From a virus: a stretch of 47,564 nucleotides of DNA. Each line of letters starts with the position of its first letter. Position 1 is the first letter of the stretch. Shown here piece after piece: positions 1 through 47,564 of the stretch. A program made the translations under genes and the position numbers. The notes below the pieces were generated by a model. The model did not search any database and was not told the DNA's origin. It saw nothing but the letters and a program-made list of their open reading frames with translations. The stretch lies in IMG/VR virus record IMGVR_UViG_3300024520_000117, positions 1 through 47,564 of that record; one strand, written 5' to 3'.

Positions 1-246
1 TATGTAGCATTTCATTTATCAAGTTTCTTGATTTCTTGCAATACTGCCCAGACGTTTGTTTCGATGTTGCTGATCTTGACGGCATCAATCGTCTGCTGTG
101 TTCGTACCTCCATGACGACTTCTTCAAGGTGCGCCCTGTCCTGGTTCTGGATTTCATGGACTTGCTTGTGGGTTTCTTCTTTTTCCTGCAAGACTTCAAC
201 TGTAGGCAAATCAACTATCTTGTCCCATTGGGCGACGACTGCTGCT
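1..246. repeat. Terminal direct repeat, left copy (genome closure)
   Basis: The first 246 bases recur at 47319-47564 with one difference: G at 128 against T at 47446. The repeat lies inside coding sequence of the membrane protein gene at 12-374, and the mismatch changes one Leu codon to Ile. A gene crossing the junction suggests assembly overlap of a circular or circularly permuted genome rather than a physical terminal repeat; the unique length is then 47,318 bp. Confidence 0.9.
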
Positions 247-374
247 GCCGACCCCAGACTAACTATGACTGCGCTGATAGCCCATTTTAACATCTTGTTT
301 TCCCATTTGAAGAAAGCGATACGCCGGTCTTTGTCAACCTGATTAAGAATGCGGGTATCTGTATCATCAGCCAT
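12..374 (-). CDS. Membrane-anchored coiled-coil protein, lysis-region
   Basis: A 120-residue protein with a charged N-terminus, one membrane segment at about residues 30-50 (WAISAVIVSLGSAAAVVA) and a long polar helical tail (about 58-118) with coiled-coil character rich in Glu, Gln and Lys. The start is supported by AGGAGA upstream of the ATG. Its stop overlaps the start of the DUF5675 gene across the circle junction, so it is the first gene of the lysis block in transcription order. The topology would fit an accessory holin or spanin-like factor, but no family is recognised and the function is inferred only from position. Confidence 0.75.
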   Translation of the reverse strand: MADDTDTRILNQVDKDRRIAFFKWENKMLKWAISAVIVSLGSAAAVVAQWDKIVDLPTVEVLQEKEETHKQVHEIQNQDRAHLEEVVMEVRTQQTIDAVKISNIETNVWAVLQEIKKLDK

Positions 375-407
375 ATGAATATCATCTCCTGAAGTCCTCT
401 AATAACC

Positions 408-440
408 ATAGTCAACGGAAACTGATTTGTATATAGTCAA
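408..440 (-). promoter_or_regulatory. Tandem ATAGTCAA (TTGACTAT on minus) upstream of lysis block
   Basis: The 62-bp gap between the nuclease and the membrane protein gene carries ATAGTCAA at 408-415 and again at 433-440, 25 bp apart. On the minus strand these read TTGACTAT and resemble a -35 element, but no convincing -10 box follows. It could be a late promoter or activator site for the lysis/structural operon. Weak evidence. Confidence 0.25.
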
Positions 441-835
441 TGTTGGGTAGGGATAACGCCGTCAATTATCCCCAATTTAGGTGAGTCAACCGATCCCAGT
501 GAATCCAGGCACTGCATCAGCACCATCCCATCGTCGCACCATCCCGCCACGCCGCCCGTCCATGCCACCACTTCGAGAAAGGCACGTTGGTCTGCTGTCG
601 GCTTCTTGCCGGGGCGTTTGACCTCCCACGCAAAGAACCTGCCGTCAGTGATCTGACCGATGATGTCCGAGCAGCCCTTGAAGCCGAACTTGACGAACTG
701 CCCATGCTCGTTTCTAAAACCACCGACGTTCATACGGTAAGCCCATGCGATTTTCGGGTGTATCTGGCAGACATCAAGGCAGGCGTGCAATACCTCTCTC
801 TCAGCGGGGAGGATTAGTATAGGTCTGGGTTTCAT
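437..835 (-). CDS. VRR-NUC domain nuclease
   Basis: A 132-residue protein that is essentially one VRR-NUC domain of the PD-(D/E)XK superfamily. Visible landmarks are the RMN motif near residue 34, KGCSDIIG with Asp57, the catalytic E-V-K at 71-73 (AWEVKRPGKKPT) and the following conserved Gln83. Stand-alone phage VRR-NUC proteins are taken to be structure-specific DNA nucleases for replication or recombination intermediates. Its start overlaps the end of the Dam-like gene by 4 bp, so the two are translated from one message. Family assignment is confident; the DNA substrate is inferred. Confidence 0.88.
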   Translation of the reverse strand: MKPRPILILPAEREVLHACLDVCQIHPKIAWAYRMNVGGFRNEHGQFVKFGFKGCSDIIGQITDGRFFAWEVKRPGKKPTADQRAFLEVVAWTGGVAGWCDDGMVLMQCLDSLGSVDSPKLGIIDGVIPTQH

Positions 836-1281
836 CGGTATATCACCAGCATTGAAGGGAAAGGGGCGGCGTTTTTACAGGGTTCACCGTTGATTTCAAA
901 CTTTAAACGGCCTTTGACAAATCTTATTTCAGCATGTGGGAATAGTTCATGGTTTACGCTGTCCCAAACAAAATTATGAAACCATTTAACGTCCGGTCTT
1001 GCAGCGACAAGAAAAACCACTAACTCAGCGTGGCCGTTATGAAATTCGTTATAGCCTCTTTCGATAAACTTCCCTGTCATAGCCCCGTAGGGCGGGTTAC
1101 AGAAGACTCTGCCGAACCAGTCGTATTTGAACGCATCGTTTAAATACATCGGGCATTTGCTATTTAACTGCGTTGCCGCCGCATCAAGCGAAAAATCAAA
1201 CTCTTCATTCAGCCCATCGAAAAAATCCTGTGGCGTTTCCCATGAGTCTTTATCGGATGAAAACATGAGATCGTTATTCAT
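832..1281 (-). CDS. Phage Dam-like adenine-N6 DNA methyltransferase
   Basis: A 149-residue protein of the phage Dam family (PF05869 type): WETPQDFFD near residues 14-22, the DAAA segment near 33-36 and the catalytic NPPYG at 62-66. The length is normal for the small phage form. It should transfer a methyl group from S-adenosylmethionine to adenine, probably to shield phage DNA from host restriction. The target site cannot be read from sequence; GATC is possible and would fit the GATC-rich block at 5501-8892. It is co-transcribed with the VRR-NUC gene (4-bp overlap). Confidence 0.9.
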   Translation of the reverse strand: MNNDLMFSSDKDSWETPQDFFDGLNEEFDFSLDAAATQLNSKCPMYLNDAFKYDWFGRVFCNPPYGAMTGKFIERGYNEFHNGHAELVVFLVAARPDVKWFHNFVWDSVNHELFPHAEIRFVKGRLKFEINGEPCKNAAPFPSMLVIYR

Positions 1282-1462
1282 CCCACTCTCCTAAAGTGTT
1301 ATAACACCCCGACCACGTATGCGTTACGAACTTATCGGATCGGTACATGCGCTCGGTATGCTCGCCTATCTCGTAGCAGATGTCACGGCTGAAAATATCG
1401 TGGACGTAATAAAACTGTGGGGGGGCGTGCCAGGTGAAGATGATGACGATTAAGAGCCACAT
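1274..1462 (-). CDS. Hypothetical 62-aa protein with hydrophobic N-terminus
   Basis: A 62-residue ORF that begins with a hydrophobic stretch (WLLIVIIFTW) like a short signal anchor, followed by a polar, Tyr- and His-rich part. Its stop overlaps the start of the Dam-like gene by 8 bp and its start lies inside the end of the tiny membrane peptide gene at 1450-1539, so it fits the chain of overlapping genes. No family recognised. Confidence 0.55.
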   Translation of the reverse strand: MWLLIVIIFTWHAPPQFYYVHDIFSRDICYEIGEHTERMYRSDKFVTHTWSGCYNTLGEWDE

Positions 1463-1539
1463 ACTATCTGTATCAATATAGCTATCAAGAAAGCCAACAC
1501 CAGCAAAGGGATTAGAATGATAAATTTAAGCGTTTGCAT
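1450..1539 (-). CDS. Small hydrophobic membrane peptide (29 aa)
   Basis: A 29-codon ORF starting ATG at 1539. Almost the whole product is one membrane helix (LKFIILIPLLVLAFLIAILIQIV). It overlaps the end of the cytosine methyltransferase gene by 14 bp and the start of the next ORF by 13 bp, the tight packing seen throughout this operon. It fills space that otherwise lacks a gene. Function unknown; real expression is uncertain because the ORF is short. Confidence 0.4.
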   Translation of the reverse strand: MQTLKFIILIPLLVLAFLIAILIQIVCGS

Positions 1540-2176
1540 TTAATCTATCCTCTCCCCACTGATCCGCCATTGCTTGGGCTATCCCAAGGAAAGTTTTTGA
1601 CCTTTCCTTTCCCCCTCCTTTCGATCTTGCATCGTCATACCATGCCGCCATTCGCCACTTCTTACCATCCTTCCCTATACCTTCTTTCATTTCCCCTTTC
1701 CCGACATGAGTACATTTATCAAACATATCACCTTCTGGGACATGAACTAATTGCTTTAACCCTTTAAGCCATAGGCAAGTAGTTTTTTGAAATTCATCTC
1801 CGAAATAGTATGGTTGGATTATCTGATCTGCCCTCCTGTAAACACTACTCATAATACAAACAGGGTTTTCAACAGCTATCTTATCAATAGGGGCATTAAT
1901 CATTTTCATAAAAAAGTCTATCCCTTCTTGCTGTCTACCGTCTTTTATCTTTTCTTCAAACCAAGCTGCCCCCGAAACAGAGATATGAGTACAAGGAGGG
2001 TGTGCAATAAATAAATCCCACCCTTTGTCTAATTGCTCTAATACGCTTCCTTGTATATGCCACTCTGGATGACCTCCTGAACACTCTTGAATATCACAAG
2101 AATACGCCTCATGTCCGTTCTTACGAAACGCCTTAGTAACAACTTGACTTTCTTCGCAACCGACCAACACTCTCAT
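1526..2176 (-). CDS. C5-cytosine-methyltransferase-like protein
   Basis: A protein of about 216 residues with the S-adenosylmethionine-binding start (RVLVGCEESQ), the catalytic loop HPPCT near residues 59-63 and the ENP motif near 103-105, in the order found in C5-cytosine methyltransferases. It is shorter than classical enzymes (over 300 residues) and lacks an obvious target-recognition domain, as is common for this phage type. An ATG at 2176 (TGATG with the upstream stop) or a GTG at 2179 could be the start. Probable role: modification of phage DNA. Family confident, activity inferred. Confidence 0.82.
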   Translation of the reverse strand: MRVLVGCEESQVVTKAFRKNGHEAYSCDIQECSGGHPEWHIQGSVLEQLDKGWDLFIAHPPCTHISVSGAAWFEEKIKDGRQQEGIDFFMKMINAPIDKIAVENPVCIMSSVYRRADQIIQPYYFGDEFQKTTCLWLKGLKQLVHVPEGDMFDKCTHVGKGEMKEGIGKDGKKWRMAAWYDDARSKGGGKERSKTFLGIAQAMADQWGEDRLNANA

Positions 2177-2406
2177 CACCCCACCAGATCAAAATAAAAA
2201 TACCCATCCCACACACACCTCGCCTTCCATTGCCCTTTGGTGCCGGGTTTAAACCCGGATTTAGCGGGAACTGATATTTCCTTCCCACATACCCCAGCAG
2301 GGACTAATTTATGGTTTTTCTTAATCATTTTTACCAGTGGGCATGTCTCTGGGGGAGCCGCCAGCAACAGCGTGCCGCTTTCGGTGTGGGTCGGTTTTGA
2401 AGGCAT
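2176..2406 (-). CDS. Hypothetical 76-aa protein
   Basis: A 76-residue protein with two cysteines (TCPLV, GVCGK), a Lys/Gly-rich middle and an aromatic C-terminus (CVWDGYFYFDLVG). The start codon shares one base with the stop of the gene upstream (TAATG) and the stop overlaps the methyltransferase start, so it is part of the replication/modification operon. No recognised family. Confidence 0.65.
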   Translation of the reverse strand: MPSKPTHTESGTLLLAAPPETCPLVKMIKKNHKLVPAGVCGKEISVPAKSGFKPGTKGQWKARCVWDGYFYFDLVG

Positions 2407-2573
2407 TATTCTTTCGCCGCTTTCCGCAGGTTATCCGCTGCGTCCATCGCCCGTTCAAATGCGCCCTCTGCCCATTCAACCGACTTTTTATCAGCTTCTT
2501 TTTCAGTCATCCCTTCCTCAATACATTCGTCGTATTTCTCAGTGTATGCGTCAATCCACAGTTCTTTAGTCAC
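2406..2573 (-). CDS. Small acidic helical protein (55 aa, GTG start)
   Basis: A 55-residue ORF with a GTG start. The product is rich in Glu, Lys and Ala and looks all-helical (KELWIDAYTEKYDECIEEGM...AAKE). The GTGA overlap at its start and TAATG overlap at its end place it cleanly between two neighbours, which is the main support for it. No family recognised. Confidence 0.6.
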   Translation of the reverse strand: MTKELWIDAYTEKYDECIEEGMTEKEADKKSVEWAEGAFERAMDAADNLRKAAKE

Positions 2574-2731
2574 GGTATCACCTCGCTGTATTTCTCATCG
2601 TCTTTACAGTCATCGCAGAGCGCGATCAGTGTCGTGAACGGGCTACAGCCGGTTTCGCCAACAGGGGCAAACAGGATACCTTCGTTCATAATCTCAAATT
2701 CTTTCTCGCAACTGTGGCAGGTTTCAGTCAT
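2570..2731 (-). CDS. Zinc-ribbon-like small protein
   Basis: A 53-residue product from the ATG at 2731, which overlaps the upstream stop in the ATGACTGA pattern seen at several junctions here. A CHSC pair near the N-terminus and a CDDC pair near the C-terminus could bind one zinc ion. An ATG at 2755 would add eight residues but lies deep in the upstream gene. Function unknown; small zinc ribbons of phages often bind nucleic acid or host proteins. Confidence 0.6.
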   Translation of the reverse strand: MTETCHSCEKEFEIMNEGILFAPVGETGCSPFTTLIALCDDCKDDEKYSEVIP

Positions 2732-3326
2732 AACCCAGCTTCCCTGCCGTGGCAACGATCTGTTTAATTTTATTCAGGCTCTCCAACTGCGGTTCATCGC
2801 CATGCAGCCGTGTACTGTACGGGATCAGCCCGACAGCGCGTTCATACGTTAATCTACCCAGTTTTACCGCTTCGATCACCGCGTCCTCGCGCCCAGTCTT
2901 ATCAAACCCGAACGACGGGTTCCAGACCACGGGGGTCCCTTCATCGCGGGCGATCTGGCAGGCGTGTTCATAGACCTGCTTGAACGCCATGCGTGCGGCA
3001 ATCGCATCGCCGCTTTTCAGTAGCGGGGTGGCTGCACCATAGGCTTCAGCCATTTCCGTCGTCCAGACCACCGAATCGTCCTCGTTTTGCGGGATCATCG
3101 CCCATGCCTGTTCAACCATCGGCCTACCGTCCTCGAGGCGGGATATGACATCGGCGGTGGTGAGTTTATACCTCAGTTCCTTGCGGCAACGCGTCAACGC
3201 GCCCAGTACCTGCTCCAGTGGGTAAACACTCAGATCCTGGCACATGACATCAGCCGCAGTCTCAGACAGGTCAGTGCCAGTCAGTTCAGCGGTCACAGCC
3301 ACGGCTTTAATCAGGTCTTTATTCAT
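2724..3326 (-). CDS. Probable helicase-loader-like replication protein
   Basis: A 200-residue soluble helical protein directly after the initiator-like gene (TGATG overlap). The N-terminal part (AVTAELTGTDLSETAADVMCQDLSVYP) followed by LGALTRCRKEL and VISRLEDGRPMVEQAWAMIP resembles phage proteins usually found next to initiators, where a lambda P or DnaT-like helicase loader is expected. There is no Walker motif. The pairing of initiator and loader without a polymerase gene suggests recruitment of the host DnaB replisome. Role inferred from position. Confidence 0.5.
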   Translation of the reverse strand: MNKDLIKAVAVTAELTGTDLSETAADVMCQDLSVYPLEQVLGALTRCRKELRYKLTTADVISRLEDGRPMVEQAWAMIPQNEDDSVVWTTEMAEAYGAATPLLKSGDAIAARMAFKQVYEHACQIARDEGTPVVWNPSFGFDKTGREDAVIEAVKLGRLTYERAVGLIPYSTRLHGDEPQLESLNKIKQIVATAGKLGYD

Positions 3327-4132
3327 CAATCCGCCTTATCAATCAACTTCTGGAACACCTGCTGTGTGGCAGAGCGCTTATCCCCTTGCCCAGCCTGTGT
3401 CTGTGTGACCTGCCGCTGCGTCGCCCACTCGGTACGCAGTTTCTCGGCATCAGCCAGTAACTGCCCTATGGCGTGCCCACGGGCGACATAAAACGCGTTA
3501 TTATTCAAAACGTAAAACGCGGCAACCCCGGGAGCCTCGTCTTTACCGATACGCTGGATGAACTGGGACAACTGGGAATTTACCTTCGCGTTCCTGACCG
3601 GCTCGGTGTTATAACGGTTAAAATACGCATCGGAATACGCTGCCCAGACATCGCCGGTAATCGCGGTATCGGGCTGTTTCGCAGGTGTGGTCTTCTTCGG
3701 TGTTTTTTCAGACTTGTCCTCGCCGTTTCCGGGCGGGAGTGCGGGTTTTTCTGCTGCTACGGGAGGTTTCTTGTTTTTTTCCCTGAACGTCTTAACTCGG
3801 GCACGGTTCTGTTCTTTTTCCAGTTCCCGTTTCACGACTTTTCTGTATTTCGGGGCATTCAGGACAATATATCCGCCAGGGACACGCTCGATACGCCTGC
3901 CGTCGTTCTCGGGGTCGCCCGAATCAGGATCAGGCGAGAGTAATACCTTGACCGCTTTCTCTGCCGCCTCATTCGATACCTGTGCCCTATTCGCAAGATT
4001 CCCAATCGCAGAGAAATGAGCATACCCGTCTTCGTCCATCTGTGCCAAGAGTGTAATCCATACAATCCGTGTATCGGTGTCTTCCAGCCAGATTGACGAA
4101 TCGAGTATTTTCGTGAAAATCTTGTTATACAT
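3326..4132 (-). CDS. Replication initiator-like protein (winged-helix, lambda O-like)
   Basis: A 268-residue protein with an N-terminal winged-helix-like region (about 1-95: KILDSSIW...VWITLLAQMDEDGYAHFSAIGNLANRAQVS), as in phage replisome organisers. A basic, Pro/Lys-rich linker follows (about 105-150), then a C-terminal helical domain (about 158-268). It is the first gene left of the intergenic repeat array, the usual place for an initiator next to its iterons. Inferred role: binding of the origin at 4642-5058 and recruitment of the loader encoded next. Family is recognised by architecture only. Confidence 0.7.
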   Translation of the reverse strand: MYNKIFTKILDSSIWLEDTDTRIVWITLLAQMDEDGYAHFSAIGNLANRAQVSNEAAEKAVKVLLSPDPDSGDPENDGRRIERVPGGYIVLNAPKYRKVVKRELEKEQNRARVKTFREKNKKPPVAAEKPALPPGNGEDKSEKTPKKTTPAKQPDTAITGDVWAAYSDAYFNRYNTEPVRNAKVNSQLSQFIQRIGKDEAPGVAAFYVLNNNAFYVARGHAIGQLLADAEKLRTEWATQRQVTQTQAGQGDKRSATQQVFQKLIDKAD

Positions 4133-4326
4133 TAATTACCCCTATTAAAACAACCATGCAGATAGAGGTTGGGTACTTTCGCTCTACATAATCCCTGCCC
4201 TATCGGGTCTGCACGGTCTAGCGCTAATTACTAATTGTAATGCAAAATAATTACATTGCAAGTCTTTTCATTACACGAATTTTAATTCGTATCTCTAAAC
4301 GAAGGTGATATCTTTAAATCTAAGTA

Positions 4327-4354
4327 AGATCTATATGGAATTATAGATCTATAT
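4327..4354. repeat. Tandem AGATCTATAT pair
   Basis: AGATCTATAT occurs at 4327-4336 and 4345-4354, 18 bp apart, around the palindrome ATAGATCTAT in an AT-rich stretch. It may be an operator or DNA-unwinding element of the control region. It is seen only as a repeat. Confidence 0.4.
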
Positions 4355-4426
4355 ATTGGTACTGCTCTTGTAGTTGTATATGCTACTGATACTGATGGCG
4401 TTACGAAATCATTAGTTTTCATTACA

Positions 4427-4453
4427 ACCATTACTGTAATGATGTGTAATGGT
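4427..4453. repeat. Inverted repeat ACCATTAC-N11-GTAATGGT
   Basis: A perfect 8-bp dyad with an 11-bp spacer, containing a second palindrome, ATTAC-T-GTAAT. Related CATTACA/TGTAATG words occur nearby at about 4235, 4250, 4270 and 4420. A dimeric regulator or initiator could bind here. Confidence 0.5.
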
Positions 4454-4641
4454 TCTATAAGGTGTTGATTTCCCGTTTGTTTTCATATTTTTTCTGAGAA
4501 ACCCGTTTATTTTTGGAATTTAAGGATGAAAATTTTTCAGAAAGGCGTTTTTCAGGCGAGAATCGAATATTTGTTTGAGAGATGAGGGGGCGGGACTCCT
4601 ATGCCCCAGCCGGGGCGTGTGGGTGTGCCGAAGCCCCCCCA

Positions 4642-5058
4642 GTTAGTACTCACTATCACTGTATCTCGCTGCGTATAATAGTTATTATGTTAAATTGTCT
4701 GATAATCCCTTATGAATCAGTGACCTGGATAAGCGGTGTGTATAGATCCGCCTGGATATGGACACAAACCAGGCTATATCAGCGTATTACCTGCCCAAAT
4801 GAGCCAGCCAGTGCCCGTGTTCCGGGGTTCCACGGGTTTAAATTGTCGATCGCGTCCATTGACGGGTCAGTAAGCACTAACTTATACTCCCTGGTACCCT
4901 CAAAGTTAGTGACCACTATCAAGGATAACCAATAGATACGTTAAACCCTTGTTAGTTAGTACCTACTATCAATAACAGTGTTACCTGGTAAGGTTAGTAT
5001 TCACTAACCTCTCTAATTTAGTTAGTAGTTACTAACATCCAGGTTAGCACCCACTAAC
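4642..5058. repeat. Iteron-like array: seven GTTAGT-N4-ACTA(A/T)C dyads (putative origin)
   Basis: Seven 16-bp dyads with a constant 4-bp spacer start at 4642, 4866, 4905, 4955, 4993, 5021 and 5043. The copies at 4993 and 5021 are perfect (GTTAGT/ACTAAC). Those at 4642, 4905 and 4955 end ACTATC, that at 4866 begins GTCAGT and that at 5043 has GTTAGC. Spacing shrinks rightward (39, 50, 38, 28, 22 bp). The spacers differ, so the half-sites are the conserved part, as for protein-binding sites. The array lies between the initiator gene and the early operon; origin iterons or repressor operators are the two readings. Confidence 0.8.
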
Positions 5059-5070
5059 TTGCCGCTCAAC

Positions 5071-5083
5071 GTCACATTGTGAC
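5071..5083. promoter_or_regulatory. GTCACA-T-TGTGAC dyad, possible operator
   Basis: A perfect 6-bp dyad with a one-base centre, 13 bp after the last iteron-like copy and about 110 bp before the sigma-54-like promoter. The position would suit an upstream activator or repressor site. The binding protein is unknown. Confidence 0.4.
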
Positions 5084-5189
5084 AATTATTGTCCCTTATA
5101 TATCAATAACTTACCGAATAAGTGCCGTACAGCGTCACTATTAGAATGAGTCTAATCTATTAACACCATATAAATCATACAGTTATATG

Positions 5190-5206
5190 TTGGCACGGGA
5201 TTAGCA
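5190..5206 (+). promoter_or_regulatory. Sigma-54-type (RpoN) promoter-like sequence
   Basis: TTGGCACGGGATTAGCA matches the -24/-12 consensus YTGGCACGRNNNTTGCW at every defined position except one (TAGCA for TTGCW) and keeps the diagnostic GG-N10-GC spacing. Transcription would begin about 12 bp after the GC, near 5217, just before the first early gene at 5245. The upstream dyads could bind an enhancer-type activator. Identified by consensus only. Confidence 0.5.
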
Positions 5207-5244
5207 TGTAATAACATGAAATATTAAATAATGAGGGAATGAAT

Positions 5245-5322
5245 ATGATCACATCATTAACAGTATTAATCATAATCGGCGTGTTTTTCACGGTTGAATT
5301 CGTTGCCTGGATATTGACATGA
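5245..5322 (+). CDS. Tiny membrane peptide (25 aa), first early gene
   Basis: ATG at 5245 with GAGGG seven bases upstream; an ATG at 5239 is too close to the ribosome site. The product is a single membrane helix (LTVLIIIGVFFTVEFVAWIL). Its TGA overlaps the ATG of the next membrane protein gene (ATGA), suggesting the two are co-translated. Function unknown. Confidence 0.5.
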   Translation: MITSLTVLIIIGVFFTVEFVAWILT

Positions 5323-5495
5323 AAAATACATATTACATCCTAACCTGGATAGCTGTGTATATCAGCGCTGCTATTGGCTCAATGTATGGCGGCTTGATAG
5401 GTGCTGAATACCTTGTAAATCATTCATTATATATAACCGGGATTATTGTCAGTTTTATGACTGCAATAGCTTGCTTATGTTTTATTAAAGACTAA
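5319..5495 (+). CDS. Small two-helix membrane protein (58 aa)
   Basis: A 58-residue protein with two hydrophobic segments (about 5-28, ILTWIAVYISAAIGSMYGG; about 37-55, LYITGIIVSFMTAIACLCF) and a Lys-Asp C-terminus. It overlaps the preceding tiny gene by 4 bp. As one of the first early genes it may act on the host envelope, for example in superinfection exclusion, but this is only inferred. Confidence 0.6.
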   Translation: MKNTYYILTWIAVYISAAIGSMYGGLIGAEYLVNHSLYITGIIVSFMTAIACLCFIKD

Positions 5496-5507
5496 AGGGA
5501 GATCAGC

Positions 5508-5708
5508 ATGAAAAACATCATATACCCAACCATCATCAAACATGAGCGATTAGGCCGACTGCAGCGCCTAGCACTGTCTTTTATCGCACGTTGTAGCGGC
5601 TGGCATGGTTACAGTTCAGACTATGACACCGTGCGAATAATCGGCAGTTTAGAGCGCCGTGGCCTGGTCGAAGTCAACGAGTTTAAACAGTTCAGGTGTG
5701 CATTATGA
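5508..5708 (+). CDS. Hypothetical basic 66-aa protein, winged-helix-like
   Basis: Well-placed ribosome site (AGGGAGATC) before ATG. The pattern of a basic helix (RLGRLQRLALSFIARC), a Gly/Tyr turn and then TVRIIGSLERRGLVEVNEFKQF resembles the last helix and wing of a small winged-helix domain. It could be a DNA-binding early regulator. ATGA overlap with the next gene. Confidence 0.6.
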   Translation: MKNIIYPTIIKHERLGRLQRLALSFIARCSGWHGYSSDYDTVRIIGSLERRGLVEVNEFKQFRCAL

Positions 5709-5818
5709 ATATCTTGGGTAATTTCAGATCCACGGATCTGGCGTTTGATCAGGCCATAGAATCAGGTCGGTTATCAGCTGATCCCGGGTCCGTGAATTTG
5801 GCTCGGTTTTATATATAA
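5705..5818 (+). CDS. Conserved small phage protein (37 aa)
   Basis: A 37-residue protein with the pattern F-x-STD-x-AFD-x-AI-x-GRLS (FRSTDLAFDQAIESGRLS), which I recognise from many short proteins of proteobacterial phages. It overlaps the previous gene by ATGA. Function unknown. Confidence 0.6.
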   Translation: MNILGNFRSTDLAFDQAIESGRLSADPGSVNLARFYI

Positions 5819-5829
5819 GGGGTGAGATT

Positions 5830-6108
5830 ATGAGCACATTAACAGCACGCGAGATCTTGGATCTCGAATATCATGGATCTGATAATTTTATGACACCGCA
5901 TATTATCAGGACCGGGAAAGCGGGAAAAAAACGAGCGTATGAACTGGCAAGCGGCGAGGGATTTGAACCCGGATCAACGATTTATGGTGTTTCAGTGGTG
6001 GACGTATTAGACGACGGAACCACGGATCGACGTACAGATATTAGTGATTGTTTCCAGTCATTAACAGAGGCGGAGATCATGATCATGGGATTAGAGGATC
6101 TAGAATGA
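5830..6108 (+). CDS. Hypothetical acidic 92-aa protein
   Basis: A soluble, acidic 92-residue protein (VVDVLDDGTTDRRTDISDCFQSLTEAE) with GGGGTGAG just upstream of the ATG. It overlaps the next gene by ATGA. No family recognised. The gene lies in the block unusually rich in GATC. Confidence 0.65.
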   Translation: MSTLTAREILDLEYHGSDNFMTPHIIRTGKAGKKRAYELASGEGFEPGSTIYGVSVVDVLDDGTTDRRTDISDCFQSLTEAEIMIMGLEDLE

Positions 6109-6452
6109 ATACTGCTAGAATATACACGGGGATTGAACGCGACCGGGATAACGCGGCGATAAATCAACAGTGTATCAGTCGCGGCCTGGATACCATACGG
6201 GACGGCCTGATCTCGAATTATGGCGGACTAACTGAGATCCCTGGTAATGGAAAATGGCAGGATGATACCGGGATCATACAGTCTGAAAAATGCCTGATTT
6301 TTGACGTTATCGGCGAAATTGCGATAACAGATATCAAGGATATTTTATATCGTGCGAATTATTATCTGAATCAGAATAGTTATCTGGTCCTGATAGATAA
6401 CACGCCAGAATTTATTAAACCGGCGATATATAAACATGCTAAAACAGCATGA
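6105..6452 (+). CDS. Hypothetical 115-aa protein
   Basis: Start at 6105 chosen because its ATG overlaps the preceding TGA; an ATG at 6048 would bury the start in the upstream gene. The product is soluble, with a central Trp-Gln-Asp-Asp turn and a C-terminal alpha/beta-like part (IFDVIGEIAITDIKDILYRA). No family recognised. Confidence 0.62.
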   Translation: MNTARIYTGIERDRDNAAINQQCISRGLDTIRDGLISNYGGLTEIPGNGKWQDDTGIIQSEKCLIFDVIGEIAITDIKDILYRANYYLNQNSYLVLIDNTPEFIKPAIYKHAKTA

Positions 6453-6465
6453 GGGAGATCATATT

Positions 6466-6660
6466 ATGAGTTTTAAACCATTAGTAAAAGTAGATAATAA
6501 ATTTAGTGATAACGCACAACGATTTGAAACACGCGAAGAGGCGGATCAGGCAGCAAGAGATATAATGTCTCGCTGGATGTTGGTAACTGATACCAGTGTC
6601 GAAGAGACAACAGATCCGGTCAATTTTCAGATCAAAGATAATGTAATTTCAATGTTATAA
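6466..6660 (+). CDS. Conserved small phage protein (64 aa, RWM...DPVN type)
   Basis: ATG at 6466 preceded by GAGGGAGATC. The sequence follows a pattern common in small phage proteins: F-x-TREEADQAARDIMSRWMLV followed by TDPVNFQ. The function of this group is unknown. Confidence 0.65.
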   Translation: MSFKPLVKVDNKFSDNAQRFETREEADQAARDIMSRWMLVTDTSVEETTDPVNFQIKDNVISML

Positions 6661-6679
6661 CTTGGGAGATCTAAAAGAT

Positions 6680-6724
6680 ATGAATAATCCATATAAATTA
6701 AATGATTACCTGGCGGCTGATTAG
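6680..6724 (+). CDS. Possible 14-codon peptide
   Basis: MNNPYKLNDYLAAD follows a good ribosome site (GGGAGATC) and ends at TAG; the frame stays open six more codons to a TAA at 6743-6745. It may be a leader peptide before the hairpin at 6731-6758 or a gene remnant. Confidence 0.25.
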   Translation: MNNPYKLNDYLAAD

Positions 6725-6730
6725 TTGGTA

Positions 6731-6758
6731 TTTCAGGCCGGTTAATCCCGGCTTGAAA
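6731..6758 (+). terminator. Hairpin, possible weak terminator/attenuator
   Basis: An 11-bp stem TTTCAGGCCGG / CCGGCTTGAAA with one G-T pair and a 6-base loop, in a gap between early genes. No T-tract follows, so it may be an attenuator or RNA-stability element rather than a full terminator. Confidence 0.4.
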
Positions 6759-6794
6759 TGGTAATTATGCCATTGATGAAGGGAGTAAAAACTT

Positions 6795-7169
6795 ATGATG
6801 TCATTACAACAGATTGATGATATGAGCCGGGAAGCGGCGCAAGAGGCGGCACAAGAAAATCGTGAACCGTTTATTTTATGGGAAGAAGATCTAGCAAGTA
6901 TCCCGCCGTTCCCGTTTCCGTTCCTGGGTGATTACTGCCCGGATGGATGGCAGGCGGTACAGCTCGAAGAACAACACGGCGTATATCTGGGTGATAATAG
7001 TCCATATGGTGCCTATTTTGTTGACGCGTGCGGATTAGGGGCCCCTGGTGAGGCAGCATTGACTATTGATCAGTTCGTTGAATTGCTGGAATCGGGCTAT
7101 GGCTATGCGGTAATCGAAAGCGGTCAATTTCAAGTCAAGGTCGCGAAGTATAAGAGAGTGGATAACTAG
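6795..7169 (+). CDS. Hypothetical 124-aa protein
   Basis: Begins with two ATG codons after GGGAG. The product is acidic and Gln/Glu-rich at its N-terminus, then has IPPFPFPFLGDYCPDGW and a Gly-rich centre (FVDACGLGAPGEAALT), ending basic. It looks like a compact soluble domain. No family recognised. It ends with TAG, and the frame remains open for about 44 further codons without coding character. Confidence 0.65.
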   Translation: MMSLQQIDDMSREAAQEAAQENREPFILWEEDLASIPPFPFPFLGDYCPDGWQAVQLEEQHGVYLGDNSPYGAYFVDACGLGAPGEAALTIDQFVELLESGYGYAVIESGQFQVKVAKYKRVDN

Positions 7170-7241
7170 CAGGATCGGCACTGCATATATTTGATCAGTA
7201 ATTCCGAAAGGTCATCAGATATAAAAAGTCGATTACAGATC

Positions 7242-7290
7242 CCCGGTTATGCTAATAAGCCCGCCGGAATAAGCGGCCAGCATAATCGGG
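7242..7290 (+). promoter_or_regulatory. Long hairpin in an early intergenic gap
   Basis: CCCGGTTATGCT (7242-7253) pairs with AGCATAATCGGG (7279-7290), a 12-bp stem with one G-T pair; the loop can fold again through GCCCGC/GCGGC. It lies 34 bp before the next start codon in a 154-bp gap (7170-7323), so it may control that gene or process the transcript. Confidence 0.45.
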
Positions 7291-7323
7291 TTGAGTTTTA
7301 AAAACGCAACACGGGAGATCGAC

Positions 7324-8004
7324 ATGAGTATATATAGAAAAAATAGCGAAATATTAAACGGCTGTAATTACACAGAATTCAAGCGGATCAATCAAAACAC
7401 GATTGTTTACACAGAACCGCACGGTACAGTAGTCACGCGGCTACACTTGACCGATATCGCCGTATTACACAGCAACGGGAATTTACAGCTAAGAACGGGC
7501 GGCTGGAAAACGCCGACGACAAAGGATCGGTTAAATACCGTGTTGGCCGGTTCCGGTTATTACATTACACAGGATCATGGGATCTGGTATATCACGGGCA
7601 ATAATGACAGCGCCCCATTTTATGAGGGGATCACCATCATCCCTGGCGAGCCATTAAGACAACAGCCGGATGCACTGGCACGCGAAAAATCCCTGCTGAA
7701 AAAGATTGCTAAATATTGCAAGGCCATGAAAGATCTGGACAGCTTCCCGGTCCCTAGCGGCGGCGATTGTTGGTATTGCTGCATGAGATCCAATGACGGT
7801 GAGACAATGGGCGATATGGCGCAGGATAAATCACATCTGGAAGACCATTTGGACGAGGTTTATATACACGGATCACTGATTGTTAATGCACTCGAGGCTA
7901 TGGGGTATGGCAAGGATCAACTCCCGTATGTTTGGCGGATTCAGGACACGGCGATCCATGCAGTGCGGCGATATTTCAAGTCGCAGTTGGGTTTAGCGAT
8001 ATGA
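7324..8004 (+). CDS. Conserved phage hypothetical protein (226 aa, GDCW-C type)
   Basis: ATG at 7324 is preceded by GGGAGATCG; an in-frame TTG at 7291 overlaps the hairpin and is less likely. The protein matches a pattern seen in many phages: LRTGGWKTPTTKDRLN, then a phrase ending IWYITG, then GGDCWYCC with a later HLEDHLDEVYIHGSL and a basic C-terminus. The Cys and His residues might bind a metal. The function of this widespread family is unknown. Confidence 0.7.
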   Translation: MSIYRKNSEILNGCNYTEFKRINQNTIVYTEPHGTVVTRLHLTDIAVLHSNGNLQLRTGGWKTPTTKDRLNTVLAGSGYYITQDHGIWYITGNNDSAPFYEGITIIPGEPLRQQPDALAREKSLLKKIAKYCKAMKDLDSFPVPSGGDCWYCCMRSNDGETMGDMAQDKSHLEDHLDEVYIHGSLIVNALEAMGYGKDQLPYVWRIQDTAIHAVRRYFKSQLGLAI

Positions 8005-8038
8005 AAACTAAAACTTTCAACAAAATGAGGGTAAAAAC

Positions 8039-8224
8039 ATGACACCATTAATAGTAGAAACTGATAGGTTTTTAAGTTCCCTGGATGATGCAACACTGGA
8101 AGATATCAAGGTCGCAATTCGTCATTTCAAATCTGTACAGGATGATCTGTCTGAGAGTACAGGGCATCGGATCATGGTAAAGATAGTGCTCAAATCATTA
8201 CGCGGCGTTAAGAATTTATTTTAA
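8039..8224 (+). CDS. Hypothetical 61-aa helical protein
   Basis: A 61-residue, mostly helical protein, acidic first half and basic C-terminus (MVKIVLKSLRGVKNLF). A weak GAGGG site precedes the ATG. Unknown function. Direct repeats of TTACACAG follow its stop. Confidence 0.5.
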   Translation: MTPLIVETDRFLSSLDDATLEDIKVAIRHFKSVQDDLSESTGHRIMVKIVLKSLRGVKNLF

Positions 8225-8240
8225 TTTACACAGTTACACA
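8224..8240 (+). promoter_or_regulatory. TTTACACAG-TTACACA repeat before the 266-aa gene
   Basis: Two TTACACA words in tandem just after one gene and before the ribosome site of the next. The same word recurs at 10301-10331, 10972-10989 and in the HTH-gene operator palindrome at 11196-11209. Possible operator for the 65-residue HTH protein. Confidence 0.35.
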
Positions 8241-8255
8241 GTAGAGGGGTAGATT

Positions 8256-9056
8256 ATGGATACATTACACACAGTTATAAAAGAAGTGGACGGGTACAGG
8301 ATCGAGGTCGATATTGAACAGGATGATCTGGCAGAATCGCCGCGAGAATGGGATAACTTGGGCACAATGGTATGTTTTCATTCGGGCTATAACCTGGGGG
8401 ATGAACCGTATAATGAATATGACACCTATCAGTCTTTATTGCTTGATCTTGGTGGCGATTGCCTTAAACAAAAAGACGGTCCTGATAGCTGGCATGAATG
8501 GGCAAGATATAACAATATGGATGATAATATCGTCGAAAAGTTACAGGCATATGTTGATCAGCATTATCTAACTTTACCGTTATATCTTTATGATCATTCT
8601 GGGATCACTATGAACACGAGGGGATTTTCATGCCCGTGGGATTCCGGCCAAGTGGGTATTATCTATGTCTCGCACGAAAAGATCAGGGAAGAATACGGTG
8701 TAAAACGGGTATCGAAAAAACTGCGCGAGCGTGTAGCAAAATACCTGACCGGCGAAGTCGAAACATATGACAATTATCTGACCGGCGAAGTCTATTGGTA
8801 CAATGCCCGTGCAATTAATCTTGATGGCGACGAGATAGGCGAGGGATCATGCTGCGGATTTTACGGCGAGGATGGGTATAATCCATGTGATCTTGATAAT
8901 TCTGAAATGGTCCTAGATGCTATCGGACAAATGGAATCAGCGATTGATGACTACAAGCAATCCGTAATTGACGACGCGGAAACTGAGCGCAAAGAACACC
9001 TGGCGCAAACAAAAACGTACATTAAAAATCACGTACCTTTAGAACATAGGGTATAA
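8256..9056 (+). CDS. Conserved phage protein (266 aa) with YDHSG/PWDSGQVG motifs
   Basis: The protein carries a signature known from many phages and some plasmids: SPREWDNLGTMVCFHSGYNLGD, then LPLYLYDHSGITMNT, CPWDSGQVGIIYVS, REEYG, and YLTGEV...GSCCGFYG. The YLTGEV segment occurs twice (DNA repeat CTGACCGGCGAAGTC at about 8748 and 8779). The family is abundant but uncharacterised; early expression suggests host interaction. No membrane segment or catalytic motif is seen. Confidence 0.75.
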   Translation: MDTLHTVIKEVDGYRIEVDIEQDDLAESPREWDNLGTMVCFHSGYNLGDEPYNEYDTYQSLLLDLGGDCLKQKDGPDSWHEWARYNNMDDNIVEKLQAYVDQHYLTLPLYLYDHSGITMNTRGFSCPWDSGQVGIIYVSHEKIREEYGVKRVSKKLRERVAKYLTGEVETYDNYLTGEVYWYNARAINLDGDEIGEGSCCGFYGEDGYNPCDLDNSEMVLDAIGQMESAIDDYKQSVIDDAETERKEHLAQTKTYIKNHVPLEHRV

Positions 9057-9073
9057 ATTAACGGGAGATAATT

Positions 9074-9343
9074 ATGAATACTAAACACACACCGGGGCCT
9101 TGGATAATTGGCAAAAGCTACACATCAGAAATCGCAATCAGAGAACCAGAGGGCGAATGTGTTGCCGTTTGTTGCGATAGCATACCTGAAATGGAAGCTA
9201 ACGGATGTCTAATCGCAAGCGCGCCTGAGTTGCTTGAACTTGCTCATGCCACATTATCCTATTGTGAGGATGATTCTAGATCAGAGCGTAGGCGTATAGC
9301 TATGATTAAGGGCGCAAAGCAAGTCATTAAACAGGCTGGCTGA
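9074..9343 (+). CDS. HTPGPW-family small phage protein, copy 1
   Basis: An 89-residue protein starting MNTKHTPGPW, with the conserved CLIASAPELLELAH segment of a very common family of short phage proteins of unknown function. GGGAGAT precedes the ATG. A second copy lies at 9837-10100, a local duplication or a pair gained separately. Confidence 0.75.
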   Translation: MNTKHTPGPWIIGKSYTSEIAIREPEGECVAVCCDSIPEMEANGCLIASAPELLELAHATLSYCEDDSRSERRRIAMIKGAKQVIKQAG

Positions 9344-9344
9344 T

Positions 9345-9407
9345 ATGTTAGCTTATATATCATTATTCAGTCTTTTACTTTTTATGTATTATCTTGTGAG
9401 GTGTTAA
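9345..9407 (+). CDS. Possible 20-aa membrane peptide
   Basis: A 20-codon ORF whose product is almost wholly hydrophobic (LAYISLFSLLLFMYYLV). It starts 2 bp after the upstream stop and has no strong ribosome site. Listed as possible because such peptides recur in this genome. Confidence 0.25.
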   Translation: MLAYISLFSLLLFMYYLVRC

Positions 9408-9409
9408 TT

Positions 9410-9613
9410 ATGCCAAAGTACATCAATAAATTACTTCAATCTTGCTATAAATCGCCCTGCGGTCTTGATCCAGACTGGTTTATGGTTCATTCCGATAAAC
9501 TAAACAACTATTTAACTAAAAGATTCGGTATTTATACTGATACACCTACTTTCAATTACGGTACGTATAAAGTCCGTTTCAACTGGAGATCGCAAACATG
9601 GATAATTCAATAA
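9410..9613 (+). CDS. Hypothetical 67-aa protein
   Basis: Start at 9410 is supported by GTGAGGTG eight bases upstream. The product is basic and aromatic (NYLTKRFGIYTDTPTFNYGTYKVRFNWRSQTWIIQ). It overlaps the next, Cys-rich gene by 16 bp. No family recognised. Confidence 0.5.
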   Translation: MPKYINKLLQSCYKSPCGLDPDWFMVHSDKLNNYLTKRFGIYTDTPTFNYGTYKVRFNWRSQTWIIQ

Positions 9614-9774
9614 AAATATGCCCACTTTTAAGTAGTAACGGCTGCCAAACAGAATGTGTTGAGCATAAATGTCAATTTTTCAGAGAGGTATATTCTACTG
9701 AAAATATAAACCAACCAGCAGACTGTATCCTGGCGCTTCTGCCTCGAATGGTTAAAGGTGTTTTAAGAGTATAG
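9598..9774 (+). CDS. Cysteine-rich 58-aa protein
   Basis: ATG at 9598 with GGAGATCG upstream. The N-terminal half has CPLL, a Cys, a Cys and EHKCQFF, a possible zinc- or iron-binding cluster. It ends at TAG (9772-9774); the frame then continues through a Met for 18 codons to TAA at 9829-9831, whose GGAGAATAA also forms the ribosome site of the next gene. The extension may be a second tiny gene or a readthrough tail. Confidence 0.5.
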   Translation: MDNSIKICPLLSSNGCQTECVEHKCQFFREVYSTENINQPADCILALLPRMVKGVLRV

Positions 9775-9836
9775 ATCATGGATAAAGCAAAACATAAAAG
9801 AGTTGCTGAAATGATCTATGCAGGAGAATAATTCTT

Positions 9837-10100
9837 ATGACTACACATACACCCGCGCCCTGGACTGTTGGCGAAGATAACGATGTATTTGCATGTAACC
9901 AATCTGCTTGTGTTGCACTTGTTACAGGTGCGCCAGAAGGGATTAATAAATCAGTAGCTAATGCAAGGTTAATCGCTAGTGCGCCTGAGTTGTTAGAAGT
10001 CGCTCAATTAGTCGATAGGTACGGCGCAGGCGATGGCGTAGAACTTCACGACTTGATCGACGCAGCATTAAAAGCAATCCAAAAAGCTACAGGAGAATGA
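9837..10100 (+). CDS. HTPGPW-family small phage protein, copy 2
   Basis: An 87-residue relative of the protein at 9074-9343, starting THTPAPW and containing NARLIASAPELLEVAQ. GGAGAATAATTCTT before the ATG is a good ribosome site. Family function unknown. Confidence 0.75.
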   Translation: MTTHTPAPWTVGEDNDVFACNQSACVALVTGAPEGINKSVANARLIASAPELLEVAQLVDRYGAGDGVELHDLIDAALKAIQKATGE

Positions 10101-10297
10101 CCAACACATTTAAAATTATCGTTCTGTGGCCGTTCCCGGTTGCCGTGGCGTATCTTCACAGGGATAACGCCCGGTGCATCTGCATGGTTTACCGGCGGGA
10201 TTACATGTCCTTGGTATGCGCTGAAATATCGCTCAGAGGGTGGCGTATTAGCTGTCACAGGATGATAATGAATAATCAGGGGTACAAGATAGGGTAA
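10097..10297 (+). CDS. Uncertain 66-aa ORF
   Basis: Begins with an ATGA overlap and could encode a protein with a hydrophobic start (FKIIVLWPFPVAVAYL) and a Cys/Arg-rich remainder. The ribosome site is too close to the ATG and the composition is odd, so it may not be translated. It fills a 230-bp stretch that otherwise has no gene. Confidence 0.3.
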   Translation: MTNTFKIIVLWPFPVAVAYLHRDNARCICMVYRRDYMSLVCAEISLRGWRISCHRMIMNNQGYKIG

Positions 10298-10300
10298 GGC

Positions 10301-10331
10301 ATTTACACACGATTTACACAGGAGGTTACAC
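10301..10331 (+). promoter_or_regulatory. Three TTACAC words before the DUF1737-like gene
   Basis: ATTTACAC at 10301 and 10312 and TTACAC at 10326, spaced 11 and about 14 bp (near one helical turn), around the ribosome site AGGAGG. Probably an operator cluster related to the HTH-gene palindrome. Confidence 0.4.
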
Positions 10332-10526
10332 ATGAAAATAATCGAATATTTCGTGGTAGCACACACGAATTTAAAAACCGTGGCAAAAGATGTTGAAGCC
10401 CTGTTACACAGTAACCAAGGCTGGGATTTACACGGCGGGATCTGCATCGGCCAGCGCCATGCAGATGAACACTCTGAAAATAAATTCCTGTTTGCACAGG
10501 CAATGGTACGGAGGGGGGAGGGATGA
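10332..10526 (+). CDS. DUF1737-like small protein
   Basis: A 64-residue protein with the pattern YFVV...AKDVEALL...GWDLHGGICIG...FAQAMVR typical of DUF1737-like phage and bacterial proteins. A strong AGGAGG lies upstream. It overlaps the Lar-like gene by 4 bp. Function unknown. Confidence 0.7.
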   Translation: MKIIEYFVVAHTNLKTVAKDVEALLHSNQGWDLHGGICIGQRHADEHSENKFLFAQAMVRRGEG

Positions 10527-10708
10527 GTGAACTTAAACCCTGTCCTTTTTGCGGTGGAACAGATTTACTACATGCCGTTAATGGTGTTTATTGCAAGAAT
10601 TTTGAGTGTGAAGGCAATGTTGATTTCGGGCATTTCTGTGGGAGTAACGAAGAAGAAGATCAGAAATGCAAAAAGGCTGTAGCAGACGCATGGAATACAA
10701 GAGCATGA
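10523..10708 (+). CDS. Lar-like restriction-alleviation family protein, copy 1
   Basis: A 61-residue protein with LKPCPFCGG at the N-terminus, a second Cys pair (VYCKNFEC) and the terminal AWNTRA that define the Lar-like zinc-ribbon family. The Rac prophage Lar protein relieves type I restriction by promoting host methylation; most phage members are untested. A second copy is at 20590-20769. Overlaps neighbours on both sides by ATGA. Confidence 0.8.
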   Translation: MSELKPCPFCGGTDLLHAVNGVYCKNFECEGNVDFGHFCGSNEEEDQKCKKAVADAWNTRA

Positions 10709-10890
10709 CCTGGCGTGCCGGTAAAACACACTGGTATATCCAGCATACAGACGGCTCCACGATCAGTAAATCAGGCACAGTGGGAGAAACGAAATATCTG
10801 TTATGGATGGCGAGGGAGAAAGACCCGAAAGGTCCGTTTAAATCAGCCGACAGTGCAAAGGTAGAGCACGCGAAATTGACACATAAATAA
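10705..10890 (+). CDS. Hypothetical basic 61-aa protein
   Basis: Start at 10705 overlaps the Lar-like stop (ATGA); an ATG at 10666 would lie inside that gene. The product is basic, with an N-terminal beta-rich part (WRAGKTHWYIQHTDGSTI). It is followed by a hairpin that probably ends this transcript. Confidence 0.55.
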   Translation: MTWRAGKTHWYIQHTDGSTISKSGTVGETKYLLWMAREKDPKGPFKSADSAKVEHAKLTHK

Positions 10891-10941
10891 AACTCCCCTC
10901 GCTCGAAATGGGGAAAGGAACAACGGTGTGAGCGAGGGGTT
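10891..10941 (+). terminator. Strong hairpin after early block
   Basis: CCCCTCGCTC (10895-10904) pairs perfectly with GAGCGAGGGG (10930-10939), extended by flanking AA/TT, with a 25-base loop. It lies between the end of the 5.2-10.9 kb gene block and the converging HTH gene. There is no long T-tract; it could act in both directions. Confidence 0.5.
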
Positions 10942-10971
10942 ATAAATATAGAGGGAGATCTATTGTGAATA

Positions 10972-10989
10972 ATTTACACGGGTTTACAC
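10972..10989 (+). promoter_or_regulatory. TTTACAC pair at the 3' end of the HTH gene
   Basis: ATTTACAC at 10972 and TTTACAC at 10983, 11 bp apart, like the cluster at 10301. A GTG with a strong ribosome site (GAGGGAGATC) lies at 10965 and opens a 13-codon plus-strand frame of unknown meaning. Confidence 0.35.
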
Positions 10990-11181
10990 ATCGAAGCAAT
11001 CCCTGAATGAAACATATTTTATCTTGTCTGAAATTTCCTTGGCTATTTTCGGGCTTGGATTCATTTGCCCCAGCCGGATTGCTTTCACCGTCCTGGGCTT
11101 CATTCCCAAGATGTCTGCCGCGTTGGTATCAGCCTCTTCACAGCTTTCGCCCTGATTGCGTATCCATATTTTCAACAGCAT
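10984..11181 (-). CDS. HTH transcriptional regulator (Cro/CI-like, 65 aa)
   Basis: Start at 11181, preceded by GCGGAGAAAATT; longer starts run into the promoter region. The helix-turn-helix is visible as NAADILGMKPRTVKAIRLGQMNPSPKIAKEI (about residues 21-51). It is the only minus-strand gene inside the rightward early region and faces a divergent promoter, the usual arrangement of an autoregulated repressor. The TTACAC-AA-GTGTAA palindrome lies just before its start. It could control the recombination operon to its right and the TTACAC-marked genes to its left. Confidence 0.7.
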   Translation of the reverse strand: MLLKIWIRNQGESCEEADTNAADILGMKPRTVKAIRLGQMNPSPKIAKEISDKIKYVSFRDCFDV

Positions 11182-11195
11182 AATTTTCTCCGCAT

Positions 11196-11209
11196 TTACA
11201 CAAGTGTAA
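11196..11209. promoter_or_regulatory. Perfect palindrome TTACAC-AA-GTGTAA, probable operator
   Basis: A 6-bp dyad around AA, between the HTH gene start and its promoter, overlapping the likely -10 box. The half-site is the same word found before several early genes. Confidence 0.6.
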
Positions 11210-11231
11210 TGTATGAATGAACATTTATCAA
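11203..11231 (-). promoter_or_regulatory. Promoter of the HTH regulator gene
   Basis: On the minus strand TTGATA (11226-11231) and TACACT (11203-11208) are 17 bp apart and fit a sigma-70 promoter. The -10 box overlaps the TTACAC palindrome, which would give autorepression. Confidence 0.5.
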
Positions 11232-11240
11232 GTTTTCTTG

Positions 11241-11268
11241 TTGACATTGATAATGTTTAGACTAAAAT
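11241..11268 (+). promoter_or_regulatory. Sigma-70 promoter of the recombination operon
   Basis: TTGACA (11241-11246) and TAAAAT (11263-11268) with a 16-bp spacer, 24 bp before the first gene at 11292. An inverted repeat, TTATCAA (11225-11231) / TTGATAA (11247-11253) enclosing CAAG-TTTT-CTTG, covers its -35 region and would be a natural second operator. Confidence 0.65.
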
Positions 11269-11291
11269 AAAATGATTATGAGGAATGATAA

Positions 11292-11582
11292 ATGATAGCC
11301 CCGTGGCCTGTCCGATACCGTAACTGGCTGAAGCGGCATAAGCCGCATGAGATCGTGGGGGATGTTGATGATGGGCTTAAAAATCCTATCAGTTATTTTC
11401 TGGCTGATAAATTAGGCAGAACAGTGGAATTAGATGGAAGAGGGAGAATCATAATTGGCTCGGTTCATGGAGGAATACCAGAAAATGTGAGATGTTATTT
11501 AAACAGATTATTAAAATTTGCTGCTGACAAAACAGGAACAATCCAAGCCCGTACCGCACTGAGACTGTTGGAGGAAGAGTGA
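11292..11582 (+). CDS. Hypothetical 96-aa protein, first gene of the operon
   Basis: GAGGA precedes the ATG. A basic start (WPVRYRNWLKRHKPHE) leads to a mixed alpha/beta-like sequence ending in a helical segment (TGTIQARTALRLLEEE). It is the gene next to the divergent switch, a place often taken by regulators or small effectors. Not recognised. Confidence 0.6.
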   Translation: MIAPWPVRYRNWLKRHKPHEIVGDVDDGLKNPISYFLADKLGRTVELDGRGRIIIGSVHGGIPENVRCYLNRLLKFAADKTGTIQARTALRLLEEE

Positions 11583-11695
11583 TGACTTTATTAATCGCCT
11601 GTATTCTTATTTATCATTTCAATATGGCTGCATATTGGTATGTGGCAGCTTTTTTTATTTGGTTTCTGCATCTTCTTGTGCTTGTTTTAAAATGA
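11582..11695 (+). CDS. Small two-helix membrane protein (37 aa)
   Basis: A 37-residue hydrophobic protein (TLLIACILIYHF...YWYVAAFFIWFLHLLVLVL) whose start shares a base with the preceding stop (TGATG) and whose stop overlaps the next start (ATGA). The double overlap supports it as a gene. Function unknown. Confidence 0.5.
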   Translation: MTLLIACILIYHFNMAAYWYVAAFFIWFLHLLVLVLK

Positions 11696-12054
11696 ACAAA
11701 CGAACCCACAACACCAAGAAGCCTAGAAAACCGCAGCCGAAGAAACCCAACGGTGAGGATCACGGCACATCGGCTGTCCAGATCGAGGTCACGGACAAGC
11801 ATATCGAAGCCGCAGCTAAATCCATGCGCCAGATGAAGGATTTTGCCGGTGGTCCCACAGAGGCACAGGTTGCTATTGCCGTCATGTCTGTGTGGCTCTG
11901 TTGGCAGGGAAAGGTGCCTGGTGATGAATTCGTCAAGGGGATCTTCAACAACATGAACGCGATTGCAACCAACCATGATCTGATGGTGGCGATTAACAAC
12001 ACAATTATAAAAGAATTGAATGATGTGAAGATTATCATGCCGGGGGATGTGTAA
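11692..12054 (+). CDS. Hypothetical 120-aa protein with basic N-terminal tail
   Basis: Starts at 11692 by ATGA overlap. A Lys/Pro-rich tail (first 20 residues) precedes a soluble helical domain (ITDKHIEAAAKSMRQ-like start to NDVKIIMPGDV). The tail suggests nucleic acid contact. No family recognised. Confidence 0.6.
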   Translation: MNKRTHNTKKPRKPQPKKPNGEDHGTSAVQIEVTDKHIEAAAKSMRQMKDFAGGPTEAQVAIAVMSVWLCWQGKVPGDEFVKGIFNNMNAIATNHDLMVAINNTIIKELNDVKIIMPGDV

Positions 12055-12200
12055 TGTTCAAAAAAGCCCTCGAAGTAGAAGTGAAACGCCTTGAGCGAGA
12101 CAATAAACTGCTCAGAGACATAATGAAAGACGCGATTGAATTGATTAAAACAGGTCGTATCAGTCGGGCGCAGATTCTGCTGGAGCAAATGGATAGATGA
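12054..12200 (+). CDS. Small coiled-coil protein (48 aa)
   Basis: A 48-residue, highly helical protein (ALEVEVKRLERDNKLLRDIMKDAIELIK) with heptad-like Leu spacing. TAATG at its start and ATGA at its end. Function unknown. Confidence 0.55.
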   Translation: MFKKALEVEVKRLERDNKLLRDIMKDAIELIKTGRISRAQILLEQMDR

Positions 12201-12358
12201 TTGAATTACGGTGGTTGGTTAAGCAAGCTCGGCCTAGTTTTTGTGATTACAGTAAGGTGTTGCAGTATCGTGCTAAAAGAAAGAAAAAATACCCTTGGCC
12301 TAATTATTCTGAATGGCAAGACGTACCAGAGGTTATAGAACCACAGGAGAAAACATAA
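12197..12358 (+). CDS. MIELR-type small protein, copy 1 (53 aa)
   Basis: A 53-residue protein starting MIELRWLVKQ and containing VLQYRAK and a Trp-rich end. It is related to the 42-residue product at 21188-21316, which has the same start and VLQYRK. The sequence resembles short phage proteins of unknown role that often lie next to recombination genes. Confidence 0.55.
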   Translation: MIELRWLVKQARPSFCDYSKVLQYRAKRKKKYPWPNYSEWQDVPEVIEPQEKT

Positions 12359-12445
12359 TGTTTAATTTATTCAAAACAAGAGATGTATGCCGAACTCTTG
12401 AAGCGACTCCCTGACATCAATGTTAAATTGAACGGCAAGGTTTGA
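12358..12445 (+). pseudogene. Possible frameshifted small gene
   Basis: ATG at 12358 (TAATG) gives only 18 codons before TGA. The +1 frame, entered near TTCAAAACAAG, reads SKQEMYAELLKRLPDINVKLNGKV to a stop at 12443-12445, which overlaps the next start (TGATG). The coding-like second frame and the two neat junctions suggest one small gene broken by an indel in the A-run. An independent start at 12383 is also possible. Confidence 0.3.
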
Positions 12446-12711
12446 TGGCTGCGCCTATCCCTGGTGGCATTTTTGGAGGCTTGATTGGTGGTGGCAGTAG
12501 CACTGCCAGTGGTTTCGCTCAAGGCTTATCAGGAACGCAGGCACAAGCGCAACAGCAAGATCAAGGGTTGAGTGGGCAATTAAATTCTTTCATAGACCGC
12601 GAATATGAAAACATATAGGCAAGACAAGACGGATACGAAGCCCCACCCGCCTCTATCCGCGAAATATTGCAACTTTCTGTCGATGAATGGCTGAACGGAG
12701 TGTTTGAGTGA
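12445..12711 (+). pseudogene. Glycine-rich small protein gene interrupted by in-frame TAG
   Basis: The first part encodes 57 residues with a glycine-zipper-like start (GGIFGGLIGGGSS) and a Gln/Gly-rich middle, ending DREYENI at TAG (12616-12618). The same frame continues with coding character (ARQDGYEAPPASIREILQLSVDEWLNGVFE) to a TGA at 12709-12711, which overlaps the next gene's GTG start (GTGA). The junction suggests that 12711 is the original end. It is either a nonsense allele or amber readthrough. The whole product would have 88 residues. Confidence 0.5.
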
Positions 12712-13544
12712 GAACTGAATCCATACGCGCCTCGAGTTTTGCGACCCTGCTGGATTGCAGCTATATGTGGGAGGGCATCTTTATCCTCGGCATGACCAAG
12801 GGAGCCAATGGCAGGATGCACTTGGGCACCTCACTCCATGCCAGCACAGCCATTATGGATCAGGCCAAGAAAGACGGCAGCCCTCTGGTATCAGGTGATG
12901 TCGATACCGTATTCTACGAGATATTCGACAAGCCCGAATACGATGTGGACTGGAAACACGACGATCTGAACAAGACGCAGGCGGAGTCCATCGGTCTGAA
13001 CCTGAACGCCAAATATTTTAAAGACTACTCCCAGACAATGACCTTCTCCGAGGTTGAGAAGCAGATTGATTCCGTCATTATTGAAGTGCCCAAATATGAG
13101 ATTGCGATTGAACTTACCGGGAAGATGGATCGGAGCCGCACCGTTATTTCAGAGTGGCAAGTGGAAGGCGAAGAACAAAAAACATCCCATGGCATCGTCG
13201 ATCTGAAATTCGGGAAGATGGCAGTCAATACGGACGGTGTTGCCACGACCAAGGGACACGCGGCACAGATTGGAGTCTATGAACTGCTGGAGGATATGAC
13301 CTCGGATTACACGGTGGATATGCCAGCACGTATTATCGGGATGCAGACCACCAAGAGCGCCCGCATCGGCGAAGGCACGATCCATAATGCCAAGGAACGG
13401 TTACTGGGTAACGAGAATTTTACAGGTTATATCGAGATGGCGGCGAGTATTTTAAAATCAGGAATTTTTATTCCCAACAGTCGCTCTATGCTTTGTGATA
13501 AACGCTACTGCCCAAGATTTGAGGTTTGTCCGTACCATGAATAG
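12708..13544 (+). CDS. Cas4/RecB-like PD-(D/E)XK exonuclease
   Basis: A 278-residue protein starting at a GTG. It has the exonuclease landmarks GTSLHAS (40-46), Asp141 (ELTGKMD) and the catalytic IVDLKFGK with Asp165 and Lys167. Cysteines at 263, 268 and 274 (CDKRYCPRFEVCPYH) suggest the iron-sulphur cluster of Cas4/AddB-type nucleases, though no N-terminal partner cysteine is obvious except Cys17. With the RecT-like protein and the SbcC-like ATPase downstream it forms a phage recombination module: it should resect DNA ends for annealing. Confidence 0.85.
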   Translation: MRTESIRASSFATLLDCSYMWEGIFILGMTKGANGRMHLGTSLHASTAIMDQAKKDGSPLVSGDVDTVFYEIFDKPEYDVDWKHDDLNKTQAESIGLNLNAKYFKDYSQTMTFSEVEKQIDSVIIEVPKYEIAIELTGKMDRSRTVISEWQVEGEEQKTSHGIVDLKFGKMAVNTDGVATTKGHAAQIGVYELLEDMTSDYTVDMPARIIGMQTTKSARIGEGTIHNAKERLLGNENFTGYIEMAASILKSGIFIPNSRSMLCDKRYCPRFEVCPYHE

Positions 13545-13851
13545 CCTCATTCATAAATTATTGATAAGGCTTGGTCTACGTAAAAAATATGAACCAGCCC
13601 CTATTGATTGCATGTCGTTGCTTCTGCCGCGATTTAAAGATTTAGCAAAAGAAAACCATTGCGCTATTAATCTTTTGGGATATGTATGGGTAATAACTCC
13701 TTCTGTTTTCGGTATTGGTGTGCCTGTAAGAATTATCCCTCTTGATAGGCTAGAAATCGAGATATGGTTTGAAAAAGATAATTATCTGGCACTTGATAAA
13801 TATATTATTGATTGCTGCGATGAACTTAATAAGTTGAAACAAAATGACTGA
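13537..13851 (+). CDS. Hypothetical 104-aa protein
   Basis: Start at 13537 overlaps the exonuclease end by 8 bp. A basic N-terminus (SLIHKLLIRLGLRKKYE) is followed by a mixed domain with hydrophobic strands (LLGYVWVITPSVFGIGVPVRI) and an acidic C-terminus. The codon use is richer in A and T than the exonuclease gene, suggesting separate origin. No family recognised. Confidence 0.55.
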   Translation: MNSLIHKLLIRLGLRKKYEPAPIDCMSLLLPRFKDLAKENHCAINLLGYVWVITPSVFGIGVPVRIIPLDRLEIEIWFEKDNYLALDKYIIDCCDELNKLKQND

Positions 13852-14221
13852 CTGCCTACACGCTAAATTAGCTAAAGCATATTCTTATCTTGGCCTTACA
13901 GCTAAAGAGATTGAGGCTGGCATTGATGATCCTGAATTACAAGCAAAAAAGGATTCGGCGGATCATTTTGGGTTGACGTTAGATGAGGTAGAAGAAATGC
14001 TTGCTTTAAATGGGTTGACGGAAAATGAGTTGAGTCTATTTGCAGATTATTGCCTCGCTAAAAAATTAACAAGTTTGTATGTGAGTTTTAATCCTTATGA
14101 GGATTGGTGTCCTCCATACGAAGACCTTATATTAGCAACTGGCAGAATACACTCTTCTGGATTTGAAAAATGTTTAATTGCAAAAAAATGGTTGGAAGAG
14201 TGTGGATTACAAAATGACTGA
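13844..14221 (+). CDS. Hypothetical acidic 125-aa protein
   Basis: ATGACTGA overlap at its start and end. The protein is acidic and helical, with two related pieces: LGLTAKEIEAGIDDPELQ and FGLTLDEVEEMLALNGLTENELS. The second half contains YEDWCPPYEDL. No family recognised. Confidence 0.55.
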   Translation: MTDCLHAKLAKAYSYLGLTAKEIEAGIDDPELQAKKDSADHFGLTLDEVEEMLALNGLTENELSLFADYCLAKKLTSLYVSFNPYEDWCPPYEDLILATGRIHSSGFEKCLIAKKWLEECGLQND

Positions 14222-14399
14222 CCACAAAATAGATCCAATAAAAAAAGCGGCATATATAGTACATGATATAGCTGGAGCTAAAAATACTGAGCACATGCCT
14301 GTAATCGAATCCCTCTGCCCTGTCTGTGGTAAGAAATTTACAGGCTTCAGTTGCCCGATATGTGGCTGGCCTTTGGAGAACGATAATGTTACGCCGTGA
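14214..14399 (+). CDS. Zinc-ribbon small protein (61 aa)
   Basis: Starts at 14214 (ATGACTGA overlap). The C-terminal half has LCPVCGKKF and SCPICGWPL, two CPxC pairs about 12 residues apart, a clear zinc ribbon. The N-terminal half (DPIKKAAYIVHDIAGAKNTEH) is helical. Possible adaptor or nucleic-acid-binding protein. Confidence 0.65.
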   Translation: MTDHKIDPIKKAAYIVHDIAGAKNTEHMPVIESLCPVCGKKFTGFSCPICGWPLENDNVTP

Positions 14400-14724
14400 A
14401 TTCCTAAAAGGCATGTGTGCACTTGCGTTGGCAATGAATCTGCCACTAGCGAGGGCTACTTACAGCCCACAAACTTTTGATTATTTGCTCGATTCTGAGC
14501 AATGGTATTTGTCTCCTAATGATATACCGGGATTACAGTCATGGAGTCACTTTAATAAAGATGGTGATTTTTTAATGGACGAATACAGGGATGGAAAGTT
14601 AATAGATAGAATGATTATAGTTAAGCCTTTAGCTTCAAACCCAGAAATGATGTATTGCGACAAGAAGCATGATAGCGCAACGATACAAAAGGTAACTAAA
14701 TTTTTAGAAAAGGAGTATAACTAA
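14386..14724 (+). CDS. Putative Tat-exported protein (112 aa)
   Basis: ATG at 14386 with TTTGGAGA upstream. The N-terminus has a twin-arginine-like signal, RREFLK (residues 3-8), then a hydrophobic stretch and the cleavage site LARA near residue 23. The mature part (about 89 residues) contains tyrosine- and tryptophan-rich segments and one Cys, with SHFNKDGDFLMDEYRDGKL. No enzyme family is recognised. It lies between the zinc-ribbon gene and the RecT-like gene, whose start follows directly. Export to the periplasm is inferred from the signal alone. Confidence 0.6.
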   Translation: MLRREFLKGMCALALAMNLPLARATYSPQTFDYLLDSEQWYLSPNDIPGLQSWSHFNKDGDFLMDEYRDGKLIDRMIIVKPLASNPEMMYCDKKHDSATIQKVTKFLEKEYN

Positions 14725-15903
14725 ATGACCACTAAAACACTTGAACAAGCACAAGGCAAGCAACTCACAGGCAAGGATCAGGTCAAGGATCTGCTGGAAC
14801 AGAACAAGGATTTTATCGCCCAGGCACTGCCGAAACACATGAACCCAGATCGCATGTTACGCACTGCGATCACAGCCTATACCACCACGCCAGCACTGAA
14901 AGAGTGCTATGTGCCCTCCCTGATTGGGGCTGTCGTGGCTTGTGCGATCATGGGACTCGAACCAAACACACCATTGGGACATGCCTACATGATCCCGTTT
15001 AACAACAAAAAAAAGAATCGTAAAGAGGTTCAGGTCATCTTCGGCTATGCCGGACTGATTGAATTGATGAGACGCTCTGGGAACCTCATATCCATCAATG
15101 CGGGGGTTGTGAGGGTAAATGATACCTTTGAATTTGAATATGGGCTAAATCAGCGGTTAAAACACGTTCCCTGCGGAAATTTAGACGGGGAGATAACCCA
15201 TTTTTACGCTTATGCGAACCTGAAGGACGGTGGACAGCAGTTCACAGTGCTGACAAAGGCCGAAATTAATGGCGTGATGCGTAAAACCCAGAGTAAGGGG
15301 GATTACGGCCCTTGGAAGGATCATTACGCTGAAATGGGCAAGAAAACGGCTATTCGCAGGCTTTCCAAGTACATGCCCAAATCAATCGAACTGTCTCAAG
15401 CCGTGGCAATGGATGAATTTGTCGATATGCAGAAAGGTCAGCATCTTGAAACTGCCCTGACCGATGATTATACGATCGAAGGGGAGATTGACGATTCTGA
15501 ACCTGAAGAAACTGCCCCTGATCCGTTTGATGCAGGTTACGGGCATAAAAAGAACAAGGTTGGTGAAGACTGGAACCCTGATCAACACGCAACCTCGGTT
15601 GAAGGTTATCCGGTCTGGAACCAAGATGGGTCGTTCAGGGCAAAGCGACAGGCAAAGCCAACTGATACGGCTGACTCTAATGTGAACCCACTTGCGCCAG
15701 AACCGCAGATAGAACCAGAAGTGCCAGCACCGCCTGAACCCGGCGTGACCTTCGATGGTTTCGTGGAGTTACTGGATAAAGCCACAGACGATGATCACGA
15801 TATCTGTGAAGATATTATCAATAGCCTGAACCCGGCTGTGCAGATGCTGGCTCGGAAGAAACTTAACGAGAAGTTCCCGTCACAAGATCGGGGTATGGAG
15901 TAG
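14725..15903 (+). CDS. RecT-like single-strand annealing protein
   Basis: A 392-residue protein. The RecT domain covers about 1-240: YVPSLIGAVVACAIMGLEPNTPLGHAYMIPF, VQVIFGYAGLIELMRRSG and PWKDHYAEMGKKTAIRRLSKYMP are hallmark segments. The C-terminal part is a Pro/Glu/Asp-rich linker with a small helical end (about 335-392), longer than typical RecT (about 270). It should anneal single strands produced by the Cas4-like exonuclease and drive phage recombination. The stop is TAG with the next ATG two codons later in the same frame. Confidence 0.92.
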   Translation: MTTKTLEQAQGKQLTGKDQVKDLLEQNKDFIAQALPKHMNPDRMLRTAITAYTTTPALKECYVPSLIGAVVACAIMGLEPNTPLGHAYMIPFNNKKKNRKEVQVIFGYAGLIELMRRSGNLISINAGVVRVNDTFEFEYGLNQRLKHVPCGNLDGEITHFYAYANLKDGGQQFTVLTKAEINGVMRKTQSKGDYGPWKDHYAEMGKKTAIRRLSKYMPKSIELSQAVAMDEFVDMQKGQHLETALTDDYTIEGEIDDSEPEETAPDPFDAGYGHKKNKVGEDWNPDQHATSVEGYPVWNQDGSFRAKRQAKPTDTADSNVNPLAPEPQIEPEVPAPPEPGVTFDGFVELLDKATDDDHDICEDIINSLNPAVQMLARKKLNEKFPSQDRGME

Positions 15904-15906
15904 ATT

Positions 15907-16119
15907 ATGAAAGCAGATGATCCGATAAGACCAAGCAGAGAATATTTAAGCCGACAACAATGGAACGGTTTAACGGCTAGAAACCATATAGCGATAGAAG
16001 TTATGAATGGGATGATGGACGCATATCTAAAACAGGAAGTTGATGATTTTGGTTATGCAGAAGTTGCAAGAGAATGTTACGCAATAGCCGATGCAATGAT
16101 TGCGGAGAGTGAGAAATAA
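15907..16119 (+). CDS. Conserved small phage protein (70 aa)
   Basis: GGAG within the end of the RecT-like gene is its ribosome site. The product ends YAEVARECYAIADAMIAESEK, matching a short family common in phages (YAxxAYxxADAML). It is in frame with the RecT-like gene across TAG-ATT-ATG, so a readthrough fusion is formally possible. Confidence 0.65.
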   Translation: MKADDPIRPSREYLSRQQWNGLTARNHIAIEVMNGMMDAYLKQEVDDFGYAEVARECYAIADAMIAESEK

Positions 16120-16388
16120 TGGCATTAATCAAGGCTAAAATATTTTTATATGATCCGGTCAGCCACCACGCCAAACATGTAATCAATAAATTAAAAAATG
16201 CTGTTTTACTGGGGGAATATGACAATCTTAATATGAAGCTGGGGCGCAGGCGTGGCTTACTGTTTGAAGTCAACTACGTTTCATTGAGACAACTAAGGAG
16301 AGATTTACATCTTGATTTGTCAAGTGGCGAATTCAAGATCCCAAACAACGACAATACGGCTAGAAAATGGTTTAAAAAATTAACCTGA
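16119..16388 (+). CDS. Hypothetical basic 89-aa protein
   Basis: Shares one base with the preceding stop (TAATG). A basic protein, rich in Lys and Arg (MKLGRRRGLLFEV, LRQLRRDLHLDL), likely to touch nucleic acid. No family recognised. Confidence 0.6.
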   Translation: MALIKAKIFLYDPVSHHAKHVINKLKNAVLLGEYDNLNMKLGRRRGLLFEVNYVSLRQLRRDLHLDLSSGEFKIPNNDNTARKWFKKLT

Positions 16389-16398
16389 AGGAATACCT

Positions 16399-18153
16399 AT
16401 GAAACTCACTGAAATCAACATCGACAATTTTCTCGGGATCGAGTCATTCCATACCCAGCTTACAGAAAATACCTGTATCGTCTGTGGACCGAATGCCTCG
16501 GGTAAATCCTCTGTCCAGAACGCAATCAGGATGATCCTCACGGGCGAACCATCAAGGGTGCATCTGAAGAAAAACTACGGTGAACTGGTCAGGGATGGCG
16601 AGGCAGCACAGGGGGTTATCTCGTTGACTACAAATACTGTTACTGAAACGGCGGTAATAAAACGCAGTGGCCGCTGTGACGGCCTGCCGAATCCCGATAA
16701 CGTGGCCTATGCGCTTCGGGCGGTACTGGAAATGGGCTTGTTTGCCAGCCTGGACCAGAAAGAACGCCGTGCCTTCATGTTTGGGCTGTTCGATGTCAGC
16801 ATGTCATTCGATGAGATCAAGGCGATGTTGTTGGAAAAGAATTTCAGAGAGGCAGATATTGACGAATTAAAACCCCTGCTGAAATCAGGCTTCCCCGCAG
16901 CCTGTACCGAGGCCAAGGAACGTACTTCGCAGGCGCGAGGGGTATGGAAATCCATAACCGGCGAAACCTATGGATCTGAGAAAGCCGAGGGCTGGCAGAT
17001 GGCTTTGCCGGAAGAACTGGACGGTAATCGCTATGCCGTGGTCAAGGAACAGATCGAGATCGGGCAGCAGACTGTCCGTGACTGTCAGGCGAAGCTGGAT
17101 GCCAACGATGCCAATATCAAAAGCAGCCAGCAATATAAAATTAGCCTGCGCGAACTGGAGGAAACAGCAAGCCAACTGGAGGCGGCAGAGGCAATAATCA
17201 GCAACATCAACTCGGATTACCAGGCAGTCACGCAGGAACTGGCGGCACTTGAAAAGGAATTATCTGAGTGTAAATGTGAGGATAAGTTTGATCCTTTGCC
17301 ATGCCCTGAGTGTGGGGCTGCGTTGGAATTACAGCTTGCCCCAGAATTAGAACATTCCATTTTAATCCCCTACAATCCCCCCGAGGGGGACCCGGAACCT
17401 GCCGCAGAACTCGAACCACTGGTCAACGAATATCGTAAATCTATTGCCGAGATGGATAAGACGATTGCCAAGGCAGATAAACAGAAACGCAAGGCAGTAG
17501 AAGCACAGGCGACGCTGAAAACGCTTGATGAATTTAATGCCGCCTTTTTATCGGAAAGAGAAATAGCCGATCTCAACAGCCAAAGTTCAAATGCGACTAT
17601 AGAGTTGGGCAAGCTGGAGTATGAACAGCAACGCATGGATGAAATACAGGGCAAGCTGACGGGGGTTGAAGAGAAAAATAAAAAAGCCGCCACCGCCCAT
17701 GAAGAAGTTAAAGTCTGGAAAGCCCTGAGTGAAATACTGTCTCCGAATGGTCTACCAGCAGAACTGGTCAGCGCAGCCATTAACCCGTTCAACCAACAAC
17801 TCGAGAACAACGCGCATGACAGCCGCTGGGGGCTAGTCAAGGTCACACAGGATATGGACATCACGTATAACAACAGGCTGTATCATTTGCTGTCCGAGTC
17901 TGAAAAATGGCGGGTTGATGCAATGCTGTCAGCGACCATCGGTTTTATCAGCGGCTACAATTTCCTGATGCTGGATCGGGTGGATATCCTGTCCCTGCCC
18001 GAGCGCAATAACATGCTTAACTGGTGTGATATTTTATCGGCGGAGGAAAACGCGCAGGTATTATTATTCGCCACGCTGAAAGCAAAGCCTGAACTTGAAG
18101 GGATGCAATCGCTATGGCTGGAGGATGGCTTGATAGCGGAGAATAAATTATGA
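16399..18153 (+). CDS. SbcC/RecF-like SMC-family ATPase
   Basis: A 584-residue protein with Walker A GPNASGKSS (30-38), two long coiled-coil arms (about 170-290 and 335-440), a Cys cluster at the middle hinge (C291, C293, CPEC 302-305; a zinc-hook-like motif), the signature LSESEKWR (498-505) and Walker B FLMLDRVD (522-529). The usual catalytic Glu after the Walker B Asp is Arg here, as in some phage members. Expected role: ATP-dependent handling of DNA ends with the exonuclease and annealing protein upstream. Confidence 0.85.
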   Translation: MKLTEINIDNFLGIESFHTQLTENTCIVCGPNASGKSSVQNAIRMILTGEPSRVHLKKNYGELVRDGEAAQGVISLTTNTVTETAVIKRSGRCDGLPNPDNVAYALRAVLEMGLFASLDQKERRAFMFGLFDVSMSFDEIKAMLLEKNFREADIDELKPLLKSGFPAACTEAKERTSQARGVWKSITGETYGSEKAEGWQMALPEELDGNRYAVVKEQIEIGQQTVRDCQAKLDANDANIKSSQQYKISLRELEETASQLEAAEAIISNINSDYQAVTQELAALEKELSECKCEDKFDPLPCPECGAALELQLAPELEHSILIPYNPPEGDPEPAAELEPLVNEYRKSIAEMDKTIAKADKQKRKAVEAQATLKTLDEFNAAFLSEREIADLNSQSSNATIELGKLEYEQQRMDEIQGKLTGVEEKNKKAATAHEEVKVWKALSEILSPNGLPAELVSAAINPFNQQLENNAHDSRWGLVKVTQDMDITYNNRLYHLLSESEKWRVDAMLSATIGFISGYNFLMLDRVDILSLPERNNMLNWCDILSAEENAQVLLFATLKAKPELEGMQSLWLEDGLIAENKL

Positions 18154-18431
18154 ACGAATGGACTAAAAAGATTGAGCGACTTGAAGCAGAGAATAAGCGG
18201 TTACTTGCTGAACTGGATAAACATAAGTGGATAAGTGTTCTTCACGATTTGCCGGAAGATAACAGGGAAGTGCTTGTCGTCCGTAAAGTAAAAACAATAG
18301 ATGGTGGCTTTAAATTATTACATGAGACAGATTTGTATGGTGTTGAAGTTGATAATGAATGGCACTTTCACGGGGATGAAGTAGTTTACTGGATGGACTA
18401 CCAACCATTTCCATCAACGGAGGGGATATGA
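18150..18431 (+). CDS. DUF551-like protein
   Basis: A 93-residue protein with an N-terminal coiled-coil (KKIERLEAENKRLLAELDK) and the DUF551 pattern KWISVLHDLPEDNREVLVV...VVYWMDYQPFP. ATGA overlaps on both sides. The family is common in proteobacterial phages and uncharacterised. Confidence 0.75.
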   Translation: MNEWTKKIERLEAENKRLLAELDKHKWISVLHDLPEDNREVLVVRKVKTIDGGFKLLHETDLYGVEVDNEWHFHGDEVVYWMDYQPFPSTEGI

Positions 18432-18661
18432 GTCAGTGGAACAAATATGGTCTTGTTAAAACGCAAATTGAATATAACCTTGAAAAAGAAATCAAGAAAC
18501 TCAGGGATGCGCTAGAGGTTTATGCTAGAAAGGATAATTACAAAGAGTGTTGGGATTGGGCGCAAGGGATCGGACAAATAAAGATTGAACCAATGACGGC
18601 AAAAGATAGGGGCAAACGAGCAAGAGAAGCATTGAAGGAGACTGATGATGGGAGAGATTAA
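18428..18661 (+). CDS. Hypothetical 77-aa protein
   Basis: A helical, basic protein with a Trp pair (CWDWAQGIGQI) and a C-terminal RGKRAREALKE. Starts in an ATGA overlap and ends within the next gene. No family recognised. Confidence 0.55.
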   Translation: MSQWNKYGLVKTQIEYNLEKEIKKLRDALEVYARKDNYKECWDWAQGIGQIKIEPMTAKDRGKRAREALKETDDGRD

Positions 18662-19034
18662 ATTCAGGGCTTGGGATGGCGATACAATGGAATATGGTGT
18701 TGAAATCTCTACCGAAGGTAAAGCCAAGGTTATGTGGGATGGTGACTACATGGATGATTACGAGTTACCGCCAATGCAATACACAGGACTCAAAGATAAG
18801 AACGGTAAAGAGATATATGAGGGTGATATTGTCTTATTTGGCGACAACCCAATACATGAAAATACTCATGGAGAAGTAATTTGGAGTAGCGGTAGAGTGG
18901 GTTTTATTTATAAGTTTTTAGATGGAGAGCATAAAGATAAATGCACCGATATGGTTGATACGTGGCGCACCTATGAAGTCATCGGAAACATATATGAGAA
19001 CCCTGAGTTATTGGAGACTGATGATGATAAGTGA
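18648..19034 (+). CDS. YopX-family protein
   Basis: ATG at 18648 or 18645 after GAAGGAG. The YopX signature is plain: IKFRAWDGDTM, PPMQYTGLKDKNGKEIYEGDIV and a C-terminal YEVIGNIYENPEL. YopX-family proteins occur in phages of many hosts and have no known function. Confidence 0.85.
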   Translation: MGEIKFRAWDGDTMEYGVEISTEGKAKVMWDGDYMDDYELPPMQYTGLKDKNGKEIYEGDIVLFGDNPIHENTHGEVIWSSGRVGFIYKFLDGEHKDKCTDMVDTWRTYEVIGNIYENPELLETDDDK

Positions 19035-19083
19035 TAGTTTCTACTGCCCCTATTGCCAGAGAGATATTGAAGGAGAAGGATGA
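19024..19083 (+). CDS. Tiny CPYC peptide (19 aa)
   Basis: MISDSFYCPYCQRDIEGEG: one CPYC pair like half a zinc finger. It overlaps the end of the YopX gene and shares a base with the next start (TGATG). The overlaps favour translation, but the product is very short. Confidence 0.35.
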   Translation: MISDSFYCPYCQRDIEGEG

Positions 19084-19274
19084 TGGGTGATGTAGGCGAT
19101 ACGTTCAACGCTATGAAAGCGCACATGAAGAAGAAGAAAGCACGACTTGGCATCTCTTGCCCTGATTGCACTATTAAATTACCAAAGGCGCAACCGAAAA
19201 TATTACTACCTAACCAAAGATGTTGGTGCGGGTATCGTGACCCACGACAACGGGAGAATGATGATGTTAAGTGA
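19083..19274 (+). CDS. Conserved phage Zn-binding small protein (63 aa)
   Basis: The segment SCPDCTIKLPKAQPKILLPNQRCWCGYRDPR is typical of a short phage family in which CPDC and CWC form a metal-binding site. AAGGAGAAGG precedes the ATG. Function unknown. Confidence 0.65.
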   Translation: MGDVGDTFNAMKAHMKKKKARLGISCPDCTIKLPKAQPKILLPNQRCWCGYRDPRQRENDDVK

Positions 19275-19332
19275 TGAGCGTACTAAAGATGTGCTGGCAT
19301 ATTTAGCTAAACAATTACGAGATAAACAGTGA
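19264..19332 (+). CDS. Tiny helical peptide (22 aa)
   Basis: ATG at 19264 with CGGGAG seven bases upstream; product MLSDERTKDVLAYLAKQLRDKQ. It overlaps both neighbours (GTGA at its end). Possible gene. Confidence 0.35.
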   Translation: MLSDERTKDVLAYLAKQLRDKQ

Positions 19333-19496
19333 TCACACTAAAAGAGAAAAATTGTTTGTGCCACACTTGCAATAAAGAGTTTCATTATCTAGGCATAGCT
19401 CGCCATAGGTCAATGCACCGAGACAGGAAAGAAAACTGTATTATAACTTATACTTATGGCAATACACGGGAATATAGATACGGAGATAAACAGTGA
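19329..19496 (+). CDS. C2H2 zinc-finger phage protein (55 aa, GTG start)
   Basis: A GTG start in a GTGA overlap opens a frame with CHTCNKEFHYLGIARHRSMH: Cys-x2-Cys-x11-His-x3-His, the classical zinc-finger spacing, followed by the basic RDRKENC. Small single-finger proteins of this look occur in other phages of proteobacteria. Likely a DNA- or protein-binding accessory factor. Confidence 0.6.
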   Translation: MITLKEKNCLCHTCNKEFHYLGIARHRSMHRDRKENCIITYTYGNTREYRYGDKQ

Positions 19497-19514
19497 TTAA
19501 TTGGGAGAGGGTTT

Positions 19515-19769
19515 ATGAGTGATAGACACGAATTAGCTGATGAATGTAGAGAATCTTACAGCAACCTTAAACAACAACTCAAAGAGGCTAATGCCTTGTT
19601 GGATGAATTGGAACATATTTACTCTTTACCAGAATTGTTTTTTGAATGGTGTATGGAAGGGAATGACCCAAGAAAATATAAATATACAATGACTCAAGAA
19701 CCTACTAAGGAAGATATGGAGTGGGCAGAGAAAGAAGTAATGGAAATACAGAACAAGAATAAACCATGA
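19515..19769 (+). CDS. Hypothetical acidic coiled-coil protein (84 aa)
   Basis: GGGAGAGGGTTT precedes the ATG. The N-terminal half is a coiled coil (YSNLKQQLKEANALLDELEHIYSLPEL) and the second half acidic with WAEKEVMEIQNKNK. Unknown function. ATGA overlap with the next gene. Confidence 0.55.
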   Translation: MSDRHELADECRESYSNLKQQLKEANALLDELEHIYSLPELFFEWCMEGNDPRKYKYTMTQEPTKEDMEWAEKEVMEIQNKNKP

Positions 19770-19927
19770 GTGAAAATACTTTTTATCATTGCTTGGTTTC
19801 ATTTACTACTGATGGCAGAAAATATGTTACTGAATTTGATGGCAATAGCACAGCCCCAATTCGGAACACAGTTTATGATGCGGACGGTAAAAAGATTATG
19901 CAATATCCTGAGAGGAATAAACCATGA
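19766..19927 (+). CDS. Hypothetical 53-aa protein
   Basis: A 53-residue beta-rich protein (YHCLVSFTTDGRKYVTEFDG) joined by ATGA overlaps to the gene before and to the methyltransferase after. No family recognised. Confidence 0.5.
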   Translation: MSENTFYHCLVSFTTDGRKYVTEFDGNSTAPIRNTVYDADGKKIMQYPERNKP

Positions 19928-20586
19928 GAAAGGAAACTATCCATAAGCTAAATTTATATCATGGCGATTGCATGGAATATATGAAGTCCTGTAAAGACAA
20001 TGAATTTGATTTAGCGATTGTTGATCCGCCTTACTTCCCTGCCTTTGGTAAAGGTAATTTCGTTAAAGGCGTGTCAACAAAAGGGATAACTGGAAGACAT
20101 AAAGAGAGTAAGCATTGGGATATTCCTTCCTAGGAATACTATGAGCTATTAAAAAGCAAGTCTAAAAATCAAATTATATGGGGGATTAACTATTTTGATT
20201 TCAGTGGTGCTCAAGGTGGCAATATAGTTTGGGATAAGAAAGCTGATGGCGTTCCGTTTAGCGAAGCAGAGATAGCATACAGTTCTTTTCATACAAAAAC
20301 AGTCATGTATAGACAGCTTTGGATGGGGTGTATGGTTGAGGGAGGGAAAAGGTCTGGGATTCATCCTTGCGAAAAGCCCGTAAAACTCTATGAATGGCTA
20401 TTAACCAACTATGCTGAACCTAATCAAAAAATCCTAGACACTCATTTAGGATCAGGATCAAGCGCAATAGCAGCACATTACTTTGGATGTGACTTTATAG
20501 GAATAGAAATAGACGAGGATTATTTCAATGCTTCACTTGAACGCATAAATGAACAAACAAAGCAGATGGACTTATTAGGAGGATAA
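19924..20586 (+). pseudogene. DNA methyltransferase (DPPY class) interrupted by one in-frame TAG
   Basis: The open frame covers residues 1-69 (YHGDCMEYM near 14, catalytic VDPPYF near 36-40), stops at TAG (20131-20133) and resumes in the same frame, without another break, for 150 residues: EYYELLKSKSKNQIIWGINYFD, HPCEKPVKLYEWLL and the S-adenosylmethionine pocket LDTHLGSGSSAIAA. In complete relatives the part around the stop reads as IP-x-EYF-x-EL, so only one residue is replaced. Catalytic and cofactor motifs lie on opposite sides, so the 69-residue product cannot work alone. It is a recent nonsense allele, a suppressed amber, or programmed readthrough. Order DPPY then cofactor motif is that of beta-class enzymes. 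Confidence 0.8.
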
Positions 20587-20589
20587 ACC

Positions 20590-20769
20590 ATGAGTGACAT
20601 AGAACTTAAACCTTGCCCGTTTTGTAAATGTAAAAAAATAGAATTATGGCCTATGATTAATGGTTGGTTTGCTCCTGTGTGTACTAAGTGTGGAGCGAAT
20701 ATTAATGAAAATTATTCAACAGGGGCAAACACGAAGAAACAAATAAAAGCATGGAACACAAGAGCATGA
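20590..20769 (+). CDS. Lar-like restriction-alleviation family protein, copy 2
   Basis: A 59-residue protein with ELKPCPFCK near the N-terminus, VCTKCG in the centre and KAWNTRA at the end. It is a second, diverged copy of the family member at 10523-10708. It follows the interrupted methyltransferase by 3 bp; a Lar-type protein beside a methylase fits an anti-restriction island. ATGA overlap downstream. Confidence 0.7.
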   Translation: MSDIELKPCPFCKCKKIELWPMINGWFAPVCTKCGANINENYSTGANTKKQIKAWNTRA

Positions 20770-21191
20770 GCGACATAAATAAACGAATCGCTGTTGAGGT
20801 TATGGGGTGGAGGCTAGTTGATTATACAGAACAAGGGCTTAAATACCATTCTGACTCAAAATGGGTTGAGAATGACCCGCCTATTGATGGTGATGGGTAC
20901 ATTCAATATCGTGGGGGTAGGCGAATGTCTGAGTTCGACTTCAAACCCGACACCGACATTGCTGATGCTTTCTTGGTTGTTGAGCGCATCAACGAATTAC
21001 ACTCTGATTGGAGATTTTGCTTACTAGGTGGCGATACAACGGACAGTGGTTTCTTTGGTTGGAAAGCAGAATGGTTTGGTTGTTTTGATGCTAAGAAAAA
21101 TTGCGGAGATAGACACGCTCAAGCATTTGCAGACACCGCGCCTATGGCAATATGTAAAGCTGCATTGAAAGTAATGGAGGGGAGTGAATGA
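20766..21191 (+). CDS. Phage ABA-sandwich-domain-like protein (141 aa)
   Basis: Starts at 20766 (ATGA overlap). DFKPDTDIADAFLVVERI in the centre and the ending FADTAPMAICKAALKVME follow the pattern of the phage ABA sandwich domain (PSTDIAxAxxV...TAPxAICxAALK). Frequent in phage early regions; function unknown. Confidence 0.7.
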   Translation: MSDINKRIAVEVMGWRLVDYTEQGLKYHSDSKWVENDPPIDGDGYIQYRGGRRMSEFDFKPDTDIADAFLVVERINELHSDWRFCLLGGDTTDSGFFGWKAEWFGCFDAKKNCGDRHAQAFADTAPMAICKAALKVMEGSE

Positions 21192-21316
21192 TTGAATTAC
21201 GCATATTAGTTAGAAAAGATTTACCGCCAGAAGATAATGAAGTCTTACAGTATCGAAAGCTATCTTGGTGGGGCAAATGGACAAGATGGAAAAACGTGGA
21301 GAAGGTTTATGAATGA
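21188..21316 (+). CDS. MIELR-type small protein, copy 2 (42 aa)
   Basis: A 42-residue protein starting MIELRILVRK and containing DNEVLQYRKLSWWGKW. It is related to the product at 12197-12358. Overlaps both neighbours (ATGA before, 8 bp after). Confidence 0.5.
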   Translation: MIELRILVRKDLPPEDNEVLQYRKLSWWGKWTRWKNVEKVYE

Positions 21317-21605
21317 CACACTTGAACGAGTCACAAGGGCTATACAGGGAGTAAGCACTGATATTGGGGCGCAAACTTATGATGATGCTTCAAAAGAATT
21401 TAAGCAATTTATGAAGGAGAAAGCCCAAGCAGCAATAGACGAACTAGAAGCGTGTGGTTATGTGAAGATTGATGATTTAATTGAGAAGGCTGACTCAGAA
21501 GATAATGGAATGGGTTGCCCTGATTGTGGGCAGAATCATTCAGCAATAGCAAGGGAATGGCTCAAGGAACAGAAGCCTGCACTTCCCGAGCGCGAGGGAT
21601 CATAG
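21309..21605 (+). CDS. Hypothetical 98-aa protein with CPDCGQNH motif
   Basis: Start at 21309 overlaps the previous stop. The C-terminal half has GCPDCGQNHSAIAREWL, a possible half zinc site. It is the last rightward gene and its TAG stop overlaps the end of the converging internal-virion gene by 6 bp, so no separate terminator fits between the two units. Confidence 0.55.
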   Translation: MNDTLERVTRAIQGVSTDIGAQTYDDASKEFKQFMKEKAQAAIDELEACGYVKIDDLIEKADSEDNGMGCPDCGQNHSAIAREWLKEQKPALPEREGS

Positions 21606-23795
21606 ATTTGAAACGGTTTGTTGCAGGTCGGCAGGGAGATCTCGGCTGGTCTGTTTTTCACTTGGGAAAAGCTGATTACCTACTTCTTCTGCATCTTCAA
21701 TTAATTGCTTTCCAACTTCAGCACTGAATTCTCCAAGGGTTGTCAGGTTTGCAATACCGGCACGCGCAATTCTTAGAAACGCGGCTCGTTTAACAACCAT
21801 ACTCGCCTCTTCAGATATAACCTTACCAAAAGCTCTGGCAGAAACCGGATTTGAAACAACATCGACAAGTAATTTAGAGCCGCCAAGAAATAAAAGGCCG
21901 CCTAATAAAGCACCAGCCCCGCCGCCAGCCGCCCCGCCACTGCCAGCGAGTGCCAGAAATGGCACCATACCACGCACGACCCCCTTTGCCCCGCCGATAC
22001 CAGCACGCCTGGCAATGAAGGTACTCCAGTTCGGTATAGGGGTATCGGCAATACTGATGGCTGCTTCAACCAATGAGTCAATAGCTTTTTCATCCATGCC
22101 GGTTTTTTTAAACAAGAAGCCAAGCGCATCTGCCCTTGTAGTATCCGCACCGATCTTACCTAAATTTTTAGCAAGTTTATCTGCATCCAGTTTAATCGCA
22201 CCGTTAGCGAGTTCTCTCATTGAGTCCTCAAATATGTTTGCAAGGACTCTCCCGCCTATTTCCTGAAATGTTTTGGGGCTAATAAGCCTGGATAACTCTT
22301 CCATCGCTTGTGGGCTGTCTATATCAATAACAATATTAGCAAGTTTATCCACTGTCATCCGTGTCGCTTCCTTGGAGGGGGCGACTGTTCCTCTTAACCC
22401 TGTTTTACGAACACTGCCAAATTTATTACCTGTCGCAGTTTCAAATAAGAAATTCATTGTCTCGGCATAATCAGCATCTATCGTTGCCAGACGTTCACCG
22501 ATTTCTTGTGCCCCCTCACCAATTCCGTTCTTTAAGATGTCTGATTTGACCCCCGCTTTTAATGGAGCCATCAGCCTTGCAAAAGCTGCTTTAGTGCCTT
22601 TCTCTGCTGTCCCTACCTGTTGATCGATTTTCAATAATAATTCATCCATCTGGGCAAGGGATTGGTCGGTTAGATTAAGAACATTCTCTTCAATAAAATT
22701 AATCATGCCTTCAGTTGCTTTTGCCGCCTCGATAGATTCTTTTGTTTCTACCTTCGCAGTTTCTTTCCCAATAAAATCAGTGGGAACCTCTGCTACTTTC
22801 TTTTTCGCTGGTCTGCGTTTTTTTAATTCAAGCAGTATCTCGTTGGCAACCTGTCTTGTATTTTCAGGATTGTAAGATACTTTAAGCCTGTTAGCCTCAA
22901 GGAATAATTCACCATACCTGTCTTCAAATTTAGCCCCGACTGTTTTAACGAGGGTTCTGGACTGGTCAAATATCTTGGTGCCTAATTTAGCTGTTGACAT
23001 CAGCGGGACGAGTCGGGACGGGAGTTCATCTTTCATTTTTTTAAGTGCTTCTTCAGACGCAATGCCGACATCCCTTGCCCTGCTGCCAATAATCGGGAAA
23101 CGTCCAAGTACATTCACTATCCCTTTCCCGAGTTGTCTTTTCCCGAGTTGGAATGGGGCAAGTTTAACGCCTTGTTCTGCTGCTGCTTCAGCAATGTCTT
23201 CTTCAGCCTTGCCTATTCCTGTGGCTAGTCTGCCAGTTGTCCTGCCTGTTATTCTTATTGCCCCTGCCGTGCCGCCTGTTGCAATTTCAAGTAATGCTTC
23301 ACCAGAGGCAATACGCCTTAACTCTTCATCGGACAGTCCTGTTTCTTCCCTTGCTCCTTCAGGCAAGATGCCCAGAAATTCCAGTCCTTCCAGTGTTGCT
23401 TCGGGGGCTACTGCACCTGCCACTACTCCAGTTAAACCCCCTGCCGCTGCCCCGGTGATCGGGTTTATAAGCGGATTTACCGGGGGCACCCTTAACCCAG
23501 CCTGCATCCCTGCCAATCCCCCCATGATAATCGTGCCTAATCTTTCCAGTTCAAGCGGGTCTTCTTCAATATCCGTACCCATAGCACGCTGGATAACACG
23601 TTTTACAATGCCGGGAGTTTCCTGTTGTTCCGGTAGTGGTAAGCCGGTAGGACCGGATCGGGCAGCAGAGATAACAGGCGTTGATCCTTTTATTTCATCG
23701 TCCGTTGCCCTACGCACACTGGGGGTTTCATCCACTTCAACTGGGATCGAACCTTCCAGTTCTTCCTCTGTTGGTTTTCTTAATATTACAGCCAT
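21600..23795 (-). CDS. Large internal virion / DNA-ejection protein candidate (731 aa)
   Basis: A 731-residue protein, last gene of the late operon. It has a disordered acidic start, Gly/Ala-rich hydrophobic patches (about 95-125 and again near 615-640, GGAAGGGAGALLGGLLFLGG) and long charged helical parts between. Such Gly/Ala membrane-active patches are typical of podovirus ejection proteins that form a channel during DNA entry. No lytic transglycosylase motif is visible. Function inferred from position and composition. It follows the 587-residue gene with a one-base overlap (TAATG). Confidence 0.5.
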   Translation of the reverse strand: MAVILRKPTEEELEGSIPVEVDETPSVRRATDDEIKGSTPVISAARSGPTGLPLPEQQETPGIVKRVIQRAMGTDIEEDPLELERLGTIIMGGLAGMQAGLRVPPVNPLINPITGAAAGGLTGVVAGAVAPEATLEGLEFLGILPEGAREETGLSDEELRRIASGEALLEIATGGTAGAIRITGRTTGRLATGIGKAEEDIAEAAAEQGVKLAPFQLGKRQLGKGIVNVLGRFPIIGSRARDVGIASEEALKKMKDELPSRLVPLMSTAKLGTKIFDQSRTLVKTVGAKFEDRYGELFLEANRLKVSYNPENTRQVANEILLELKKRRPAKKKVAEVPTDFIGKETAKVETKESIEAAKATEGMINFIEENVLNLTDQSLAQMDELLLKIDQQVGTAEKGTKAAFARLMAPLKAGVKSDILKNGIGEGAQEIGERLATIDADYAETMNFLFETATGNKFGSVRKTGLRGTVAPSKEATRMTVDKLANIVIDIDSPQAMEELSRLISPKTFQEIGGRVLANIFEDSMRELANGAIKLDADKLAKNLGKIGADTTRADALGFLFKKTGMDEKAIDSLVEAAISIADTPIPNWSTFIARRAGIGGAKGVVRGMVPFLALAGSGGAAGGGAGALLGGLLFLGGSKLLVDVVSNPVSARAFGKVISEEASMVVKRAAFLRIARAGIANLTTLGEFSAEVGKQLIEDAEEVGNQLFPSEKQTSRDLPADLQQTVSNL

Positions 23796-25558
23796 TATTC
23801 TACAATAAATTGTTCGCCATCAGGCGCAGTAAATATTTTTTTACCATCTTTGGTATTGGCGGTATGTTTAGCCCCTTCGGGGAGTCCTTCAGGCAATTCT
23901 TCTGCTGGCGTTTTCCGTCTGATCTGATCCTCAAATTGTTTTTTCAGCTTCTTGAATTTTGCCGCATCGTTGCTAAGTCTTCGCTTGGTAACGGCATTAG
24001 CTTCGGCTGTTGTTTTTGTGTCGCCAGCAGCAATCCCCACATCTCTTGCGATTTGCGCTGCGGCTAATCCTGCGGCAATGGCACTGATATTGGCGTCTTC
24101 ACTGACACCTATGTTTGCGACAGCATCCTCTGCGATTCGTACCTCTTCCTTATTAAGATTGCCTTTGAAATTAACAAATAAATCAATGGTAATCTGGCGA
24201 GACAGACGATTAAAATCTTCTTTCTTTGAAAGATCGCCCACATTTTTAATCCCGATGGAATTAGCTGACTTGTCTATATCAATACCTAGGTCAGCAGCGA
24301 ATCCTTGTAACGAGGTTATCAATGGCTGCAAGCTACCTGTCTGTACTACCCCTTCAGTGTCAGGCGCAGCAGCGATTTCGGTGAGTAAATCTGCCATCTG
24401 TTCTAGGTTCTGTGTCGCAGTGACAGCCGCATCACCTCTGTCGATAAAATCAACCATTTTTTCTCCAGCCCCTTTACCTCTTGCTTTCTGGAATTCAGTT
24501 TCAACTTCAGATGCGCCGACCTGTATCGTTGTAGTCGCCGCACCGAAGCGACCTTCAACTGATGCTGAAGATGTCCCATCATCATTCTCAGTAAATTCAA
24601 CCCTTGCGTTCTCCCCGGCAGGGATGCCCAGTTTTTTGCCTAAAATTGAATCACCGCTTACAACCTTGGATCTTTTCTTCACTTTTGGTTCTTGTTTTAA
24701 CTGTTCCTGTGTCTTCAACCCGAACGCCCCAGCTATCTCTGGCTGGCGTTGCAACGCCTTCAATGCCAGTGCGTCAAGAGGTTCAGGTAGTCTTGAATTG
24801 ACAGCAAAGATATCATCAACCGTTTCCATCCTGATAGTATTGTCTTGTGCAAACTGGATTATATCAGGGATTCTTTTGGCGAGTTCCCCTCTTTTTTTAA
24901 TGTCATTCGATTTCCAGAAAGCCTCATGGTTATCAGTATTTTCTACTAATGTTTTAAAAAATTCATCATCCCCTTTTGCCGCGAGAGCGAACCCAGGATA
25001 TATTTCTCGCAACGCTGCGGTGTCTGCTGCTGCTTCAGGGTTGTTTAGTAACTCGTTTAAATCAATCGTGATCCCCGGCAACGTGGCTTCAAGGTTTTTC
25101 CCCATAGAAGCCAGAGCAGCAGCCTTTTGGTCTGAGCCTAATTCAGATTTAACAATATCTACCCCTTTCAGAAGGGTTGATGTATAGGCATCTGTTCGCT
25201 CTATCTGATTTTTAGTCCTGAGTATTTCTTCTTCTCTTGCTTGTTTTTCAAGTTCAATGGATGGTAGATCATCCCCACGAAACCCAGCAGAGAAAGTAGT
25301 GAGTATTAACCCAATAGCCCCCAGTGGGTCGTCCTTGAACGTGGGTATCCCGCCTCTGCCTCCTCTGCCGCGTCTTCTCCCCTGCCCTGAGATGCCGCCC
25401 GGTTCAAGCAATTCTTCTTCTGCGGTAGGGATACGTTCTGGCTGTTGTTCTACCAGTGTCCTCGCCGTATCGACATCTGTGCCGCCAGCACCGCCCAACT
25501 GTTGTTGACTGATAAGATCCTGTATACCAGTTGCAACTCCGAGTCCTACGTTAGCCAT
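23795..25558 (-). CDS. Internal virion / ejection protein candidate (587 aa)
   Basis: ATG at 25558, which overlaps the upstream stop by 8 bp and has GGAGGTAA at a suitable distance; ATG at 25564 is also possible. The N-terminal 100 residues are Gln/Glu/Gly-rich and include a basic RRRGRGGRGG stretch; the rest is helical and charged. It is the middle gene of three that probably form the inner ejection complex. No recognised domain. Confidence 0.5.
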   Translation of the reverse strand: MANVGLGVATGIQDLISQQQLGGAGGTDVDTARTLVEQQPERIPTAEEELLEPGGISGQGRRRGRGGRGGIPTFKDDPLGAIGLILTTFSAGFRGDDLPSIELEKQAREEEILRTKNQIERTDAYTSTLLKGVDIVKSELGSDQKAAALASMGKNLEATLPGITIDLNELLNNPEAAADTAALREIYPGFALAAKGDDEFFKTLVENTDNHEAFWKSNDIKKRGELAKRIPDIIQFAQDNTIRMETVDDIFAVNSRLPEPLDALALKALQRQPEIAGAFGLKTQEQLKQEPKVKKRSKVVSGDSILGKKLGIPAGENARVEFTENDDGTSSASVEGRFGAATTTIQVGASEVETEFQKARGKGAGEKMVDFIDRGDAAVTATQNLEQMADLLTEIAAAPDTEGVVQTGSLQPLITSLQGFAADLGIDIDKSANSIGIKNVGDLSKKEDFNRLSRQITIDLFVNFKGNLNKEEVRIAEDAVANIGVSEDANISAIAAGLAAAQIARDVGIAAGDTKTTAEANAVTKRRLSNDAAKFKKLKKQFEDQIRRKTPAEELPEGLPEGAKHTANTKDGKKIFTAPDGEQFIVE

Positions 25559-26675
25559 GATCATTTACCTCCGCCATGCCCTTAACCGCACTGAGCATCA
25601 CGCCCATGACATCGATCAGGTTCAGTGTGTAGCCATCACCGACACCAAAGGCGTTTTTAAATTCCTCTGCCATCGGACCGATATGTTTAATCTTGTCGCC
25701 GGTGTAATGCCATGTGTAGATCGGCAGATTGATAATCTGTTTCAGTATCTTCTGTGTATTGATCTCATGGATGTTTTCTTTCAGGCTGCTGTGGGAGAAT
25801 AATCCGGCTACCGCGCCTGCTCCGGCAATAATATCAGCGATGTTTGCATCTTCATTTGTACTAGTAGTCGTGTCGCCAGCGTTAATTCTACTATTTAGCA
25901 GGTCTGCCCCAAGCGCCCCAGGATTAACGCCAACACCAGTAGCAAGGCCAAGCCCCAAGCCACCAGTCTGATTTATAAGTAGAATACGGTTTAAAAATGC
26001 CTGTTGTTCCAGTTTACTCTGGAACTGTCCGGCACTACTGGATAGATTGGCGAGGAACTGGCCTCTGGCTGAAGTTAATTGCCCCTGTGCCAATGGGAAA
26101 TTCAGTTTGGCTTGCGCCGCCTTCGCAGATAATCCTCTGGTCAGTTGCCCACGCTGGCGTATGGACTCTTCGCCAACGCCTTCCAGACGGTTCAATGTCG
26201 GGGTATCTGTGGGTCGCAGTCCTGCGCCGGGGGAAATTTCCTGTGTGATCTGTTCAAGTACGCGCTGGGTATCAACATCAATATCACTGATGCCAATCTC
26301 ACGTTGTTTACCAAACAGTTCATCTATAAAAGCCGCAGTTTCGGGGTCTACCCTGCCGCCACGTTTGATTGCTTCCAGTTCAATCTTTGCAATCTCTTCT
26401 TGTAATGGCAGCAGTCGCTCTGCCTGCAATAATTGTGCCTTTTCAAGTCGATCTCTGATCCCTTGGAATTGCGTTGTATTAATAATCTTCTGGTTTAGCG
26501 AATCAAATAATCCCCCTTGAAATTCGCCCTGTGTTGTAAGCTGAGACAGCACAAAATCAGTGAGTTCTATTTGTTTATTGATTAAGGTTTTTTCTTCTTC
26601 CGATAGCCCCTTAGCAGCCCCAGATGCCACCGTAGTTTCAGAGCCACCACCAAAGAAGCCTTTTAGAAAGCTCAT
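25551..26675 (-). CDS. Virion protein with C-terminal S74 intramolecular chaperone-like domain
   Basis: A 374-residue protein. The N-terminal 290 residues are helical with coiled-coil stretches; the last about 80 match the peptidase S74 domain: SLKENIHEIN, LPIYTWHYTGD and HIGPMAEEFKNAFG. In tail spikes this domain trimerises the protein and is then cut off after a Ser-Lys dyad (Ser and Lys of SSLK are present). Its place beside ejection proteins, with no beta-rich receptor domain, is unusual. It may be an internal or tail-tip protein. Confidence 0.7.
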   Translation of the reverse strand: MSFLKGFFGGGSETTVASGAAKGLSEEEKTLINKQIELTDFVLSQLTTQGEFQGGLFDSLNQKIINTTQFQGIRDRLEKAQLLQAERLLPLQEEIAKIELEAIKRGGRVDPETAAFIDELFGKQREIGISDIDVDTQRVLEQITQEISPGAGLRPTDTPTLNRLEGVGEESIRQRGQLTRGLSAKAAQAKLNFPLAQGQLTSARGQFLANLSSSAGQFQSKLEQQAFLNRILLINQTGGLGLGLATGVGVNPGALGADLLNSRINAGDTTTSTNEDANIADIIAGAGAVAGLFSHSSLKENIHEINTQKILKQIINLPIYTWHYTGDKIKHIGPMAEEFKNAFGVGDGYTLNLIDVMGVMLSAVKGMAEVNDHG

Positions 26676-26676
26676 T

Positions 26677-27093
26677 TCAAGCGATCCTCTTTATCAACAT
26701 ATTGCCGGAGGAATAAACCCTGAAATTCCAGTGCTTTTTAAGTATCTTTTTCCAGAATTTTTGTTCAAACCTTACGCTTGCAGCAACAGCACCGATCCCG
26801 GCTGCCGCGAAACACGCGAACGCCCTGTCCAGTAATAATTTTGTAACCCTTGCCCTTTGCATATCATTAATTCCTTTCTTGAAAGATAAATATTCAAGCA
26901 TCCCTATTGGTTGCCCGATCAATATCTGAATACACGCCAGTATCTCTCCTTCGTTTTCTGCTACCAGCCACCAATTACTTATCCCATCCCAGTTCATATC
27001 TTCAAAATATTCATTAACCTCGCTAGTCACCAAGCCCTTTATGATCCCGCATTCATTATCGTGTGCCGGTCTTATTTCAATTTTCGTTGACAT
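26677..27093 (-). CDS. GNAT-like acetyltransferase
   Basis: A 138-residue protein with the GNAT outline: IEIRPAHDNECGIIKGLVT, WWLVAENEGEILACIQILIG (strands beta2-beta4) and ARVTKLLLDRAFACFAAAGIGAVAASV. The acetyl-CoA loop Q/R-x-x-G-x-G/A is not clear, so activity is uncertain. Similar proteins lie among structural genes of several podoviruses. TAATG overlap with the gene before it. Confidence 0.55.
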   Translation of the reverse strand: MSTKIEIRPAHDNECGIIKGLVTSEVNEYFEDMNWDGISNWWLVAENEGEILACIQILIGQPIGMLEYLSFKKGINDMQRARVTKLLLDRAFACFAAAGIGAVAASVRFEQKFWKKILKKHWNFRVYSSGNMLIKRIA

Positions 27094-27416
27094 TATCGTG
27101 TGAGTAAAGCCTTCTTTATAGCGTCATCTATTTTCTTTTCCAAAGCAGCGTCTTCTGCCTTCCGTTGTATTTTAGATGATTTTATATTTTCGAGTCGGAC
27201 TGTTTCTTCCGCTGCGTTCTGTTCAGTCTGTAATTGTGCTCTGGTTTTGTAACCAGGCTTGTCTTTTTCTGCCAGATAAGCCCCACGATATTTGTCAATC
27301 TTGGCTTGGACAGCCCCCTCGCCCAGTTTCTCAATCGACAAGGCGTGCGCGACCCATGACCGGGGATCGACAACTACGTGTCCGATGATTGCATACTCTT
27401 CATCTGTTAAATTCAT
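27093..27416 (-). CDS. Hypothetical 107-aa helical protein
   Basis: A soluble protein with an N-terminal DEEYAIIGHVVVDPRSWVAHAL and a Lys/Glu/Ala-rich coiled C-terminus. It sits in the late operon between a tail-fibre gene and the GNAT-like gene. No recognised family. Confidence 0.5.
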   Translation of the reverse strand: MNLTDEEYAIIGHVVVDPRSWVAHALSIEKLGEGAVQAKIDKYRGAYLAEKDKPGYKTRAQLQTEQNAAEETVRLENIKSSKIQRKAEDAALEKKIDDAIKKALLTR

Positions 27417-27424
27417 ACATCACC

Positions 27425-28468
27425 TTAAAATAAAAGACAGCCTGAAAAGGAAGTTGCCGCTGTTGCCAAAGCCCCACCAACAATACCGCAAGTTTTGTTT
27501 GTTCCCGCCACAGTTGCAGTTACCGTTGCCGTGTCTGCTGCATCCATGTCTAAAAATCTCGCAAAAGTAAATGAATATATATCATCCATATCATTTGCAT
27601 TATCATTTCGGCAAACCTGTACGTCTTGGTTGGACGTTACAAGATGTATAGTAATAGCGTCGGATGCTGCATCCAGCCCATTAACAAATACGGTTCCGGT
27701 CAATAAGTATCTCCCTGTTACCGGAGCCGTAAAAGTGTCTGCTGCAAAATCGCTCCCCTGATCAAATATTTCAGTATCAAAGTCTACTGTTGCCACAGTG
27801 CCGTCACCTGTGACGTTTGTATCTGTTGCGCTGTTGTAGGCAGAAAAAGCGGGTTGGGTCGTGTTTGTGTAGTTGCCACCGACAACCAACGCGCCATCTA
27901 ATTGTGTCGCCCCAGCATCAACCCATAATGCGTAATTGTTTGTGCCGCCTTCGGTTGGGGCATCTTTGATATAAACCGTGGCCGCAGATGTGACCGTCCC
28001 TGTGGCTGTGATATTAGGTTCAATCACATAAAGAGAAGTGGCTAATGCTGTCGTGCCAGTTGGGATAGTGATTGCGTTGCCAGCCAAGATAGCAACCCGG
28101 TGTGTGTTTTCTGTAGTATCGGCAGTGAAGGCGAGAGGATCGAGGTTGAGAAACCCGGTATCTGCAACAGCCTGCCAGCCGAGTTTTAGCGAATCTGTGC
28201 CACCAACCCTGAAATCCACAACATCATCAGTGTCAGCCGTAATCGAGGTATCGCCATCGCCATCAATGATGAGTTCGTTGCCGTCGAGGTCTTTTGTTTT
28301 CGTTGCAGGCCAGCCGAGGTCTTCGCCATTGTCCGTGATCTGAGTAAATGACGAATTGAGGTCACTTGCGGTCAATATTTCTCCCGCCGAAAATGTTTTA
28401 AAAGGACTTACGGCATAGAACCGACAAGGCCACATTAATAAGGTTAATAATTTATTTATCATATTCAT
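27425..28468 (-). CDS. Tail fibre-like protein with C1q-like C-terminus
   Basis: A 347-residue beta-rich protein. After a short hydrophobic start comes a repetitive stem (LGWPATKTKDLDGNELIIDGDGDTSI...), then a jelly-roll-like end (about 215-347) with VDFDTEIFDQGSDF and FTAPVTGRYLLTGTVFVNG, the C1q/TNF-like pattern. Such trimeric domains form the tip of phage fibres. It probably binds the host surface. Late-operon location supports a virion role. Confidence 0.65.
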   Translation of the reverse strand: MNMINKLLTLLMWPCRFYAVSPFKTFSAGEILTASDLNSSFTQITDNGEDLGWPATKTKDLDGNELIIDGDGDTSITADTDDVVDFRVGGTDSLKLGWQAVADTGFLNLDPLAFTADTTENTHRVAILAGNAITIPTGTTALATSLYVIEPNITATGTVTSAATVYIKDAPTEGGTNNYALWVDAGATQLDGALVVGGNYTNTTQPAFSAYNSATDTNVTGDGTVATVDFDTEIFDQGSDFAADTFTAPVTGRYLLTGTVFVNGLDAASDAITIHLVTSNQDVQVCRNDNANDMDDIYSFTFARFLDMDAADTATVTATVAGTNKTCGIVGGALATAATSFSGCLLF

Positions 28469-28493
28469 TCAGTCCATTATAGTAGATTGCATA

Positions 28494-29057
28494 TTATTTT
28501 GGGAATACGTCTGCTGCAAAGAAATAAACAATAATATGATTATTTACTATTGCATCTTGTGAAATTATAAAGTTTTGGTCAGCATCCCAATCAAATCCTG
28601 CCGCATTTGCTGCCGATATAGATGTATCTACTACTCCATTTGCATAAGCAATAATATTAGCATGAGTATCGTCTACATAATGGAGATATGCCTGTAGTTC
28701 TTGAAAGGTTGCCCCACCCCCATCTGTTGCTTCTGAAACTGTCACTGTATTTAATTTTATTGTGCCAGTAACATTACCTCCTGTGTCGCCCATCCAAAAG
28801 GCTCTTATTCTTATTCTGTCTCCCACTTGTGTTAAAGTATTTGCTGCACAGACTATTGTTACTAAATCTTGCGCGGTGTTATCCGCCCCCGCTGTTCCAG
28901 TACCGCTTACAGAGTTTGTATCTAATGTACGAACTATACTTAATTCACTTGCTGCAACTGGAGTATGCTGTGCCAGTGTTAGATGGTAATTTTGGCCGAG
29001 TGTCCCACCATCAAGCGTCTGTTGGCTGTCATGTGTATCTGGCGTAAAGATAAGCAT
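28494..29057 (-). CDS. Putative tail-associated beta protein (187 aa)
   Basis: Overlaps the previous stop by one base (TAATG). A beta-strand- and Asn/Thr/Gly-rich protein (LSIVRTLDTNSVSGTGTAG...VNNHIIVYFFAADVF) with no cysteine cluster. The composition is that of receptor-binding or fibre proteins. Family not recognised. Confidence 0.5.
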   Translation of the reverse strand: MLIFTPDTHDSQQTLDGGTLGQNYHLTLAQHTPVAASELSIVRTLDTNSVSGTGTAGADNTAQDLVTIVCAANTLTQVGDRIRIRAFWMGDTGGNVTGTIKLNTVTVSEATDGGGATFQELQAYLHYVDDTHANIIAYANGVVDTSISAANAAGFDWDADQNFIISQDAIVNNHIIVYFFAADVFPK

Positions 29058-29434
29058 TAGTTCACCGTCACCGAGAGTTGATGTTCTTCGCCATAGAGCG
29101 TGAACGTGACAGCATTGCCTGTGCCTGTTCGCACCGCTATATTCCCCGAGGTATTATTCAGCCACAAGTTCGCAGGTTCCCACTCTACTGATTGGTCTGC
29201 GGCTAACGAAATATCATAGAATAACGCAGTTGTCTGATCATACGTTGTCCCGTTGACATCATGGAAAACCCTGTATGTCGCCGCACTACCACTGGTATTG
29301 CAAATAGACATACTATTTACCTTCGTCTTGGTATTGCTCGGCAGCGTGTAGATGCTGACCGCCGTGGTATTGGCGGGTCGTGACTGTCCAAGCTGTAATG
29401 AGGGGGTCGGATCGAGTATGACTTCATCAGTCAT
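29057..29434 (-). CDS. Putative virion protein, jelly-roll-like (125 aa)
   Basis: Start at 29434 overlaps the upstream stop (ATGACTGA); the ATG at 29461 is too deep in the upstream gene. The product is a small beta domain: STKTKVNSMSICNTSGSAATYRVF-type strands with WEPANLWLNNTSGNIAVRTG. Such short proteins in podovirus tails bind the nozzle or fibre. Role inferred. Confidence 0.5.
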   Translation of the reverse strand: MTDEVILDPTPSLQLGQSRPANTTAVSIYTLPSNTKTKVNSMSICNTSGSAATYRVFHDVNGTTYDQTTALFYDISLAADQSVEWEPANLWLNNTSGNIAVRTGTGNAVTFTLYGEEHQLSVTVN

Positions 29435-31034
29435 TTTCTGTGCTCCAGCTTCCACCTTCAATAGCAGTGCTTATCGAATGGATTTCGACATCTTCAAAAT
29501 TAACTGCGTTTTTTGCCTCGTATTGTATGCTTTTGAATTCCCCGCCTTCTTCCAGAGAGGCAAATCGATCATTCAATGATGCGCCACCTAATACTGATGT
29601 GCCGAGAGTGAACTGATCCGTGGTGGCGGTGCCGAGGACATCAGTTCCCCCTTGCGATATATTTTGTGTCTGTTGTGTGCCATTGTCCCTGACCCAGCCA
29701 AAGATTATATCGCCGTCATTCTTGGGGGCTATGGCGAGCGCAGCAATAGAGATGGTCTTCTCCATAATGCTCGTTCCATAATTCAGGAACGGGAGGGTCA
29801 TCTTGTAAGAGATTGAAGTTATGCCATCAATGCTGCGGTCTGCCTGTATGAGTTTTCTGACATGCCCATCGGTGCCGCCAGAGAAAATAATCGCCCTGTT
29901 GTTGCTGCCGGGGTCAATGCCACGCATCAACGAGATGGCAGTATACGCAGGCCACTCAGCCCAGCGTACATTTTTGAACCTGTAGTCCATCATCAGGATC
30001 GTGTTGTTTGAAGATGAACTGTCCTTTGCTAGTGTGAATAAGACATAGCCGCCATCATCATAATTGTCTGCCCAGGCAAACTTGAGTTTTGAGAAATTAA
30101 TATGCTCTCGTATCCACCCCTGTATCGGACGAGATAATGCAGCCTCGTTATAATCACCAAAGGCGGCTGTCGCATTCAGGCTACGGATAGTGCCATCAGA
30201 CCAGATAAAGCCGACATCGCCCTGTTGCCCCCCGCCGAAATGAAAAATACTGTTATGGCCGACAGCCCCAACTCCCTTGATAAACGGGATACGCAGGAAA
30301 CTGTCGGGGCCGGTGGGGGCAGAACCTGTAATGCGCGTGATAGACCCCTTGTATGGTCCTTTAAATACCCAGAGGTCATTCTTGTGTGAGACGAGTGCTG
30401 TGATCCTGTCACCATCATCCGGGCTAATATCAATATGCCCCGAACCTGTACCTGTCCAGTCAGCCGCATTCAGGTAGGTTGCGTAATAGAGTCTTGAAGG
30501 CACGGCAACATTGCCTGCTGCCCAGAGCCGGTTCTTATGCTCCGTGGAAAATGCAAAATTCGGTGGGGAACCTGCCAGGTTCTGTGCAGTAGACCCATCC
30601 CATGACTTCGGTACATCAGCAGACGAATCGCTTGACATGATGATGAGATCGTTGAGCATGGAATAAGACGGTATCTTGCCTGCCTCCAGCCCTGTAAACA
30701 GATTTGTGAATGAACCATCGCCATCATCTTTCATAATGACAGTCCCGACATGGACGATGCGATGCTGTGCCGATGTGCCACTCGTACCACTCAGCCAAGC
30801 ATCAAAGATCCCCATGATGTCAGCCCCTGAACCCAATGCTGATGAGGTCAGTTTCGATGTGCCGGGAGATTTACGTGTGCCGCCATCCAATAAATAAACA
30901 AGGTTTTCTGCATTAACCAGAAACGGAACGGATACCTGACCTTCCTTAACCTGAACTGCATCGGCTGTGGGACCGAAATCACTGCTCCAGCCGCCCCCTA
31001 TTAGATGCTTGATCCACTGTGATTTCTCCGTCAT
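29427..31034 (-). CDS. Tail hub / nozzle-like protein (beta-propeller type, 535 aa)
   Basis: A 535-residue protein built from repeated Trp/Asp/Gly-rich strands: IFDAWLSGTSG, SYSMLNDLIIMSS, NRLWAAGNV, DLWVFKGPYKGSI, VGFIWSDGTIRSL. The pattern suggests a propeller, like P22 gp10 or T7 gp12 that closes the tail end. It follows the adaptor gene by 5 bp, the usual order in podoviruses. The assignment rests on pattern and place. Confidence 0.6.
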   Translation of the reverse strand: MTEKSQWIKHLIGGGWSSDFGPTADAVQVKEGQVSVPFLVNAENLVYLLDGGTRKSPGTSKLTSSALGSGADIMGIFDAWLSGTSGTSAQHRIVHVGTVIMKDDGDGSFTNLFTGLEAGKIPSYSMLNDLIIMSSDSSADVPKSWDGSTAQNLAGSPPNFAFSTEHKNRLWAAGNVAVPSRLYYATYLNAADWTGTGSGHIDISPDDGDRITALVSHKNDLWVFKGPYKGSITRITGSAPTGPDSFLRIPFIKGVGAVGHNSIFHFGGGQQGDVGFIWSDGTIRSLNATAAFGDYNEAALSRPIQGWIREHINFSKLKFAWADNYDDGGYVLFTLAKDSSSSNNTILMMDYRFKNVRWAEWPAYTAISLMRGIDPGSNNRAIIFSGGTDGHVRKLIQADRSIDGITSISYKMTLPFLNYGTSIMEKTISIAALAIAPKNDGDIIFGWVRDNGTQQTQNISQGGTDVLGTATTDQFTLGTSVLGGASLNDRFASLEEGGEFKSIQYEAKNAVNFEDVEIHSISTAIEGGSWSTEND

Positions 31035-31039
31035 TCACA

Positions 31040-32068
31040 TTATTCCCTGCGCTCATCAAAGGCTGACCCGAGGGTATGCCTGCGACCAGTGCGGCTATAA
31101 GGGCTGCGTGCAGTCCGTTTATAAGCCCCCATGCGTGGGGTGATCTGTGGTCTGACGCTGCCGATCTCTGAATCAGCGGTCATACGGATAATGATATCGG
31201 TATATTCCCCCTTGGCTTCCTGGGAACGCGTGTCGTTCTTCTTGTCACGATACCAATGATAGAGGGCATGGAGGACAATAGCATGGCGATAACGCAGCGG
31301 GACGATGGGTTCATCATCATCATTAGTCATCTGTGCCTGCTCTACTCCGGCAGAGGTTACTGCAAGATTCGCTGTGATGTAATTATAGGGCACCAGATAA
31401 TAGTCATCCGGGGGTTTACGGAATATCACGCGGCGTACTGGTGTCGTGTCACTGCCGAAAGCCCGGTCAACAATAGTCGCATGGGTAATCTTCCCCGGAG
31501 TCTTGTTACGCGGATAGCGTTGTCTGAATTCCCTGCGATTGATTAAGTTGACAGCTTGATTGGTATCAAAATACTGGAGGTCAAACGGGCGCAGGAAATC
31601 AGAAGCCAGATCATATTCGTCTTCATAATAAGTATAACTGCCCGATGTCTCAGTCGTATCCTGGTAACGCTCGTTCAATACGATGTTGGTATCATCTGTC
31701 ACGGCTGAAATGGTATAGACATTGACAGTGCCGTTGACTGTCATCTTACCTGTCGTGCGTGTGTTGTTTGCGCCGAAGTCGTGTGCCGTATCCCATGCGG
31801 TGCTGGTGCCTGCCAGTGCGGTAGACCCCTTGGTAATCGCCACGGTGCCGGTTGAATAGGGTTTCATGGTCTGCAAGACCCCTTTGCGTTCTGCCCATGG
31901 GAATTTCTCACCGTTACCGATGTGCATGTCGTATAATGCAGTATTTATCATCGCCTTAGCTTGATTTTCGGTTGCAGTAACCGAAGTTTGAACCCTGACT
32001 TTATTTTGGAGGCTGGTGAATAAATCAGCAAAGGTCGTGACCTGTAGAGCCGGATTAGTTGCTGCCAT
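31040..32068 (-). CDS. Head-tail adaptor protein (P22 gp4-like, 342 aa)
   Basis: A 342-residue protein with a helical adaptor core: FADLFTSLQNKVRVQ...NTALYDMHIGNGEKFPWAERK, EYDLASDFLRPFDLQYF and YRHAIVLHALYHWYRDKKN. An inserted beta part (about 72-140, SSTGTVAITKGSTALAGTSTAW) is common in such adaptors. It should join the portal to the tail hub. Shares one base with the preceding small gene (TAATG). Confidence 0.7.
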   Translation of the reverse strand: MAATNPALQVTTFADLFTSLQNKVRVQTSVTATENQAKAMINTALYDMHIGNGEKFPWAERKGVLQTMKPYSTGTVAITKGSTALAGTSTAWDTAHDFGANNTRTTGKMTVNGTVNVYTISAVTDDTNIVLNERYQDTTETSGSYTYYEDEYDLASDFLRPFDLQYFDTNQAVNLINRREFRQRYPRNKTPGKITHATIVDRAFGSDTTPVRRVIFRKPPDDYYLVPYNYITANLAVTSAGVEQAQMTNDDDEPIVPLRYRHAIVLHALYHWYRDKKNDTRSQEAKGEYTDIIIRMTADSEIGSVRPQITPRMGAYKRTARSPYSRTGRRHTLGSAFDERRE

Positions 32069-32223
32069 TAATTCATCCTCCGTCTTTGCCTGTATGCTTC
32101 AGTTATTGGATCACATAATCCATAAATAGAGATAGGATTATTTTCAGGCCAATAGCATCTCAATCTGTATGACATCTCAGATATAAGATAGCTAAAATCA
32201 GTCAGTTGCGTTGCCGTACCCAT
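32068..32223 (-). CDS. Small protein ahead of the adaptor (51 aa)
   Basis: ATG at 32223 to TAA at 32068-32070, which overlaps the adaptor start. The product (TQLTDFSYLISEMSYRLRCYW...AYRQRRRMN) is basic at the end. It fills a gap otherwise lacking a gene and may help adaptor folding or be a short structural subunit. Confidence 0.5.
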   Translation of the reverse strand: MGTATQLTDFSYLISEMSYRLRCYWPENNPISIYGLCDPITEAYRQRRRMN

Positions 32224-32251
32224 TATTCAATCCTTAATTTATATTTAATCA

Positions 32252-33616
32252 TTAGTTTTTCGCCAATAAATATTGTATTACATTATGTCTCTGTACTGCG
32301 TTATGCGCTACGTTATATATAATCACTTCTTTTACTTGGATGTTTGACCAAGAAGAACCACCACCACCTTCAGAACCTAACGTAAAACCTCCCCACGCAT
32401 TAGACCCGAGAGATGTTGTATCTATAACTGACGCATTATTATTTAATTGAAGCGTGATTGCTGTTGTTGAATCAAAAACTACACTAAAAACCGCGTATGT
32501 ATCTACCGCCCAAGTAGTTAAATGACTGGTATTTGTCCCACCGTTATGTGCAGCAACTCGCGGAGTAGAACTAATTTGAAAAGAACGGGGGGTTACTGCG
32601 GTATCCCCTCCATAAAACACAGCTGCATTAGACCAAGTTACTTGTCTACCAAGGAAATAAACCGTAGTCGGTTGATTTAAAGTAAACGCTGTCGCTTTAA
32701 GATAATTATCATCCCCATCGAACAGGATTGAAGTTGAGCCAACTATCTGTGCTAACCAGCCACCCGTTGAATTGACAGTAACAGTTGCCCCTTGTGCGCT
32801 TGATTCTGTGAATGAGGTTGTGCCTTCTGCCTCTGCGGTGAAGTCAGCATCGAATACTAATGTTCCATCAATACCATCGTAGACTTGGGCTTGGTAGAGC
32901 TTGCCTATCGTTATATTATTTACAGATGTTGGAGATTCAACACCAATATATAAATCAACATTGCTTGCATATATAGCTGTAGTGCCAGCATCGACAACGG
33001 TAGTTCCTAACTGTGTGTATGTAACATTATCATCAGAAGTCCAGAATTTTATATCTTTCCCCCCAGACCCATTATCTACATCAACCGTTACCTTTACCCA
33101 ATGAACTGTTCCGTTAGTAAACCCTACCGCCACCGTAGAATCGACTGTGACTATATTAGTCCCATCGCCTGAGAGTTGGATTCTTAATTTCCCGGTAGCC
33201 CCGACGAATAATCTATAACTATTTTCATTAACAACATCCACATCCCACTTAGCTACAAGCATAGCGTTGGTGGCGGGAGTCCAATCATCAAGAGCAACTT
33301 TCGCTCGTAAATCAAAATCCCCTAGTATATCTAAAGCGGCAGCATCAGGCGTAGAAGCGTAATTACCCGCTACTCCCGGCAACCATAGATAATTAGTGCC
33401 TGAGTGTTCTAAGAAAGCAGGCTTCTTGGTTCCGGTGGATTGTAAGAGATGATTGTCGTTCCAAACGTCATCCCATTGTGAGACAAGGACATCGCTTGAG
33501 CCTGTGGTGATGCCTTGCCCATTTTGATACCAAGCAACTTTACCGGGGAGATCGATTGGTGAAAATGCTTTCTTAAAGGCACGACTCCTTCTAAGATTCT
33601 GCCTTTGGATTGGCAT
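32252..33616 (-). CDS. LamG/concanavalin-A-like lectin fibre protein (454 aa)
   Basis: A 454-residue protein with two jelly-roll modules. The first (about 95-235) has DFDLRAKVALDDW, SYRLFVGATGKLRIQLSGDG and WVKVTVDVDNG; the second (about 300-445) has TVYFLGRQVTWSNAAVFYGG, FSVVFDSTTAITLQLN and IQVKEVIIYNVAHNAVQRHNVIQYLLA. This is typical of concanavalin-A-like/LamG folds that bind sugars. Its place between the adaptor block and head genes suggests a receptor-binding protein, perhaps gained as a unit. Confidence 0.7.
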   Translation of the reverse strand: MPIQRQNLRRSRAFKKAFSPIDLPGKVAWYQNGQGITTGSSDVLVSQWDDVWNDNHLLQSTGTKKPAFLEHSGTNYLWLPGVAGNYASTPDAAALDILGDFDLRAKVALDDWTPATNAMLVAKWDVDVVNENSYRLFVGATGKLRIQLSGDGTNIVTVDSTVAVGFTNGTVHWVKVTVDVDNGSGGKDIKFWTSDDNVTYTQLGTTVVDAGTTAIYASNVDLYIGVESPTSVNNITIGKLYQAQVYDGIDGTLVFDADFTAEAEGTTSFTESSAQGATVTVNSTGGWLAQIVGSTSILFDGDDNYLKATAFTLNQPTTVYFLGRQVTWSNAAVFYGGDTAVTPRSFQISSTPRVAAHNGGTNTSHLTTWAVDTYAVFSVVFDSTTAITLQLNNNASVIDTTSLGSNAWGGFTLGSEGGGGSSWSNIQVKEVIIYNVAHNAVQRHNVIQYLLAKN

Positions 33617-33617
33617 G

Positions 33618-34016
33618 TTACTTCTCCAGTCTGAATTCTAGGATTATATTGTAACTTGCCCCATCAATAGCCCCATCAGTTGTTAATAACACATCGCCTG
33701 TATCACCAGCAGATTTCGGGTCTACGAGGGCATCCCCTTCATAATCGAAAAATCCATTACCGGACAGCACAACCATTTCATCATCCGTTGTGTGATCCCA
33801 ATACAAGGTCACATAATTAAACCCAGTTACCTGATACTGCACTGACAATAATGAAACACTGGATGGTACAGTCGTTCCATCGCCCAATACAAGACCGGAG
33901 ATGTCTAATTTACTGACCGCGCTTTCGCCTGTTCCGTCAGACTCATTGGTGATCTGGAGTTTATGCCTTGTCCCAGAACTGGAAAACGTGGTGATCGTGT
34001 TGACGACATCAGTCAT
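33618..34016 (-). CDS. Conserved virion-associated hypothetical protein (132 aa)
   Basis: A 132-residue beta protein of a type I recognise from other, often marine, phages: FSSSGTRHKLQITNESDGTGES, VQYQVTGFNYVTLYWDHTTDDEMVVLSGNGFFD and DPKSAGDTGDVLLTTDGA. A virion role is inferred from location. Shares TAATG with the gene upstream. Confidence 0.6.
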   Translation of the reverse strand: MTDVVNTITTFSSSGTRHKLQITNESDGTGESAVSKLDISGLVLGDGTTVPSSVSLLSVQYQVTGFNYVTLYWDHTTDDEMVVLSGNGFFDYEGDALVDPKSAGDTGDVLLTTDGAIDGASYNIILEFRLEK

Positions 34017-34855
34017 TATTCAAGCTCCCTGTTCCCCAGAGTGGGGATATCTTCGTCTGTTGGTTCAACAGGATTGCTTGTCTCTGGATCGGGTTTATCT
34101 TCAGGGGCAACATCACTTGCTCCACCAGCCTCTGTCTTAGCGGCTGGTTCAGCCTTGGCTGTCGGTTCAGCATCAACATAACTCTTGATAATCGCCTTGA
34201 TTGCGCTACGCGCCTCGGCTGGCATGGTGCATAACGCCTTCGCCAGTTCGGGGTCAAGCAGTTTCAGGGTGGCTATTTCACCTTCACTGAATATGACGCT
34301 GGAAGGGATATGATCCATATGAAATTCCTTGCCCGTGATCTGCGCGTTGTCCATATTCATCTGTTGCGAACCGCCACTGGGCCGATACATTTCAATATTA
34401 GACAGATCGGTGGAATCCGGCAGGCTATCATCAATCGCGCCTGATGCGTGCAGGCGTTTACGAATATTCTTCCATTCAAGGATCGCATCCTTGTTGCGTG
34501 CCTCCCATGTTCGGTGCTTGTCAACGGCTCCTGGCGGGTTACGTCGCATCTCTTCCTGTGTCGGCATCCCCTGCCTGATCTGACTGATCAGTTCTGCTTC
34601 ACGGCTTTTTGCCAGATCGAGTTCGTGCGTAGCGTATTCACGCGGCATATCTCTTTCCAGGGTCTGCTTGATGTTATTCAGTTGCCTGAACATGGCGGGT
34701 TTATCTTGTATGCGACCCGAGATATGTGCCGGAGAAGAAAGCGCGGTTTCCAGCCCCTTCTGTTCTTCTTTCATGTCCTCGACCTGCCTTGGTTTCAATA
34801 ACGGCGCGGTCTGTTCACGGAAGGGTTTGCACTCGGCTGTCTGAATATCTGTCAT
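34016..34855 (-). CDS. Hypothetical late protein, helical with acidic Pro-rich tail (279 aa)
   Basis: The N-terminal 170 residues are helical and charged (CKPFREQTAPLLKPRQVEDMKEEQKGL, EATRMP-like basic patches), a middle part has HMDHIPSSVIFSEGEIATLKLLD, and the last 60 residues are Ala/Glu/Pro-rich and disordered. It is not a recognised family; it may be an assembly factor or minor virion protein. Confidence 0.5.
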   Translation of the reverse strand: MTDIQTAECKPFREQTAPLLKPRQVEDMKEEQKGLETALSSPAHISGRIQDKPAMFRQLNNIKQTLERDMPREYATHELDLAKSREAELISQIRQGMPTQEEMRRNPPGAVDKHRTWEARNKDAILEWKNIRKRLHASGAIDDSLPDSTDLSNIEMYRPSGGSQQMNMDNAQITGKEFHMDHIPSSVIFSEGEIATLKLLDPELAKALCTMPAEARSAIKAIIKSYVDAEPTAKAEPAAKTEAGGASDVAPEDKPDPETSNPVEPTDEDIPTLGNRELE

Positions 34856-34868
34856 GTTAATTCTCCAA

Positions 34869-35081
34869 TTAGCTATTCCAATTTATATTATCATAGCCTA
34901 TACGGTAATTTTTGTTAGCCACAAACGATTTTATTTCATTTCGTAAATCTCGTCTGTCAACTCTGTCCATACCATCCACCAGATTTTTTTCCAAACCAAA
35001 CTCGTAGTTTTCCTGCTTGATCAAATCACTACCAGTCATTTTGTCCGGCAGGTTAGTGCCTGATATCAGTTTTTCAGTCAT
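34869..35081 (-). CDS. Hypothetical 70-aa protein
   Basis: A charged, helical protein (EKNLVDGMDRVDRRDLRNEIKSFVANKNYRIGYDNINWNS). AGGAAACCG is the likely ribosome site. Part of the late operon, no recognised function. Confidence 0.5.
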   Translation of the reverse strand: MTEKLISGTNLPDKMTGSDLIKQENYEFGLEKNLVDGMDRVDRRDLRNEIKSFVANKNYRIGYDNINWNS

Positions 35082-35088
35082 CGGTTTC

Positions 35089-35334
35089 CTATTCCAATAA
35101 AGACAGATAGACCTTGTAAAGTTCTTCTACCATAGACCATACGTCTCTACCCCCAGAGGTCTGCGTTTGATCAGAAAGATATAAAATTACGCTTTCTACC
35201 TTGTACCCAACACCATTAAAGTAAACAATATCGTCCTCGCGTAGCCCATACTCAACCCCGTCCATTTCGTGAAACAACACCTCTTCAGTCCCATCCAAAT
35301 AGAATTGGTATGTAACTTGATAGGGGCTGGACAC
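35089..35334 (-). CDS. Hypothetical 81-aa beta-rich protein (GTG start)
   Basis: Starts at GTG in the overlap TAGTG with the beta-helix gene. The fold looks like a small beta barrel: TYQFYLDGTEEVLFHEMDGVEYGLREDDIVYFNGVGYKVESVILYL. It ends in TAG. Unknown role. Confidence 0.5.
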   Translation of the reverse strand: MSSPYQVTYQFYLDGTEEVLFHEMDGVEYGLREDDIVYFNGVGYKVESVILYLSDQTQTSGGRDVWSMVEELYKVYLSLLE

Positions 35335-36317
35335 TATGAACTCTGTATAACTTCTGGCCCTGTTGCAGATTTAACTGCTGTTCCTGACCATACGCCAGTC
35401 GTTGTTGAAAATGCAGTACATTTACTTGACCAGCAATTATCAGCAATGGTGTCGCCCTGTGTTGGCGCTGAATCAAACTCAACAGCCTGATCAGGATCAG
35501 CCGTACTCAAAAGTGCATTAATAAAACCGCAATTCTTCAAGTAGAGCAACCGCTCAATATCAGTAGCCCCGTCACCATGAATCATAGAAGCATCAGAGGA
35601 TGTGGTATTGAGTGCAAATATACAGTCCTCAACTATTACGTCTCTCGCAACCTTGCCGGTGATTGTTTCACGGTTCAGAAGCATACACGTATTTTTCGCA
35701 GTTACTTGGTAAACTAAAGACCCAAACCAGCAATGATCATAATGCGCTGAATCACCATTGCATAATATGTATGCCCTGCCTGTATCAGACAGCAGTGTTG
35801 ACTTAACAATCTCACAATAAGACAGCCTGGTGTACTCACCACCATCTGCAAAGGCATAAAGGCTGGTAGAAAGCGTATCAGAACTATCAAACTTGATGTT
35901 GACAAAAGAATTACCAACCCCTGTATTCTGTACGATAGCGATGGCAGAACCTGTGGTCACGCCCATCGTCCATCGGGAACGCTGCCCCACATAACGCCCA
36001 ACCGCATCCAGCCCCATGAAATGAGTTCTATTTTTGGTAAGGGTTAATTCGTCTGATGCTGAATGACCAGATGATGCTGACAGGATAACCAGATCGTGAT
36101 TGTTCGATGTCATCAGTGCCTCTGCCTGTGCAGGCGTGGCTAATGGCTTGGACATCGAAAGTCCATCATTGCTGGATAAGCCATTTGTAGGATTAACATA
36201 AAACCGCTTACCGCTACCCTGCCCCGCTGTGTTACCGAAAAGCGTAGGAATACCGCCGCCGCCAAGAAGCACACCGTCTACGACCATGCCTTCTGCGCCC
36301 ATGTTGAAATCAGCCAT
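35334..36317 (-). CDS. Right-handed beta-helix-like virion protein (327 aa)
   Basis: GAGAGGTGGC precedes the ATG. The protein has a Gly-rich head (GVLLGGGGIPTLFGN), a segment (RFYVNPTNGLSSNDGLSMSKPLATPAQAEAL) seen at the start of many phage pectin-lyase-like proteins, and repeated short strands with Asn/Cys turns typical of parallel beta helices. Likely a structural or surface-binding virion protein. Stops with TAG at its overlap with the next GTG, so TAG is a working stop in this genome. Confidence 0.6.
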   Translation of the reverse strand: MADFNMGAEGMVVDGVLLGGGGIPTLFGNTAGQGSGKRFYVNPTNGLSSNDGLSMSKPLATPAQAEALMTSNNHDLVILSASSGHSASDELTLTKNRTHFMGLDAVGRYVGQRSRWTMGVTTGSAIAIVQNTGVGNSFVNIKFDSSDTLSTSLYAFADGGEYTRLSYCEIVKSTLLSDTGRAYILCNGDSAHYDHCWFGSLVYQVTAKNTCMLLNRETITGKVARDVIVEDCIFALNTTSSDASMIHGDGATDIERLLYLKNCGFINALLSTADPDQAVEFDSAPTQGDTIADNCWSSKCTAFSTTTGVWSGTAVKSATGPEVIQSS

Positions 36318-36380
36318 AATAAGCCACCTCTCTAATTAAGAAGCAATGAATGAATTGGCTATCCATCCACCAGCTTGTGT

Positions 36381-36581
36381 TTACAGCCCTTTAGAGGCTG
36401 GATGTATTTTCGCCTTCGTTACGCCACCACTGCGATCCTTGCCCTGGGTCTTACCAGGGACATCAGGCCATGCGGCTGTCTTTTCAGGCATCGGTGCGCT
36501 GCCAGTCTTGGAGGCGTTTTTAAGACCACTACCACTACCGCGGCGCTTGTTAAAATCTTCGTTAAAATTCGGGTTTGGCAT
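36381..36581 (-). CDS. Small basic, disordered protein after the capsid gene (66 aa)
   Basis: Start at 36581, with GGAGGGCATGAA upstream; the frame opens earlier but those starts lie in the hairpin. The product is Gly/Lys/Pro/Ser-rich without hydrophobic core (GSGSGLKNASKTGSAPMPEKTAAW). Possibly a capsid-associated peptide. Confidence 0.5.
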   Translation of the reverse strand: MPNPNFNEDFNKRRGSGSGLKNASKTGSAPMPEKTAAWPDVPGKTQGKDRSGGVTKAKIHPASKGL

Positions 36582-36605
36582 TTCATGCCCTCCGTTGACC
36601 AACAA

Positions 36606-36630
36606 GATACCTGCACATAATGCAGGTATC
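36606..36630 (-). terminator. Perfect hairpin after the major capsid gene
   Basis: GATACCTGCA / TGCAGGTATC with a 5-base loop, 15 bp after the capsid gene stop. On the minus strand it is followed by TTGTTGG, only a weak T-run. Such hairpins below capsid genes usually give partial termination or stabilise the capsid mRNA. Confidence 0.65.
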
Positions 36631-36644
36631 CGTCAGGTCATTGA

Positions 36645-37613
36645 TTAACTTACCTGTGCTCCGAGCGCCCATCTCCAATTAACGTAAGCATTACTGTAGC
36701 GTGCATAGCCCCGCCACTTCGCAATTATGGTATCAAGGTCTTCCGCGAATGCGAACTCAACTGGAATACGGTCTACCCAGAATACCATCTGCTTGCGTTG
36801 GGCTGAATCGGTCATAAACCAATCGTTGACATCGGACATATACTGCCATTCTTTCACCGTGAAAACGCCTTGGTGCACGTTACGGTTATTGTTGGCGGTA
36901 TCGACCTTGCCCATTGACTGCACGATCTCAAATGCCTCTTCAAACTTATCAGGCGGTATCCAGAGTTCGTCGGGGTTATCCGCCCAGCGGTTAGCCCGAT
37001 CATCTCGGAACGTTCTGAACTGAATCCGAGCAGCAGAGACAGCCGTTGCTGTCAGTGCAGTCGTAACCAAGTTGTCAAACCCGGTTGCGGTACTGGCACC
37101 TGATGTCGTGGTATGGCTGTTGGAACAGAGTGCCACGGCTTCAGAGTTGTTGTAGAAAAACGTATCTACACTGAAGGCATTGACAAACATCCTCGCGCCA
37201 TGTTTTTGTCGGGTACGCTGATAGGCGGTTGCCAGTCCAGCGGGGCGTTGATCCATGATGTTGAACTGATCATCATCGAACAGTTTGCGCTCGACCTGTA
37301 CGCCTGAAGCGAATTCGACATGCGTTGCGGTGGTATCAAACCCCTGCGATGCAGAGTCATAAGTCACCGAACCTGTAAATTCCGCCCAGTCGCCATACGC
37401 GCCGACGTTGCTCCACTTCATTTCGTTTCTGCCGTTATCGGGCGGGAACGTATAAAGCTCGGGCAACATGTCGTCTAGCTGTGGCAAGTTTTCGTTGAAG
37501 ATCCTCTGGAAACGAGGATCAAGTAAATCACCGAATTGACCAGATGTATGCGGTACTGCATAGCAAACAAACTGGCTAATCAGGAAATTGATGAATTGCT
37601 TTAATTGTCTCAT
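36645..37613 (-). CDS. Major capsid protein
   Basis: Start at 37613 (ATAGGAGAATTGAT before ATG), giving 322 residues; the upstream extension is antisense-free but overlaps the 239-residue gene. Capsid pattern: FNENLPQLDDMLPELYTFPPDNGRNEMKWSNVG, EFASGVQVERKLFDDDQFNIMDQRP, DELWIPPDKFEEAFEIVQSMGK and a C-terminal RYSNAYVNWRWALGA. Place after scaffold and before tail genes agrees. It should fold as an HK97-type subunit. Confidence 0.8.
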   Translation of the reverse strand: MRQLKQFINFLISQFVCYAVPHTSGQFGDLLDPRFQRIFNENLPQLDDMLPELYTFPPDNGRNEMKWSNVGAYGDWAEFTGSVTYDSASQGFDTTATHVEFASGVQVERKLFDDDQFNIMDQRPAGLATAYQRTRQKHGARMFVNAFSVDTFFYNNSEAVALCSNSHTTTSGASTATGFDNLVTTALTATAVSAARIQFRTFRDDRANRWADNPDELWIPPDKFEEAFEIVQSMGKVDTANNNRNVHQGVFTVKEWQYMSDVNDWFMTDSAQRKQMVFWVDRIPVEFAFAEDLDTIIAKWRGYARYSNAYVNWRWALGAQVS

Positions 37614-37623
37614 ATCAATTCTC

Positions 37624-38343
37624 CTATGACAGTTTGTTGAGGAAATGGTCGGATGGGACGGCAAGGATGTAGGATTTGGTCGTACCCTCACTTGCCTTGT
37701 CACCAAGGACCGTTTCAATACAGATAAATTCAGCCGCGCCGGTACTGACCGCGACAGAGGCATCCATCTGTTCAAAGGTTGCTGAGAGTGTAATCGTGGC
37801 ACAATCAATTTCCATCGGCCATACCGGGGCAACCATTGCCAAATCACCGACTTGATGATCATTTTCAAATGCGACTGTTGGATCTGCTGTGGTCGAATTT
37901 GTCCAGGTGGTTATCTTCCGTTTCTGACCGGAATTTGCCCCGTCAAAGAACCATACTGTGCCACTGTCCATACTTGCTGTGCCGAAATTCGTACTCGCTA
38001 CATCCAAGCCATCGGTTGTGGCTGTGGTTACAGCGTAGGTGGTCAGTGCGGTGTTTGAGGTTGTGGCTCCAGAGAGTAATATCTTGAGGATCACATCGGG
38101 ATTGATTACGCATGATACGGTGCGTTCTGCGGTTGTGCCGTCTGTCTGTTGCGCGGTGACATAGGTGGCTGTATCGAGATTCAGTCCTGCCATGTCTGCG
38201 GCATTAGTCGTGGTCGGTTCGTCCAGTCCGGCTTCAGCCCCGGTACTCGCTAACAGCGGGATACCGACAGTCGAAACAGTCTGAGCGATCTGATACTTCT
38301 TGATGACAGGAGCGCCGCCATGTAAAAAGCCTGCTACTTCCAT
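37624..38343 (-). CDS. Head protein, possible decoration or minor capsid (239 aa)
   Basis: A Thr/Ser/Ala-rich, beta-type protein of 239 residues (HGGAPVIKKYQIAQTVSTVGIPLL...MEIDCATITLSATFEQMDASVAVSTGAAEFICIETVLGDKASEGTTKSYILAVPSDHFLNKLS) just before the capsid gene. Many podoviruses have a small beta protein here that decorates the capsid. Its TAG stop is part of the capsid gene's ribosome site. Confidence 0.5.
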   Translation of the reverse strand: MEVAGFLHGGAPVIKKYQIAQTVSTVGIPLLASTGAEAGLDEPTTTNAADMAGLNLDTATYVTAQQTDGTTAERTVSCVINPDVILKILLSGATTSNTALTTYAVTTATTDGLDVASTNFGTASMDSGTVWFFDGANSGQKRKITTWTNSTTADPTVAFENDHQVGDLAMVAPVWPMEIDCATITLSATFEQMDASVAVSTGAAEFICIETVLGDKASEGTTKSYILAVPSDHFLNKLS

Positions 38344-38346
38344 TGT

Positions 38347-38628
38347 TCATCTCCTTTTGAGGAAAAGTCTGCATTTGACTGAAATGGTTTTACAACCATC
38401 ACAGTCGCCAATTACGAAATTATGAGTTGGAACCAGTTGTTTTTCTTCATACCCAACCGATTTCGCATCAAATTTCCGATAGCAGTGCAGTTCGCAAAGG
38501 ATTACGGCTTTTTCTAAAGCGACGAGATCAGCGACCCAGCCGCCATGTACTCGTCCTACAGGTCTTCCCGGTGCCTTATGCCGTGTGAGTTGATGGGATC
38601 TTGGTTTGCTCTTTACAATCGCAATCAC
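38347..38628 (-). CDS. Hypothetical basic Cys-rich protein (93 aa)
   Basis: A basic protein with a Cys pattern ILCELHCYRK ... GDCDGCKTISVKC, possible zinc site, overlapping the scaffold gene end by 4 bp (ATGA). Not a recognised family; head-region location. Confidence 0.5.
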   Translation of the reverse strand: MIAIVKSKPRSHQLTRHKAPGRPVGRVHGGWVADLVALEKAVILCELHCYRKFDAKSVGYEEKQLVPTHNFVIGDCDGCKTISVKCRLFLKRR

Positions 38629-39428
38629 GCACGCGCCCCAGCGCGTTGACGTAATGCAGTGTCGGCATACTTCAATTCCTCAACCACGGCAGGCCAGCCA
38701 GAATAGAGTCCCTTGTTGATTTGATCCTGATAGTAGGATTTTTCATCCCTATTCAGGCCAGTGATATTACCACTGTCATCAAGCTTTATCTGGGAAGATT
38801 GTTTGTGATGCCCAGTACCACCATCTCCACCAGATAATGTATCCATATGTGACTCTCTATCTTCCGGTTCTAAATTCACCTGTTTCAGCTTATCCACAGC
38901 CCCGTATACAGCGCGTAGCGCGAGGGCTTCATGTTTAAGCGTCGCCTGACTGTCACCTGACAATTCAAGCTGCGCTCTTACTTCAGCCTCAATACGCTTC
39001 CGGGCATCCGTACCCGGAGTCGCAATATCTGGGTCGTGAGATACGTAACGGTCAATCATCGTTTGCAAGGCATTTTCCTTTCCTTGCACATTCATATTGG
39101 CAGTTACGTCAGCCGTAACCTGCTTCGTTAATTGCTTGTCGATAACTTGGTCAGCCTCGTCCTGTGTCAGCTTACCGTCATTAACAAAAGCATTTAATTC
39201 TGCGCGTGTATAAATCTTGTCCGTGGGCTGCTGTGTCTTTACCGGCTGCTTGGTCAAGACATCTATCTGACCTTGCATTCTGGCAATATCTTCAGCGTGC
39301 TTAGAATTCAATTCATTGACACGGTTACTTACTATCTCTTTGACTTTGTTCGCAGGGATGGGCTGCTGGCCTGAATCGTCATCATCCAGACCCGCTTTAC
39401 CGGAGTTATCCAGGTCAGCGTCAGACAT
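38625..39428 (-). CDS. Capsid scaffold protein (267 aa)
   Basis: A highly charged helical protein: acidic N-terminus (DADLDNSGKAGLDDDDSGQQ), coiled-coil core (about 25-120: NSKHAEDIARMQGQIDVLTKQ, TRAELNAFVNDGKLTQDEADQVIDKQL) and a basic C-terminal end (RQRAGARA), the layout of phage scaffolds. Position between portal and capsid genes agrees. Its ATG has no ribosome site of its own but overlaps a 7-codon frame with a strong one (39421-39444). Confidence 0.72.
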   Translation of the reverse strand: MSDADLDNSGKAGLDDDDSGQQPIPANKVKEIVSNRVNELNSKHAEDIARMQGQIDVLTKQPVKTQQPTDKIYTRAELNAFVNDGKLTQDEADQVIDKQLTKQVTADVTANMNVQGKENALQTMIDRYVSHDPDIATPGTDARKRIEAEVRAQLELSGDSQATLKHEALALRAVYGAVDKLKQVNLEPEDRESHMDTLSGGDGGTGHHKQSSQIKLDDSGNITGLNRDEKSYYQDQINKGLYSGWPAVVEELKYADTALRQRAGARA

Positions 39429-39444
39429 ATTTTACATCGCTCAT
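39421..39444 (-). other. Seven-codon leader frame overlapping the scaffold start
   Basis: ATG at 39444 follows GGAGGGTAGT and encodes MSDVKYV before TGA; its stop lies inside the scaffold ATGTCTGA. The scaffold start itself lacks a Shine-Dalgarno sequence at normal distance, so translation may reach it by termination-reinitiation. Confidence 0.35.
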
Positions 39445-39530
39445 ACTACCCTCCAAAGGCGGAGTACCGTGGTGGTGAAATCCACAAACACCAAATATCA
39501 TATATTAAAATAATAGTTTTAATCAAAATG

Positions 39531-39950
39531 TCAAGTTTCTGCCTCGTCCTCTATGTTCTGTTTTCCGATTTCTTCAAGATGGAGTTGTGCATCCTGATAT
39601 GATTTTATAATTTCATTGGGCAGAGAAATGGTTGCTTCAAGCACAACAATACGTTCATTGCATCGGAGTAAATGGTTCTCCAGTCGCTTGCGTTCGTCGG
39701 CATTAACAAAATCGGGGGATTCAAGCATGATCCTGAAGTCCTCTGCGTGCTGTTTTGTTTTATTGATCCATTCCTGTATCAGCGTCAGGTAATAATTCCA
39801 GTTATCATCGTTAGTCAACTGCTCCTGCTTGACGGATGCCTGGTGCAACATCTCGAATACTGCGAGATGATCACTGCCATTGCCTTTGCGTTTGTTTTTA
39901 GCTTGTTCCTGTCGTTGCAATTCTTCCCATTCGCTTCTATCCACCTGCAT
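39531..39950 (-). CDS. Hypothetical helical protein (139 aa) between portal and scaffold
   Basis: Start at 39950 overlaps the portal end by 14 bp; an ATG at 39983 lies deeper. A helical, charged protein (EWEELQRQEQAKNKRKGNGSD, RKRLENHLLRCNERIVVLEATISLP). A minor head-assembly role is plausible by place. Confidence 0.55.
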   Translation of the reverse strand: MQVDRSEWEELQRQEQAKNKRKGNGSDHLAVFEMLHQASVKQEQLTNDDNWNYYLTLIQEWINKTKQHAEDFRIMLESPDFVNADERKRLENHLLRCNERIVVLEATISLPNEIIKSYQDAQLHLEEIGKQNIEDEAET

Positions 39951-42312
39951 TGCCGCCCCCTCCTGCCGTCGGCAGAGACTCATCGATCAATTCCCCGCCG
40001 CTGGAAACCTGCGGGTTGTCCGTGTCTGGGGGTTGCGCTTCGCCGGGTCTGCCGCCGCCTTGACCTTGGTTCTGTGCGTTCTGGAAATTCCCCGCCGCCC
40101 CTTTTAATTGTTGCTGTTGCTGTTGCTGTATCAGTAGCTGTTTTGTTCTCTCGATATAAGCACCAAATATCTGTACCCCGTTTTCTGTCAATAAGCCAAA
40201 CTGTTCTGATTCGACAAACTGGACTAATTTCTGCATATGCTCCAATGCCCCGCCGACCTCAAGCGGCAGACCTTCAGGGACTTCAGAGCGCATCATCGTG
40301 GCGATTGCCTCTTCAGCCAGTATCATCGGGGCGTTTGCGCCTGGTGATGGGGCGGTCAGGTATTTATTCACATCAATACCAAACGATTTGCCGAAGTCCC
40401 GTTGCAGCCGATAAGCACCGTCAGGACTGATAATGCCAGTCTGGACATTGAATTCACTGATATAGGTCTGCATCATCATCCCCAGTGATTGCTGCAATGC
40501 CGTCTTGGAACTATTGAATACGTTGGCAGAAAATTTAAAATTAAAATTACCGGATATTTGATCTCGTTTTGTGATCTCCTGGTAGGCATCGTCTGCCTTT
40601 GCTGTATCCCCAAATAGTTTGAATTTTTTATTCTCCGGCAGAAAATGCTGGTTCATCTGGTGTATTACCTTCCACATCTCGATAAAGGCAGTGAAAAACC
40701 GTCTTAATATCCGTTCGGGGCGTGCCTCGCCCTGTCCCATCAGCATCTGCATATTGCCTGTCGTCCTCATGGCAGAGGATTTCCCTGCCGGGACCCTGCC
40801 GAACTGTGCGTCACCGACGACAGCAACCCGTTCTTCCATCTGTTCAACCATCGTCACCATGTTGATCATAAACCCCTGTGCCTGTGCATTACCGACATTC
40901 GGAAAGTTCACATCACGACTCGGATCAGCTAACGGGTAGCCCTCGCCAGGAAACATCCTGATAATCTCTGGGCGTGTCCCTGCCGCAGCGCGGTAGAAAT
41001 AAAACGGGGAGTTAGATAGCGTTCCTGAATCAATGCTCTGATCAAGTATTGATTTCTTCGCGTCATGCAACCCTTCCAGCATCTCGGGCAGACTGATCCC
41101 TGTCCTGCGCCCACGGATCGGGATGAACGGGGCTTCGGCAAATGGACGGCGGGGCGGGATGCCGGGGTACATCTCGGTCAGGTATTTTGCTTTTAATACG
41201 ATCTTCGGTTCCAGCAAGACCCACCAGATAACGTCTTCATCAATTCCGTCGTTATTGATATCAAAGGTGTCAAACACCGTGAGCCGTGTCAGTTTCGTAT
41301 GTGAGGGGGCTTTCAGGTTCTTTTTCGGTTCATCGGACACGCCAGCCAGATCGTCTTTCTGGGTTTCCTCGGAATCATACGAGGTATCCGGCGACCAGTT
41401 TTCAAGTGCTTCTATGTCATCATCTGAAATCAGGTCATAAAATTTACCATCTGCCAGCCGTTTGATCTCATCGACTGAGGGATAGTCGCGCAACAGGACA
41501 TGATCAGCCCCGCCAGGGTTACTCGGCCCCGGTATTCTGAGGTTGGTTGCCCTTGCAGGGTGCAGGACATCATCGAAATCCATGACAATCGGCTTCGGAC
41601 CGTTGAAGATAACCGCCTTCTGGCGTGTCAGCATTTCAACCTTCCCCGTGTCTTTCTGGGTGTAAAACTTGACATCCAGCTTAACCTCTTCATCTTCCCG
41701 CTGTACTGTTACCTCCCAGTTCCAGCCATTAGCCCCGGCGATGTTTGCAGCAACAGGACTCAGATTATTAATAATAAGTTGTTGGAAAAAATCAGCCGGT
41801 AGCATTTCTTGCGGTATTGGCTCAAACACGCGCAGATCGGTGATTTCCCTTGATTCTTTGACCCACGGGATGAAGATGGTGAGTACGCCATCATTGACAA
41901 ACGCATCTCCGGCTTCCCCCACCATTAGTTCGCCGGGTTGTTCTTCGAATAACTGCCAGTCGATCAGGTTATCGACCATCTCCTGTTTCGGTGTATCAGA
42001 TTTCAACGTAGCAGTGGAGGTGATGACGGGGCGTGCCGACATGACCGCGTTGTGTAGTGTGTCCTGTGTACGCAGGGATTTTTCCATGATGTCGGAAAGG
42101 GGTAAGTCGGAACAGTCTTCCCAAGGCCAGTCCTTGCCTTCAGTCCACATCCTGAACTTGGCGTAGCGTTGCAGGCGGATTGCCCTGTCTTCGTTGTGTG
42201 CTGACAGATCATCATCATAGAACCGCTTGATACGGGCAAATATCTTTTCCGTGTCGATATCCAGCGATTCGATACGTTGTCGTGTGCGTCTGATGGGATC
42301 GGGGGTTGCCAT
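39937..42312 (-). CDS. Portal protein (791 aa)
   Basis: A 791-residue protein at the portal position, with helical stem and clip segments: FYDDDLSAHNEDRAIRLQRYAKF, PWEDCSDLPLSDIMEKSLRTQDTL, IPWVKESREITDLRVFEPIP, FAEAPFIPIRGRRTGISLPEML and a long C-terminal barrel-like helix with QQQQQQQ. It is larger than SPP1 or lambda portals and fits P22/podovirus-type portals that extend into the capsid. The end is Gly/Gln-rich and disordered. Confidence 0.82.
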   Translation of the reverse strand: MATPDPIRRTRQRIESLDIDTEKIFARIKRFYDDDLSAHNEDRAIRLQRYAKFRMWTEGKDWPWEDCSDLPLSDIMEKSLRTQDTLHNAVMSARPVITSTATLKSDTPKQEMVDNLIDWQLFEEQPGELMVGEAGDAFVNDGVLTIFIPWVKESREITDLRVFEPIPQEMLPADFFQQLIINNLSPVAANIAGANGWNWEVTVQREDEEVKLDVKFYTQKDTGKVEMLTRQKAVIFNGPKPIVMDFDDVLHPARATNLRIPGPSNPGGADHVLLRDYPSVDEIKRLADGKFYDLISDDDIEALENWSPDTSYDSEETQKDDLAGVSDEPKKNLKAPSHTKLTRLTVFDTFDINNDGIDEDVIWWVLLEPKIVLKAKYLTEMYPGIPPRRPFAEAPFIPIRGRRTGISLPEMLEGLHDAKKSILDQSIDSGTLSNSPFYFYRAAAGTRPEIIRMFPGEGYPLADPSRDVNFPNVGNAQAQGFMINMVTMVEQMEERVAVVGDAQFGRVPAGKSSAMRTTGNMQMLMGQGEARPERILRRFFTAFIEMWKVIHQMNQHFLPENKKFKLFGDTAKADDAYQEITKRDQISGNFNFKFSANVFNSSKTALQQSLGMMMQTYISEFNVQTGIISPDGAYRLQRDFGKSFGIDVNKYLTAPSPGANAPMILAEEAIATMMRSEVPEGLPLEVGGALEHMQKLVQFVESEQFGLLTENGVQIFGAYIERTKQLLIQQQQQQQLKGAAGNFQNAQNQGQGGGRPGEAQPPDTDNPQVSSGGELIDESLPTAGGGGNAGG

Positions 42313-42314
42313 AT

Positions 42315-42731
42315 TTATACCGCCCTGTTGTCTACCAAATCAACCCACCTGCCCATACCCAGTATGCCGATAGGCGGGTTATTCACGTTCTGTCTGATCA
42401 TGGATTGTTTCACTTTTTCGACCTGTTCCTCGGTTTTATATTTAATACCCAGTGCATTGCGGTTATGCCATTCCCACGCCGTTCTTTCTATCAGGGCGTG
42501 CCACAGTTCATTCAGCCTGTCTTTGACTTCATGGATGCAGGATTCGTGGATGGTAACATGCGTATGCGTGCCGTCCATCAATAACAACTCCACCTTGTAG
42601 GCTTCGGGATAAGCTGCACCGTTACGCCTGACATGGCCTGCGAGTTCATGGTCATTGGCAAATGTCTCGGTGATTTCAAAACACTGTTCACCAGAGAGCC
42701 AACAGTAGCCAGGTTCAAGATTCGAGTTCAT
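42315..42731 (-). CDS. Hypothetical 138-aa protein before portal
   Basis: Start at 42731: AGGAAAG lies seven bases upstream and it overlaps the end of the zinc-site gene. WLSGEQCFEITETFANDHELAGHVRRNG and NELWHALIERTAWEWHNRNALGI give a soluble alpha/beta protein. Late operon, unknown role. Confidence 0.55.
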   Translation of the reverse strand: MNSNLEPGYCWLSGEQCFEITETFANDHELAGHVRRNGAAYPEAYKVELLLMDGTHTHVTIHESCIHEVKDRLNELWHALIERTAWEWHNRNALGIKYKTEEQVEKVKQSMIRQNVNNPPIGILGMGRWVDLVDNRAV

Positions 42732-42963
42732 CAGGCAACTTTCCTGTAAATCCAAGTGAGGTGTGATATTTCTTGTAGAGTGCGGCAATCCCCTTATCCC
42801 ACTTCTTCTGGACTTCATCATGCAGGGTGTCGCGGTCAGACAGGAATGCACTGACAGTCTCAACACACTCAGCACAGTAGACGTTGCCCATGATCCCCTT
42901 TTCAGTCAGTTCAGACTTTTCCTTGGCTGTCTCACAGCCATCACAGAGGTAGACGATTGCCAT
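42715..42963 (-). CDS. Zinc-site small protein (82 aa)
   Basis: Cys pairs CDGC (near 8-11) and CAEC (near 30-33) form a zinc ribbon, followed by a helical tail (VQKKWDKGIAALYKKYHTSLGF). Shares one base with the upstream stop (TAATG). Function unknown. Confidence 0.6.
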   Translation of the reverse strand: MAIVYLCDGCETAKEKSELTEKGIMGNVYCAECVETVSAFLSDRDTLHDEVQKKWDKGIAALYKKYHTSLGFTGKLPDELES

Positions 42964-43172
42964 TATCGTTCCATCTTTGAACCACGAACACTGTTGTTCA
43001 TGGGTTTTGTTTTTGGTGATGGTAAATCCTTTGTCATTTGATCAAATTTGTCTTTCTGTTGTTCAGCAAAATTCTTTGCAGCCATTATGCGCGAGTTGTC
43101 TTTTTCTATTTCCTTTGCCCGTAGTAAAGTAAAAGCATCTTCCTGTGCTTGGAAGTCGTCGTCTATTGGCAT
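42963..43172 (-). CDS. Hypothetical helical protein (69 aa)
   Basis: A charged coiled protein (FTLLRAKEIEKDNSRIMAAKNFAEQQKDKFDQMTKDL). Joined by TAATG overlaps to both neighbours. No family recognised. Confidence 0.5.
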   Translation of the reverse strand: MPIDDDFQAQEDAFTLLRAKEIEKDNSRIMAAKNFAEQQKDKFDQMTKDLPSPKTKPMNNSVRGSKMER

Positions 43173-43306
43173 TATTTTTTCTTCTCCGGTTTCGGTTTCA
43201 GTTTGGGACTCATCCTGCTCCGCGTCAGATTGATTGAACGATTAAAATTCTCATCAGGATCGTTTTTCCTGACAAACGGGTGACCTTCCCAAACATTATG
43301 AGGCAT
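43172..43306 (-). CDS. Small basic protein (44 aa)
   Basis: ATG at 43306 to TAA at 43172-43174, with TAATG overlaps on both sides. MPHNVWEGHPFVRKNDPDE...KPKPEKKK is basic and disordered. The clean junctions support it. Confidence 0.5.
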   Translation of the reverse strand: MPHNVWEGHPFVRKNDPDENFNRSINLTRSRMSPKLKPKPEKKK

Positions 43307-43614
43307 TATTTTTTCTTCTTACTGACTTTTTTCTTGCTGGCTGTCTTTTTGCCCGTCACCTTTTCAAACAGTTTCGTCACCGTACTTTTCTCGGGCGGGT
43401 CTTCTTTCGGGGCGGGTTTGACTTTCCTAGGTCTGTTCTTGGTGACATTGTAGACAACAGCAATATTATCAATCTGGTTCCGAGATGCGCGGGTGGCATC
43501 AACAAAGGCATCAACCTGATCCAAGAGATAATCTATATCTCCCGGTGCTGTGTTGTTATGGTTGCGCCAGTTAATATCAACGGTATTCCCTTTCGGGGTT
43601 TTATACGTGCTCAT
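43306..43614 (-). CDS. Hypothetical protein with Lys-rich tail (102 aa)
   Basis: Start at 43614, after AAAGGAGATTTCTT; an upstream start at 43641 has no site. An N-terminal domain (YKTPKGNTVDINWRNHNNTAPGDIDYLLDQVDAFVDATRASRNQ) is followed by a Lys/Pro-rich tail (KKTASKKKVSKKKK) likely to bind DNA. Lies directly after the terminase gene. Confidence 0.55.
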   Translation of the reverse strand: MSTYKTPKGNTVDINWRNHNNTAPGDIDYLLDQVDAFVDATRASRNQIDNIAVVYNVTKNRPRKVKPAPKEDPPEKSTVTKLFEKVTGKKTASKKKVSKKKK

Positions 43615-43659
43615 AAGAAATCTCCTTTGAAGGATTATCATAAGATAGACTGTTTTTCA

Positions 43660-45333
43660 TCAATATGCACCCTTTCGTGTGCCGGGGCGTGTCAGAATCG
43701 GTGCCCCCGCTTTTAACATCTGGAACGTCGGCTGGTAATTTACCAAGTATTTCAACAACGTCGGGTAGTCGTCATCCTTGGCACGCGGCACCTGTTTGAT
43801 GTCTTTTTCCAGCGAGGTCTTGTAGTCTTCCCAACGATAACGCTTCATCTGGTGGATCGTCATCTGGCAGCGTGGGTGCACCAATAGTCGCGGTCTTGCC
43901 GTGTAGGGATCGGGTTTCAGGAATTCATTGACGCGCCTTCTGCCCACGCCACTGTCATCAGCAAGTTCACAGAGTAAACCGGCGTGATCGAATTCATCCT
44001 GCCAGGTAATGTCGCGCTTGGTGCTGGCAGGGCTTCTGCCCATGTTCGGGTCAACCAGACGCAATGCGACGTATAAACCGAAATCCTCTTCTGTCCTTGA
44101 CACCTCTGCCGCGACTTCCATCGGCTCGGACTCCAGTTGCCCCTCGGCAAAGCAATACAGATCATCATTCGCATCCACCGTGACCCAGAGCCACATATGC
44201 GGTTTCCTCGGGTGGGGGTCAAGCAGGAACGCACAGGGCATGATCATATCGCTGTCAAATTCAGCAACATGATTATAGGTCACGTAATCCTTGCCAAAAC
44301 ATTCAGGACAACAATCGTTATCAGGGTAAATGTTCTTCTTGCAGTGCATACACCAGACGGTATCGGTATCGGTGAACAGGGGATGAATACGGGAAGAGAA
44401 CGACATGGACTTGCCTTGCAGACGGACTGCGCGGGTCGCTGCATCCCATTGCTGTGCCTGGATCGCAATCGCATCCTGATCCAGATTCGTGTTGTGGGTC
44501 GTGTCCAGTTCAAACCAGTCATGGTATTCGGATTTATTCGGTTCCTGCGATTTCTCGTAGATTTCGTCGTGTATCCAGTCACACGGAATGCTGGGATCAT
44601 CCGGCCATGTGAATGACAGGAATATCCTGCCATTGACACGCATGGTTCGTGCCTGGTTCTCGCGCCACTGGGCATACAGCGGCGGTTCATCGTGCAGGAT
44701 CAGGTGAAAATCGCCAGAGGCATAATCTGTTGGGTCTTGGTCCTTCGACATAAACTGGATCTGTGATTCCCCAATACGTTCATCAGGATTATCGGGGTTT
44801 CGGCAAACAACGGTCAGAACCTTCAGCTTCTGGGAATAGGATCGCTCCCATGAACCATCAATCAGGGAGGTCTTCGGCACCCAACCCCAGTGACCGCGAT
44901 CTCCGCCCTGATTATCCACGCCTGTCCAGACCCACCACTTCAGCTTCGGCAGGATGATCGTTTCAAGCACGGTGGTAAAAGATTCCACCACGATCCGGCA
45001 ATTAATTGGCCCTCTGAATTGCTCTTTTAGTGGTTCTTCAAGCCCTTGCGGGAAGATCCCTGTTGCCAAGGCGATGAAGTGGGCGAGGCAGGTTTCGGTC
45101 TTGCTGGACCCGTTGCCCCCAGATATCCCTACCCATTTCGCACTGGAGAAATGTATCTCCCTTGCGTCCTCTGATGCAGGCTTGTAATACAGCAACTGGT
45201 TCTCTTTCCGGTCTGCCTGCTGGAGTGTCAACAGGTTTTCTAGTGCATAACGGAATTTTTCATTTGAGAGCTTGCTTAAATTGTGAGATTTTAGCGTTGT
45301 CAGATCAAAGTGAAAATCACCGAGTTGAGGCAT
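43660..45333 (-). CDS. Terminase large subunit
   Basis: A 557-residue protein with Walker A GGNGSSKT (72-79), Walker B LILHDEPP (211-218) and a nuclease half with VTVDAND (Asp388) and RLVDPNMG. A Cys-x2-Cys...CCPEC insertion (about 328-345) looks like a zinc ribbon between the two domains. It powers packaging of DNA through the portal and cuts the concatemer. TAATG overlap with the small subunit gene. Whether it uses headful, cos or DTR packaging cannot be read from these motifs. Confidence 0.92.
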   Translation of the reverse strand: MPQLGDFHFDLTTLKSHNLSKLSNEKFRYALENLLTLQQADRKENQLLYYKPASEDAREIHFSSAKWVGISGGNGSSKTETCLAHFIALATGIFPQGLEEPLKEQFRGPINCRIVVESFTTVLETIILPKLKWWVWTGVDNQGGDRGHWGWVPKTSLIDGSWERSYSQKLKVLTVVCRNPDNPDERIGESQIQFMSKDQDPTDYASGDFHLILHDEPPLYAQWRENQARTMRVNGRIFLSFTWPDDPSIPCDWIHDEIYEKSQEPNKSEYHDWFELDTTHNTNLDQDAIAIQAQQWDAATRAVRLQGKSMSFSSRIHPLFTDTDTVWCMHCKKNIYPDNDCCPECFGKDYVTYNHVAEFDSDMIMPCAFLLDPHPRKPHMWLWVTVDANDDLYCFAEGQLESEPMEVAAEVSRTEEDFGLYVALRLVDPNMGRSPASTKRDITWQDEFDHAGLLCELADDSGVGRRRVNEFLKPDPYTARPRLLVHPRCQMTIHQMKRYRWEDYKTSLEKDIKQVPRAKDDDYPTLLKYLVNYQPTFQMLKAGAPILTRPGTRKGAY

Positions 45334-45962
45334 TATTCCATATTCCTGTCTACAGCAGGTTTTAGCTTGTTGAATTTTCTTGCGGTTCTACTGACATCGT
45401 TATCGCTTCCGCCTGATCGTGGCAGAACACGCGTATCCACCCCTGTCTCATCAGCCACGTTGATCGGCGTTACATCAATCGTCATGCCACGCCTACGCGC
45501 TTCATCAATCAATGGCTGGATTAGATTATTCATATGTGAGCGTTCCTGAACAGACAGGATCTGTGTCGGTTCGCCCATGAGTAATTGCCGTTTTTCAGCT
45601 AGGATGCCGAAAGTCACTGCCAGATCACGCAGTTCTGCATTGGCAAAGGTATATTCATCCATATGCTCGAGTGCCATATGGATTTTTTCTTCGATTATCT
45701 TGAGTAGTTGCGGGGTCTTCAGTCTTTTGATGTTTTCACCGACAGGTTGATACTTGGTCTGTAGTCGCCGGGTTAATGATCGGATAACATCTCTGGACAA
45801 ACCACAGGCTTCCGCTGCATCTCCCAGAGTAGTAAAAGGGTCTGTCACAGTGTCGATAGCCACTGCTGCTGCTTCAGTGTCGCGTTTTTCTATTGAACTG
45901 TAATCTTTTTTATTTTTAGAATGATCGTATCCTTTTGGTTTATCTCTCAGTTTATGAGTCAT
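45333..45962 (-). CDS. Terminase small subunit
   Basis: A 209-residue protein just before the large subunit. A helix-turn-helix is visible near 45-70 (LGDAAEACGLSRDVIRSLTRRLQ), then an oligomerisation helix and an acidic/basic tail. Its role is to bind packaging sites on phage DNA. Assigned by place, size and the HTH. Confidence 0.72.
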   Translation of the reverse strand: MTHKLRDKPKGYDHSKNKKDYSSIEKRDTEAAAVAIDTVTDPFTTLGDAAEACGLSRDVIRSLTRRLQTKYQPVGENIKRLKTPQLLKIIEEKIHMALEHMDEYTFANAELRDLAVTFGILAEKRQLLMGEPTQILSVQERSHMNNLIQPLIDEARRRGMTIDVTPINVADETGVDTRVLPRSGGSDNDVSRTARKFNKLKPAVDRNME

Positions 45963-46065
45963 GATTTAAAATCCATCGAGTTAATTTAATCAAGAGGTGC
46001 GATATTACTGGCTTCCATAAAACGACTATCAATATTATCCCTGCCGCCCAATACCATTCAACCAT
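45952..46065 (-). CDS. Small membrane protein in the lysis cassette (37 aa)
   Basis: ATG at 46065 overlaps the o-spanin end (ATGGTTGA) and the frame overlaps the terminase start by 11 bp. One membrane helix (WYWAAGIILIVVLWKPVISHLLIKL) is flanked by a Glu and basic residues. It could be a second holin or antiholin. The double overlap supports a real gene. Confidence 0.45.
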   Translation of the reverse strand: MVEWYWAAGIILIVVLWKPVISHLLIKLTRWILNHDS

Positions 46066-46387
46066 CTTTTGCCACACAAAACTTATCATGTTTCATTTTA
46101 TTAGCCAGTATCGCTTCCTTGGTGCTACGCCTTAACGCGGCTTTTTCTTCTTTCGTTAATTTCGGGATCTGCCGAAACCAGAGGCATTCTTTCGTGTAGA
46201 CGGTGATTTCATCTTCATCAGTGATGTCAAGGTATGCAGAGGTAACTGAGGCGGTTGCCCCAATAACTGAGGCGGTAGGGGTGACAGCGGGGAGACTACA
46301 ACTCGTCATCAAGCTCAGAATCGGTATAACGAGTAACGTCAATATCAACTTGCCCACTCTGTTCGACAATGTGTTTGATTTCCTCAT
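46058..46387 (-). CDS. o-spanin-like lipoprotein (Rz1 analogue, 109 aa)
   Basis: ATG at 46387; the longer frame begins with TTG. The N-terminus has basic residues, a hydrophobic stretch (LILTLLVIPILSL) and the lipobox LMTSC, so the Cys would be lipidated and the protein anchored in the outer membrane. The C-terminal CLWFRQIPKLTKEEKAALRR...NKMKHDKFC resembles phage outer spanins with two Cys. It overlaps the i-spanin gene by 92 bp in another frame, the Rz/Rz1 arrangement. Final step of lysis: fusion of the membranes. Confidence 0.7.
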   Translation of the reverse strand: MRKSNTLSNRVGKLILTLLVIPILSLMTSCSLPAVTPTASVIGATASVTSAYLDITDEDEITVYTKECLWFRQIPKLTKEEKAALRRSTKEAILANKMKHDKFCVAKDG

Positions 46388-46496
46388 CTTGTTCCCGCCT
46401 GATTTTTTCAAGCTGTTGCTTGCGCCCCAGTTTAATCGCTACCCAGACCACTGCAATGATGAGGCAGACGATGAACGCCAGCAGTTTTAAAGTCAT
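46296..46496 (-). CDS. i-spanin-like protein (Rz analogue, 66 aa)
   Basis: An N-terminal signal anchor (LLAFIVCLIIAVVWVAIKLG) followed by a periplasmic coiled coil (KQQLEKIRREQDEEIKHIVEQSGQVDIDV). Short for an Rz protein, but the topology, location and overlap with the lipoprotein gene fit an inner-membrane spanin. No ribosome site of good quality is seen. Confidence 0.6.
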   Translation of the reverse strand: MTLKLLAFIVCLIIAVVWVAIKLGRKQQLEKIRREQDEEIKHIVEQSGQVDIDVTRYTDSELDDEL

Positions 46497-46504
46497 TCAG
46501 TGGA

Positions 46505-46672
46505 TTATGCTATTTTATCGAGTGCCGAACGTCCTGCCCCGACTGTTAGCCAAACCCAAATGTGATTTGCTGCCTCCATGTAAGACCATTCGCCTATTAC
46601 AGCCCCACCAAGATAATAGGCTACTGCGCCAAGCACCAATAAGTATGTTTTCTTGCCATTTAACCAGCCCAT
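46505..46672 (-). CDS. Holin-like protein (55 aa)
   Basis: ATG at 46672 with GGAGAACTATT upstream. The start WLNGKKTYLLVLGAVAYYLGG and a second hydrophobic part (IWVWLTVGAG) match a family of short phage holins with LDGKKTY and two membrane helices. It lies just before the spanins and would open the inner membrane for lysis. 55 residues is short but usual for the family. Confidence 0.65.
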   Translation of the reverse strand: MGWLNGKKTYLLVLGAVAYYLGGAVIGEWSYMEAANHIWVWLTVGAGRSALDKIA

Positions 46673-46709
46673 AATAGTTCTCCAGTTAGGTTAATGTTGT
46701 GAGTTTAGT

Positions 46710-46937
46710 TTAATTTTCCGGTTTCTGCACTTCAAATACGCAGATGGCCTGTTTTTCAAAACACTCGTCGGCGTAGATACGCTCATAGACGACCTGCTCA
46801 TCCAGCATATCGCTGATCTGGCGCTTCATCCCCCAACCGGCAATCCCTTGGTTCGGAAGCGGCTTGGTTTTAAGCGGGGTCAGCCCGATTAAAAAATAGG
46901 ATGTGGCTATCATTAAAAACACAAATATTTTCCACAT
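46710..46937 (-). CDS. Membrane-anchored or secreted 75-aa protein
   Basis: A hydrophobic start (IFVFLMIATSYFLIGL) as signal anchor, then a soluble part with Cys pair (DECFEKQAIC). In the lysis cassette between the DUF5675 and holin-like genes. Possible antiholin or lysis accessory; no family recognised. Confidence 0.5.
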   Translation of the reverse strand: MWKIFVFLMIATSYFLIGLTPLKTKPLPNQGIAGWGMKRQISDMLDEQVVYERIYADECFEKQAICVFEVQKPEN

Positions 46938-47333
46938 TCACACATCCCTTATCTCCAATTTAAATCGTTCAATCCCTTGCATATACTCCATAAACAAATC
47001 AAAAGCTTTCCTGCTATCACTTACCATTGGGATTTTTTCATCTCTGTTTATCCCTATCCCGATACAGCCTAAAATATCGTGAAGGAAATTAGCTATATGA
47101 ATTTTAATTTCTGTCCTATCTAGAACGTTTCTTAATTCATAACAAGGATAACCACCCTTGTAATAATAATCCATTTCTACAATATAAATTCCTGTATTAA
47201 CACAGGAGATTCTTTTCTGATTGTTCTTTGATGGTAGTTCAATCGTCTGGAATAGCCAGTCGTTTTCTTCATTGAACAACTCGCCGAGCGTGACAAGCCC
47301 GGTGCGATAGTTGCGGTCTATGTAGCATTTCAT
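46938..47333 (-). CDS. DUF5675-family protein in the lysis cassette
   Basis: A 131-residue protein with the DUF5675 pattern: TGLVTLGELF, FQTIELPSKNNQKRISCVNTGIYIVE, and the key segment IKIHIANFLHDILGCIGIG. The His and Cys there are in the style of an active site like that of L,D-transpeptidase-type enzymes, though this is not established. It is the only soluble enzyme-like protein in the lysis region, so it may have a cell-wall role. Starts in the overlap with the membrane protein that crosses the circle junction. Confidence 0.7.
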   Translation of the reverse strand: MKCYIDRNYRTGLVTLGELFNEENDWLFQTIELPSKNNQKRISCVNTGIYIVEMDYYYKGGYPCYELRNVLDRTEIKIHIANFLHDILGCIGIGINRDEKIPMVSDSRKAFDLFMEYMQGIERFKLEIRDV

Positions 47334-47564
47334 TTATCAAGTTTCTTGATTTCTTGCAATACTGCCCAGACGTTTGTTTCGATGTTGCTGATCTTGACGG
47401 CATCAATCGTCTGCTGTGTTCGTACCTCCATGACGACTTCTTCAATGTGCGCCCTGTCCTGGTTCTGGATTTCATGGACTTGCTTGTGGGTTTCTTCTTT
47501 TTCCTGCAAGACTTCAACTGTAGGCAAATCAACTATCTTGTCCCATTGGGCGACGACTGCTGCT
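47319..47564. repeat. Terminal direct repeat, right copy
   Basis: Same 246 bp as positions 1-246 with T at 47446 instead of G at 128. The gene read from 12-374 continues here as a truncated copy. Confidence 0.9.
47330..47564 (-). CDS. Truncated duplicate of the membrane coiled-coil protein gene
   Basis: Identical to the C-terminal part of the gene at 12-374 except Ile for Leu at one residue. It is cut by the window end and is a copy created by the linear representation of a circle, not a second gene. Confidence 0.85.
   Translation of the reverse strand, partial: AAVVAQWDKIVDLPTVEVLQEKEETHKQVHEIQNQDRAHIEEVVMEVRTQQTIDAVKISNIETNVWAVLQEIKKLDK

Follow-up and report, generated by a model that had tools for sequence, protein, structure and literature searches.

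Related Systems

Phage orphan methyltransferases of the phrog_67/PF01555 family are known both intact and broken. In the Bacteroides LoVEphage (OY725593, OY731444) a methyltransferase of this family carries a frameshift at a run of nine C's, located at positions 895-903 of one locus (L224) and 295-303 of the other (L227). The gene is intact in BI-TP1 (PQ571265, L228), in which the C9 tract is absent and which is 95% identical to LoVEphage across the gene. The frameshift in LoVEphage set against the intact copy in BI-TP1 indicates that loss of the methyltransferase has occurred independently elsewhere. The C9 tract within the LoVEphage gene could be phase-variable. TAG codons inside genes are a feature of amber-recoded phages, which include some crAss-like and other gut phages. 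In-frame stop polymorphisms, which are short-lived, have already been described in prokaryotic and mobilome genes (Belinky et al., 2021, PMC7918605).

Here we describe a methyltransferase gene interrupted by a single amber codon at positions 19924-20586 (plus strand) of an IMG/VR virus record (IMGVR_UViG_3300024520_000117). All 47,564 nucleotides of this record were analysed and are referred to as the window. The gene resembles the phrog_67/PF01555 phage orphan methyltransferases in sequence family, in motif order (IV then I), and in predicted fold. It differs from these relatives in its TAG at codon 70 and in the unusual residues L75, S78, and K79 after the stop. Like the LoVEphage copy, it belongs to this family, and in both the break falls in the linker that joins DPPY to the IIWG strand. 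The LoVEphage break is a frameshift at a homopolymeric tract with an intact near relative, whereas the break here is a stop codon. As in the polymorphisms of Belinky et al. (2021, PMC7918605), the TAG sits in an otherwise intact frame of a mobile-element gene and CAG is its likely source, but in contrast to those cases only one sequence carries the stop.

The Interrupted Methyltransferase Gene

The features of the gene are as follows.

19924-20130, plus strand: first 69 codons, encoding the N-terminal part of a beta-class-like N6/N4 DNA methyltransferase, with DPPY (motif IV) at residues 34-37
20131-20133, plus strand: in-frame TAG at family column 70, which is sense and highly variable in 165 homologues
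20134-20586, plus strand: C-terminal 150 codons and TAA, with KNQIIWGINYF, IHPxxKP (here IHPCEKP), and the SAM-binding motif DTHLGSGSS
20140-20160, plus strand: residues 73-79 (YELLKSK), just past the stop, of which L75, S78, and K79 are unseen in the 165 homologues

Translation gives 69 codons, the TAG, 150 codons, and a terminal TAA. The TAG, in the context TTCCTAGGAA, is the sole interruption; there are no other stops and no frameshifts. Reading through it yields a continuous product of 220 residues, as the first-pass annotation had proposed, with DPPY on one side of the stop and DTHLGSGSS on the other, also as proposed. Each half is recognizable on its own. The N-terminal half matches phrog_67 at E 4e-11 (profile positions 118-160) and the C-terminal half at E 2e-29 (profile positions 267-353). 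The read-through protein matches far better than either half (E 6.5e-43, profile positions 118-352), and it matches Pfam PF01555 (N6_N4_Mtase) at E 2.6e-15. Because the two halves are collinear in phrog_67, the interrupted frame is not a product of chance. Codon bias is equal on either side of the TAG (0.183 and 0.186 per codon). The profile match is significant across the catalytic domain; the DPPY and SAM-binding motifs do not stand in one uninterrupted protein. Since the TAG falls between these motifs and relatives are uninterrupted there, we read 19924-20586 from its sequence as a broken copy of a phrog_67/PF01555 gene, whose working enzyme is putative only.

In the predicted model of the read-through protein (pLDDT 75, pTM 0.76), residues 38-65 form a disordered loop, residue 70 opens the helix that comes after it, and the SAM-binding motif is located further downstream. 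The best PDB matches to the predicted fold are M.BceJIV (8urk) and CcrM (6pbd), with E-values of about 2e-11.

Homologues and Conservation

We scanned IMG/VR together with one genome per GTDB species and recovered 173 loci, representing 165 distinct homologues, some in phage contigs and others in bacterial genomes. The best of these, on a contig of Nitrosomonas sp. Nm132 and in an equally long IMG/VR record, are 53-54% identical. We did not find any relative above 60% identity. A BLASTN of the gene and of the region 19000-21600 against phages gave no close DNA relative, and a degenerate pattern around the stop had no match in IMG/VR.

The stop had been said to occupy a place that is ordinary coding in relatives. 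The homologues bear this out: column 70 is a sense codon in all of them and TAG in none (0/165). Eighteen kinds of residue occur there (K in 42, Q in 21, E in 19, A in 17, P in 16, and others), and the column ranks 24th of 209 in variability. The relatives are single chains that keep the downstream domain, not pairs of separate proteins. Interior stops are otherwise confined to one of the 165 homologues. This copy, in a Bacteroides MAG, is interrupted once, by an interior TAA close to its C-terminus (L161:3604-3606) and away from column 70, and is probably another null allele. Broken copies in the family exist but are rare.

The sequence is well conserved on both sides of the stop. At columns conserved in at least 80% of homologues, it matches the family at 17 of 17 before the TAG and at 44 of 51 after it; 36 of 39 strongly conserved columns are kept in the 150 downstream codons. 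Four of the seven departures after the TAG are clustered at residues 73-79, including S78, where each of the 166 other sequences has R. We considered S78 as proof of decay and dropped it, as the distant named phages Pan3 and 16-3 also lack the R-V. Because these more distant phages lack it, the departures at residues 73-79 count only weakly for relaxed selection or decay and are at most a hint of it.

Gene Neighborhood and Phage Context

The gene lies between two small frames.

19766-19927, plus strand: preceding small ORF, whose TGA overlaps the ATG of the methyltransferase (4-base ATGA)
20590-20769, plus strand: neighboring Lar-type restriction alleviation protein (PF14354, E 1.1e-7)

Phages usually couple the translation of adjacent genes by overlapping stop and start in this way, as ATGA. 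The methyltransferase and its Lar neighbor are consistent with an anti-restriction gene pair. The early region around them also contains a YopX-like gene (18645-19034) and a Phage_ABA_S domain gene (20751-21191). A full-length methyltransferase was absent from 16 portal-related and 10 RecT-related virus records, many of which are fragments, and one short weak match was found among them. Since none of these records, fragments included, has a full-length copy, the methyltransferase looks like an accessory, dispensable gene.

Collections contain little that resembles this phage. Its portal protein has relatives of about 50% identity in short uncultured contigs and had no match in eight candidate host genomes. 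The SbcC-like and exonuclease genes have no relatives in IMG/VR. Among its late genes, three long ones (731, 589, and 535 aa; 21600-25564 and 29427-31034, minus strand) have no PHROGs match at E 0.001.

Origin of the Stop Codon

The locus is best explained by a nonsense allele of recent origin in an accessory, dispensable phage methyltransferase, an explanation to which we assign a probability of roughly 0.74. This was among the three options raised in the first-pass annotation, and it fits everything tested. The stop codon is there, the halves that flank it are both intact, and relatives have an intact gene. One nonsense substitution, at codon 70, would have abolished the function of an accessory, anti-restriction-type methyltransferase in an uncultured tailed phage. 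Translation would then stop at the TAG and leave a 69-residue peptide that has DPPY but not the SAM-binding half and should be inactive, so that no active enzyme would be made. Because the remainder of the gene is intact, the mutation appears to be young, and the null allele is probably polymorphic and revertible by one substitution. The stop most likely arose by a single transition from CAG, a change that would have converted a Dcm-type site, CCAGG, into the CTAGG seen here. CCAGG sites of the Dcm type are classical amber hot spots in E. coli lacI. The tetranucleotide CTAG is strongly depleted across the window (38 found, 111 expected). The downstream 150 codons, with no frameshift and most strongly conserved columns retained, would also fit an expressed enzyme.

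Next in order, and unlikely, is an assembly or sequencing error, in which case the true genome would have a sense codon and encode an ordinary enzyme. The record is a single stand-alone virus sequence, the rest of the frame is intact, and the stop occurs in no relative. The three unusual residues within nine codons past the TAG are also what a local error patch might give, but the stretch that contains them retains its frame and length. Moreover, substitution errors seldom put a stop into any particular gene, and we saw no other clearly broken conserved gene in the window.

Suppression of amber codons by the host or its population, with full-length enzyme made and any inserted residue tolerated, is less probable again. 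The protein could tolerate it, because column 70 accepts almost any residue, and both sets of motifs are intact. TAG is however an ordinary terminator in this phage. About 10% of the called ORFs in the window end with it, among them recT and the portal gene, and the relatives of the portal gene stop at the corresponding position. Among conserved genes, we saw an in-frame TAG in the methyltransferase alone; the other long conserved genes in the window have none. A tRNA search of the 47.5 kb window, a record that may be incomplete, found no tRNA and so no suppressor tRNA (CUA). The locus therefore shares with amber-recoded phages a TAG inside a gene, and differs from them in its normal use of TAG as a terminator, in the single gene affected, and in the lack of a suppressor tRNA within the window. 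The suggestion of host suppression in the first-pass annotation is left unsupported by these results.

We regard programmed readthrough, in which the TAG would set the level of the enzyme, as very improbable. The frame past the TAG is open and conserved, but the stop itself is conserved in 0 of 165 homologues and this is a single case. Over the 120 nt that begin at the stop, folding is no stronger than in shuffled sequences (z −0.63), which gives no sign of a stimulatory structure. The same results speak against the earlier proposal that readthrough regulates the enzyme. A similarly slight chance is given to a host-conditional modification switch, with the amber kept so that the enzyme, and protection from restriction, would arise only in amber-suppressing hosts. 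Terminator use, the tRNA search, folding, and non-conservation of the stop argue against recoding and programmed readthrough, and an ordinary loss-of-function allele is most likely, ahead of a new decoding trick.

The least probable reading, that the two parts are translated separately as subunits and come together as an enzyme like natural split methyltransferases, has in-frame ATGs at 20305 and 20332 in its favor, but no Shine-Dalgarno sequence precedes 20305, all relatives are single-chain, and residues 71-127 would be in neither product. The ATG at 20305 is the first in-frame ATG, GTG, or TTG past the TAG, 57 codons downstream, and restarting there would drop several invariant columns and the KNQIIWGxNYF and WDK strands. 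Because the first ATG is so placed, has no ribosome-binding site, and would lose conserved structure, the catalytic half (DPPY) and the cofactor half (DTHLGSGSS) cannot function apart. Rhizobium phage 16-3 was considered as an example of a split enzyme and rejected; it has two adjacent methyltransferase genes, the second of which covers query residues 1-217.

The Second Amber Codon

The first-pass annotation reported a second amber of the same kind.

12445-12711, plus strand: 57-codon ORF, TAG at 12616-12618, then 30 open codons whose coding status is unproven

The TAG at 12616-12618 is real, but the parallel with the methyltransferase did not hold. The 30 open codons are closed by a TGA, which overlaps the GTG at 12708 with which the exonuclease begins; homologues that align from residue 1 back this start. 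A search of the tail among phages gave no match, its coding bias is weak, and 30 codons in a row without a stop should often arise by chance. No counterpart of this candidate is present upstream of related exonucleases. Amber decoding should not be argued from it. The surrounding segment (12360-12711) is a cluster of short frames that look shifted relative to one another, with a switch near 12383 and a tandem CAAGACAAGAC near 12619-12630. They may represent either very small genes or a stretch that has decayed.

Significance

Our reading of the methyltransferase locus is an ordinary one. As it stands, the locus cleanly exemplifies a loss-of-function allele of an orphan methyltransferase in a phage, and its significance would rise only if the stop were maintained by selection or read through. 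Set beside LoVEphage and BI-TP1, it suggests that losing a gene of this sort costs a phage little, and that such genes may switch repeatedly between on and off within phage populations.
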